Source: an uncultured Lachnospiraceae bacterium
Lineage (GTDB): Bacteria; Bacillota; Clostridia; Lachnospirales; Lachnospiraceae
Reading direction: 5' to 3'
DNA length: 39,901 bases
Assembly: GCA_900317825.1 (NCBI GenBank)
Contig: ONIH01000003.1
Span: 87,048-126,948, forward strand
In this document: in pieces, positions 1 to 39,901 of the stretch
Layout: each line of letters begins with the position of its first letter
How positions within the stretch are numbered: position 1 is the first letter of the stretch
Program-made: the position numbers and the translations under genes
Notes under the pieces: model-generated
The model's input: the letters and a program-made list of their open reading frames with translations, nothing else
Databases searched by the model: none
What the model was told of the DNA's origin: nothing

Positions 1-545
1 AAGTCGATATTGACGGAGTAGAGAATCTGAGCATCATCCCGGCAAATGTGAATCTTGCTGGTGCTGAGATAGAGCTTCTAGGAATAAAGGACAAAGAATT
101 TATCCTGAAGAACGCAGTTGACTATATAGCAGATGATTACGATTATATTTTTATAGACTGCCCGCCATCACTGAATATGCTGACAGTAAATGCCATGACT
201 ACGGCTGACAGCGTATTAGTCCCGATCCAGTGTGAGTATTATGCACTTGAGGGAATCAGCCAGCTGCTACATACTATAGACCTGGTTCACTCCAGACTGA
301 ACAGTAAGCTGAAGATTAACGGAGTCGTATTCACGATGTATGATGGAAGGACAAATCTGTCGAACGACGTAGTAGCATCGGTAAAAGATAACCTGAATAC
401 GAAAATCTACAAGACGATAATTCCTAGAAATGTCAGACTTGCCGAGGCTCCGTCACACGGACTTCCTATAAATATCTACGATCCGAAGTCAGCCGGTGCT
501 GAAAGCTACAGAAACCTGGCAAAAGAGATCATCGAGAATAACTGA
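1..545 (+). CDS. parA: Chromosome-partitioning ATPase ParA/Soj (5'-truncated)
   Basis: This is the C-terminal part of a ParA/Soj ATPase; the frame is open from base 3, so the start and Walker A lie upstream of the window. The visible part begins with the family segment IIPANVNLAGAEIEL. It then shows the Walker B-like strand YDYIFIDCPPSLNMLTVNA and the conserved VLVPIQCEYYALEGISQLL and IPRNVRLAEAPSHGLPI blocks. ParA binds DNA non-specifically and is cycled by ParB to move or space the replication origins. It lies 10 bp before parB, the usual operon order. In this clade the pair sits next to the origin, which suggests oriC is not far upstream. Confidence 0.96.
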   Translation, partial: VDIDGVENLSIIPANVNLAGAEIELLGIKDKEFILKNAVDYIADDYDYIFIDCPPSLNMLTVNAMTTADSVLVPIQCEYYALEGISQLLHTIDLVHSRLNSKLKINGVVFTMYDGRTNLSNDVVASVKDNLNTKIYKTIIPRNVRLAEAPSHGLPINIYDPKSAGAESYRNLAKEIIENN

Positions 546-555
546 AGGTGCAGTA

Positions 556-1458
556 ATGGCAAGAAATAACAAACACGGTCTGGGAAAAGGACTTGACAGC
601 CTGATACCAGATATAGCAGGCACGGAAGAAAACGAAGAAGCTCCAAAGGCAGAAAAGGGAGCTGAAACTCTGGTAGATATAAATAAGGTAGAACCGAACA
701 GAGAGCAGCCCAGGAAAATTTTTAATGAAGATGCTCTGCAGGAACTGTCCGAGTCGATAAAACAGTACGGCATAATCCAGCCTCTGCTCGTTCAGAAAAA
801 AGATGATTACTATGAGATAATCGCAGGTGAGCGCAGGTGGAGAGCTGCAAAGAAGGCTGGACTGAAAAAAGTGCCAGTCATTGTCAGAGACCTGTCTGAA
901 CAGGAAATTGTGGAAATCTCTCTGATAGAGAATATCCAGCGTGAGGACCTGAATCCCATAGAAGAGGCACTTGCTTACAAAAGACTTCTCGAAGATTTTG
1001 ACCTGAAGCAGGATGAGGTCGCCGAGAAAGTCAGCAAGAGCAGAGCAGCAGTCACAAATTCACTTAGACTTCTGAAGCTGGACAAGAGAGTCCAGCAGAT
1101 GCTCGTAGATGAGATGATCACTCCGGGACATGCCAGAGCAATCCTGAATATCGAGGATCCAGACCAGCAGTACGAATTTGCTCAGAGGATATTCGATGAA
1201 AAAATGAGTGTCCGTGAGGTCGAAAAAGAAATCAAGCGTCTGAATAATAAGAAGCCTGAAAAAGAGAAGAAAGAAGAACCTCAGATAGATGAGTCGCTTC
1301 TGAACCAGCTGAGGTCTATAGAAGAACAGCTGAAACAGAAGACGGGAACAAAGGTTCAGATAACTCCTAAGAACAGGGAGAGTGGAAAGATAGAGATTGA
1401 CTATTTTTCAAATGAAGAGTTTGAAAAAATAATGGGATGTTTTAATAATATACAGTAA
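556..1458 (+). CDS. parB: ParB/Spo0J centromere-binding CTPase
   Basis: A 300-residue ParB. The start chosen is ATG 556, preceded by a GAAGGTG ribosome site; the frame is open further upstream but that would overlap parA. The N-terminus GLGKGLDSLIPD is typical and contacts ParA. The CTP-binding ParB/Srx domain follows with NREQPRK, YGIIQPLLV and the arginine box GERRWRA. The ENIQREDLNPIEEA block leads into a helix-turn-helix (about residues 125-200) that recognises parS. The C-terminal 50 residues would form the dimerisation domain. No parS site was recognised in the window. It is translated right after parA. Confidence 0.97.
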   Translation: MARNNKHGLGKGLDSLIPDIAGTEENEEAPKAEKGAETLVDINKVEPNREQPRKIFNEDALQELSESIKQYGIIQPLLVQKKDDYYEIIAGERRWRAAKKAGLKKVPVIVRDLSEQEIVEISLIENIQREDLNPIEEALAYKRLLEDFDLKQDEVAEKVSKSRAAVTNSLRLLKLDKRVQQMLVDEMITPGHARAILNIEDPDQQYEFAQRIFDEKMSVREVEKEIKRLNNKKPEKEKKEEPQIDESLLNQLRSIEEQLKQKTGTKVQITPKNRESGKIEIDYFSNEEFEKIMGCFNNIQ

Positions 1459-1468
1459 AGGAAAAGCG

Positions 1469-1966
1469 ATGATAGAACAGTATTTAGGAATTGACCAGGA
1501 GTATATACTTATCGGTGTCTGCGCACTCGCAGTTATTTTATTTATCATAATGATCGTTCAGGCGGCGAAGCTCGGTTCCCTGAAAAAAAAGTACGCTGAG
1601 TTCATGAAAGGAAAAAGCGGCGAATCGTTGGAAGAGATCCTGATGGAGAAGATCAATAAGATCGACGAACTGGATGACCGCAACCGCAGGAATGAGCAGC
1701 GAATAGATCAGCTGGCAAAAGACTTAGAGCCTTGCTACCAGAAGATAGGACTTGAAAAGTACGATGCTCTTGATGAGCAGGGCGGAAAGCTGAGTTTTGC
1801 GCTTACGCTTCTCGATGAGAAAAATAACGGTTTCATTATAAACACAGTGCACAGCAGAGAAGGAAGTTACAGTTATATCAAAGAGATAATCGATGGAAAT
1901 TCGATAATCGGACTTTCACCGGAAGAGGAGACTGCACTTTCGAAGGCGCTGAACGGAACAAACTAA
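1469..1966 (+). CDS. DUF4446 family membrane-anchored protein
   Basis: A 165-residue protein with one N-terminal transmembrane helix (about residues 12-32, ILIGVCALAVILFIIMIVQ). A short charged coiled-coil stretch follows (about 55-90) and then a compact C-terminal domain containing FALTLLDEKNNGFII. This arrangement and its place right after parB match the DUF4446 family, which is commonly found there in clostridia. The function is unknown. It starts 10 bp after parB and is probably co-transcribed. The family assignment is from memory of its architecture. Confidence 0.8.
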   Translation: MIEQYLGIDQEYILIGVCALAVILFIIMIVQAAKLGSLKKKYAEFMKGKSGESLEEILMEKINKIDELDDRNRRNEQRIDQLAKDLEPCYQKIGLEKYDALDEQGGKLSFALTLLDEKNNGFIINTVHSREGSYSYIKEIIDGNSIIGLSPEEETALSKALNGTN

Positions 1967-1978
1967 GGGAAGAACCTG

Positions 1979-2860
1979 ATGAATGAATTTTACAGTGCGG
2001 TAGGATTATATAATTACGGTCTGAATGATCTCGAGGATATATTCAGGGAGACAGAGAGTCACCCTGACACAGAGATAGAAGCCAGGGATGAGTCAGGTGA
2101 AAACACTGAAAGAAAAATAGAGATAACACGATATGTCAAAGACAACCTCGGAATAAGAGAACGTGGGTTCGTGTACAGGGACGGCAGTTTTGTGCGTCAG
2201 CGTGTATTTCCAATAGTCGAATCAGACAGGAAGGCTCTTTCGGACGAAGTGAGTATTATCGAACTGAAAAATTCGACAGGAAGTCTGACTCGGGTAGACC
2301 AGGCACAGCTGGGCTGCTCACTTTTTACATATCTGCAGAATCTGTATGAGGTGACAGATGGCGGAGAAATGCTTACTGAAGAGAGCAGTGTTCTCTATAA
2401 CGGGATTTCCCTGACCGGACTTTCGAATAGCGGGATGATCCTACTGCCGAAGGGTGAAGAGAAGGATGACGAGCTTGAAAAAATAGAAGGCCGCCGCCGG
2501 AAAATAAAAGATGAACTTTTTTCTGGAAATGATAATGCTTATGAAGAATTAACATTGACAGAAATGGAAATTTATTCTAAAATAGACAAGCGGGTCAAAA
2601 ATAATGGTGTTTACGGAGTGATCCAGAATACCTTCATGCCGAAGTGGATCGATGAAGATGTGTACTTCGTGATAGGAACCATTGAAGATTGCAGAGAGAC
2701 GAAGATTGATTTTAACGGTCAGCTGGTTTATCAGCTGGATCTGAGCTGCTGTGGACTGAACTTCATAGTAGCGATTAATCGGAGCTGTCTACTTGGAGAG
2801 CCTCTGGAAGGACGGAGGTTCAAAGGGAAAGTCTGGATGCAGTCGAAGATTCTGATCTGA
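1979..2860 (+). CDS. Conserved hypothetical protein, DUF3881-like
   Basis: A 293-residue soluble protein with no signal peptide or membrane helix. It starts with MNEFYSAVGLYNYGLNDLEDIF and has a charged region around residues 160-200, rich in Glu/Lys, which looks helical. The beginning and overall length resemble the DUF3881 family of Lachnospiraceae, but this is a tentative match. It follows the DUF4446 gene by 12 bp with a GGAAG ribosome site, so it is likely the last gene of the parAB operon before tRNA-Arg. No catalytic motif is recognisable. Confidence 0.6.
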   Translation: MNEFYSAVGLYNYGLNDLEDIFRETESHPDTEIEARDESGENTERKIEITRYVKDNLGIRERGFVYRDGSFVRQRVFPIVESDRKALSDEVSIIELKNSTGSLTRVDQAQLGCSLFTYLQNLYEVTDGGEMLTEESSVLYNGISLTGLSNSGMILLPKGEEKDDELEKIEGRRRKIKDELFSGNDNAYEELTLTEMEIYSKIDKRVKNNGVYGVIQNTFMPKWIDEDVYFVIGTIEDCRETKIDFNGQLVYQLDLSCCGLNFIVAINRSCLLGEPLEGRRFKGKVWMQSKILI

Positions 2861-2888
2861 AAACGGCGGCATGACCGCCTGCATATCT

Positions 2889-2962
2889 GTCTCTGTAGCT
2901 CAGCTGGATAGAGCGACCGCCTCCTAAGCGGTAGGTCGGGTGTTCGAATCACCTCAGGGACG
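2889..2962 (+). tRNA. tRNA-Arg, anticodon CCU
   Basis: A full cloverleaf of 74 nt. The acceptor arms GTCTCTG and CAGGGAC pair, with one G-U pair. The D arm contains AGCTCAGCTGGATAGAGC, the anticodon loop CTCCTAA gives CCU (reads AGG), and the T arm has TTCGAAT. The 3' CCA is not encoded. It begins 28 bp after the preceding gene and is followed at once by a terminator. Confidence 0.97.
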
Positions 2963-2969
2963 TTAGTGG

Positions 2970-2996
2970 AAGAAGCCTTTGGGCTTCTTTTCTTTT
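2970..2996 (+). terminator. Intrinsic terminator after tRNA-Arg
   Basis: AGAAGCC and GGGCTTCT form a short stem with a TTT loop, followed by TTTCTTTT. It ends the parAB to tRNA-Arg transcript. Confidence 0.85.
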
Positions 2997-3200
2997 GTAA
3001 TAATGAGCGGTGCATTCGCGCTATTAATAGAAAAAGCCACGGCATTCTTTTAGGGGGAGAGCCGTGGCTAAAGGGGAGAGTATGAAAAATATTGGTTGAA
3101 CGGCTAACCCGCTCAACAACACATATACTAAAAGATAGCTGTGTAGTAAATGTGAATTTAAAATAAAAATTAGGTAAAATATTAAATCGTCTACAGCTAG

Positions 3201-3228
3201 TTGACACGTAGCACAATTAAAATAAATT
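3201..3228 (+). promoter_or_regulatory. Candidate distal promoter of the acidic membrane protein gene
   Basis: TTGACA (3201-3206) and TAAATT (3223-3228) are separated by 16 bp in an AT-rich stretch. The -35 is perfect and the -10 weaker. Confidence 0.4.
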
Positions 3229-3241
3229 TTTAGGATTTTTC

Positions 3242-3270
3242 TTGCATTTGAATAGGAAAAAGGGTAAAGT
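3242..3270 (+). promoter_or_regulatory. Candidate proximal promoter of the acidic membrane protein gene
   Basis: TTGCAT (3242-3247), a 17-bp spacer and TAAAGT (3265-3270), 55 bp before the start codon. The same TTGCAT -35 is used by the tRNA-Lys promoter at 5147. Confidence 0.5.
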
Positions 3271-3325
3271 AGAAATTGAAGTGACAAAAATCAACTAAGA
3301 AAAATTTCATAGAACGGGGGCCATT

Positions 3326-5032
3326 ATGGATAATGCAGCCGAAAAGAAGAACCAGAAAAAGAAGACAGTAAATCTGACAGCAGAACGGGTCATTTTTTCA
3401 ATAGCGATGATCCTGAGCGTGGTCAGTGCAGCAGCGGTTCTGCTTCTTACAGCGCAGAAGAGTTCGCAGCAGCTGACAGTTATAGCATCAGTTCTTTTCT
3501 GCGTATTTGGTATCTGCTCTGTTCTTTCTTATATAAAGATGAGAGCAGACGAGCAGAAGAAGCGTGAGAAAGAGTCAGCGGACATGGCTATGGCACTTCA
3601 GGCGATGTTTGAACTGACAAGGAAAGTCCAAAGTGAATCTGATCAGAAAATGAATCAGCTGAATGAAGAGTACGCAGTTCCGGCAGAGGAGATTGTGAAT
3701 GCCATCAAAGCTCTGGCCAAAGTCACTATCGGCAGGAGCAGGGAAAACGCTGATGCTCAGATGAATTCAAACACTGTCCTGTCTTCTCAGCTGACTGATG
3801 TAAAGAATGATGTTGAAAAACTGGTCCAGTATATAAATGATCCTTCCAAGCAGCAGATACAGACAGCCGAAGCTCCTGCATCAAATACAGAGGATATAAA
3901 GAAGATTTCTGATTCACTTGATGATGTGCTCCATGAACTGAAGAGAATGGATGCTGACATAGAGAGACTCGAGCAGTCTCAGAAATCATTAGTAGAGAAG
4001 CCACCGGTGATCATTACCGGTTCAGTAGTCTCAGGAAGCGTGCCAAAAGCTGCAGAGCAGCCTGTAGTACAGGAACAGTTGGAACAGACAGCACCGATTC
4101 CTGATACAGAACCTGATATAAATGAGCCAGAGAATGAGACTGATTTAAATAGTGATCTCGGAATCGATGATGAACTGTCACTGGAGCCGGAGACATCGGA
4201 AGAGGAACCTTCAGAGGAAGAAGAATCAGATCAGGAGCTAAGTCTGGAGCCTGAAGAAAGTGAACCAGAGGATGAGATTTCTCTTGAGCCAGAAGAACAG
4301 GACGAGAAAACAGACGAAAGTGATGAATTAAATCTGGATGAGGCACCGGATGAAGAATTAAGTCTAGATGAACCTTCACAGACTGATGAAGGGCTGGATC
4401 TGGATGGACCAGCTGCTGACGACGAATTAAGCTTGGAAACCCCATCAGAAGAAGACGAACTGGATCTGGATGACAGCCAGGAAGCTGACCAGGATTTAAG
4501 TCTTGACGTGACACCGGAGACAGATGATGGACTAAGTCTCGATGATTCGCCAGAGGACAGTGAGTCTGTAACTGATGAAAACTCAGATGAAAATGAACTA
4601 AGTCTTGATCCAAAGCTGGAATCAGACGATGGTCTTAGCCTTGATGATGTACCGGAGACAGCCGAAGAGGATGTGATAAACCCGGATGGAACTGAAGCTG
4701 AGGAAGATGTGACTCCAGATCAGGTAATAGAAGAGCCTGAGGAGAAAACAGAAGATGAACAGGAGACGGCAGAACAGCCAGAACAGCTGGAACCTGAACC
4801 ACAGCCAGTGCCGACAGTAACTCCTATATCAAATGATCCGAATGCCAAGCTGTCACCAGAGGATATAGCAAAACTGTTTGCATCAGCAAATAATGACGAC
4901 AGTACAGATACAACATCTGATGCTGCTTCTACAGATGACCAGCCATCTGTGGACACTACTCCTGCAGCAAATGCAGATCCGAATAGGATGATGACACCAG
5001 AGGAGATAGAGGCTCTGTTCTCCAAGGTCTGA
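3326..5032 (+). CDS. Two-helix membrane protein with acidic repeat domain and FliM-like C-terminal motifs
   Basis: I do not recognise this 568-residue protein as a named family. After a lysine-rich N-terminus there are two transmembrane helices (about 22-42 and 50-70). A predicted helical stretch follows (about 75-215, with DDVLHELKRMDADIERLEQS). Residues about 255-480 are extremely acidic and repetitive, built of variants of LSLDxxPExDDGLSLDD. The C-terminus carries two similar short motifs, LSPEDIAKLF (509-518) and MTPEEIEALF (556-565), joined by a Thr/Ser/Asp linker. These resemble the LSxxEIDALL motif at the N-terminus of FliM and FliY, which binds CheY, but no flagellar domain is present. 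It is monocistronic between two tRNA genes, with its own promoters and terminator. The short N-terminus with two hairpin-like helices suggests a cytoplasmic tail. Function unknown. Confidence 0.8.
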   Translation: MDNAAEKKNQKKKTVNLTAERVIFSIAMILSVVSAAAVLLLTAQKSSQQLTVIASVLFCVFGICSVLSYIKMRADEQKKREKESADMAMALQAMFELTRKVQSESDQKMNQLNEEYAVPAEEIVNAIKALAKVTIGRSRENADAQMNSNTVLSSQLTDVKNDVEKLVQYINDPSKQQIQTAEAPASNTEDIKKISDSLDDVLHELKRMDADIERLEQSQKSLVEKPPVIITGSVVSGSVPKAAEQPVVQEQLEQTAPIPDTEPDINEPENETDLNSDLGIDDELSLEPETSEEEPSEEEESDQELSLEPEESEPEDEISLEPEEQDEKTDESDELNLDEAPDEELSLDEPSQTDEGLDLDGPAADDELSLETPSEEDELDLDDSQEADQDLSLDVTPETDDGLSLDDSPEDSESVTDENSDENELSLDPKLESDDGLSLDDVPETAEEDVINPDGTEAEEDVTPDQVIEEPEEKTEDEQETAEQPEQLEPEPQPVPTVTPISNDPNAKLSPEDIAKLFASANNDDSTDTTSDAASTDDQPSVDTTPAANADPNRMMTPEEIEALFSKV

Positions 5033-5041
5033 TGAAAAAAA

Positions 5042-5074
5042 CAGGCGCCGATTTCAGGTTGAAATCGGCGCCTG
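5042..5074. terminator. Strong hairpin terminator, possibly bidirectional
   Basis: A perfect 15-bp stem with a 3-nt loop, whose outer arms start CAGGCGCCGATTTCA. The + strand side is followed only by GCATATTTAT. On the - strand the stem is followed by a run of seven T, so it may block transcription in both directions. Confidence 0.75.
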
Positions 5075-5146
5075 GCATATTTATCACCTGCCGTTTGATC
5101 AAAAATATAAACAATATATAAAATTTGAAAAAAATCAAAAAAGTGC

Positions 5147-5175
5147 TTGCATTTTGTATAGAGAGGTAGTATAAT
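5147..5175 (+). promoter_or_regulatory. tRNA-Lys promoter
   Basis: TTGCAT (5147-5152), a 17-bp spacer and a perfect TATAAT (5170-5175), preceded by A-tracts that look like an UP element. The 13 bases AAAAAAGTGCTTG at the -35 recur exactly in the second rRNA promoter at 39767-39779. Confidence 0.85.
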
Positions 5176-5217
5176 ACTTTTTGTCGTCAGGGAGATGACA
5201 TAAATCAAATAGATTAA

Positions 5218-5290
5218 GCGCGATTAGCTCAGCTGGCAGAGCACCTGACTCTTAATCAGGGTGTCCAGGGTTCGAACCCCTGATCGCGCA
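5218..5290 (+). tRNA. tRNA-Lys, anticodon CUU
   Basis: A full cloverleaf of 73 nt. Acceptor arms GCGCGAT and ATCGCGC pair perfectly. The D arm is TAGCTCAGCTGGCAGAGC, the anticodon stem-loop CCTGA-CTCTTAA-TCAGG gives CUU (reads AAG), and the T loop is TTCGAAC. CCA is not encoded. Confidence 0.97.
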
Positions 5291-5293
5291 GCA

Positions 5294-5334
5294 GAAGGTC
5301 CTTGTTTTGCGAACGGAACATGGACTTTTATTTT
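5294..5334 (+). terminator. Terminator after tRNA-Lys
   Basis: An imperfect stem between GAAGGTCCTTGTT and GAACATGGACTTTT, followed by ATTTT. It separates tRNA-Lys from trmB. Confidence 0.55.
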
Positions 5335-5425
5335 ACGCGTAATAATAGAGAGAGGTCAAAGTAGGTGGAAACAGCGAAGACGAATGCACCGCTTAAAAGA
5401 CCCCATATAAAATCAGGAGAAGCAC

Positions 5426-6076
5426 ATGAGATTACGAAATATCCCCGGATCGAAGGAAGCAGTAGCCGAGAGTATTTTTACGATAGATGAACCGGAGCAG
5501 TACAAGGGAAAGTTCAGTGAGACTTTCTTCGACAGTAAGCCGGTCCACATAGAGATAGGGATGGGAAAGGGCCGTTTCATCACGCAGATGGCTCAGGCGC
5601 ATCCTGAGAACGGCTATATAGGCATAGAGATGTATTCGTCGGTACTGCTTCGGGGAATACAGAAGCTCGAAGCTATGGAGGAGCCGCCAGCGAACCTGAA
5701 GCTCTTATGTATGGATGCCAGAGACCTGACGAATGTATTTGATAAGGAAGAGATAGACCGGATATACCTGAATTTTTCAGATCCGTGGCCTAGAAACAGA
5801 CACGCTAAGAGAAGACTTACTCATCGGAGATTTCTTGACCTCTACCACGTGATACTGAAGGACGGCGGACAGATAGAGTTTAAGACGGATAATGTAGACT
5901 TATTCGATTTTTCACTGGAATCGATAGAGGAGACGCCAGGATGGGAGATAAAGGCAGTCACCAGAGATCTGCATCATGATCCGCAGATGAATCAGGGGAA
6001 TATAATGACAGAGTACGAAGAAAAATTCTCAGCGAAGGGAAATCCAATCTATAAAGTAATCTTCGAGAGAATATAA
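5426..6076 (+). CDS. trmB: tRNA (guanine-N7-)-methyltransferase TrmB
   Basis: A 216-residue SAM-dependent enzyme that makes m7G46 in the tRNA variable loop. The SAM motif HIEIGMGKGRFI is at about 48-59, followed by GIEMYSSV. The family signature is LNFSDPWPRNRHAKRRLTH, in which DPWP(K/R)xRHxKRR contributes to catalysis and tRNA binding. GGQIEFKTDN follows near residue 153. Length is normal for the family. ATG 5426 is preceded by AGGAG at a good distance. It follows a tRNA gene and ends in its own terminator, so it appears to be a single-gene unit. Confidence 0.96.
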   Translation: MRLRNIPGSKEAVAESIFTIDEPEQYKGKFSETFFDSKPVHIEIGMGKGRFITQMAQAHPENGYIGIEMYSSVLLRGIQKLEAMEEPPANLKLLCMDARDLTNVFDKEEIDRIYLNFSDPWPRNRHAKRRLTHRRFLDLYHVILKDGGQIEFKTDNVDLFDFSLESIEETPGWEIKAVTRDLHHDPQMNQGNIMTEYEEKFSAKGNPIYKVIFERI

Positions 6077-6080
6077 AGAA

Positions 6081-6110
6081 GACGCCGTGAGATGATCACG
6101 GCGCCTTTTT
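6081..6110 (+). terminator. Terminator after trmB
   Basis: The stem CGCCGTGA / TCACGGCG with a five-base loop is followed by CCTTTTT. It lies between convergent trmB and the carboxypeptidase gene. Confidence 0.85.
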
Positions 6111-6132
6111 GTAGCCACAAGATATAGGGAAG

Positions 6133-6164
6133 TTATCCACATTTTGTGGATAAAATGTGGATAG
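6133..6164. promoter_or_regulatory. Cluster of three DnaA boxes
   Basis: TTATCCACA (6133-6141) is a perfect consensus DnaA box. TGTGGATAA (6145-6153) is a second perfect box in the opposite orientation, three bases away. TGTGGATAG (6156-6164) is a third with one mismatch. They lie in the short gap between two convergent genes, so they are unlikely to be promoter elements. Origin-proximal DnaA-box clusters in Bacillota can titrate or regulate DnaA; here that role is inferred from sequence only. Confidence 0.75.
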
Positions 6165-6178
6165 GAGCTCAAAAACCA

Positions 6179-7570
6179 CTAATGCCTGTCATTATTACGG
6201 ATCTTCTTGTATTCGATATGACCCTTTTTCTCGGAGTTCACGTCACGATGATGCTTTGAGACTGACCAGAACAGATGTCTCAAGATGAAGAACAGTCCGA
6301 TCGCAACAGCCAGGGCAATGGCGGCGATGATAACTATCAGGAAGACATTTATCTGGAGATATGAGACGGAGCTGCCGCCCTTTTTCTCATCTACATTGTG
6401 GAAAGGATAATCAGTTTCATCGGAGGTATTTGCCATAAGCTGGCTGGTACCTATTTTTTTATTGCCGTATTTAAAGACCATAAGACCGATGACATTATCC
6501 TTTGAAGCAGATGACTTCTGGATACTCATAGAGATATCATCGGTGGAAGCCTTCTTCGGAAGCATTACCGATGCAGAATCATCTACGGAGATCAGCGAGG
6601 AATCAGCGCCATAGGTAGTAGAGCCGAGCTTCGAAGTCTGCTGTGATAGGTTCTCAAGCGAAGATACTTTAACCGACTTGAAGTTCTTAAAGCCCCAGTC
6701 CATCAGCTTTCTCGTATCGTTCCAGTGATCCGGGGTTTTGGCGCACATGACGACACAGACTAAGGTACGGCCGTCTTTTTTGGCATAAGTCACGAGAGTA
6801 GAATGGGCTGCAACAGTGTAGCCTGTCTTTCCACCCACACAGTAATCGTACAGATATCTGGAGGTATGATAAAAATTCAACATACAGTGGTGGTTGTTCA
6901 GGAAAGTCTTGTCCTTGTGCTTGTTTGTAGGCGGGATCACATATGTTTTTGTACCGGTGATCTTTGCAAAGACAGGATTTTCGTAGGCGGCACGGGATAT
7001 TTTTGCCATGTCTAGAGCAGAAGTCCAGTGCTTTTCATCTGGCAGACCGTTCGGATTGTCAAAGTGAGTGTGGGTACAGCCTAAGGATTTGGCCTTTTCA
7101 TTCATCATCTTGATGAAGTTCTTCTCAGTCCCGCCGACATGCTCGGCTATGGCCCAGGCACATTCATTTGCGGATTCGAGCATCATGCCGTAGAGCGATT
7201 CCTCCATAGTCATTTTCTCACCGACATCACGGGAGATAGAAGAGGTTCCGCCGTAGCTCTGAGCAACTGCGTCCTGTGAATAAGTCACGACTTCATCGAG
7301 TGAACTGTGCTCCAGAGCTACCAAAGCTGTCATGACTTTTGTGATGCTGGCAGGATAGTGCTTGGCATTCGGCTTTTTACTGTAGAGAACGGTTCCGCTG
7401 TCGACATCCATTAGGACGGCTGATTTTGAACCGACCTTCGGACCTTTCGGCCATGAGATTTCATCGGTGGAAGTGGCATGTGCGACAGGTGTTATAGCAG
7501 AAAATCCGCTGTATAAAACAGTCGCCGAAAACAGAACGGCTGCGGTTATTTTTTTAAGTGAAAAATGCAT
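6179..7570 (-). CDS. D-alanyl-D-alanine carboxypeptidase (penicillin-binding protein, S11 family)
   Basis: A 463-residue exported peptidoglycan DD-carboxypeptidase of the DacA/DacF type, which trims the terminal D-Ala from stem peptides. The start chosen is the ATG at 7570, encoding MHFSLKK with a GGAG ribosome site five bases upstream; the 17 codons upstream lack a good site. It has a signal peptide (about 1-32). The serine motif SITK has nucleophile S75 and K78, the second motif is SAN (133-135), and the third is KTG (248-250). A C-terminal transmembrane helix (about residues 405-430) anchors it, replacing the usual amphipathic helix. The tail after this helix is basic. Confidence 0.94.
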   Translation of the reverse strand: MHFSLKKITAAVLFSATVLYSGFSAITPVAHATSTDEISWPKGPKVGSKSAVLMDVDSGTVLYSKKPNAKHYPASITKVMTALVALEHSSLDEVVTYSQDAVAQSYGGTSSISRDVGEKMTMEESLYGMMLESANECAWAIAEHVGGTEKNFIKMMNEKAKSLGCTHTHFDNPNGLPDEKHWTSALDMAKISRAAYENPVFAKITGTKTYVIPPTNKHKDKTFLNNHHCMLNFYHTSRYLYDYCVGGKTGYTVAAHSTLVTYAKKDGRTLVCVVMCAKTPDHWNDTRKLMDWGFKNFKSVKVSSLENLSQQTSKLGSTTYGADSSLISVDDSASVMLPKKASTDDISMSIQKSSASKDNVIGLMVFKYGNKKIGTSQLMANTSDETDYPFHNVDEKKGGSSVSYLQINVFLIVIIAAIALAVAIGLFFILRHLFWSVSKHHRDVNSEKKGHIEYKKIRNNDRH

Positions 7571-7609
7571 AGTAACTCCAAAAACTGATAACAAAAAAAT
7601 TACCTTCAT

Positions 7610-7638
7610 ATAATAAAGCAAAAGGTGAATAAATTCAA
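7610..7638 (-). promoter_or_regulatory. Promoter of the carboxypeptidase gene
   Basis: On the - strand: TTGAAT (7638-7633), a 17-bp spacer and TATTAT (7615-7610), about 40 bp before the start codon. Confidence 0.7.
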
Positions 7639-7665
7639 TCGATTATAGAAAATTTAGAAAGTGTA

Positions 7666-7674
7666 TGGTATAAT
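7666..7674 (+). promoter_or_regulatory. Extended -10 promoter of the abiE-like operon
   Basis: TGGTATAAT contains a perfect -10 hexamer (7669-7674) with a TGn extension and no clear -35. It lies about 50 bp before the abiEi-like start and diverges from the carboxypeptidase promoter. Confidence 0.55.
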
Positions 7675-7726
7675 TTTACCAAATGGTCGGAGAGGGTTCG
7701 GCAATTTTTTAGAAAAAGAGGATTAT

Positions 7727-8365
7727 ATGAAGACAGAAATACCAATGTACAGGGAAGAAAAGAGGACTTACGACCTCGAGAGGGTTGAAGCCCTGATCGA
7801 AGAGTCCGGAGGGCTTGCGAAGACTAAGGATATTACTGACCTGGGAGTCGATTACCGGAGACTGCAGCAGTTTGTCGCTGATGGTGAGCTGACGAAGATA
7901 AAGAACGGTTATTATTCTGAGAAAAAGGGAAAGATATCCGAGGAAAAGCTGATCTACGCGATGTTCCATAAGGATGGCGTGCTTACTATGGAAAGTGCGC
8001 TCTACTATCATGGTTATCTGAAGCAGCGCCCGTTCGGATGGTCGATAGCAATCGATAAAAATGCGAGCAAGTCCCGCTTTAACCTGGATTATCCTGTCGT
8101 GACACCTTACTATACAAAGGCTGAAGTCCTGGAGCTCGGAGTCGAAACGCTCGAAAAGCCGGGTTTTGAGATGAAGATATATGACAGGGACAGGCTTATC
8201 TGCGATGTGCTGAAATATCAGGAGAAGTTGTCAAAGGCAGAATTCCAGGAAGGAGTCTTTAACTATATCCGAGATGACCGGAAAAATATTGAGCATTTGA
8301 TGACCTACGCTGAGGAGCGCCAGGTGAAAAAAAAGGTCCAGACGATGATAGGAGTGTGGCTCTGA
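7727..8365 (+). CDS. AbiEi-like antitoxin / transcriptional regulator (type IV TA family)
   Basis: A 212-residue protein. ATG 7727 follows AAAGAGGA; an open frame further upstream has no ribosome site. The N-terminal 60 residues look like the AbiEi winged helix: RVEALIEESGG, then LGVDYRRLQQFVADGELTKIKNGYY. The middle (LIYAMFHKDGVLTMESALYYHGYL) and the segment FEMKIYDRDRLICDVLKY match the AbiEi C-terminal domain (canonical DPERTLvDllr). In the type IV system AbiEi neutralises and autoregulates AbiEii. It is followed by an AbiEii-like gene with a one-base overlap. Here the pair heads a housekeeping operon near the origin, so a regulatory or domesticated role is possible. Confidence 0.75.
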   Translation: MKTEIPMYREEKRTYDLERVEALIEESGGLAKTKDITDLGVDYRRLQQFVADGELTKIKNGYYSEKKGKISEEKLIYAMFHKDGVLTMESALYYHGYLKQRPFGWSIAIDKNASKSRFNLDYPVVTPYYTKAEVLELGVETLEKPGFEMKIYDRDRLICDVLKYQEKLSKAEFQEGVFNYIRDDRKNIEHLMTYAEERQVKKKVQTMIGVWL

Positions 8366-9237
8366 TGATGAGACGTGCCGACCTGAAAAAATACTCGGAC
8401 GAAAATGGACTGCCGTTCAGCCAGGTCCTGGGATGGTATGTCACAGGGCTTGTGATGTATCTGGCAGAAGAGACAGGTTTTAACAATAATCTCGTGATCA
8501 TTGAGCCTTATTCGCTTGACCCTTCGCAGGACATTCACATACTTGAGGACGGGATTGCCTGTTATTATGTCGAGGACGAGCGTATAAAAAAAGAAGACGG
8601 GTTTGTGCCGGGCTGTCCATTTTCGGATGATTTCACGGGAAGGCTGATGCTGAAGCTTCAGTCACAGGCGATCAGAGAAGACTATCCTTTGGTGATAAAG
8701 ATAGGTACAGGCAGCCGGGTAGAATTCCAGTATGACGGAATGTACTTTCCACTGGAGATCCGGATAAGGAACAGGTCTGATTTTTACCCGGAGATGACTT
8801 CGTATGCGTTCTTCGATCCGGACATAGACCAGATAGACCTGAGAGTCTACCCGAAAGAAAATCAGGCAGCTGACTACATCATGGAGATCATGGAGAAGCT
8901 CGAGCTGATAAATGACATGGAAGTGTACTTGTATCTATACAGGTTTGCGAAGGAGACTTCACTTTCGGCGAGAGACGTCTGCATGGTCTTAGAAGAAGGA
9001 GAAAAGGACAAAAAGCCTACCTGGCACAGTTTTGAGATTTTTTCATCCTATTCGAAAAATACCTACATGAAGAAAAAATGGAAGGTCCTGTTGAGACGCC
9101 ATAAACTGAAAGAACCGACCTGGGAGGATACGATGTCTCTCATGACGAAATTCATCGAACCGCTCTGGGCGAGTATCACAAAGGGAGAACTGTTCTTCGG
9201 CGACTGGATGCCTGAACTCGGGAGGTACTTAGAATAA
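8365..9237 (+). CDS. AbiEii-like protein with degenerate nucleotidyltransferase motifs
   Basis: A 290-residue protein; ATG 8365 overlaps the abiEi-like stop by one base (GTG 8356 is too close to the ribosome site). AbiEii resemblance is seen in the N-terminus (MMRRADLKKYSDENGLPFSQVLGWY), the segment VYPKENQAADYIMEIMEKL and the C-terminus (KWKVLLRRHKLKEP, then FIEPLWASI). The expected GGxxL and R-T-DxD nucleotidyltransferase motifs are absent: the corresponding stretch reads EPYSLDPSQDIHILED. The AEK motif reads AAD. The fold may be kept while activity is lost. The family call is moderate and rests largely on position after AbiEi. It overlaps the next gene by one base. Confidence 0.55.
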   Translation: MMRRADLKKYSDENGLPFSQVLGWYVTGLVMYLAEETGFNNNLVIIEPYSLDPSQDIHILEDGIACYYVEDERIKKEDGFVPGCPFSDDFTGRLMLKLQSQAIREDYPLVIKIGTGSRVEFQYDGMYFPLEIRIRNRSDFYPEMTSYAFFDPDIDQIDLRVYPKENQAADYIMEIMEKLELINDMEVYLYLYRFAKETSLSARDVCMVLEEGEKDKKPTWHSFEIFSSYSKNTYMKKKWKVLLRRHKLKEPTWEDTMSLMTKFIEPLWASITKGELFFGDWMPELGRYLE

Positions 9238-10607
9238 TGGAACTTCTCGAAAAACTGAAAAAACTGAAACAGGAAGATCCGTATCCGATGCACATGCCGG
9301 GGCACAAGCGCATAGGGCTTGATTTTCCAGATGTCTATGATATCGATATCACAGAGATAGACGGTTTTGACAATCTGCACCAGCCTTCGGGCATTATAAA
9401 AATGCTCGCAGATGAAGTAGCCGGGCTCTATGGCTCAGATGAAGCGTATCTGTCAGTCGGAGGCTCGACAGATATGATACTTACGTCAGTTTTTGCCGCG
9501 ACGAAGCCAGGTGATAAGGTACTTATTGCCAGAAACTGTCACAAAAGTGTCTATCATGCAGCAGCACTGAGAGACCTAAGAGCAGAATATCTGTATCCGG
9601 AAATCCTTGAACTGGGAATTCCCGGTGGCATAAGGCCGAGACAGGTAAGTGAAGCATTTTCACGATATAACGGTATCAGGTGCTGTGTAGTCACGTCTCC
9701 TACGTATGAAGGAGTCATCTCTGATATAGAAAAAATCTCAGATATCTGCCATCGGAACGGAGCTTCTCTAATAGTAGACGCAGCTCACGGAGCACACCTG
9801 GGCTTCGGAGATTTTCCGGAGACTCCGATAAAGCAGGGAGCAGATGCAGTCATAGTAAGCCTGCACAAGACTCTGCCTTCACTCACGCAGACAGCCTGTC
9901 TCTTAAGAAACAGCGACAGTCTGATAAGCGCAGAACGGATAAAGAAGTATTTCGATTATTTTGAGACGAGCTCTCCGTCATACGTGCTGATGGCAGGAAT
10001 CGACAGGTGCGTCACATTTTTAAAAGAAAAAGGCGATGAGGCATTCAGCGAATACGGAAGAAAACTGTCGCAGCTGCGGGAACAGATCAGAAAAATTCCG
10101 CAGATCACACTATTCGAACCGGAAACCTACAGCTACGATCCGTCGAAGCTGGTACTTAGTCTCGATGGCCGAAGCGGGTCAGAACTTGCAGACATTTTAA
10201 GACGTGGTAAAATAGAACCTGAAATGTCTTCACTCGACTACTGTCTCGCGATGACTTCGGTAATGGATACAGACGAAGGATTCGAAAGACTTTACGAAGT
10301 GCTTAAAAACAGTACTCCTGGTGAAAATTCAAAGAAAAGTGCAGCAGGCCTGTATTCTATAACACCTGAAAAACGGTATGATATCGGGATAGCGGAAAAG
10401 TCGGAGATATTTTTTAAAGAGAGAAATGAACTGATCGGAGAGGTGAGCGGGGCCACAGTGACGGTGTATCCGCCAGGAATCCCGCTGATAGTGCCGGGAG
10501 AAGTATTTACGGAAGAAGTATCAGAGAGTCTCGAAGCGGCGGAAACGTCAGGACTTACGATAGATGGCGACTCAGATGGAAAGTACACAGTGATAAAGGA
10601 AAACTGA
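9237..10607 (+). CDS. Orn/Lys/Arg decarboxylase-family PLP enzyme (YaaO-like)
   Basis: A 456-residue fold-type I PLP enzyme of the Orn/Lys/Arg decarboxylase major-domain family, shorter than the inducible enteric enzymes. Motifs are the N-terminal HMPGHKR, DNLHQPSG, the HKSVYHA phosphate-binding region, SPTYEG, the PLP-pyridine Asp in VDAAHGAHLGF and the Schiff-base Lys in SLHKTLPSLTQ. The C-terminal domain includes VTVYPPGIPLIVPGE. In B. subtilis the homologous yaaO sits upstream of tmk-yaaQ-yaaR-holB, as here before yaaR-holB. Substrate (arginine, lysine or other) cannot be told from the sequence. It is coupled to the AbiEii-like gene by a one-base overlap. Confidence 0.88.
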   Translation: MELLEKLKKLKQEDPYPMHMPGHKRIGLDFPDVYDIDITEIDGFDNLHQPSGIIKMLADEVAGLYGSDEAYLSVGGSTDMILTSVFAATKPGDKVLIARNCHKSVYHAAALRDLRAEYLYPEILELGIPGGIRPRQVSEAFSRYNGIRCCVVTSPTYEGVISDIEKISDICHRNGASLIVDAAHGAHLGFGDFPETPIKQGADAVIVSLHKTLPSLTQTACLLRNSDSLISAERIKKYFDYFETSSPSYVLMAGIDRCVTFLKEKGDEAFSEYGRKLSQLREQIRKIPQITLFEPETYSYDPSKLVLSLDGRSGSELADILRRGKIEPEMSSLDYCLAMTSVMDTDEGFERLYEVLKNSTPGENSKKSAAGLYSITPEKRYDIGIAEKSEIFFKERNELIGEVSGATVTVYPPGIPLIVPGEVFTEEVSESLEAAETSGLTIDGDSDGKYTVIKEN

Positions 10608-11203
10608 TGGGGAAACTATACGTTATCATAGGAAAGAGCGCATCGGGAAAGGATACGCTCGCGAAGAAACTCCTTGGAGATAAAAGCCTGAAGCTCAGTC
10701 CGGTCGTGCCTTATACGACACGCCCTATCCGGGAAGGAGAGACAGAGGGAGAGGACTACCATTTCTGCACACTGAGGCAGTTCTGGACGCTTCGTGAAAA
10801 GAAAAAAATGATCGAAGTCCGCAGTTACCACACTGTTTATGGAGAATGGAACTATTTTACCGCGGATGACGGACAGATAGACCTGGAGGCACATTCGAGC
10901 CTTACCGTGGGAACGCTGGAGTCACTGAAGAGTTTCAGAAGATACTTCGGATGTGACAGGATCGTGCCGATATATATAGAAGTAGATGACGGAGAGAGGC
11001 TCCAGAGAGCTCTCGATAGAGAAAGGTGTGAGAAAGAGCCTAAGTACGAGGAGCTCTGCCGCAGATTTCTGGCGGATCAGAAGGATTTTTCTGAGGAAAA
11101 TCTGCTGAAAGCCGGGATCATCTACCGTTACCAGAATAACGATACGACAAAGACCGCCGATCAGATCGCGGCGATGATAAAAGGTGACCAGAATGGATAT
11201 TAA
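10607..11203 (+). CDS. Guanylate kinase-like protein
   Basis: A 198-residue P-loop kinase. The Walker [10 protein letters not shown] is at about 9-17. The GMP-binding stretch [17 protein letters not shown] keeps the two arginines and the tyrosine of guanylate kinases. The segment [17 protein letters not shown] keeps the acidic residue but has YGE in place of the usual YGT. It overlaps the yaaO-like gene by one base and yaaR by 11. In B. subtilis the equivalent position holds thymidylate kinase (tmk), so this is a different nucleotide kinase at a syntenic site. It may be a paralogue rather than the essential Gmk, which is normally next to rpoZ. Substrate remains to be shown. Confidence 0.8.
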
Positions 11204-11633
11204 GGTAAATGCGGTAAACCAGACGCAGCCTGAGGCGAAGACCCAGGAGACGAAGAAAACCGATAAAGACTTTAAATTCACCCTGACTTCGAAGATAGAA
11301 GACGCGGAGCTTAAGGAAAAACTGAACGGTCTGATGGACCAGATAGACGAGCAGGGAAAAAAGCTGGCGGATCACATGGACATCCGTGACATGAAAAAAT
11401 ACCGCGGGCTCGTAAAAGACTTCATAAATGAAGTAGTTAACCGCTCGCACAGCTTCGAAAGGGAGAATTTTCTCGACAGACGCGGAAGACACAGAGTCTA
11501 CGGCATGGTAAAACTCGTGGATAAAAATCTCGATGACCTCGCGCAGGAGCTGGTTTCCGAGGAAAAGGATCACCTGTCCATTCTCGGAAGAGTCGATGAG
11601 ATCAGGGGACTTCTGCTGGATATAGCCGCATGA
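11193..11633 (+). CDS. yaaR: YaaR family (DUF327) protein
   Basis: A 146-residue helical protein. ATG 11193 follows AAGGTG and overlaps the kinase-like gene by 11 bases. The segment [17 protein letters not shown] is followed by [27 protein letters not shown] and [15 protein letters not shown], which match the DUF327/YaaR family. The function of the family is not established. The place right before holB is the same as in B. subtilis. It overlaps holB by four bases (ATGA). Confidence 0.9.
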
Positions 11634-12634
11634 AGATAGATGATATAGCGGGTCAGACAGTAGCATTGACCCATTTAAAAAATGCCCTGAAAAAGGATCA
11701 GATCTCCCAGGCTTATATGCTTATCGGTGAGCCAGGCATGGGAAAAAAGACGATAGCAGAGTCTTTTGCGGAATCTATCCTCTGTGAGGAGCGAAAGCCC
11801 GGAGAGTATGAGCACTGCGGAAAATGTAGAAGCTGTCATCAGGTAGAGACGGGAAATCATCCGGACTGCATTTTTGTCACACATGAAAAGTCGAACCTGA
11901 TCTCAGTCGATGAGATAAGGGAGCAGTTGGTCTCTGATGTGGAGATAAAACCGTATCAGGGCAGTAAAAAGGTATATATAGTACCGGATGCCGAGATGAT
12001 GAACGAACAGGCACAGAATGCGCTTTTAAAGACGCTTGAAGAACCACCTGAATACGCAGTGATCATACTTCTGGTCGCAAATGCGGACCTGATGCTTCCG
12101 ACACTTCTTTCGAGAAGCATAAAGCTTCCGCTGGCGCCGCTTCCGGATCAGGTTATAGAAGAAAAACTGATAAAGGACTATTATATACAGAAGTACAGGA
12201 CTTCTTCGATAGTGAAGTTCGCCAGGGGAAATCTCGGAAGAGCGATAGAAATGTCCGAAAACGATGATTTTATCGAGGATAAAAACACAGCTTCCGACAT
12301 CATGAAAAAAGTAGTAAAGACCGAGAGTTACCAGTGGAAAGACTGGATAGACGAGCTCTCAAAGGATAAAGTGAGACTGCCATTTTTCTTAGGACTGTTC
12401 ATGGACTGGTACAGGGATATCCTGATGGCGAAATCCGGAGCAGGCAGGGAAAGGCTGATGTTTGCAGATGAGGAGAGCGTGATCACTGAAGAGGCTGGAG
12501 AGTACGACTATGAGGGACTTAAATACTGTATTGAAGCGATAGAGGATGCACAGGCGAAGGTCAGGGCGAATGTAAAGCTGTCACTGGTCCTGGAGAATCT
12601 CTTCAATACACTGAGTCTGAATTACGGTGATTAG
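11630..12634 (+). CDS. holB: DNA polymerase III, delta' subunit
   Basis: A 334-residue clamp-loader subunit. The Walker A-like GEPGMGKKT is at about residues 33-41. A zinc-binding module [18 protein letters not shown] follows (Cys pattern C-x10-C-x2-C-x2-C). The AAA+ segment [21 protein letters not shown] is typical of delta'. The C-terminal part is helical, as in clamp-loader collar domains. Delta' takes part in opening and loading the beta clamp. The gene lies in the conserved yaaR-holB-ricT order. Confidence 0.95.
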
Positions 12635-12648
12635 AAGGAAGGAAATAT

Positions 12649-13941
12649 ATGCCTAGAGTAACAGCAGTCAGGCTGCGCATAGCAGGAAAGAACGGATACT
12701 ACGACGCAGAAGACTATGACCTGAAGATAGGAGACAGGGTCTTAGTCGAGACAGACCGTGGACTTGAGATGGGAGAGATCACTATACCGGTAATGGAGCT
12801 GGATGAAGAGAAAATCACGACTCCATTAAAACACATAGAGAGACCGTGCACCAAAGAGGACCTGGAGCAGCAGAAGGAGAACCGTGCAAAAGAGACCGAA
12901 GCCTTCGAGATCTGCCGCCAGAAGATAAGAGAGCATGGACTCAAAATGAAGCTGATAAGAGCGGACTACACTTTTGACAGGAGAAAGCTGACATTTTTCT
13001 TCTCGGCAGAGGGAAGGGTCGATTTCCGTTCACTGGTAAAGGACCTGGCTTCAGAGTTCCGCACGAGGATCGAACTCCGCCAGATAGGAGTAAGAGACGA
13101 GACCAGGATACTCGGAGGCCTGGGAGTCTGCGGAAGGCCGCTCTGCTGCAGGACTTTTCTTAGCGACTTTAACCCTGTTTCGATAAAAATGGCGAAGGAG
13201 CAGAATCTCTCGCTGAATCCTACGAAGATATCAGGTCTTTGCGGAAGGCTTATGTGCTGTCTCAAGAACGAGGAAGAGACCTATGAGTATCTGAACAAGT
13301 CAATGCCTCGCAGAGGAGATGCAGCGGTAACTCCTGATGGTGAGGAGGGAACTGTATACAATGTAAATATCCTCCGCCAGCGTGTCGCCGTCATGTTTGA
13401 GACGAATGACACGAGAGAAGTCAGGGAATACGATGCGGATGAGCTTGATTTTGCGCCGAAGGGAACCAGACAGCTGGTACCGAAGCCGAAGAAGGAGTCA
13501 TCCGAGGAGTCGGCACCTGTCGTAAGAGATAATTACCAGGCAGCAGTCAAGGCAGCCATCGAGAGAAATACAGAGGAAAAGGCAGAGAGAGAGGAAAGAG
13601 AGAAGCAGCGCAAGGAGCGTGGATACAAGAAAGGCTACCGCCACGATAATAACAGGAATGGCGGCAGGAGAAATGGAAAGAAATACGAGGGAAATCACCA
13701 GAAAAAGAGTGATAACTACCGCCGTAAGAACAGCGCTTCGAGCGATGAGCAGTGGGATGAGTATAATGGCAAAAATAATAACCGCCGTTATAATCAGAAC
13801 CGTCGCCGGAATAACGACAACCGTAACTATAAGAAAAATGACCGGAACGACAGTCACGATAAAAAGGTGACAAACGGCGGATACTCGAGCTTTCAGCGCG
13901 AGAACAGAGAAAATAAAAACAGCGGAGACACGACTGAATGA
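12649..13941 (+). CDS. ricT: PSP1-domain regulator RicT (YaaT), with long basic C-terminal extension
   Basis: A 430-residue protein, about 150 residues longer than B. subtilis YaaT. Residues 1 to about 270 form the PSP1/RicT core, with the cysteine-rich segments CGRPLCCRTF and GLCGRLMCC that carry the iron-sulfur-linked cysteines. RicT works with RicA and RicF in a complex that stimulates RNase Y-dependent mRNA maturation. Residues from about 300 to the end are low-complexity, rich in Arg, Lys, Asn and Gly, with no hydrophobic segment; such tails often bind RNA. Start ATG 12649 follows AAGGAAGG. It overlaps the next gene by four bases. Confidence 0.92.
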   Translation: MPRVTAVRLRIAGKNGYYDAEDYDLKIGDRVLVETDRGLEMGEITIPVMELDEEKITTPLKHIERPCTKEDLEQQKENRAKETEAFEICRQKIREHGLKMKLIRADYTFDRRKLTFFFSAEGRVDFRSLVKDLASEFRTRIELRQIGVRDETRILGGLGVCGRPLCCRTFLSDFNPVSIKMAKEQNLSLNPTKISGLCGRLMCCLKNEEETYEYLNKSMPRRGDAAVTPDGEEGTVYNVNILRQRVAVMFETNDTREVREYDADELDFAPKGTRQLVPKPKKESSEESAPVVRDNYQAAVKAAIERNTEEKAEREEREKQRKERGYKKGYRHDNNRNGGRRNGKKYEGNHQKKSDNYRRKNSASSDEQWDEYNGKNNNRRYNQNRRRNNDNRNYKKNDRNDSHDKKVTNGGYSSFQRENRENKNSGDTTE

Positions 13942-14681
13942 AGACCGATGTCACATTAAAACCGGGCGAGAGGATAGATGATCTCCAAAGAAACGGGCGG
14001 GTGATCATCCAGAACCCCGCCCGTTTCTGTTTTGGAATAGATGCTGTCCTGCTGTCAGGCTTCGCAAAGGTAAAAAAAGGCGAGAAAGTCATAGACCTAG
14101 GCAGTGGAAACGGTATTCTACCTATATTATTAGAAGCAAAAAATGACGGAGAGAGTTTCACTGGTCTGGAAATCCAGCCTGAGAATGTGGATATGGCGAG
14201 AAGAAGCGCGGAAATAAACGGAACTGAAAAAGTCAGTTTCGTAGAGGGCGATATCAGAGAGGCCTCCCAGCTCTTCGGTAAAAATTCCACAGATGTGGTA
14301 GTATCAAACCCGCCGTATATGAAGGCAGGAAGCGGGCTGACAAATCCGGGAGACGCGAAGACCATAGCAAGGCACGAAGTTCTGGTGACTTTAGACCAGC
14401 TCGTCGAACAGACAGCTGCGCTTTTAAAAGATGGCGGTCGCTGTTACTATGTGCACAGGCCGTTCAGACTGGTGGATATCTTTGCTTCGATGCGAAGAAA
14501 CCGCGTGGAACCGAAACGCCTGAGACTCGTCTATCCACAGCTAGAGAAAGAACCGGTTCTTGCTCTAGTTGAAGGAAGAAAATACGGCGGACCGGAACTG
14601 AAGGTCGAAAAACCGCTGATCCTCTACGAGTCAGATGGAGCCACCTACACTAAAGAAATGAGGGAAAACTATGGATTCTGA
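13938..14681 (+). CDS. tRNA1(Val) (adenine(37)-N6)-methyltransferase family (YabB/TrmN6)
   Basis: A 247-residue class I SAM methyltransferase. N-terminal substrate-binding residues are followed by motif I VIDLGSGNGILPILLEA (about 52-68), the acidic GLEIQPENVDMARR, and the catalytic motif VVSNPPYMK, typical of N6-adenine methylation. Homologues in this operon position (YabB) are grouped with E. coli TrmN6. The direct target has not been read from sequence. It is translationally coupled to ricT (ATGA overlap) and overlaps rsmI by 11 bases. Confidence 0.88.
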   Translation: MKTDVTLKPGERIDDLQRNGRVIIQNPARFCFGIDAVLLSGFAKVKKGEKVIDLGSGNGILPILLEAKNDGESFTGLEIQPENVDMARRSAEINGTEKVSFVEGDIREASQLFGKNSTDVVVSNPPYMKAGSGLTNPGDAKTIARHEVLVTLDQLVEQTAALLKDGGRCYYVHRPFRLVDIFASMRRNRVEPKRLRLVYPQLEKEPVLALVEGRKYGGPELKVEKPLILYESDGATYTKEMRENYGF

Positions 14682-15528
14682 AGGAGCGCTGTATCTGGTA
14701 GCCACGCCTATTGGCAATCTCGAGGATATGACTTACCGTGCAGTGCGCGTACTGAAGGAAGCAGACCTGATAGCAGCAGAGGATACAAGGACCTCAGGGA
14801 TTCTATTAAAGCATTTTGAAGTACATACGCCGGTCACCAGCTACCACGAGTTTAATAAGATAGAAAAGGCAGATTACCTGATCCAGGAGATGCTTTCGGG
14901 CAAGAATGTCGCCTGTATCACAGACGCCGGAACTCCGGGCATCTCAGATCCGGGTGAAGAACTCGTAAAAAAATGCTATGAATCCGGGATTCCTGTATAT
15001 CCGGTCCCTGGCCCGGCTGCATGCATAGCGGCAGTCACTTCATCAGGGCTTTCATGCCGGAGATTTTCGTTCGAAGCATTTTTGCCAAAGGACAAAAAAG
15101 AGCGGGAACGGGTGCTTTCCGAGATAAAAAATGACACACGGACTATCATCATCTACGAAGCTCCGCACCATCTGAAGAAGACGCTCGCGGAACTGTCGGA
15201 AGTCCTTGGGGCAGACAGAAGGCTTACACTCTGCCGGGAGCTTACGAAGAAGTTCGAAGACAAGCAGCAGATGACTTTAGCAGAGGCAAACGACTTCTAC
15301 GATAAAAATGACCCGAGAGGCGAATATGTGCTTGTGATCGAGGGAAAATCAAAGGAAGAAGCGGCAGAAGAGAGGCAGCAGGCATTTTCTGAGATGACGC
15401 TTGAAGAGCACATGAAGCTATACATGGATAAAGGCATGTCAGAAAAGGACGCCATGAAGGCAGTCGCAAAAGACCTTGGCGTCTCGAAGCGTGACATTTA
15501 TAAGCAGCTTAAGACAGGAGTGGATTAA
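14671..15528 (+). CDS. rsmI: 16S rRNA (cytidine(1402)-2'-O)-methyltransferase RsmI
   Basis: A 285-residue tetrapyrrole-methylase-fold enzyme that methylates the 2'-O of C1402 in the ribosomal decoding centre. The N-terminus LYLVATPIGNLEDMTYRAVRVL and the segments AAEDTRTSGILLKHF, ITDAGTPGISDPGE and PVPGPAACIAAVTSSGL are diagnostic. The helical C-terminus ending KDLGVSKRDIYKQL is typical of Bacillota RsmI. It starts at ATG 14671, inside the end of the trmN6-like gene. Confidence 0.95.
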   Translation: MDSEGALYLVATPIGNLEDMTYRAVRVLKEADLIAAEDTRTSGILLKHFEVHTPVTSYHEFNKIEKADYLIQEMLSGKNVACITDAGTPGISDPGEELVKKCYESGIPVYPVPGPAACIAAVTSSGLSCRRFSFEAFLPKDKKERERVLSEIKNDTRTIIIYEAPHHLKKTLAELSEVLGADRRLTLCRELTKKFEDKQQMTLAEANDFYDKNDPRGEYVLVIEGKSKEEAAEERQQAFSEMTLEEHMKLYMDKGMSEKDAMKAVAKDLGVSKRDIYKQLKTGVD

Positions 15529-16281
15529 ATGGACGAGGAAAAGATCAGTAAACTACAGAAAATGGTCGATGAGTCAGAGAAAATAGTTTTTTTCGGAGGC
15601 GCTGGAGTGTCGACTGAGAGCGGAGTGCCGGATTTCAGAAGCACGAACGGACTTTACCACCAGCACTATAAGTATCCACCGGAGACGATACTGAGCCACA
15701 CTTTCTATGAGCAGAACAGGGAAGAATTTTTCAGGTTCTACTATGATAAGATACTCGTGGACGGAGTAGAACCGAACAAAGCTCATCTGAAGCTGGCAGA
15801 ACTGGAAAAAGCAGGGAAGCTGACAGCAGTAGTCACTCAGAATATCGATGGACTTCACCAGAAGGCCGGGAGTAAGAAAGTATTCGAGCTTCATGGCAGC
15901 ACCTGGAGAAACTACTGTGAGAGATGCGGACAGTTCTATGATCTCGACTTTATGATGGAGCAGAAGAAAAATGGCTGTCTCGACCCGAGATGTACGAAGT
16001 GCGGAGGTCCGGTAAAGCCTGATGTCGTGCTCTATGAAGAAGGGCTGGACAATCAGACCATAGAAGGGGCAGTCCGTGCTATTTCTGAAGCTGACATGCT
16101 TATGATCGGCGGGACTTCACTAGTCGTATATCCGGCAGCAGGCCTTATAGACTATTTCCAGGGCAAATACCTAGTCGTGATAAATATGCAGGCTACAGCC
16201 CGTGACAAGCAGGCAGACCTGGTCATCGAAGAAAAAATCGGCGAGGTGCTTGACAAGATCAAAGTAAACATGGTAAACTGA
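15529..16281 (+). CDS. NAD-dependent protein deacylase, sirtuin family
   Basis: A 250-residue sirtuin that removes acyl groups from lysine using NAD. The NAD-binding loop is GGAGVSTESGVPDFRS (about 22-37). TQNIDGLHQKAG carries the catalytic histidine region, HG completing it in VFELHG. The zinc site is CERCGQF with CLDPRCTKCGG. The segment GGTSLVVYPAAGL is also standard. The coding region starts right at the base after the rsmI stop codon, so it is translated from the same transcript. CobB/SrtN-like; substrates are unknown. Confidence 0.95.
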   Translation: MDEEKISKLQKMVDESEKIVFFGGAGVSTESGVPDFRSTNGLYHQHYKYPPETILSHTFYEQNREEFFRFYYDKILVDGVEPNKAHLKLAELEKAGKLTAVVTQNIDGLHQKAGSKKVFELHGSTWRNYCERCGQFYDLDFMMEQKKNGCLDPRCTKCGGPVKPDVVLYEEGLDNQTIEGAVRAISEADMLMIGGTSLVVYPAAGLIDYFQGKYLVVINMQATARDKQADLVIEEKIGEVLDKIKVNMVN

Positions 16282-16389
16282 TAAACCGTGGTATATGAAA
16301 TCCTTGCTCTTCTGAAGGAGTTCCGGTCATTTTTTAAAGGAACCGGGTTCTGACGAAGGAGGGCCGATTGACCAAAAGGAGGAAACTAA
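16282..16389 (+). promoter_or_regulatory. rpsF operon leader (possible S6:S18-type structure)
   Basis: This short gap has two mutually exclusive five-base pairings: GTTCC with GGAAC, and CCGGT with ACCGG. A strong AAAAGGAGGAAA site follows. S6-S18 autoregulatory leaders with CCG-containing hairpins occur upstream of rpsF in many bacteria; the match here is only suggestive. No clear promoter is seen. Confidence 0.35.
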
Positions 16390-16629
16390 ATGAACAAGTA
16401 CGAATTAGCACTCGTCGTTAATGCGAAGATCGATGACGACGCCAGAGCTGCAGTAGTCGAGAAAGGGGGCAAGCAGAAGCTCGCTTATGAGATCCAGAAG
16501 ATGAACGAAGGATATTACTACTTCATCCCGTTCGATGCTGAGCCTACAGTTCCGGCTGTCATTGAGGCAGATGTCCGTATCATGGACAACGTCCTCAGAT
16601 TCCTTATCGTTCGTAAAGACGAAGAGTAA
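16390..16629 (+). CDS. rpsF: Ribosomal protein S6, shortened
   Basis: S6 binds the 30S platform together with S18. The N-terminus MNKYELALVV and the C-terminal part from KLAYEIQKMNEGYYYFIPFDAE to MDNVLRFLIV are clearly S6. The product is only 79 residues against about 95 in related bacteria. The break is between VVEK and GGKQKLAYE: roughly 17 residues covering the end of helix 1 and strand 2 are missing, in frame. The start has a strong ribosome site. The rest of the operon is normal. Either this is an unusual natural S6 or a sequence deletion; the loss would disturb the core fold. Confidence 0.9.
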   Translation: MNKYELALVVNAKIDDDARAAVVEKGGKQKLAYEIQKMNEGYYYFIPFDAEPTVPAVIEADVRIMDNVLRFLIVRKDEE

Positions 16630-16657
16630 TCCGGGATTATAAGAAAGGGGCACTATT

Positions 16658-17122
16658 ATGAATAAGATCATACTGATGGGAAGGCTTACGCGGGATCCTG
16701 AAGTCAGGTACGGCGGCGCACAGAATATGGCAATCGCCAGATTCAGCATCGCAGTAGACAGAAGGTTCAAGAGAGAAGGTCAGCCGGACGCTGATTTTTT
16801 CAACTGCACAGCATTCAGACAGACAGCTGAGTTTATAGAAAAGTATCTCCACAAGGGAACGAAAGTGGTTCTCGAAGGTGAGATGCAGAACGATAACTAC
16901 ACGAACAAGCAGGGCCAGATGGTCTATGGCTTCCGTGTCATCGTTAATTCAATAGAATTCGCTGAGAGCAAGGCAGCAAGCCAGTCGAGTGCATCTGCAC
17001 CAGTTCCGCAGCCGCCACAGGGCGCCGCTCCGGCAGGGGGCCAGACAGCGCAGCCTGAACCAGTTCCAGACGATTTTATGAATGTACCGGACAGCGTAGA
17101 AGAATCGCTGCCGTTTAACTAA
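16658..17122 (+). CDS. ssb: Single-stranded DNA-binding protein
   Basis: A 154-residue SSB. The OB-fold N-terminal 105 residues start MNKIILMGRLTRDPEVRY and include NCTAFRQTAEFIEKYLHKGTKVVLEGE. A Gln/Pro/Ala-rich linker follows. The acidic tail ends DSVEESLPFN, the docking peptide for repair and replication proteins, with one extra Asn after the usual terminal Phe. It lies between rpsF and rpsR, the standard order. Confidence 0.96.
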   Translation: MNKIILMGRLTRDPEVRYGGAQNMAIARFSIAVDRRFKREGQPDADFFNCTAFRQTAEFIEKYLHKGTKVVLEGEMQNDNYTNKQGQMVYGFRVIVNSIEFAESKAASQSSASAPVPQPPQGAAPAGGQTAQPEPVPDDFMNVPDSVEESLPFN

Positions 17123-17142
17123 ACTAATTGGAGGTAATGAAC

Positions 17143-17373
17143 ATGGCTTTTAGAGGTAGACCGGTTCGCAGAAGAAGAAAAGTCTGCATTTTCTGCGGAA
17201 AAGATAATGTGATCGATTATAAGAACACAGCACAGCTGAAGAAATTCGTCTCAGAGAGAGGAAAGATCCTTCCGCGCCGTATCACCGGAAACTGCGCAAA
17301 GCATCAGAGAGCTCTTACAGTAGCTATCAAGCGTGCACGTCACCTTGCACTGATGCCATACGTAACTGACTAA
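17143..17373 (+). CDS. rpsR: Ribosomal protein S18
   Basis: A 76-residue S18. The start chosen is ATG 17143, eight bases after GGAGG; an ATG at 17137 is too close to it. The cysteine pair in [11 protein letters not shown] and the block [23 protein letters not shown] are diagnostic; the four-Cys zinc pattern is only partly seen (C-x2-C plus one Cys in GNCAKH). The C-terminus MPYVTD is typical. Downstream there is a terminator. Confidence 0.97.
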
Positions 17374-17412
17374 TAGAGGTCAATGGTTCGGATTTTATTA
17401 TCACAGAGTAAG

Positions 17413-17457
17413 CCTGCCGCCGACAGCTATAGATGCTGTCCGGTGACAGGTTTTTTT
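17413..17457 (+). terminator. Terminator of the rpsF-ssb-rpsR operon
   Basis: An imperfect stem, with CCTG...CAGC pairing to GCTG...CAGG, is followed by seven T. It is 40 bp after rpsR and just before the AraC-type gene. Confidence 0.75.
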
Positions 17458-17474
17458 AATAGCAGGCGGTTTTT

Positions 17475-18431
17475 ATGAGAAAACAGAAAAAGAATGTCGA
17501 GTTCAGATACTATGATATACCGAAGGGCGAGTATATCCTGCCGAAAATAGGCGATGCGTGGATTCTTGAGTATGGAAAGGGAATGACGGAGCAGGATCTG
17601 CATTTCCATAACTATATGGAAATCGGCTACTGTGATTATGGTGATGGCGAACTGATCATTGAGGACAGAAAGTACAAGTACGAGCGGGATAATTTCACTA
17701 TCATCCCCAAAAATGTCGTTCACACTACTATGTCTATCCCCGGACACAAGGATAAATGGGAGTACCTGTTTATAGATGTCGACAGTTTTATCCGGAACGA
17801 AATGACGGACATGGAGTTCAACATCGAGGATGTCATAAGGCAGGTGAACAGCCGTGGCACCATGAAGACCAGGCACAATCATCCGTATCTCGCGAAGATC
17901 ATCCTGTCTATCATCCGGGAATGCCGGATAAATTCAAAGTATGAGAAAACAGCTTTAAAAGGGCTTCTATATCTGCTGGTCATAGAGATACTGAGGCTTA
18001 ACGAGGAGAGAGAATCTAAAGTCAGGGCAGTAAATAAAGTAAACAGTTACCTGACAGATTCGATAGAATTCATCGGGAAACACTATAATGAGGACATTCA
18101 TGTCGGAGACCTGGCAGAGATCTCGGGACTTTCCGAAAGCCATTACCGGCGGCTTTTCGAAGAGAGCATGAACATGAAGCCTCTGGAATACGTGAATATG
18201 GTCCGGATCGACAGGGCCTGCGACCTGATAAAGCGCGGAGATATGTCGATGGAAGAAATTGCATATAAAGTAGGATTCCAGACACTGTCTACTTTTCACA
18301 GGAACTTTGCAAAACTGACCGGGATTTCGCCGCTACAGTGGAAGAAGAGCGGCAAAGGGCAGTCCGGCAGCTTTGCAAATATGCACATAACTGCGAAAAA
18401 AGGCTGGGAAGGCGGAGAAGAAGGCCTATAA
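17475..18431 (+). CDS. AraC family transcriptional regulator
   Basis: A 318-residue regulator. The N-terminal half is a cupin-like ligand domain with LHFHNYMEIGYCDYGDGELII (His-rich beta strand) and FTIIPKNVVHTT. The C-terminal DNA-binding domain (about residues 195-295) has two helix-turn-helix units: IHVGDLAEISGLSESHYRRLFEE and MSMEEIAYKVGFQTLSTFHRNFAKLTGISPLQWK. It is directly upstream of the solute-binding protein and sugar permease genes, so it probably regulates that sugar operon, by analogy with other AraC-type regulators next to such loci. The ligand is not known. The ribosome site is weak (AGGCGG). Confidence 0.93.
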   Translation: MRKQKKNVEFRYYDIPKGEYILPKIGDAWILEYGKGMTEQDLHFHNYMEIGYCDYGDGELIIEDRKYKYERDNFTIIPKNVVHTTMSIPGHKDKWEYLFIDVDSFIRNEMTDMEFNIEDVIRQVNSRGTMKTRHNHPYLAKIILSIIRECRINSKYEKTALKGLLYLLVIEILRLNEERESKVRAVNKVNSYLTDSIEFIGKHYNEDIHVGDLAEISGLSESHYRRLFEESMNMKPLEYVNMVRIDRACDLIKRGDMSMEEIAYKVGFQTLSTFHRNFAKLTGISPLQWKKSGKGQSGSFANMHITAKKGWEGGEEGL

Positions 18432-18441
18432 AATTGTGAGT

Positions 18442-18478
18442 AATGCACAAAGCTATTAAAAAGGCTTTGTGCATTTTT
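18442..18478 (+). terminator. Terminator after the AraC-type gene
   Basis: A perfect 12-bp stem AATGCACAAAGC / GCTTTGTGCATT, followed by TTT. It isolates the regulator from the sugar operon. Confidence 0.85.
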
Positions 18479-18489
18479 GCTATAAAAAT

Positions 18490-18571
18490 GAATGAAAATG
18501 CTCTGAATGATAGAAAATGCACATTTTATGATTTTTTTTAAAAACACATTCTGTTCACAAAACTATATAAT
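18490..18571 (+). promoter_or_regulatory. Candidate AraC-type operator and promoter of the sugar operon
   Basis: Two direct-repeat elements, GAATGAAAATGC (18490-18501) and GAATGATAGAAAATGC (18505-18520), precede a perfect TATAAT (18566-18571). No good -35 stands at 16-18 bp from it, which fits an activator-dependent promoter. Assignment of the repeats to the AraC-type protein is inference. Confidence 0.45.
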
Positions 18572-18655
18572 GATATTCGTAAACAGGAAACAGCCGACAG
18601 GTGGGCGAAAGAAACTGCCGGCATCATTAAATAACCAGATTGGAGGGGTTATTTT

Positions 18656-20026
18656 ATGAAGAGAAAGATTTTATCAGTAGTACTTGCTGCAACGATGTCA
18701 GTAGCATTGTTTGCAGGATGCGGCGGATCATCAAAGAGCGGATCAGCTTCATCGGATTCATCATCGAAGAGCGATGATAAGAAAGCCACAGCAGTAGACA
18801 CCTCAAAGGAAGGTGAGCATGAGCTTTCAGTTTACGCCTGGGATAAGAACTTCAACATCCCGGCACTTGAGGCAGCTGAGAAAGCATACCAGAAGAAAGA
18901 CCCGGATTTCAAGCTGAATATCGTGGAGCAGTCACAGTCATCTGATGTAGAGAACGCTATCACACTTGCAGGTTCATCAAATGACTACAGCACACTTCCT
19001 GATATCGTTCTTTTCCAGGATCATTACATTAACAGATATGTACATGATTATCCGGATGCATGGGTAGACATCAACGACGCAGACATCAACTGGGATGACT
19101 TCGGACAGGAGAAGCTTTCATACTCAACCATCGATAACAAGCATTATGGTGTACCTGTTGATAACGGAACTGTTATCTTCGCTTACCGTACAGACCTTCT
19201 GAAGGAAGCTGGATACACTATCGACGATGTAACAGGAATCACCTGGGATCAGTTCGATGAGATCGGAAAGAAAGTCTATGAGAAGACAGGAAAGTATCTT
19301 CTTTCAATGGACGGCGACGGAAACGATCTTCCTTACATGATGCTTCAGGCTGAAGGCGTTTCACAGTTCAAGGACGGAAAGCCGAACTTCGTAGACAACG
19401 ATACTATGGTGAAGATCATAAATGTCATCGTTAAACTCGCTCAGGATAATGTCCTCTACCTCGCAAATGACTGGTCAGATTACACAGATCAGACTATCGT
19501 AGGCGACATGGTAGCAGGTGTTATGAATGGTAACTGGATCATTCCTACTATCGAGCAGGTTAAGGAGAACTCAGGAAAGTGGGAGATCACTTCACTTCCT
19601 ACTCTCTCAGGTAAAGAAGGATACGCTTCAAACGGTGGTTCTTCACTTTACATCACATCTAACTGCAAGAAGGTAGACCTTGCTAAGGACTTCCTCGCTT
19701 ATACATTCGGCGGCGGAGACGGAGCTAAGGAGACTTACGATGACGCCCTTACAAACGGCGGTGTTATCACCACAAACGTTACCTGCGGTAAGTCAGATGT
19801 ATACCAGAAGGGTGTTGCTTACTTCAACGATCAGCCTATCTACCAGAAGATAGTTGAGATGGGAGCTAACGTTCCTACAGTAGAGCAGAGTGATTATCAC
19901 TACACAGCTCGTGAGCAGGTAGCAGCAGCTATCCACAATATCCTCGACGGAACAGACGTGAAGTCAGCACTTAAGGATGCACAGGATCAGGTAGAGTTCT
20001 CGATGGGAAATGATTCGAACTCATAA
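18656..20026 (+). CDS. Sugar ABC transporter solute-binding lipoprotein
   Basis: A 456-residue family 1 extracellular solute-binding protein. The lipoprotein signal MKRKILSVVLAATMSVALFAGC ends with a lipobox at C22, followed by a Gly/Ser linker. The mature part shows the usual two-lobe binding-protein pattern, with AYRTDLLKEAGYT, DMVAGVMNGNWIIPTIEQV and an aromatic-rich ligand-site sequence. It is the first gene of the operon with two permeases and beta-galactosidase, so the likely ligand is a beta-galactoside or related oligosaccharide. Codon use looks biased towards high expression. Confidence 0.93.
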   Translation: MKRKILSVVLAATMSVALFAGCGGSSKSGSASSDSSSKSDDKKATAVDTSKEGEHELSVYAWDKNFNIPALEAAEKAYQKKDPDFKLNIVEQSQSSDVENAITLAGSSNDYSTLPDIVLFQDHYINRYVHDYPDAWVDINDADINWDDFGQEKLSYSTIDNKHYGVPVDNGTVIFAYRTDLLKEAGYTIDDVTGITWDQFDEIGKKVYEKTGKYLLSMDGDGNDLPYMMLQAEGVSQFKDGKPNFVDNDTMVKIINVIVKLAQDNVLYLANDWSDYTDQTIVGDMVAGVMNGNWIIPTIEQVKENSGKWEITSLPTLSGKEGYASNGGSSLYITSNCKKVDLAKDFLAYTFGGGDGAKETYDDALTNGGVITTNVTCGKSDVYQKGVAYFNDQPIYQKIVEMGANVPTVEQSDYHYTAREQVAAAIHNILDGTDVKSALKDAQDQVEFSMGNDSNS

Positions 20027-20092
20027 GAGCTTCAACTGATAAGTATGTAGAGAAAAAAGAATAGTGGGGGTATCTTCCCAATTCTTAGACAG

Positions 20093-20124
20093 GCGGGAAT
20101 CGGGTGACCGGTTTCCGCTATTTT
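20093..20124 (+). other. Intercistronic hairpin with GTGA loop
   Basis: An 11-bp stem (20093-20103 with 20108-20118) closed by a GTGA (GNRA) tetraloop, followed by TATTTTTAT. It stands between the binding-protein gene and the permeases. Such elements commonly stabilise or partly terminate the upstream message, raising binding-protein levels; that role is inferred. Confidence 0.65.
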
Positions 20125-20146
20125 TATAACTAAAGGAGTGATCGCT

Positions 20147-21046
20147 TTGGAAAAGACTAAATACAAGAGTGTACAGACAAAGCAGAAAGCAGCAGGCTGG
20201 ATCTTCCTTCTGCCAGCAACAATCCTCATTTTTATAATGAGCTTCTGGCCGATGATCAGAGCCTTCATCATGTCATTACAGACAGGATCCTCTGCAAATA
20301 TGAGATGGGCCAAGCCTATCTTCTGGAACTACACGAGAATGCTCCAGGATAAAAAATTCCTGCTGACTATGGGAAATACCTTCCTTTATCTGATAATCCA
20401 GGTACCTATCATGCTGGTACTGGCTATCCTTCTCGCACAGCTGTTAAATAACAAGGACCTGAAGTGCAGAGGACTTTTCAGGACAATGGTATTCCTTCCA
20501 TGTGCTACATCACTGGTTTCATACGCATTGATCTTTAAGTCACTGTTCGCTACTCAGGGTCTTATGAATACGATCCTGAAGAGCCTGGGACTTATCCATT
20601 CGAATATCAACTTCCTGGGAACTACAGGAACCGCAAGAGCCATCATAATCATAGCTCTTATCTGGAGATGGACCGGCTACAACATGGTCTTCTATCTCGC
20701 AGGCCTTCAGAATATCGAGTATTCAGTTTATGAGGCTGCAAAGATCGACGGAGCTAACGGCTGGAAGACTTTCTGGCACATTACAGTACCTCTTCTGAAG
20801 CCTACCATCATCATGACATTCATCATGTCTATCAACGGAACACTTCAGCTGTTCGATGAGTCAGTAAACCTGACAAAGGGCGGCCCGTCATTCACGACAA
20901 TGACTATGTCTCACTACATCTACAACAACGCATTCGGTACAGGTGTCGCAAACTTCGGTTACTCATCAGCTATGTCGTTCGTAGTATTCATACTCGTAGC
21001 TATCCTGTCGTTCATTAACATGAAAGTGGGTGATACACGTGACTAA
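20147..21046 (+). CDS. Sugar ABC transporter permease (MalF/UgpA-type)
   Basis: A 299-residue inner-membrane permease. The start chosen is TTG 20147, eight bases after GGAG; the GTG at 20138 is part of that ribosome site. Six transmembrane helices are visible, beginning with WIFLLPATILIFIMSFW. The EAA loop, which contacts the ATPase, reads EAAKIDGANGWKTFWHITVPLLKP (about residues 195-215). It overlaps the second permease gene by 8 bases. Confidence 0.92.
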   Translation: MEKTKYKSVQTKQKAAGWIFLLPATILIFIMSFWPMIRAFIMSLQTGSSANMRWAKPIFWNYTRMLQDKKFLLTMGNTFLYLIIQVPIMLVLAILLAQLLNNKDLKCRGLFRTMVFLPCATSLVSYALIFKSLFATQGLMNTILKSLGLIHSNINFLGTTGTARAIIIIALIWRWTGYNMVFYLAGLQNIEYSVYEAAKIDGANGWKTFWHITVPLLKPTIIMTFIMSINGTLQLFDESVNLTKGGPSFTTMTMSHYIYNNAFGTGVANFGYSSAMSFVVFILVAILSFINMKVGDTRD

Positions 21047-21896
21047 TACAGCAACAGTACCTAGAAAAAAGAATAAGTCCGCTATACAGAGAAGACTTAT
21101 ACCTACGTATATTTTTCTTATAATCTGGTCATTCATTTCGGTATTCCCGTTCTACTGGATGATCACAGCAGCTACGAATAACACCGTAGATGTCGCCCGA
21201 GGCAAGATCTGGTTCGGCACAGAAGCAGCGAAGAACTTTGTAAAGCTGTTGAACTTCAGCAAAGAGATCACTCTCGGCGGTACGATGTGGAATTCATTCC
21301 GCTACGCAGCCATCCAGACTATACTCTGCCTGTTTGTCTGCTCACTCGCCGGTTTCGGATTCGAGCTTTACCACGATAAATGGAAAGACAGACTTTTCAG
21401 CATCCTGCTTCTCGCCATGATGGTTCCACAGGTGGCTACGATGATCCCTCTGTTCAAGATGATCTCGCAGATGCGCATGCTGAATACTTCAGTAGCATTT
21501 ATCCTTCCGGCTATCGCTACACCGTTCATGATCATGATGTTCAGACAGAACTCACGTAACTTCCCTGTAGATATCATGGAAGCAGCCAGAATGGACGGAC
21601 TTACAGAGATCGGTATTTTCTTCAGAATGTACATGCCGATAATGAAATCTACATACGCTGCAGCTGCAGTTATCTGCTTCATGAACGCGTGGAACGCATA
21701 CCTGTGGCCAAAGGTAGTCATGAACCAGCCTAAGGCACAGACAATGCCTATGCTGATCGCAAATATGGCAAGCGGCTATACCACTGATTACGGTATGCTG
21801 ATGATGGGTGTACTGTTCTGCTCCATCCCTACGATGATCATCTTCTTTGTACTCCAGAGACAGTTCGCAGAAGGTATTACAGGAGCAGTAAAGTAA
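21039..21896 (+). CDS. Sugar ABC transporter permease (MalG/UgpE-type)
   Basis: A 285-residue permease. The start is GTG 21039, six bases after GGGTG, within the end of the preceding gene. It has six transmembrane helices and the EAA loop EAARMDGLTEIGIFFRMYMP. With the other permease it forms the membrane channel of a carbohydrate importer. No ATPase is in the operon. Confidence 0.92.
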   Translation: MTNTATVPRKKNKSAIQRRLIPTYIFLIIWSFISVFPFYWMITAATNNTVDVARGKIWFGTEAAKNFVKLLNFSKEITLGGTMWNSFRYAAIQTILCLFVCSLAGFGFELYHDKWKDRLFSILLLAMMVPQVATMIPLFKMISQMRMLNTSVAFILPAIATPFMIMMFRQNSRNFPVDIMEAARMDGLTEIGIFFRMYMPIMKSTYAAAAVICFMNAWNAYLWPKVVMNQPKAQTMPMLIANMASGYTTDYGMLMMGVLFCSIPTMIIFFVLQRQFAEGITGAVK

Positions 21897-21905
21897 GGAG
21901 GGAAA

Positions 21906-24900
21906 ATGCCTGAGTTTAATTTTGAAATCGTAAAAGATCCCAGAATTTTTCAGGAGAACAGGCTGAATGCTCACTCTGATCATGAGTGGTATGTCGATGA
22001 GACGAATGAAGAGTCCGGGAGAAGTGACTGTAAGTATTCCCTGAACGGGAGCTACAGATTTCACTACGCCGAGAATTTCGGCACTGTAATAAAGGGCTTT
22101 GAAAAAAATGATTTTGATGTGGCCGGATGGGATATGATCACTGTCCCAGGCCACATCCAGATGCAGGGCTATGGAGCTCCGCAGTATGTAAATACTGAGT
22201 ACCCGTGGGACGGGATCGAGGAAGTTCTGCCGGGAGAGATCCCGACAGAGCATAACCCGGTCGGACAGTATGTGAAGTTCTTCACGCTGCCTTCTTCTAT
22301 GAAAAATGGACCGGTCTACATCTCATTCCAGGGAGTCGAGAGTGGATTTGCACTATGGCTCAACGGTTCATATGTAGGCTACAGTGAAGACAGCTTCACT
22401 CCGGCCGAGTTTGACCTGACTCAGTACATAAATAGAGAAGGTGAGAACAGGCTGGCGATCGACGTATTCCGCTATACTTCCGGAAGCTGGTGCGAGGATC
22501 AGGACTTCTTCCGATTCTCGGGGATTTTCCGTGAAGTCTACCTGTACACAGTGCCTGAGGTTCACATCTGGGATCTGAAGGTTACAGCCGGACTGGATGA
22601 CAGTTATACGGACGGTATCCTACAGATCAAAATGGATGCTCACGGAGCAAAGGGGTCCGCAAAGATCAGTCTGTACGATAGTGACAGCGAAGAAAAGCTG
22701 CTCGAGAAGAAAGTTGAACTGTGTGACAACGAAAAAGAGTACAGGATCAAGGAACCTTCGCAGTGGAGTGCCGAGTATCCGAATCTGTATGATCTCGAGA
22801 TAGAGGTCCTGGATGAGAATGGAAATACCAGAGAGTATATCAATGAAAAAGTAGGATTCCGCCGCTTTGAGATGAAGGACGGGGTTATGTGCATCAATGG
22901 AAAACGCATAGTTTTCAATGGTGTAAACCGTCACGAGTTCTCAGCACAGAAGGGCAGAGCCATCGGCAGAGATGAGATACTTATAGATCTGATGACGATG
23001 AAGCAGAACAACATCAATGCCATAAGAACCTGCCATTATCCGAACCAGACTTACCTGTACAGGCTGGCCGATGAACTGGGACTTTATGTGATAGACGAGA
23101 CAAATCTCGAGACTCACGGTACCTGGGATCATATCTGGAGAGATAAGCTCGACAAGTCATTTGCAGTGCCGGGCGACAGGCCTGAGTACCATGATATGGT
23201 GCTTGACAGGGCGAACAGCATGTACCAGAGAGACAAGAACCATGCGTGTGTTCTGATCTGGTCACTGGGAAACGAGTCTTACGGCGGTAAAAATCTTCTG
23301 GCTATGCATGATTTCTTCAAAAAAGCAGATCCTACCCGCCTTGTGCACTACGAAGGGGTAGTAAATGACGACCGCTATCCGGAAACTACGGATATAAAGA
23401 GCGTCATGTACTGGCCTGTAAAAGCCATAGAAGAGTACCTGGCTGAACACCAGGATAAGCCGTTCATCTGCTGCGAGTATTCTCACGCGATGGGAAATTC
23501 CTGCGGAGGAATAGAAGAGTACACGAAGCTGACAAAGCGGAACAGACTGTTCCAGGGCGGATTCATCTGGGACTATATCGATCAGGCTATCGAGACAAAA
23601 GACCGATACGGAAACACCTATTATGGATATGGCGGTGATTTTGACGATAGGCCGAATGACGGCAGCTTCTCAGGCGATGGTCTCTGCTATGCAGGGGACA
23701 GGCACCCGACTCCGAAGATGCAGGAAGTAAAAGCTGTTTACTCTCCTCTGGAGATCAGCTTTACTGATAAAGAACTCGTAGTAAAGAACGATAATCTGTT
23801 TAAAAATACAGATGACTATGTATGCACAGTGACAGCAAGCCGTGAGGGAAGCGTCATAGATCAGAGCGCCGGGACTTTAGAAGTAGAGCCTGGAAAGACT
23901 ATGAATGTTCCTCTCCAGGATAGCTTCCCGGATGACGAAGAGACAGTGATCACTGTATCTTTTTCACTGAAGTACGATGAGCCGTGGGCTCCGAAAGGCC
24001 ATGAGATAGCCTTCGGACAGAAGGTCATCGGAAAGCGGAAAGAAACAGATCACAGCCAGGGTAAGCTGAAAGTGATCCATGGCTGGGTAAATACCGGAGT
24101 TCAGGGAGATGATTTCAGTATCCTGTTCTCGAACCTGTTCGGAGGACTTGTCTCCTATAAGAAAGCAGGAGTCGAGCTGATAAAGAAGTCGCCAAGACCG
24201 AACTTCTGGCGTCCTATGACTGAGAACGATACGGCAAATCATCTGCCGTTCAGAGCAGGTCAGTGGAAAAATGCTTCAACTTTCCTGAATGTAAACGATG
24301 GAAAGCAGGTGGCTGACTATAAGGTAGAAGAGGATGATGGTACAGTAACTATCACCTATACCTATTATCTGCCGACCACTCCGGAGAAGGAAGTACGACT
24401 ATCTTACCACGTAGAGCATGACGGAGCGGTAAAGGCCACCCTTTCTATGGACAGATCGGATGACATAGGCGAGCTGCCTTCATTCGGAGTACTGTTTACG
24501 ATGAGTGCAGACTTTGATAATCTCAGATGGTACGGAAATGGTCCGGAAGATACCTATGCAGATCGTCAGAATGGCGGCAAGCTGGATGTCTGGGATAACA
24601 AAGTCATCGAGAATATGGCTGACTACCTGAGACCTCAGGAGAGCGGAAACCATACAAAAGTACGCTGGGCTGAAGTCACAGACGATAAGGGCAGAGGTCT
24701 CCGCTTTGAGGGAAATGATCTGAGTTTTTCAGCACTTCCGTGGAATCCTGACCAGATAGACTGTGCAGACCATCCGATCGAGCTTCCGCCAATCCAGTCT
24801 ACTTTTGTAAGGGTAGATCTCGTTCAGGAAGGTATCGGAGGAGACGACACCTGGGGTGCCAGTCCACTGCCTAAATATATCATAGATAACAGCAGATCAC

Positions 24901-24932
24901 TGGAATTCTCCTTCTGGTTTAAGGGAATCTGA
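21906..24932 (+). CDS. lacZ: Beta-galactosidase, GH2 family (LacZ type)
   Basis: A 1008-residue GH2 enzyme that hydrolyses beta-galactosides. An N-terminal jelly-roll sugar-binding domain is followed by an immunoglobulin-like domain and the TIM barrel with NGVNRHEFSAQKGRAIG. The acid/base Glu is E457 in WSLGNES and the nucleophile is E524 in ICCEYSHAMGNS. The C-terminal Bgal_small_N-like domain includes WYGNGPEDTYADRQNGGKL. Full length for the family. Cytoplasmic: no signal peptide, so it works on the sugar imported by the operon's transporter. ATG 21906 follows GGAGGG. Confidence 0.96.
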   Translation: MPEFNFEIVKDPRIFQENRLNAHSDHEWYVDETNEESGRSDCKYSLNGSYRFHYAENFGTVIKGFEKNDFDVAGWDMITVPGHIQMQGYGAPQYVNTEYPWDGIEEVLPGEIPTEHNPVGQYVKFFTLPSSMKNGPVYISFQGVESGFALWLNGSYVGYSEDSFTPAEFDLTQYINREGENRLAIDVFRYTSGSWCEDQDFFRFSGIFREVYLYTVPEVHIWDLKVTAGLDDSYTDGILQIKMDAHGAKGSAKISLYDSDSEEKLLEKKVELCDNEKEYRIKEPSQWSAEYPNLYDLEIEVLDENGNTREYINEKVGFRRFEMKDGVMCINGKRIVFNGVNRHEFSAQKGRAIGRDEILIDLMTMKQNNINAIRTCHYPNQTYLYRLADELGLYVIDETNLETHGTWDHIWRDKLDKSFAVPGDRPEYHDMVLDRANSMYQRDKNHACVLIWSLGNESYGGKNLLAMHDFFKKADPTRLVHYEGVVNDDRYPETTDIKSVMYWPVKAIEEYLAEHQDKPFICCEYSHAMGNSCGGIEEYTKLTKRNRLFQGGFIWDYIDQAIETKDRYGNTYYGYGGDFDDRPNDGSFSGDGLCYAGDRHPTPKMQEVKAVYSPLEISFTDKELVVKNDNLFKNTDDYVCTVTASREGSVIDQSAGTLEVEPGKTMNVPLQDSFPDDEETVITVSFSLKYDEPWAPKGHEIAFGQKVIGKRKETDHSQGKLKVIHGWVNTGVQGDDFSILFSNLFGGLVSYKKAGVELIKKSPRPNFWRPMTENDTANHLPFRAGQWKNASTFLNVNDGKQVADYKVEEDDGTVTITYTYYLPTTPEKEVRLSYHVEHDGAVKATLSMDRSDDIGELPSFGVLFTMSADFDNLRWYGNGPEDTYADRQNGGKLDVWDNKVIENMADYLRPQESGNHTKVRWAEVTDDKGRGLRFEGNDLSFSALPWNPDQIDCADHPIELPPIQSTFVRVDLVQEGIGGDDTWGASPLPKYIIDNSRSLEFSFWFKGI

Positions 24933-24947
24933 AAATACTTCCTATAT

Positions 24948-24982
24948 ATCCACCGACTTTTATCAAAGCCGGTGGATTTTTT
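24948..24982 (+). terminator. Terminator after lacZ
   Basis: The stem ATCCACCG / CGGTGGAT is followed by six T. It ends the sugar operon. Confidence 0.85.
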
Positions 24983-25036
24983 ATGCGTATAATGGTAGAA
25001 TATCTAGTAATTATTTTTAGAAAAAGGAAGTGGCTT

Positions 25037-25552
25037 ATGTATTTACAGGATGTACACGTAGAGAACTACGCAAATAGGGGGAAGAGCGCCGGAATGCTCG
25101 TACTTAGGGCTCTGGTCATAGTGTTGGCAGTCGGCTGTCTGGTACTTGGACTTCTGATACCGCCGTTTATCTTCGGAACAATCGGTTTCGGACTTCTGGC
25201 ATGGTTCTTGGGAACGAGACTGGAACTGGATTTTGACTACTCTTATACTAACGGTACTATCGACATAGCAAAGGTCTTCACGAAGAGCTCAAGAAAAAAA
25301 TACCTCTCATTTGAGATGAAGGACGTCGTAGTCGTAGCACCGGTAGGAACTGATCCGGTAAGAGGTTACGAGGGAAGAGGCCTGAAGGTGCTGGACTGCA
25401 GCAGCAGAAATCCGCAGATAAAGACTTACGAAGTCGTATATCACAATCCGAAGTCATCAAATAATGGTGTGACAGTAGTCCTGATGGATCTGGAGGATGA
25501 TTTCCTCGAGGCCATGAGAACAGTTTCACCAAGCGCAGTACACAAAGACTGA
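25037..25552 (+). CDS. DUF6106-like membrane protein
   Basis: A 171-residue protein. ATG 25037 follows AAGGAAG; the open frame before it has no ribosome site. Two adjoining transmembrane helices (about 22-60) are followed by a cytoplasmic beta-rich part with DVVVVAPVGTDPVRGYEGRGLKVLDC. The order resembles DUF6106 proteins of Lachnospiraceae; the family name is tentative. Function unknown. The next gene starts three bases after the stop, so the two are probably translated together. Confidence 0.6.
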   Translation: MYLQDVHVENYANRGKSAGMLVLRALVIVLAVGCLVLGLLIPPFIFGTIGFGLLAWFLGTRLELDFDYSYTNGTIDIAKVFTKSSRKKYLSFEMKDVVVVAPVGTDPVRGYEGRGLKVLDCSSRNPQIKTYEVVYHNPKSSNNGVTVVLMDLEDDFLEAMRTVSPSAVHKD

Positions 25553-25554
25553 TA

Positions 25555-26442
25555 ATGAAAAAAGAAGAAGATATAGAGAGCCTGGTCGACGAGTTAAATC
25601 AGGAGACGGGACTTGATTTTTCACTTAAAGACAGTGGAGACGATCCGAAGAAGACTGCAAAGATCCTGACGAAGCTGATACACAGGTACAAGGGAACCCA
25701 GAATGCTGGATTTTTCTTAAAACAGTATCTGCTCGGCGAAGTGCCGGAAGAGGAAGTCGAAGAGAAGTCGGTGCTCTATCATTTCGATACCGATTCTTAC
25801 TGGACAGTGCTCCTTCTGAGCTTTAAGCAGAACTACGAACCATATATGCTCAGGATGATCTCGTCTCTTTACAGGCCGGGAGCCGACCATTCAGTCGAAA
25901 TGGATCCAAAGCACCTGGTACTTGTAAGGCAGCTGAAAAAAGAGACCTCCGAAGACGAGATCAGGGAGATGGCGTCTGTTATCGTGGATACACTTGGTAC
26001 AGAGGCTATGATATCGGTAAAAGTAGCTTATGATACCTGCTATCCTGATTTTAAAAATCTGCCGCAGTCATACAGAAATGTATGCAGCGCTGAGGCCATA
26101 GGAAGCCTTTTCATGGAAAGTGAGCAGGTCTATGGCTATCACAGACTGGGTCTTGGGAAGCTGATATATTCACTTCCGAAGGAGACCTGCGAGGATTTTT
26201 TAAAGGATCATCTAGGAGGCTTCGATCTCACGGACTTAGATCCTGAGACGAAGAACACGATAAAGGTATTTTTTGACAGCGGACTGTCACTGGCGGAGAC
26301 GGCCAGAAGCCTGTATGTACACAGAAATACACTGGTCTACAGGATAGAGAAACTCGAGAAGCAGTGTGGACTTGATATAAGAAAATTCGATGATGCTATC
26401 GTGATGAAGATAGCGCTTATGATCAACGATTATATCAGATAA
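25555..26442 (+). CDS. PucR/CdaR-type helix-turn-helix regulator
   Basis: A 295-residue protein. The C-terminal 70 residues form a PucR-type helix-turn-helix: NTIKVFFDSGLSLAETARSLYVHRNTLVYRIEKLEKQCGLDIRKFDDA. This is the usual C-terminal arrangement of CdaR/PucR regulators. The N-terminal 200 residues have no recognisable sensory motif. It has no ribosome site of its own and starts three bases after the preceding stop, so translation is probably coupled. Its target could be the DUF6106 gene or the nearby sugar genes; this is only a guess. Confidence 0.82.
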   Translation: MKKEEDIESLVDELNQETGLDFSLKDSGDDPKKTAKILTKLIHRYKGTQNAGFFLKQYLLGEVPEEEVEEKSVLYHFDTDSYWTVLLLSFKQNYEPYMLRMISSLYRPGADHSVEMDPKHLVLVRQLKKETSEDEIREMASVIVDTLGTEAMISVKVAYDTCYPDFKNLPQSYRNVCSAEAIGSLFMESEQVYGYHRLGLGKLIYSLPKETCEDFLKDHLGGFDLTDLDPETKNTIKVFFDSGLSLAETARSLYVHRNTLVYRIEKLEKQCGLDIRKFDDAIVMKIALMINDYIR

Positions 26443-26449
26443 AAATGAA

Positions 26450-26480
26450 CCCCGGAAGCGTATCACTTCCGGGGCTCTAC
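26450..26480. terminator. Bidirectional terminator between convergent genes
   Basis: CCCCGGAAG and CTTCCGGGG form a 9-bp stem with a 7-base loop. T-rich sequence follows on both strands (ACTTTTAT on +, TTCATTTTTA on -). Confidence 0.8.
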
Positions 26481-26498
26481 TTTTATAAGAAGGATTTA

Positions 26499-27614
26499 TC
26501 AGTCTGTGATAGTAAGCTCTGTCTCCTTGTCAAAGTAATGAGTCTTTGACATATCGAGATGGAAGCTCATCTTATCGCCTGTCTTAGCCTTTGTACGAGG
26601 ATCAACTCGAGCAGTAACCTGAGTGCCTGCATAATCGAAATACAGGAATACTTCGGCGCCGAGAAGCTCGTAAACACGGATCGTAGCGTCGATAGAGTTA
26701 CCAAGCTCAACTTCTGAAGCTCCTGACTCTGGATCATAGATGTCCTCTGGACGGATACCAAGGATAACAGTCTTTCCCTCGTAACCCTTCTCAATGAGAA
26801 CCTTAGCTTTATCAGCAGGAACCTTCAGTTTAGCCTCGCCTACAGTAGCGATCACGTCGCTTCCTTCCTTTGTGATCTTTGCATCGAGGAAGTTCATCTG
26901 AGGAGATCCAATGAATCCTGCAACGAAGAGGTTCTTCGGATGAGCATACAGAGACTGTGGGGAATCAATCTGCTGAACGACACCGTCTCTCATAACAACG
27001 ATTCTGGTACCAAGCGTCATAGCCTCGGTCTGATCATGTGTAACGTAGATGATCGTAGCACCAAGTCTGTCATGGAGCTTACTGATCTCAATACGCATCT
27101 GAACACGGAGCTTTGCATCGAGGTTTGACAGAGGCTCGTCCATGAGGAATACCTTAGGGTTACGAACGATAGCACGGCCCATGGCAACACGCTGTCTCTG
27201 ACCACCTGAAAGAGCCTTCGGCTTACGGTCAAGGAGCTTATCCAGATCAAGGATCTTTGCAGCTTCCATAACTCGCTTCTGGATCTCAGCCTTGTCGACT
27301 TTTCTGATCTTCAGTCCGAAAGCCATGTTATCGAAAACTGTCATGTGTGGGTACAGAGCGTAGTTCTGGAATACCATTGCGATATCACGGTCCTTAGGCT
27401 CTACTGAGTTCATGACCTTTCCGTCGATAAGAAGCTCACCTGAAGTGATGTCCTCAAGACCAGCGATCATACGGAGGGTAGTTGACTTACCGCATCCAGA
27501 AGGTCCTACGAAAATGATGAACTCTTTATCTGCTACGTCGAGGTTGAAATCCTTAACAGCTTCGAAACCGTTAGGATAAACCTTGCAGATATTATGAAGT
27601 GAAATACTTGCCAT
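26499..27614 (-). CDS. msmK: Carbohydrate ABC transporter ATPase (MsmK/UgpC type)
   Basis: A 371-residue ATPase of the CUT1 class. Walker A is GPSGCGKST, the signature LSGGQRQRVAMGRAI, Walker B VFLMDEPLSNLD, and the switch histidine is in VTHDQTEA. A C-terminal OB-fold domain follows (LGIRPEDIYD, then VRVYELLGAEVFLYF). The family can serve several sugar importers at once, and the binding-protein/permease operon 2 kb away lacks its own. It is on the opposite strand with its own promoter; ribosome site GAGGAAA. Confidence 0.95.
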   Translation of the reverse strand: MASISLHNICKVYPNGFEAVKDFNLDVADKEFIIFVGPSGCGKSTTLRMIAGLEDITSGELLIDGKVMNSVEPKDRDIAMVFQNYALYPHMTVFDNMAFGLKIRKVDKAEIQKRVMEAAKILDLDKLLDRKPKALSGGQRQRVAMGRAIVRNPKVFLMDEPLSNLDAKLRVQMRIEISKLHDRLGATIIYVTHDQTEAMTLGTRIVVMRDGVVQQIDSPQSLYAHPKNLFVAGFIGSPQMNFLDAKITKEGSDVIATVGEAKLKVPADKAKVLIEKGYEGKTVILGIRPEDIYDPESGASEVELGNSIDATIRVYELLGAEVFLYFDYAGTQVTARVDPRTKAKTGDKMSFHLDMSKTHYFDKETELTITD

Positions 27615-27667
27615 TTTTAATTTCCTCTTTTCTTAATCAAGAATTAGAATTTCTTACTACGCTTATC

Positions 27668-27696
27668 ATTCTACTGAAAAAGATACCCGAAAACAA
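27668..27696 (-). promoter_or_regulatory. Promoter of the msmK-type gene
   Basis: On the - strand: TTGTTT (27696-27691), a 17-bp spacer and TAGAAT (27673-27668), about 55 bp before the start codon. Confidence 0.6.
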
Positions 27697-27765
27697 CGGC
27701 AGAATGACCAAAGATTTTGGAGATTTTTCGTCACAATGACCATGGTAGAAAATATCATTAGAAAA

Positions 27766-27774
27766 TGCTATAAT
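27766..27774 (+). promoter_or_regulatory. Extended -10 promoter of gdpP operon
   Basis: TGCTATAAT: a perfect -10 (27769-27774) with a TGn extension, no clear -35, 45 bp before the gdpP start. The stretch TAGAAA about 17 bp upstream recurs at the abiE-like promoter. Confidence 0.6.
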
Positions 27775-27819
27775 GACAGAGATTAGGCATACCTCATAGG
27801 CAATGCACAGGAGGGACGA

Positions 27820-29868
27820 ATGGATCCAATGAAAAAAGGCTATATCAGGACGTACCTGACGATACCTCTTGATATGATACCGCTTATGATAGTGGTGACG
27901 ATCGGGCTTTACGTATATAGCGGAAAAGCGGCCGGACTGACTATGCTGCTGGTGACGATTTTTTACGCAGTCATCATTATAGCCTCATATCTTGTCGAAA
28001 AGAAAAAAATAACCGACGAGATCATAAAGTTTGCGGCAGAGTATGGAACGGTACAGAAAGAACTTCTGAAGAACTTCCAGCTTCCATATGCAGTGCTTGA
28101 CGAGAACGGCAGGTTCTTATGGATGAACGATACTTTTTCGGAGAAGACAGGGGAGAAACCGGATTATAAGAAGTCCATAGCAAACCTTTTCCCGGAGCTG
28201 AGTCGTGAAGCCCTCGAAAAAATAGACGAAGAACCTGTAAAGATCCGTGTCGAACACGAGGACAGGATCTACCAGGCAGTTCTCCAGAAGATGGATTTCA
28301 AGGCCGAGAGTAATAACGGCGATTTTGGAAAAATGCTCGGCGGTACGCTGATCTCTGTGATGCTTTTTGATGAGACAGCCCATGAGAAGCTGAAGAAATC
28401 GTTTAATGACCAGAAGTTGGTGACAGGGCTTATCTACATCGATAATTACGATGAGACGATCGATTCGCTCGACGATGATGTAAAGAAGTCTCTGATCCGT
28501 GCGATAATAGACAGGAAGATAGGAAAGTACTTCCGCCAGGCAGATGCGATAATCAGAAAGACAGATTCAGACAAGTATTTTATCATCTTCCAGCAGAAAT
28601 ACTTAAAGAAGCTTGAAGAGAATAAATTCTCCATTCTGGACGATGTTAAGAACACAAAAGTCGGAAATGACCGTGAAGTCACACTTTCTATAGGAATAGG
28701 AAAAGGTGCAAAGACTTATTCGCAGAGTGCGGAGTACTCACGTGCAGCCATTGACGTAGCGCTTGGACGTGGAGGCTCGCAGGTAGTAGTAAAGAGCAAG
28801 AACCATGTATCCTACTATGGAGTCAGGGGAAAAGAAGTCGAAAAGACCACCCGTGTAAAGGCCAGAGTGAAGGCTCAGGCGCTCCGTGAGATGATGGAGA
28901 CAAAGGATTCAGTCATTGTAATGGGACATCAGATCTCGGATGTCGATGCTCTCGGAGCAGCAGTCGGAGTCTACTGCGCAGCCAGAGAACTCGGAAAGAA
29001 GTGCCAGATAGTCTTAAACACTATCACTACTTCGCTTAGACCGCTGGTGGATAAGTTCACCACTGAGGACGGATACCCGGAGGATATGTTCATAAACAGT
29101 GAGAGAGCTCTCGAACTGGTAAACGACAATACACTGGTTATGGTAGTCGACACTAATCGTCCGTCCTATACTGAATGTCCGGAGCTTCTTGAGAAAAGCC
29201 AGAGCATAGTCGTATTTGACCACCACAGACAGGGAAGCGAGAGGATAGAAAATCCTATTCTTTCATATATAGAGCCTTACGCATCGAGTGCCTGTGAGAT
29301 GATCGCAGAGACACTGCAGTATTTTTCAGACAGGATGCAGCTGGCACCGCAGGAAGCCGACTGTATATATGCCGGAATCCTTATAGACACGAATAACTTC
29401 ATGACGAAGACAGGAGTACGTACTTTTGAAGCAGCAGCCTATCTGAAGAGAAGCGGAGCTGAAGTCACGAGAGTCAGAAAGCTCCTGCGTGAGGATATGG
29501 CCACCTATAAGGCGAGAGCAGAAGTCGTAAGACACGCGGAGGTCTACAGAGGCTCGTTTGCGATCTCAGTCTGCCAGACAGATGAGGTAGAGAGCCCTAC
29601 GATAGTCGGAGCGCAGGCTTCAAACGAGCTGCTGAATATCGTAGGCATCAAAGCCAGCTTCGTAATGACCGAATACAAAGGAAAAATTTACGTAAGTGCC
29701 CGTTCTATCGATGAGATAGACGTACAGCTGATAATGGAGCGCCTTGGAGGCGGCGGACATCTGAATGTCGCAGGCGCCCAGATAGAGAACGCTACAGTAG
29801 ATGAGGTCAAGCAGAGGATAAAGGACATTCTTGACGCTATGATCGAGGAAGGAGAAATCAGGGAATGA
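27820..29868 (+). CDS. gdpP: Cyclic-di-AMP phosphodiesterase GdpP
   Basis: A 682-residue membrane-anchored enzyme that hydrolyses c-di-AMP to pApA. Two transmembrane helices are at about 12-60. A PAS-like domain follows (about 75-155, LPYAVLDENGRFLWMNDTF), then a degenerate GGDEF domain (YFRQADAIIRKTDSDKYFIIF). The DHH domain has MGHQISDVDALGAA, VVDTNRPS and VVFDHHRQG. The DHHA1 domain ends with GGGGHLNVAGAQ. All expected metal ligands are present. It overlaps rplI by four bases (ATGA), the yybT-rplI-dnaC order of B. subtilis. Confidence 0.96.
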   Translation: MDPMKKGYIRTYLTIPLDMIPLMIVVTIGLYVYSGKAAGLTMLLVTIFYAVIIIASYLVEKKKITDEIIKFAAEYGTVQKELLKNFQLPYAVLDENGRFLWMNDTFSEKTGEKPDYKKSIANLFPELSREALEKIDEEPVKIRVEHEDRIYQAVLQKMDFKAESNNGDFGKMLGGTLISVMLFDETAHEKLKKSFNDQKLVTGLIYIDNYDETIDSLDDDVKKSLIRAIIDRKIGKYFRQADAIIRKTDSDKYFIIFQQKYLKKLEENKFSILDDVKNTKVGNDREVTLSIGIGKGAKTYSQSAEYSRAAIDVALGRGGSQVVVKSKNHVSYYGVRGKEVEKTTRVKARVKAQALREMMETKDSVIVMGHQISDVDALGAAVGVYCAARELGKKCQIVLNTITTSLRPLVDKFTTEDGYPEDMFINSERALELVNDNTLVMVVDTNRPSYTECPELLEKSQSIVVFDHHRQGSERIENPILSYIEPYASSACEMIAETLQYFSDRMQLAPQEADCIYAGILIDTNNFMTKTGVRTFEAAAYLKRSGAEVTRVRKLLREDMATYKARAEVVRHAEVYRGSFAISVCQTDEVESPTIVGAQASNELLNIVGIKASFVMTEYKGKIYVSARSIDEIDVQLIMERLGGGGHLNVAGAQIENATVDEVKQRIKDILDAMIEEGEIRE

Positions 29869-30314
29869 AGGTAATACTTTTAGCAGATGTGAAGTCACAC
29901 GGAAAAAAGGGAGATGTGATCGAAGTATCGGAAGGCTACGGCAGAAATGCACTGATAAAAAAAGGTCTTGCGCTTGAAGCTACCCCGGTAAATATCAATA
30001 ACCTGAAGCTGCAGAATAAGCACGCGGAGAAAGTCGCCGAGGAAAATCTAGAAGCCGCAAAGGAAATGGCTGAGAAGGTGAAGGACTGGAAAGTCGAGAC
30101 TACACTGAAGTCCGGTGAGGGCGGACGGACCTTCGGATCTGTCTCTGCAAAGGAGATCGCTGAAGCTATAGAGAAGCAGTATCATGAAAAAATAGACAAG
30201 AAAAAAATCCATCTGCCGGAGCCTATCAGGTCTCTCGGAGTGCATGAAGTGACACTGAAGCTGCACCCACAGGTAACCGCTACACTCAGAGTTCATGTCG
30301 GAGAGAAAAATTAA
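29865..30314 (+). CDS. rplI: Ribosomal protein L9
   Basis: A 149-residue L9. The N-terminal RNA-binding part reads MKVILLADVKSHGKKGDVIEVSEGYGRNALIKKGLA. A long helix and the C-terminal domain (GRTFGSVSAKEIAEAIEKQ, then SLGVHEVTLKLHPQVTATLRVHV) follow. Full length. It is translationally coupled to gdpP and to dnaB. Confidence 0.97.
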   Translation: MKVILLADVKSHGKKGDVIEVSEGYGRNALIKKGLALEATPVNINNLKLQNKHAEKVAEENLEAAKEMAEKVKDWKVETTLKSGEGGRTFGSVSAKEIAEAIEKQYHEKIDKKKIHLPEPIRSLGVHEVTLKLHPQVTATLRVHVGEKN

Positions 30315-31754
30315 ATGGCAAATCCAGAAGATATATACGCTCCTCCAGACACGGACGATGATTTTTTTCCGCCGGAGATGGATACATATCAGCAGCAGGC
30401 AGGAACCGGGACAAAGGATGACCTGGCTCCGCAGATGCCGCAGAGTCTTGAGGCTGAACAGTGTGTAGTAGGCGCCATGCTGATGGATCCGAATACAGTA
30501 CCGGTTGCGACCGAGATCATAAATGAATCGGATTTTTACTATCAGCTGTACGGGACTATTTTTATCACGATAGTCGAGCTCTATAACCAGAATAAATCCG
30601 TGGATCCTGTCACGGTCATAAACCTGCTGCGTGAAAAGGGCGTGGCCCAGGAATACACAGAAGCCGGGTTTATCAGCGGACTTATGAATGCGGTACCGCT
30701 TGCGACAAATATCCGCAGCTATTGTGATATAGTAAAGAAAAAATCGCTGCTGAGACAGATCATATCCGTAAACCAGGACATAGAAAAAGACTGCTACAGC
30801 GGTGAAAAGTCAGTAGAGGACATCCTTGATTCAACTGAGGCGAAGTTCCTGTCGTTGCTCCAGAAAAGGGGTGTTGGAGACAGTACGCCGATCGAAGACG
30901 TAGTTGACGAGGCGATGGACAGGATTGAAGAGGCTTCAAAGCTAGAAGGAAATGTCACCGGTATACCGACCGGTTTCTTAGACCTCGACTATCAGACTGC
31001 GGGTCTACAGAACTCGGATATGATCCTTATCGCAGCCCGTCCTTCCATGGGTAAAACGGCCTTTGCGCTGAATATAGCTCACTATGTCGCCATGCACGAA
31101 AAAAAATGGGTGGCTATTTTTTCACTCGAGATGTCAAAGGTCCAGCTGATGAACAGGCTTTTATCTCTTGAGTCGAGGGTAGACGCTCAGAAGCTGAGAA
31201 CTGGAAATCTCTCGGACACGGAGTGGGGAGATCTGCTCGAAGCCGCAGATAAGCTGGCGGAGGCACCGCTTATCATAGATGATACTCCGGCTATCAGTGT
31301 GTCGGAACTCCGGAGCAAGTGCAGAAAGTTCAAGCAGGAGCATGACCTAAGCCTTGTGATGATCGACTACCTGCAGTTGATGACGAACAGCAAAAAGTCT
31401 GATTCGAGACAGCAGGAGATCTCAGATATTTCAAGAGCACTGAAGTCTCTGGCGAGAGAGCTGAATGTGCCTGTCGTAGCGCTCTCACAGCTGAACCGTG
31501 GAGTGGAGCAGAGAGACGACAAACGGCCTATGCTTTCGGACCTGCGTGATTCCGGAGCTATCGAGCAGGATGCCGACGTCGTAATGTTCATTTACAGAGA
31601 TGATTATTATAACAAGGATACCGACAGAAAGGGAATTTCGGAGATTATCATCGCCAAGCAGCGTAATGGTCCTGTAGGTACGATAGAGCTGGTATGGCTG
31701 CCTGAGCTTACCAGATTTGCGAACAAAGAGCACAGGAAAAAGAAAAATCAGTAG
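30315..31754 (+). CDS. dnaB: Replicative DNA helicase DnaB
   Basis: A 479-residue replicative helicase (DnaC in B. subtilis). An acidic, Pro-rich extension of about 40 residues precedes the N-terminal domain (SLEAEQCVVGAMLMDP). The RecA-like domain has Walker A ARPSMGKT, Walker B VMIDYLQLM and RQQEISDISRALKSLARELNVPVVALSQLNR. The conserved DLRDSGAIEQDADVVMFIYR follows. The gene starts at the base after the rplI stop. Confidence 0.97.
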   Translation: MANPEDIYAPPDTDDDFFPPEMDTYQQQAGTGTKDDLAPQMPQSLEAEQCVVGAMLMDPNTVPVATEIINESDFYYQLYGTIFITIVELYNQNKSVDPVTVINLLREKGVAQEYTEAGFISGLMNAVPLATNIRSYCDIVKKKSLLRQIISVNQDIEKDCYSGEKSVEDILDSTEAKFLSLLQKRGVGDSTPIEDVVDEAMDRIEEASKLEGNVTGIPTGFLDLDYQTAGLQNSDMILIAARPSMGKTAFALNIAHYVAMHEKKWVAIFSLEMSKVQLMNRLLSLESRVDAQKLRTGNLSDTEWGDLLEAADKLAEAPLIIDDTPAISVSELRSKCRKFKQEHDLSLVMIDYLQLMTNSKKSDSRQQEISDISRALKSLARELNVPVVALSQLNRGVEQRDDKRPMLSDLRDSGAIEQDADVVMFIYRDDYYNKDTDRKGISEIIIAKQRNGPVGTIELVWLPELTRFANKEHRKKKNQ

Positions 31755-31785
31755 CGGGTCGTGCAATCTACAATGCCTGGCACAA

Positions 31786-31824
31786 AAAACGGGAATGTCC
31801 ATTTTTAATGGACATTCCCGTTTT
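31786..31824. terminator. Bidirectional terminator between dnaB and the ferredoxin gene
   Basis: A perfect 18-bp stem with a TTT loop whose arms begin AAAACGGGAATGTCCATT; T/A runs flank it on both strands. Confidence 0.9.
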
Positions 31825-31847
31825 GCATTCATATAGCGTTTCTGTTA

Positions 31848-32345
<498 letters not shown>

Positions 32346-32582
32346 ATGGACGCACCACAGGTAGAAAAGGATACTATGATCGGAGAACTCCTCCAGATTG
32401 ACACGAACATCGCCCCGATCCTTTTCGGAATCGGAATGCACTGCCTCGGATGCCCGGCATCACAGATGGAGACCATCGAGGAAGCAGCTATGGTTCACGG
32501 TATCAATCCGCAGGACCTTGTAGACGAGATCAACAAATTCCTTGCAAAGGAAAACGCAGCAGCACAGCCGACAGAGGCTTAA
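32346..32582 (+). CDS. DUF1858 domain protein (redox-disulfide type)
   Basis: A 78-residue protein. The DUF1858 domain runs from MIGELLQIDTNIAPILFGIGMHCLGCP to HGINPQDLVDEIN. It carries a conserved C-x2-C pair (HCLGCP), which is proposed to form a redox-active disulfide or bind metal; proteins of this family are often near hybrid-cluster or anaerobic redox genes. Start ATG 32346 follows AAAGGAG. It is alone in its transcript, divergent from a ferredoxin gene. Confidence 0.88.
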   Translation: MDAPQVEKDTMIGELLQIDTNIAPILFGIGMHCLGCPASQMETIEEAAMVHGINPQDLVDEINKFLAKENAAAQPTEA

Positions 32583-32593
32583 GCTGACAGATG

Positions 32594-32630
32594 AAAAGGA
32601 CAGGCTCCAGTCAGGGACCTGTTCTTTTCT
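32594..32630. terminator. Terminator between DUF1858 gene and mecA-like gene
   Basis: GGACAGG pairs with CCTGTTC (one G-U), followed by TTTTCTTAT. On the - strand the stem is followed by TTTTCATC, so it could serve both. Confidence 0.65.
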
Positions 32631-33391
32631 TATGTGCGGGGAGTCAGGAGCAGCTTTAAGACGATAAGAGTCATGACAGAGGCCAGTTTCTCGCAGTGTT
32701 CCTCGATGTATAGGTCAGTTCCGATGGAGATTTCCTTCGGATAACCGAACTCACAGAAGACATCGGATATTTTAATTATCGTGTCGTCAGAGAGGTTATA
32801 GTAATGGACAGGGACCAGGTAGATGCCTGATCTCGAACGATAGATCCCTACACTTATGTCGAGATGTGAGTCGAGCATTGAGATAGCCCTGGTCACATCG
32901 TCGAGTGAATCAAATTCATAGATGGCTTCGGACCATGAGTCACCTTCGTCGGTTGAGTCATGGCGCAGCAGATACTTGTCAGCCTGGCCGTTTGAAGCCA
33001 CAGCTTCGAAGATGGATTTCAGGATATCTCCGATGGTCGAAGGGATTTCATCGCCGGAAACGCTGTTATTATCAGAGGTGTCAGCACTTTCGACCTCTGT
33101 ACGGTCCGAAAAATTCGAGTATCTCGGATCCAGGTCATCTGTATACGCGTCGGTCGAAAATACCAGATCCAGACTGCCATCACTCAGTGGAATGGCGTCT
33201 ACTACTACAGCAGGGGACTCTTTAGTGCCGAAGCTGTATTTTTTTGCGAGAAAAATAGCCAGATCATGCACCAGAGAGCGCATGACTGGGGAAGTATAGG
33301 ACAGTTCTTCAAGAGAAATGCCCCTGTTTGCCATATCTTCAGAAGCGAGAACACACTCCATTGTCTGATCATCTATTTTTGTAATACGCAT
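32630..33391 (-). CDS. mecA: MecA-type adaptor protein
   Basis: A 253-residue protein resembling MecA/YpbH, the adaptor that feeds substrates such as ComK to ClpC-ClpP. The N-terminal part MRITKIDDQTMECVLASEDMANRGISLEEL matches the substrate-binding domain. An acidic linker (about residues 85-120) separates it from the C-terminal domain (AIYEFDSLDDVTRAISMLDS, then IYRSRSGIYLVPV, ending with DLYIEEHCEKL), which binds ClpC. It is longer than B. subtilis MecA (218). Its targets are unknown. Start: GAGGAGA site before ATG. Confidence 0.82.
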   Translation of the reverse strand: MRITKIDDQTMECVLASEDMANRGISLEELSYTSPVMRSLVHDLAIFLAKKYSFGTKESPAVVVDAIPLSDGSLDLVFSTDAYTDDLDPRYSNFSDRTEVESADTSDNNSVSGDEIPSTIGDILKSIFEAVASNGQADKYLLRHDSTDEGDSWSEAIYEFDSLDDVTRAISMLDSHLDISVGIYRSRSGIYLVPVHYYNLSDDTIIKISDVFCEFGYPKEISIGTDLYIEEHCEKLASVMTLIVLKLLLTPRT

Positions 33392-33425
33392 ATAAAAATC
33401 TCCTCTTTGCTGAGCTAGTCCCTAC

Positions 33426-33454
33426 ATAATAGACCAGAAACCGCAGTTTGTAAA
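33426..33454 (-). promoter_or_regulatory. Promoter of the mecA-like gene
   Basis: On the - strand: TTTACA (33454-33449), a 17-bp spacer and TATTAT (33431-33426), about 35 bp before the start. Confidence 0.65.
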
Positions 33455-33570
33455 CCTTTGCGGGGAATTGTCGCTATTGTGCAGAAAACTCAACCTACTG
33501 TTTATAATTGTTTATTTTTAGTTTATAAAGATAAACAAAAAATAAATTTTCGAAAATAAAAATTAAATCA

Positions 33571-33595
33571 TACCGTTTTCTATTGGCAAACGGTA
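33571..33595. promoter_or_regulatory. Operator-like inverted repeat over the kinase-gene -35
   Basis: TACCGTTT (33571-33578) and AAACGGTA (33588-33595) are perfect 8-base arms with a 9-base spacer. The repeat overlaps the -35 box at 33583-33588, a position typical of a repressor operator. No regulator is assigned. Confidence 0.55.
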
Positions 33596-33611
33596 AAAAA
33601 GGGAGTATAAA
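33583..33611 (+). promoter_or_regulatory. Promoter of the kinase/ParA-like operon
   Basis: TTGGCA (33583-33588), a 17-bp spacer and TATAAA (33606-33611). It would give a short leader before the ribosome site at about 33637. Confidence 0.7.
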
Positions 33612-33647
33612 GGAATTAATAAGAAAGCCAACGGAAAGGAGAGAGCC

Positions 33648-34895
33648 ATAAAAGAAAAGGCAGAATACAGACCGGTATCAATGCTCCATCATTCGGAGAG
33701 CATGGATGTCATCTTAGCCGAGCATACCGGCCTAAAAGAACTAAGGGTATTAAAGAGAATAGAAAAGGGGACGAAAGCTCAGTACGGGAACGCAGCGTTC
33801 CAGCTTCACAGGGAAGCAGAGATACTTACAGGTCTCAGAGCACCAGGCATTCCACTCATTTATGATTTTTGGGAAGATGAAAAAGAAATCTGTCTCATAG
33901 AGGAATATGTCCAGGGACTGTCACTTAAGGAGTACCTGCTGAGGAACGACAGAGTGGATTTCAGGTTCGTCATGGATATACTTATCCGGATCCTTGATAT
34001 CATGGTATATCTTCACGGAATGAATCCGCCTGTCAGACACCAGGACTTAAAGACTGAGCATGTGATCCTTCAGAAGGAAAGAGTGATCCTGATAGATTAT
34101 GGAATAGCTGCTTTTCTGCGCGGAGAGCCAGAGAGACTCGGAACTGACGATATCCAGGCACTGGGTTCGATGGCGGAAGAGCTGGCTGAACACTGTTCTA
34201 CTTATATTCCATCCTGGTTTAAAAGGTCGCTTCGAAAGGCAAACGCCAGGGACGATTCAGCCAGATACATATCTGCAGCCGAGTGGAGAGATTTTCTGAT
34301 AAAGCAGGAGGCAGCAGAAAAGGACAAAAGGGGGCTTCTTATTAAAAAAATTGCCGTAGTAGGGAACGAAAGGGGAATCGGGACTACTCACGTCGCATTC
34401 AGTATCACCACTTATTTAAACTACACAGGAAGAAACGCCTGCTACCAGAATATGACCGGACGGCCGTTTCTGATCAGGATGAATGAAAATCTGAGCACGG
34501 ATTTTTACGAGAAGAACGGACTCATATACCACAGGTGGTTTCGAGGGAAACCAGATTACGGTCCGGCGGTAGAGGCAGAACAGACGGAAAGAGAAGTGGC
34601 GGTGTGCGACTGTGGAACAGATTTTTCAAAGGCAGATGATGCGGATCTGACCATTTATGTCACAGGCAGCAGGCCGTGGCAGAGCAGACAGCTGATGGAG
34701 GAGATGCTGGAGAAGGATAGCACGGTCCTTATGATCACTCCGGCAAATCCGGGAATGGCTGTAGCACTGGCGAGATCAGCGGGACACAGGGTGGTCAGCC
34801 TGCCCTATGAGACGAATCCCCTGCATCCGGACAGGAAGGTTATGAAAGTATATGAAGGGATTTTTAAAAAGTTCGAAGAAAAGGGACGTATTTAA
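33648..34895 (+). CDS. Ser/Thr kinase-like domain fused to a ParA/MinD-like domain
   Basis: About 415 residues if started at ATA 33648. AAGGAGAG stands just before this ATA, while ATG 33681 has no ribosome site and would cut off the start of the kinase fold (YRPVSML). The kinase part (numbering from ATG 33681) keeps Lys25 (VLKRI), Glu45 (HREAEIL), HQDLK (120-124) and DYG (139-141). The catalytic-loop Asn is His127, no glycine-rich loop is evident and the activation segment is short. Residues about 222-400 resemble a ParA/MinD domain, with IAVVGNERGIGTTHVAFSI in place of a canonical KGGxGKT loop. Kinase plus CpaE/ParA-like genes occur in Tad-pilus loci, but none of the pilus genes is here. Function unknown. 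Confidence 0.75.
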   Translation: MKEKAEYRPVSMLHHSESMDVILAEHTGLKELRVLKRIEKGTKAQYGNAAFQLHREAEILTGLRAPGIPLIYDFWEDEKEICLIEEYVQGLSLKEYLLRNDRVDFRFVMDILIRILDIMVYLHGMNPPVRHQDLKTEHVILQKERVILIDYGIAAFLRGEPERLGTDDIQALGSMAEELAEHCSTYIPSWFKRSLRKANARDDSARYISAAEWRDFLIKQEAAEKDKRGLLIKKIAVVGNERGIGTTHVAFSITTYLNYTGRNACYQNMTGRPFLIRMNENLSTDFYEKNGLIYHRWFRGKPDYGPAVEAEQTEREVAVCDCGTDFSKADDADLTIYVTGSRPWQSRQLMEEMLEKDSTVLMITPANPGMAVALARSAGHRVVSLPYETNPLHPDRKVMKVYEGIFKKFEEKGRI

Positions 34896-35481
34896 AAAGA
34901 CGGTCTGCTATGGACTCATATCAGCGACAGAGAAGTACGATATCATGTCTGCATCGATAGCGCTGGCGAACTATTTTGCGTCAGCGAAGGGATACCGGAC
35001 GGCTCTGGTCATAGCGGAAGAGGACAGTGCGGTACTTCATATGCTTTCCGAAAAGAAATGTGTGGATGTGGAACCGGTTGGCTATGCGGATGAATACCTG
35101 ACATACTATTGTGTCAGCGGAGCCGGAGAACTGAAGAGACTAAAAGACAGATCCTTCGAGAGATTAGTCGTCGAGACTGAAGCATCGCATCTGGACGATG
35201 ACCTGCTCAGGGAGATAGACGCGCTCAGGATCTTTGCGGATCTGTCACCGTGGCGTTATCAGGATCTGAGAAAATGTTACAGAAATACGTTCTGTTCATT
35301 GGGATTTCATAATACTGGAGAGCAGAGGCTGGGGAGAAACCTGTATACAATGAGCATGAGACAAAACGACATGGAAAGGTTTAAAAAGGAATTCGGCGCC
35401 AACGTCATAGAAACCGGTTATTTCAAGGACCCATACAGGCTAGGGAAAACAGACCTGATGCAGGTCGAAAGGATTCTGTAA
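34852..35481 (+). CDS. Degenerate ParA/MinD-like protein
   Basis: A 209-residue protein overlapping the preceding gene by 44 bases. The N-terminal segment VCYGLISATEKYDIMSASIALANYFASAKGYRTALVIAEED follows the pattern of a ParA/MinD first strand-loop-helix. The Walker A lysine and threonine are missing, so ATP hydrolysis is doubtful. The rest, including FERLVVETEAS and ALRIFADLSPWRYQDL, fits alternating strands and helices. It looks like a truncated, diverged partner of the ParA-like part of the upstream fusion. No better start than ATG 34852 was found; the ribosome site is weak. Confidence 0.65.
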   Translation: MKGFLKSSKKRDVFKKTVCYGLISATEKYDIMSASIALANYFASAKGYRTALVIAEEDSAVLHMLSEKKCVDVEPVGYADEYLTYYCVSGAGELKRLKDRSFERLVVETEASHLDDDLLREIDALRIFADLSPWRYQDLRKCYRNTFCSLGFHNTGEQRLGRNLYTMSMRQNDMERFKKEFGANVIETGYFKDPYRLGKTDLMQVERIL

Positions 35482-35627
35482 AAAGAAAGGAGGTAACGGA
35501 AACCTATATAGACTCATGACCGGCCATGATAATTCGTAGAGATATCTGTACTGCTAAAGGCCGGGATTTAATGAAAGACATCAGAGCTCCGTGGAACTGG
35601 GAAAGTATGTAAACGGGGCTCTTTTTT
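35482..35627 (+). ncRNA. Structured RNA segment with regulated-looking terminator
   Basis: AGAGCTCCGT (35583-35592) pairs with ACGGGGCTCT (35613-35622) to form an intrinsic terminator with six T. The same TCCGT (35588-35592) can instead pair with ACGGA (35496-35500), which would disrupt the terminator. Between them, TCATG-ACCGGC-CATGA (35514-35529) is a hairpin whose loop can pair with GCCGG at 35560-35564, giving a pseudoknot. This looks like a riboswitch-style attenuator but fits no class that I recognise. A 13-codon frame (MKDIRAPWNWESM, 35571-35612) spans the terminator 5' arm. The next gene also has its own promoter after the terminator, so the element may instead act at the 3' end of the kinase operon. 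Confidence 0.5.
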
Positions 35628-35630
35628 CAG

Positions 35631-35659
35631 TTGTTAAAAAATGGAGATTGGTTTATAAT
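35631..35659 (+). promoter_or_regulatory. Promoter of the GH18 operon
   Basis: TTGTTA (35631-35636), a 17-bp spacer and TATAAT (35654-35659), directly after the terminator T-run. It would start the GH18-sua5-comEB transcript. Confidence 0.75.
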
Positions 35660-35694
35660 CGGGCTAAAAGAAAAAAAGGAAGGACACCTTCTGA

Positions 35695-37407
35695 ATGGAA
35701 AAAAGAGACACATTGTCAAAAAATACGAAGTGGCTGATACTTCTGGTGATTTTTATCATAATCCTGGCGATAGCGACCTTTGGCATCTGGACAGTGCGCT
35801 ATGCTCCGTCAAAGGAGCGGATGAGCATTAAAGAGTACTACGGTATATCAGGTGATCAGGCGGCACTTTTCATAAATGGAAAGAGGATAAAGCAGGACGG
35901 TGACAAACCGGTCGCGCAGTTAAAGGACGGGCATTTTTACATAGCTCTGTCAACGCTAAAGTCAAAGCTTGATGACGGCTACGTGTACGATAGCACTGAG
36001 CAGATCCTCCGCTACACGACAGACAGTGAAGTCATTTCGGTGAACAGGGATGATGCTTTCTATACTTCCGGGCGTTCCCAGGAAGACATGGATGAGAAAA
36101 TAGTCATTACCGGAGGTTCAGACAGGACTTTTGTGGCACTTGACTTTGTGAAGAAATTCACAGATGTGACAGTGAAGACTGCAAAAAAGCCAAACCGTGT
36201 GGTCATAGAAAAAGCCGGCTACAAGAAGAAAGTCACAGAGCTGAAGCGGGATACCGAAGCCAGACGTTTCGGAGGCCCGAAGAGCAAGATACTTGCGGAT
36301 CTGAAGAAGGGCACGCAGGCTACGGTAGTCGAATCCTATGGCAGGTGGGATAAGATCATGACTGCAGACGGAATAGAAGGCTGTGTTACGAGTTCCAGTC
36401 TTGATACTATAAAGAGCAGGACTGTGAAAAAGTCGCTTCCAGAGAGGAAGTACAACCATATCACGATGAAGGATAAGGTGAACATGCTCTGGCATCAGGT
36501 GACGAACCGTACAGCGAACAGTTCGGTAGACCGTGTGCTTTCAAATGCCAAGGGCATAAACGTGATCAGCCCGACCTGGTTCAGACTGGCTGATAATGAA
36601 GGCGGTCTGACAGACATTGCCAGTCTTTCATATGTGAAGACTGCACATAATGCCGGAGTTCAGGTCTGGGGTCTCGTGAGTAACTTCGAGGACAAGTCCG
36701 TGGATACGACGACTGTACTGAATATGACTTCAAGCCGCGATAATCTCGTAAATAACCTGATCGCAAAAGCCATAGCATACGATCTCGATGGGATAAATGT
36801 GGATTTCGAGCAGGTGCAGACTGCGGCAAAGGACGGCTATGCAGAGTTTATCAGGGAGCTGTCATTGAAGTGCGAGAACAATGACCTGGTGCTTTCGGTC
36901 GACAACTATCCTCCGACAGCATCCAGCACCCATTACAGCAGAAAAGTACAGGCGAATTATGCAGATTACTGCATAGTAATGGCGTATGATGAGCACTATA
37001 GTACTTCTGATCCGGGCAGCAACGCATCTATTGGCTTCGTAAAAGACGCGGTGAAAAATTCACTGAAAGAGATCCCGAAGAGCAGGCTGGTTCTCGGAAT
37101 GCCATTTTACGCAAAGCTCTGGACGACAAAAGACGATACGACTACGATGAAGACCATAGGCATGAAGAGCATCTCCTCATACCTGAAGCAGTATAACGTC
37201 CAGGAGACCTGGGATGACGACCTGGGGCAGAATTACGCTGAATTTTCTAATGATGGAGCGAAGATCCAGCTCTGGGCAGAGGATGAGAAAACGCTTGCAT
37301 TAAAGCTTGAAGTGATGAAATCGAACGGCCTCGCAGGAGGCGCGTTCTGGAAGGAAGGCCTTGAAGACAACAGTGTCTGGGACCTTATAGGGAATTACAT
37401 GAAATGA
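35695..37407 (+). CDS. Membrane-anchored GH18 glycosidase (cell-wall/spore-type hydrolase)
   Basis: A 570-residue protein. An N-terminal transmembrane anchor (about 13-33) is followed by a copper-amine-oxidase-like N-terminal domain (about 60-170). An SH3-like segment follows (ILADLKKGTQATVVESYGRWDKIMTADGIEGCV) and then the GH18 barrel. The catalytic motif is DLDGINVDFEQ with E372 as acid. MAYDEHY and the C-terminal AGGAFWKEGLEDN are also GH18 features. Similar enzymes (YaaH/SleL type) cleave peptidoglycan at N-acetylglucosamine. It faces the outside of the membrane. ATG 35695 follows AAGGAAGG; the stop overlaps the next gene. Confidence 0.9.
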   Translation: MEKRDTLSKNTKWLILLVIFIIILAIATFGIWTVRYAPSKERMSIKEYYGISGDQAALFINGKRIKQDGDKPVAQLKDGHFYIALSTLKSKLDDGYVYDSTEQILRYTTDSEVISVNRDDAFYTSGRSQEDMDEKIVITGGSDRTFVALDFVKKFTDVTVKTAKKPNRVVIEKAGYKKKVTELKRDTEARRFGGPKSKILADLKKGTQATVVESYGRWDKIMTADGIEGCVTSSSLDTIKSRTVKKSLPERKYNHITMKDKVNMLWHQVTNRTANSSVDRVLSNAKGINVISPTWFRLADNEGGLTDIASLSYVKTAHNAGVQVWGLVSNFEDKSVDTTTVLNMTSSRDNLVNNLIAKAIAYDLDGINVDFEQVQTAAKDGYAEFIRELSLKCENNDLVLSVDNYPPTASSTHYSRKVQANYADYCIVMAYDEHYSTSDPGSNASIGFVKDAVKNSLKEIPKSRLVLGMPFYAKLWTTKDDTTTMKTIGMKSISSYLKQYNVQETWDDDLGQNYAEFSNDGAKIQLWAEDEKTLALKLEVMKSNGLAGGAFWKEGLEDNSVWDLIGNYMK

Positions 37408-38456
37408 ATACACAGATCATAAAAGTAGATCCGGAGCATCCGGACATTGAAAAAATCCGTATAGCCGCTGAAATCCTGAAAAAGGGAGGACTGGTGGCTT
37501 TTCCGACAGAAACAGTCTATGGACTAGGCGGAGACGCAGAGGATGCAGGTGCATCCAAAGCCATCTACGCAGCTAAGGGAAGACCATCTGATAACCCGCT
37601 GATCGTACACATCTGCGACTATTCACAGTTGGAGAAGATATCAAAGGACTTGCCGCCAGAGGCAAAGAAGCTCTCAGACGCTTTCTGGCCAGGCCCGATG
37701 ACCCTTATCGTGAACAAGAATGGTGTCATACCGCACGAGACTACAGGCGGACTGGACACAGTCGCAGTGCGCTTCCCGAGCCATCCTGTCGCCAATGCCC
37801 TGATCCGTGAGTCTGGCTGCATGATAGCGGCTCCGAGCGCGAATACATCGGGAAGACCATCTCCTACAAAGGCGGAGCACGTCATTCACGACCTGAATGG
37901 AAAAATAGACGCTATAATCGACGGAGGTCCGGTACAGATAGGACTCGAGTCTACTATAGTCGACCTGACAGAGGAAGTACCGACGATTCTGCGCCCAGGG
38001 TATATAAACAAGCAGATGCTCGAAAAAGTAGTGGGCGAAGTGAAGGTCGATCCAGGCATCCTGGGGACAGAGAATGTCCATGTGCGCCCGAAAGCGCCGG
38101 GAATGCGTTACAAGCACTATGCACCGAAGGGCGACCTGAAGATAGTAAGCGGAGACCAGGACAAAGTCATCGCTGAGATCAACAGGCTTGCCGAAGAAGG
38201 CGAGAACTCCGGCAAAAAAGTCGGAATTATCGCAACAGAAGAAACAAAAGATTTTTATCATATAGGAAAAGTAATAAGCATAGGAGACCGGACAGATGAG
38301 TACGAGATCGCGCATAATCTGTTCGATGTCCTGAGAAAAATGGATGAATATGGGGCAGAACTGATCTATTCAGAGGAATTCTCTACTCCGAAGATCGGAA
38401 ACGCCATAATGAACAGGCTGCTGAAGGCGGCTGCGCATCAGGTGATAGAGGTATGA
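37404..38456 (+). CDS. L-threonylcarbamoyladenylate synthase (Sua5/TsaC type)
   Basis: A 350-residue enzyme that makes threonylcarbamoyl-AMP for the t6A37 modification of ANN-decoding tRNAs. The YrdC domain shows GGLVAFPTETVYGLGGDA, KGRPSDNPLIVHI, AVRFPSHPVANALI and SAPSANTSGRPSPT-type segments (APSANTSGRPSPT here). The C-terminal Sua5 domain includes KAPGMRYKHYAPKG. The two-domain length is the Sua5 form. It is coupled to the GH18 gene by ATGA overlap and to the next gene by ATGA overlap. Confidence 0.95.
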   Translation: MNTQIIKVDPEHPDIEKIRIAAEILKKGGLVAFPTETVYGLGGDAEDAGASKAIYAAKGRPSDNPLIVHICDYSQLEKISKDLPPEAKKLSDAFWPGPMTLIVNKNGVIPHETTGGLDTVAVRFPSHPVANALIRESGCMIAAPSANTSGRPSPTKAEHVIHDLNGKIDAIIDGGPVQIGLESTIVDLTEEVPTILRPGYINKQMLEKVVGEVKVDPGILGTENVHVRPKAPGMRYKHYAPKGDLKIVSGDQDKVIAEINRLAEEGENSGKKVGIIATEETKDFYHIGKVISIGDRTDEYEIAHNLFDVLRKMDEYGAELIYSEEFSTPKIGNAIMNRLLKAAAHQVIEV

Positions 38457-38917
38457 AAATAAAACGCGTCATTTTTGTGGATAATAAGGGCAACGCCAGG
38501 TCAGCCATGGCCTACGCCCTCTATAAGAAAATGTACCCGGATTCGGACATAGAAGTGCTTGCCAGGGGACTTGTCGTCTCCTTCAGTGAGCCTCTGAACC
38601 AGAAAGCCGAAGCTGTAATGGCGGGGAAAGGCCTGGAGACAGAAGGATTTACGTCCGAGCAGCTGACAGAACAGGACATACAGCCGGGGACACTTATTTT
38701 TACCATGAAGGCGTCACAGAGGGAGAGGGTCATAGAAGAATATAACGGGGCAAATGAAAAAAATACCTTCGTACTGTCTTCCTTTGCGGGCGAGGAGCTG
38801 GAGATAATGGATCCATACGGCGGAAATCTGCAGGTGTATGGCATCTGTCTCGAAGCTCTTGGCTCCACACTGGAAAAATTTCCTGAGAAGATAAAGGAGA
38901 TCGAAGATGAGCGATAA
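38453..38917 (+). CDS. Low-molecular-weight phosphatase-fold protein lacking the catalytic Cys
   Basis: A 154-residue protein of the low-molecular-weight tyrosine phosphatase fold. The expected P-loop VCxGNxCRS reads VDNKGNARS: the nucleophilic cysteine is replaced by Asp, while Arg-Ser and the general-acid DPYGG are retained. Phosphatase activity is therefore unlikely; it may act as a phosphate or phosphopeptide binder. The gene follows sua5 with a 4-base overlap and overlaps dCMP deaminase by 11 bases; the order sua5-phosphatase is common in Bacillota (ywlC-ywlE). Confidence 0.8.
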   Translation: MKIKRVIFVDNKGNARSAMAYALYKKMYPDSDIEVLARGLVVSFSEPLNQKAEAVMAGKGLETEGFTSEQLTEQDIQPGTLIFTMKASQRERVIEEYNGANEKNTFVLSSFAGEELEIMDPYGGNLQVYGICLEALGSTLEKFPEKIKEIEDER

Positions 38918-39392
38918 AAGAGAAGGATACATCAGCTGGGATGAGTATTTTATGGGGGTGGCTGAACTCTCTGCGATGAGATCGAAGGATCCGCATACCC
39001 AGGTGGGCTGCTGCATAGTCAGTGAAGACCATAAGATACTTTCAATGGGATACAATGGATTTCCGAGAGGATGCTCGGATGATGACTTCCCATGGAAAAG
39101 GGAGGGCCCGCCGCTCGAGAATAAGTATTTTTACACGACGCACAGTGAGCTGAACGCTATCCTGAACTACAGAGGAGGAAGCCTGGAAGGAGCGTCTCTT
39201 TACGTTACGCTTTTTCCGTGCAACGAATGTGCGAAAGCTATCATCCAGGCTGGTATCAGGGAGATAGTTTATGACAGCGACAAGTACGAGAACGAGCCTT
39301 CTACGATAGCTTCCAAGAGGATGCTTAAGGCAGCAGGCGTTTCTATAAGAAAATATGTGAGAACAGGGAAAGAGCTGAAAATAGAAGTATAG
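38907..39392 (+). CDS. dCMP deaminase (ComEB family)
   Basis: A 161-residue zinc-dependent deaminase that converts dCMP to dUMP for dTMP synthesis. The motif DPHTQVGCCIV and YNGFPRGCSD are typical. The zinc and catalytic residues are in THSELNAI (HxE, here HSE) and PCNECAKAI (PCxxC). Length is normal. It overlaps the phosphatase-like gene by 11 bases. Confidence 0.94.
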   Translation: MSDKREGYISWDEYFMGVAELSAMRSKDPHTQVGCCIVSEDHKILSMGYNGFPRGCSDDDFPWKREGPPLENKYFYTTHSELNAILNYRGGSLEGASLYVTLFPCNECAKAIIQAGIREIVYDSDKYENEPSTIASKRMLKAAGVSIRKYVRTGKELKIEV

Positions 39393-39410
39393 GAACAGGA
39401 GGAAGCAACT

Positions 39411-39620
39411 ATGGAAAGAGATGACGTCGATCTGGTGGAGGACCTTCAGATAAAGGTAAAAGAACTCGACAGCCAGATAAAGGCAAAGGAGGAAGAGCTG
39501 GAGGAGCTCAAAGGCGAGAGAGGCAGATATCTGAAAGAGATTGGAGAGCATTCCGATGAGAAGTTCCAGCAGAATATGCTGGAATTAGTATATGAGCAGC
39601 GTATGAAACACAAGAAATAG
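39411..39620 (+). CDS. Small coiled-coil protein
   Basis: A 69-residue, highly charged protein. Residues 8-45 form a likely coiled coil (EDLQIKVKELDSQIKAKEEELEELKGER). It starts 18 bp after the deaminase gene with a GGAGG site. Unknown function; probably the last gene of this operon before the rRNA promoters. Confidence 0.75.
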   Translation: MERDDVDLVEDLQIKVKELDSQIKAKEEELEELKGERGRYLKEIGEHSDEKFQQNMLELVYEQRMKHKK

Positions 39621-39669
39621 TGTTAATTCGATAAATAGAAGAAAAAAATAAAAAAAATCAAAAAAGGTG

Positions 39670-39698
39670 TTGACAAGGCCCGATAATTTTGGTATTAT
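39670..39698 (+). promoter_or_regulatory. rRNA operon promoter P1
   Basis: TTGACA (39670-39675), a 17-bp spacer ending TTTTGG, and TATTAT (39693-39698), preceded by an A-rich stretch like an UP element. Confidence 0.85.
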
Positions 39699-39776
39699 AC
39701 TATCCGCACCGCAAAAAGCAAAGGGATTTGCCAGAAACGATGCAGAAAACTTTTTTCAAAAAGATGAAAAAAGTGC

Positions 39777-39805
39777 TTGACAAACGATGATGACTTTGGT
39801 ATCAT
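39777..39805 (+). promoter_or_regulatory. rRNA operon promoter P2
   Basis: TTGACA (39777-39782), a 17-bp spacer ending CTTTGG, and TATCAT (39800-39805). It repeats the design of P1 107 bp downstream. Confidence 0.85.
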
Positions 39806-39901
39806 ATAGAAGTTGTCGCCGCAAGGCAAGAACAAAGGACATTGATAACTGAACAGTGAAACAACCTTGAAAGATTCTAAGAGAATTTTATTCGAGTGCA
39901 A
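39806..39901 (+). other. Probable start of the rRNA operon leader (cut by window end)
   Basis: After the tandem promoters the sequence ACATTGATAACTGAACAGTGAAAC resembles the pre-16S leader of clostridial rRNA operons. No rRNA is inside the window; the mature 16S gene would begin beyond base 39901. This is inferred from leader and promoter appearance. Confidence 0.6.

Follow-up and report, generated by a model that had tools for sequence, protein, structure and literature searches.

Tad (type IVc) pili possess an atypical ATPase of the ParA/MinD class, known as TadZ or CpaE, in which a receiver domain accompanies a ParA-like domain with a deviant nucleotide loop. In Caulobacter, CpaE has been modelled as dimers arranged around the base of the motor CpaF, according to the extract of PMC13170226 cited here. 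Tad systems spread over several loci are described as very rare in the cited part of PMC6668835, and the cited part of a 2011 survey reports tad-like loci in some Clostridia that contain tadA, tadZ and rcpC but lack a prepilin signal (PMC3244431). Kinases of the Hanks type are known from other settings, such as the PASTA kinases PrkC, Stk1 and StkP. In type VII secretion variants e and f, DUF6382-FHA proteins are system components, and variant e (T7SSe) additionally has a kinase, which the cited part of PMC11217815 places in the same gene cluster and describes as membrane-bound.

Here, we describe a computational analysis of a two-gene unit that joins a Hanks-type Ser/Thr kinase to ParA-like domains with a deviant loop like that of TadZ/CpaE. 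The unit lies in a stretch of 39,901 nt, hereafter the window, which spans positions 87048-126948 of its contig in a host genome of 1.94 Mb and 53 contigs. We put at roughly 0.5 the probability that this kinase/ParA pair serves as the control unit of a Tad-like (type IVc pilus) machine from whose genes it has become detached. The features of the unit, in window coordinates, are as follows.

33571..33595, no strand: operator-like inverted repeat TACCGTTT / AAACGGTA over the -35 element, from a sequence search
33583..33611, + strand: probable promoter of the operon, TTGGCA-17-TATAAA, read from the sequence
33635..33650, + strand: ribosome-binding site AAAGGAGAG followed by ATA, a possible start of gene 1
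33681..34895, + strand: gene 1, a Hanks-type Ser/Thr kinase fused to a ParA-like domain, 404 aa from the ATG at 33681
34038..34061, + strand: catalytic loop HQDLKTEH of gene 1, Asp kept, His at the usual Asn position
34095..34151, + strand: DYG to the next conserved Asp, activation segment cut to 19 residues, GTxxYxAPE stretch absent
34335..34892, + strand: ParA-like C-terminal domain of gene 1, from a family profile of 42 rows
34362..34391, + strand: lysine-free P-loop GNERGIGTTH of gene 1
34852..35481, + strand: gene 2, 209 aa, ParA-like paralogue of the gene 1 C-domain, loop replaced by SATEKYDIMS
35482..35627, + strand: 3' RNA, a CCGGCC/GGCCGG stem and a core that is conserved, followed by a terminator-like hairpin with its T run
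35631..35659, + strand: probable separate promoter of the downstream GH18 gene, TTGTTA-17-TATAAT

Gene 1 carries an N-terminal kinase where TadZ and CpaE have their receiver domain, and a receiver-like domain of the TadZ/CpaE type is absent from the unit, the 209 residues of gene 2 being covered by the ParA-like domain. Also unlike TadZ/CpaE, the unit consists of two paralogues at a locus apart from Tad, in a genome that has its own TadZ-type protein within its Tad locus. The kinase fold is common to gene 1 and the PASTA kinases, and PDB matches of gene 1 include StkP, but no PASTA or membrane part was seen in gene 1. The same genome encodes a separate kinase with PASTA-like repeats adjoining a PP2C-like gene, both labels being read from the sequence. 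As in T7SSe, a kinase and a DUF6382-FHA protein occur in one genome, although here the kinase is neither part of a shared cluster nor apparently membrane-bound. Among the records scanned, the nearest named ones are from the uncultured Lachnospiraceae SUG1620 and RUG170, each 80% identical in gene 1. No published description of the kinase-ParA fusion or of the operon was found in the literature searched, which included few subscription papers.

An earlier note on this DNA had assigned to the first gene a Ser/Thr-kinase-like domain with HQD and DYG motifs and a histidine in place of the catalytic-loop asparagine. The profile search proposed there as a check matches Pfam Pkinase in gene 1 (1.7e-17), and the motifs, HQDLKTEH and DYG, read as described. 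The characteristic Hanks-type residues (Lys, alpha-C Glu, HxD Asp and DFG Asp) are all present in the window's protein. Among gene 1 relatives, the catalytic Asp and the DFG Asp, which in the window lies in DYG, are each kept in 70/70, the catalytic Lys in 68/68 that could be aligned, and the alpha-C Glu in 69/69. At the usual Asn position of the catalytic loop, 43 of the 70 relatives have Asn and 27 have His; because so many carry His, the substitution was ruled out as the sign of a dead kinase. An activation segment ending in APE is absent from the window's gene 1 and from six other species of its genus. In these seven of the 70 relatives, which all belong to the window's genus, the segment measures 15-20 residues; the GT..PE pattern is found in 51, and the 12 others have a segment of the usual length, 37-44 residues. 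The window's kinase may be inactive. The earlier note had mentioned neither this deletion nor the homology between gene 2 and the gene 1 C-domain that is described next.

The earlier note had also read both proteins as ParA-like, the first with an altered nucleotide loop and the second without Walker A residues, and had named profile searches devoid of ParA-fold similarity as evidence that would count against this. ParA similarity is undetectable when either window protein is searched singly, and Pfam yields no match for gene 2 or for the window's copy of the gene 1 C-domain; the similarity emerges with family profiles. In hhalign, the gene 1 C-domain profile (42 rows) can be aligned with that of gene 2 (43 rows) along almost the entire length of both, at 99.8% probability (E 8e-30), and the CpaF and TadC profiles used as negative controls reach 0.5% and 0.1%. 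By profile comparison, the two are paralogues. The gene 2 profile matches ParA PF-32 (3k9g) at a full-sequence E of 7.5e-4, although none of the individual stretches passed by itself, and SRP54 at E 0.0057, with weaker matches to Soj and BcsQ. Matches of the gene 1 C-domain profile to the PDB are weak, and a Pfam match to CbiA (ParA/MinD) was obtained for 5 of 42 C-domain relatives, the best at 0.0014. These family-profile matches make a ParA/SRP-class fold likely, on evidence that is better for gene 2 than for the gene 1 C-domain, and support ParA-type similarity at the level of profiles.

Both loop readings hold as well. None of the 70 gene 1 relatives has the Walker A lysine at its position in the P-loop, which is occupied by Thr in 39, Val in 16, Ala in 8, Cys in 6 and Asn in 1, and a His two places further on is kept in 64 of the 70. 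Since the lysine is lacking throughout, the odd loop GNERGIGTTH is, as judged from the alignment, a hallmark of the family and no defect of the window copy. Gene 2 reads SATEKYDI at the loop position. Its start at 34852 overlaps the end of gene 1 at 34895, and in 61/70 loci the ORFs called include a relative of gene 2 behind gene 1.

The fusion was found in 13/13 genomes of the window's genus, its own genome included. Seven of these 13 have both deleted the activation segment and lost gene 2's loop residues; in the remaining six the segment is kept, and their gene 2 is nearer to the family loop, though not identical with it. Against the three closest species, gene 1 has a dN/dS of 0.12-0.18 at a dS of 0.7 to 1.4, and by this estimate gene 1 is under purifying selection. 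For gene 2, the ratio is 0.17 and 0.24 against two of these species, synonymous sites being saturated in the third. No stop codon interrupts gene 1 in any of the seven subclade species. The reading frame of gene 1 may start at the ATA at 33648, upstream of the ATG at 33681. The ribosome-binding site AAAGGAGAG or AAAGGAGAGG with an in-frame ATA occurs in 7/7 subclade species, and ATG stands behind a similar site in G256, G261 and G260. One relative reads ACG at 33681 and a second reads GTG. Both of the changes that the three closest species show between ATA and GTA are synonymous.

The distribution of the unit in Lachnospiraceae was surveyed in 250 genomes, one per genus. Gene 1 is matched in 64/250 by a six-row profile and in 71/250 by the 42-row profile. 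Of 78 loci fetched, 70 have the fusion, representing 58 different genera (the window included) and 12 further members of the window's genus; eight were left out as lacking a fusion of the required form, among them L087 and L112, which look split or shortened but remain included in the 60 unit genomes considered below. The chromosomal site is largely constant. The mecA gene lies within two ORFs upstream in 51/58 genera, in divergent orientation in 50 and in the same direction in one, with three of the remaining loci cut by a contig end and four without mecA, and a GH18 gene lies downstream in 54/58. A mobile cassette was rejected on the ground that most genera share this site. Among genomes picked by hand for their lack of the fusion, mecA adjoins GH18, with only ORFs of <150 aa between them, in 18/20, and the other two are cut by contig ends. 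These genes are therefore neighbours independently of the unit. In nine of the 20, a Tad locus lies a few genes downstream of mecA-GH18. Within the window, GH18 probably has its own promoter, which was found in two of three relatives, the aligned stretch of the third having stopped short of it.

A gene 2 relative was called in 49/58 genera, a small conserved gene in 27/58, and a SAF gene, CpaB-like and so reminiscent of CpaB/RcpC, the alignment protein of Tad pili, follows gene 2 in 15/58. SAF passes the Pfam cut-off in two of five family proteins scanned. No SAF gene was recognised in the window, nor in the 12 further loci of its genus, whose flanks extend about 1.5 kb past gene 1 or less. 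Profiles of CpaF, TadB, TadC, TadG, DUF6382 and TadZ gave no match above 40 bits, either among the window's ORFs or in the flanks fetched for the 70 family loci; these flanks are at least 8 kb on both sides in 34/58 genera, shorter in the rest, and about 1.5 kb or less in the 12 genus loci. As far as the fetched flanks reach, the unit is therefore not embedded in a Tad locus within the family, as the earlier note had proposed; homologues invariably embedded in a complete Tad locus, which would have contradicted that proposal, are not what the survey found.

A search at the level of the class matched 36/341 genomes, 33 of them outside the family, and 19 of these 33 loci were fetched, chosen by hand mainly by score, together with one locus from inside the family. 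In 9/19, belonging to two other families of Clostridia, a SAF gene and the gene of a CpaF-like ATPase (598-654 aa) come after the fusion; three others have a kinase-less ParA-like gene near a CpaF-like gene of 484-487 aa, and seven show other contexts. The family's own SAF profile matches the SAF proteins of the nine embedded loci at E 2e-21 to 4e-73, and their ATPases align with the Tad CpaF profile at 98.2% (E 2.7e-14). L226 and L227 additionally have a TadZ-like gene and a CpaF gene of 421-423 aa a few genes upstream. These Tad-like loci are divergent: in L227 neither the ATPase nor the SAF protein reaches its Pfam cut-off, the large membrane protein encoded in the outside loci has no match to TadC, and Pfam Tad (PF13400) was found in 3/10 such outside genomes. 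They may be of the same kind as the tad-like loci of Clostridia in the cited part of the 2011 survey (PMC3244431). An unrooted tree of 79 fusions places all embedded copies on one side of a single branch (100/100), a topology that would fit one change of location.

A Tad locus is also present in the window's genome, about 100 kb from the unit on the contig that carries both. Among ten proteins scanned there are two A24 peptidases, a CpaF-type T2SSE ATPase, two T2SSF proteins labelled TadB and TadC, a DUF5702 protein with a sub-threshold Tad match, a DUF6382-FHA protein that is the single DUF6382 match of the genome, and three without useful matches; neither a kinase nor a SAF protein is among the ten. 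The protein encoded before CpaF gives a TadZ-type profile that matches the solved structure 3fkq at 2e-17. This entry, presumably the TadZ of Eubacterium rectale, is listed as an NtrC-like two-domain protein. The TadZ profile has a weak relationship to the gene 2 profile (64%) and hardly any to that of the gene 1 C-domain (21%).

Co-occurrence was assessed with 60 unit genomes, that is, the 71 matches minus three that on fetching lacked a kinase domain and eight weak or unusual ones that were left unfetched. An FHA match (1e-8) is present in 59/60 unit genomes vs 144/190 others (p 1.6e-5), or, with no rows dropped, in 69/71 vs 134/179 (p 9.5e-6), values that are uncorrected for relatedness; the count takes any FHA domain and the association is one-way. 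The one exception, G063, is 89% complete and is also without a DUF6382 match. CpaF is found in 243/250 and DUF6382 in 242/250 family genomes, so that, with the unit in 64 to 71, Tad does not need the unit. A CpaF match is missing from 3/60 unit genomes vs 4/190 others (p 0.36) and a DUF6382 match from 4/60 vs 4/190 (p 0.10), the assemblies concerned being 60 to 95% complete. Across these 60 and 190 genomes, the unit thus has no positive link with CpaF or DUF6382, the counts running slightly in the opposite direction, and its partner need not be the DUF6382 protein everywhere.

The proposal that the unit is a control unit detached from a Tad-like machine draws support from the loci of other Clostridia where this fusion has SAF and CpaF-like genes as neighbours, from the SAF gene that adjoins gene 2 in 15/58 family loci, and from the FHA association. 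It is also supported by the composition of the genome's Tad locus, which has TadZ, CpaF and DUF6382-FHA proteins and no kinase, by the homology of the gene 1 C-domain and gene 2, and by the selection acting on gene 1. It is weakened by the absence of Tad matches beside the 70 family loci and the commonness of Tad without the unit, by the unit genomes that lack CpaF or DUF6382, by the one-way FHA count, which takes any FHA domain and is uncorrected for relatedness, by the divergence of the outside loci, by SAF reaching the Pfam cut-off in just two of five family proteins, by the poor TadZ profile matches to gene 2 and the gene 1 C-domain, and by the possible inactivity of the window's kinase. 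What the data establish directly is a paralogous pair encoded together, mostly at one chromosomal site, with embedded relatives elsewhere and selection on gene 1.

By analogy with CpaE/TadZ, which pairs with itself, the ParA-like domain of gene 1 would pair with gene 2, and this pair would dock at the TadZ/CpaF base of the Tad machine that the same genome encodes, and bring the kinase there. Where relatives retain the complete activation segment, the kinase is expected to phosphorylate threonines, and a reader with an FHA domain, for which the DUF6382-FHA protein encoded in the Tad locus is the likeliest candidate, would recognise them. The joint loss of the activation segment and the gene 2 loop suggests that in the window's subclade docking remains and phosphorylation is reduced or altered. 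The full scheme, in which a kinase and a lysine-free ParA heterodimer form a phosphorylation switch for a remote Tad machine and one lineage, having lost segment and partner loop together, retains docking only and uses an AUA start, is speculative, and we regard it as unlikely in its entirety. The unit nevertheless presents a Hanks-type kinase covalently tied to ParA-like proteins of the type that organise type IVc pili, and it offers natural comparisons between genomes with and without it at an otherwise unchanged site, and with the subclade that lost the segment and its partner's loop together. A widespread detached control unit, if real, would alter how Tad systems are sought in gut Clostridia, since scattered Tad systems are described as very rare (PMC6668835, cited part).

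The earlier note favoured an independently regulated signalling module. Its observation of missing Tad neighbours holds within the family, but independence from Tad is made doubtful by the nine embedded loci outside it, by the SAF gene in 15/58 loci and by the Tad locus on the window's own contig. In one version of this idea, the unit was recruited long ago from a Tad-like locus and now serves another process, possibly with mecA or GH18; we consider this doubtful, though a possibility to be reckoned with. The constant neighbours (mecA in 51/58 and GH18 in 54/58 genera), the presence of the unit in about a quarter of genomes when CpaF is near-universal in the family, and the three unit genomes without CpaF all fit such a role. 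The neighbours, however, are found together in 18/20 genomes without the fusion anyway, GH18 seems to have its own promoter in the window, and the SAF gene has been kept in 15/58 loci.

That the window's lineage holds a decaying relic, a pseudokinase with a dead ParA, is improbable. Loss of the activation segment and of the gene 2 loop in the same 7/13 genus members, a possible AUA start codon and the lack of a recognised SAF gene are what a relic might show, but the dN/dS values of both genes, the retention of the Lys, Glu and both Asp residues, and the uninterrupted gene 1 of all seven subclade species argue against it. Decay of the operon was in fact counted as rejected on the dN/dS of gene 1, yet is retained here as a rival of low probability. 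More remote still is the idea that the kinase serves a DUF6382-FHA protein of a system other than Tad, as in type VII secretion variants e and f. The occurrence of such proteins in both variants, and of a kinase in T7SSe, is in its favour (PMC11217815, cited part), but the single DUF6382 match of the window's genome lies in the Tad locus.

For the unit itself, the earlier note had listed a dedicated promoter, an operator-like repeat and a structured 3' RNA. The promoter is upheld as probable, both hexamers of TTGGCA-17-TATAAA being invariant in the three closest species (G254, G258 and G250); it went unlisted in our promoter scan, the rule of which demands a T at the last base. The inverted repeat at 33571-33595 exists, but these three species have not preserved its arms, and an operator at this position was rejected for that reason. 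The 3' RNA was matched by no Rfam family, and a known Rfam RNA was accordingly rejected for this region. Its stem, hairpin and T run are present, with a folding gain that is modest relative to shuffled sequences (z -1.97, 7/200 as good), and conservation is partial, its core being recognisable in the four closest species.

Translation of the gene encoding the fusion of a Hanks-type kinase and a ParA-like domain may begin at an AUA codon, as suggested by the conservation of this codon and of the ribosome-binding site upstream of it in 7 of 7 species of the subclade, the lineage of the genus with a shortened kinase activation segment. After a similar ribosome-binding site, three sister species have AUG, not AUA. 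Features flanking the two coding sequences are as follows.

33508-33538: AT-rich palindrome in the spacer separating gene 1 from the divergent mecA
33635-33650, + strand: possible AUA start of gene 1 after a ribosome-binding site, from sequence comparison with the same-genus loci L120-L125
35482-35627: RNA element with a conserved core and a terminator-like hairpin, 3' of gene 2

In one relative (G258), the palindrome is altered in both arms with pairing seemingly retained, as read by eye. The core of the 3' RNA element reads AGATA.CTG.ACTG or close to it (TGAAAGACA); an Rfam search with the element gave no match, and more distant members of the genus carry looser resemblances to it downstream of gene 2.

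A small conserved protein, mostly of 60-130 aa and bearing the motif ..YMxDYV..LKEIRFDKV.., is encoded between gene 2 and GH18 (L060, L074, L089 and other loci), and is also present upstream of GH18 in some genomes that lack the fusion. A Pfam scan of four copies returned nothing above cut-off. In 9 (L192-L199, L211) of 20 hand-picked Lachnospiraceae genomes without the fusion, mecA-GH18-Sua5 is followed, after a few genes, by the Tad locus.

Lysine-free ParA-like domains are joined to a different N-terminal part in other Clostridia (L228, L234, L235, L236), and Tad profiles found no match in these four loci. Within Lachnospiraceae, the same ParA-like domain forms the C-terminal end of an 896 aa protein (L115, genome G039), whose gene adjoins a CpaB-like (SAF) gene and one for a CpaF-like protein of 628 aa.
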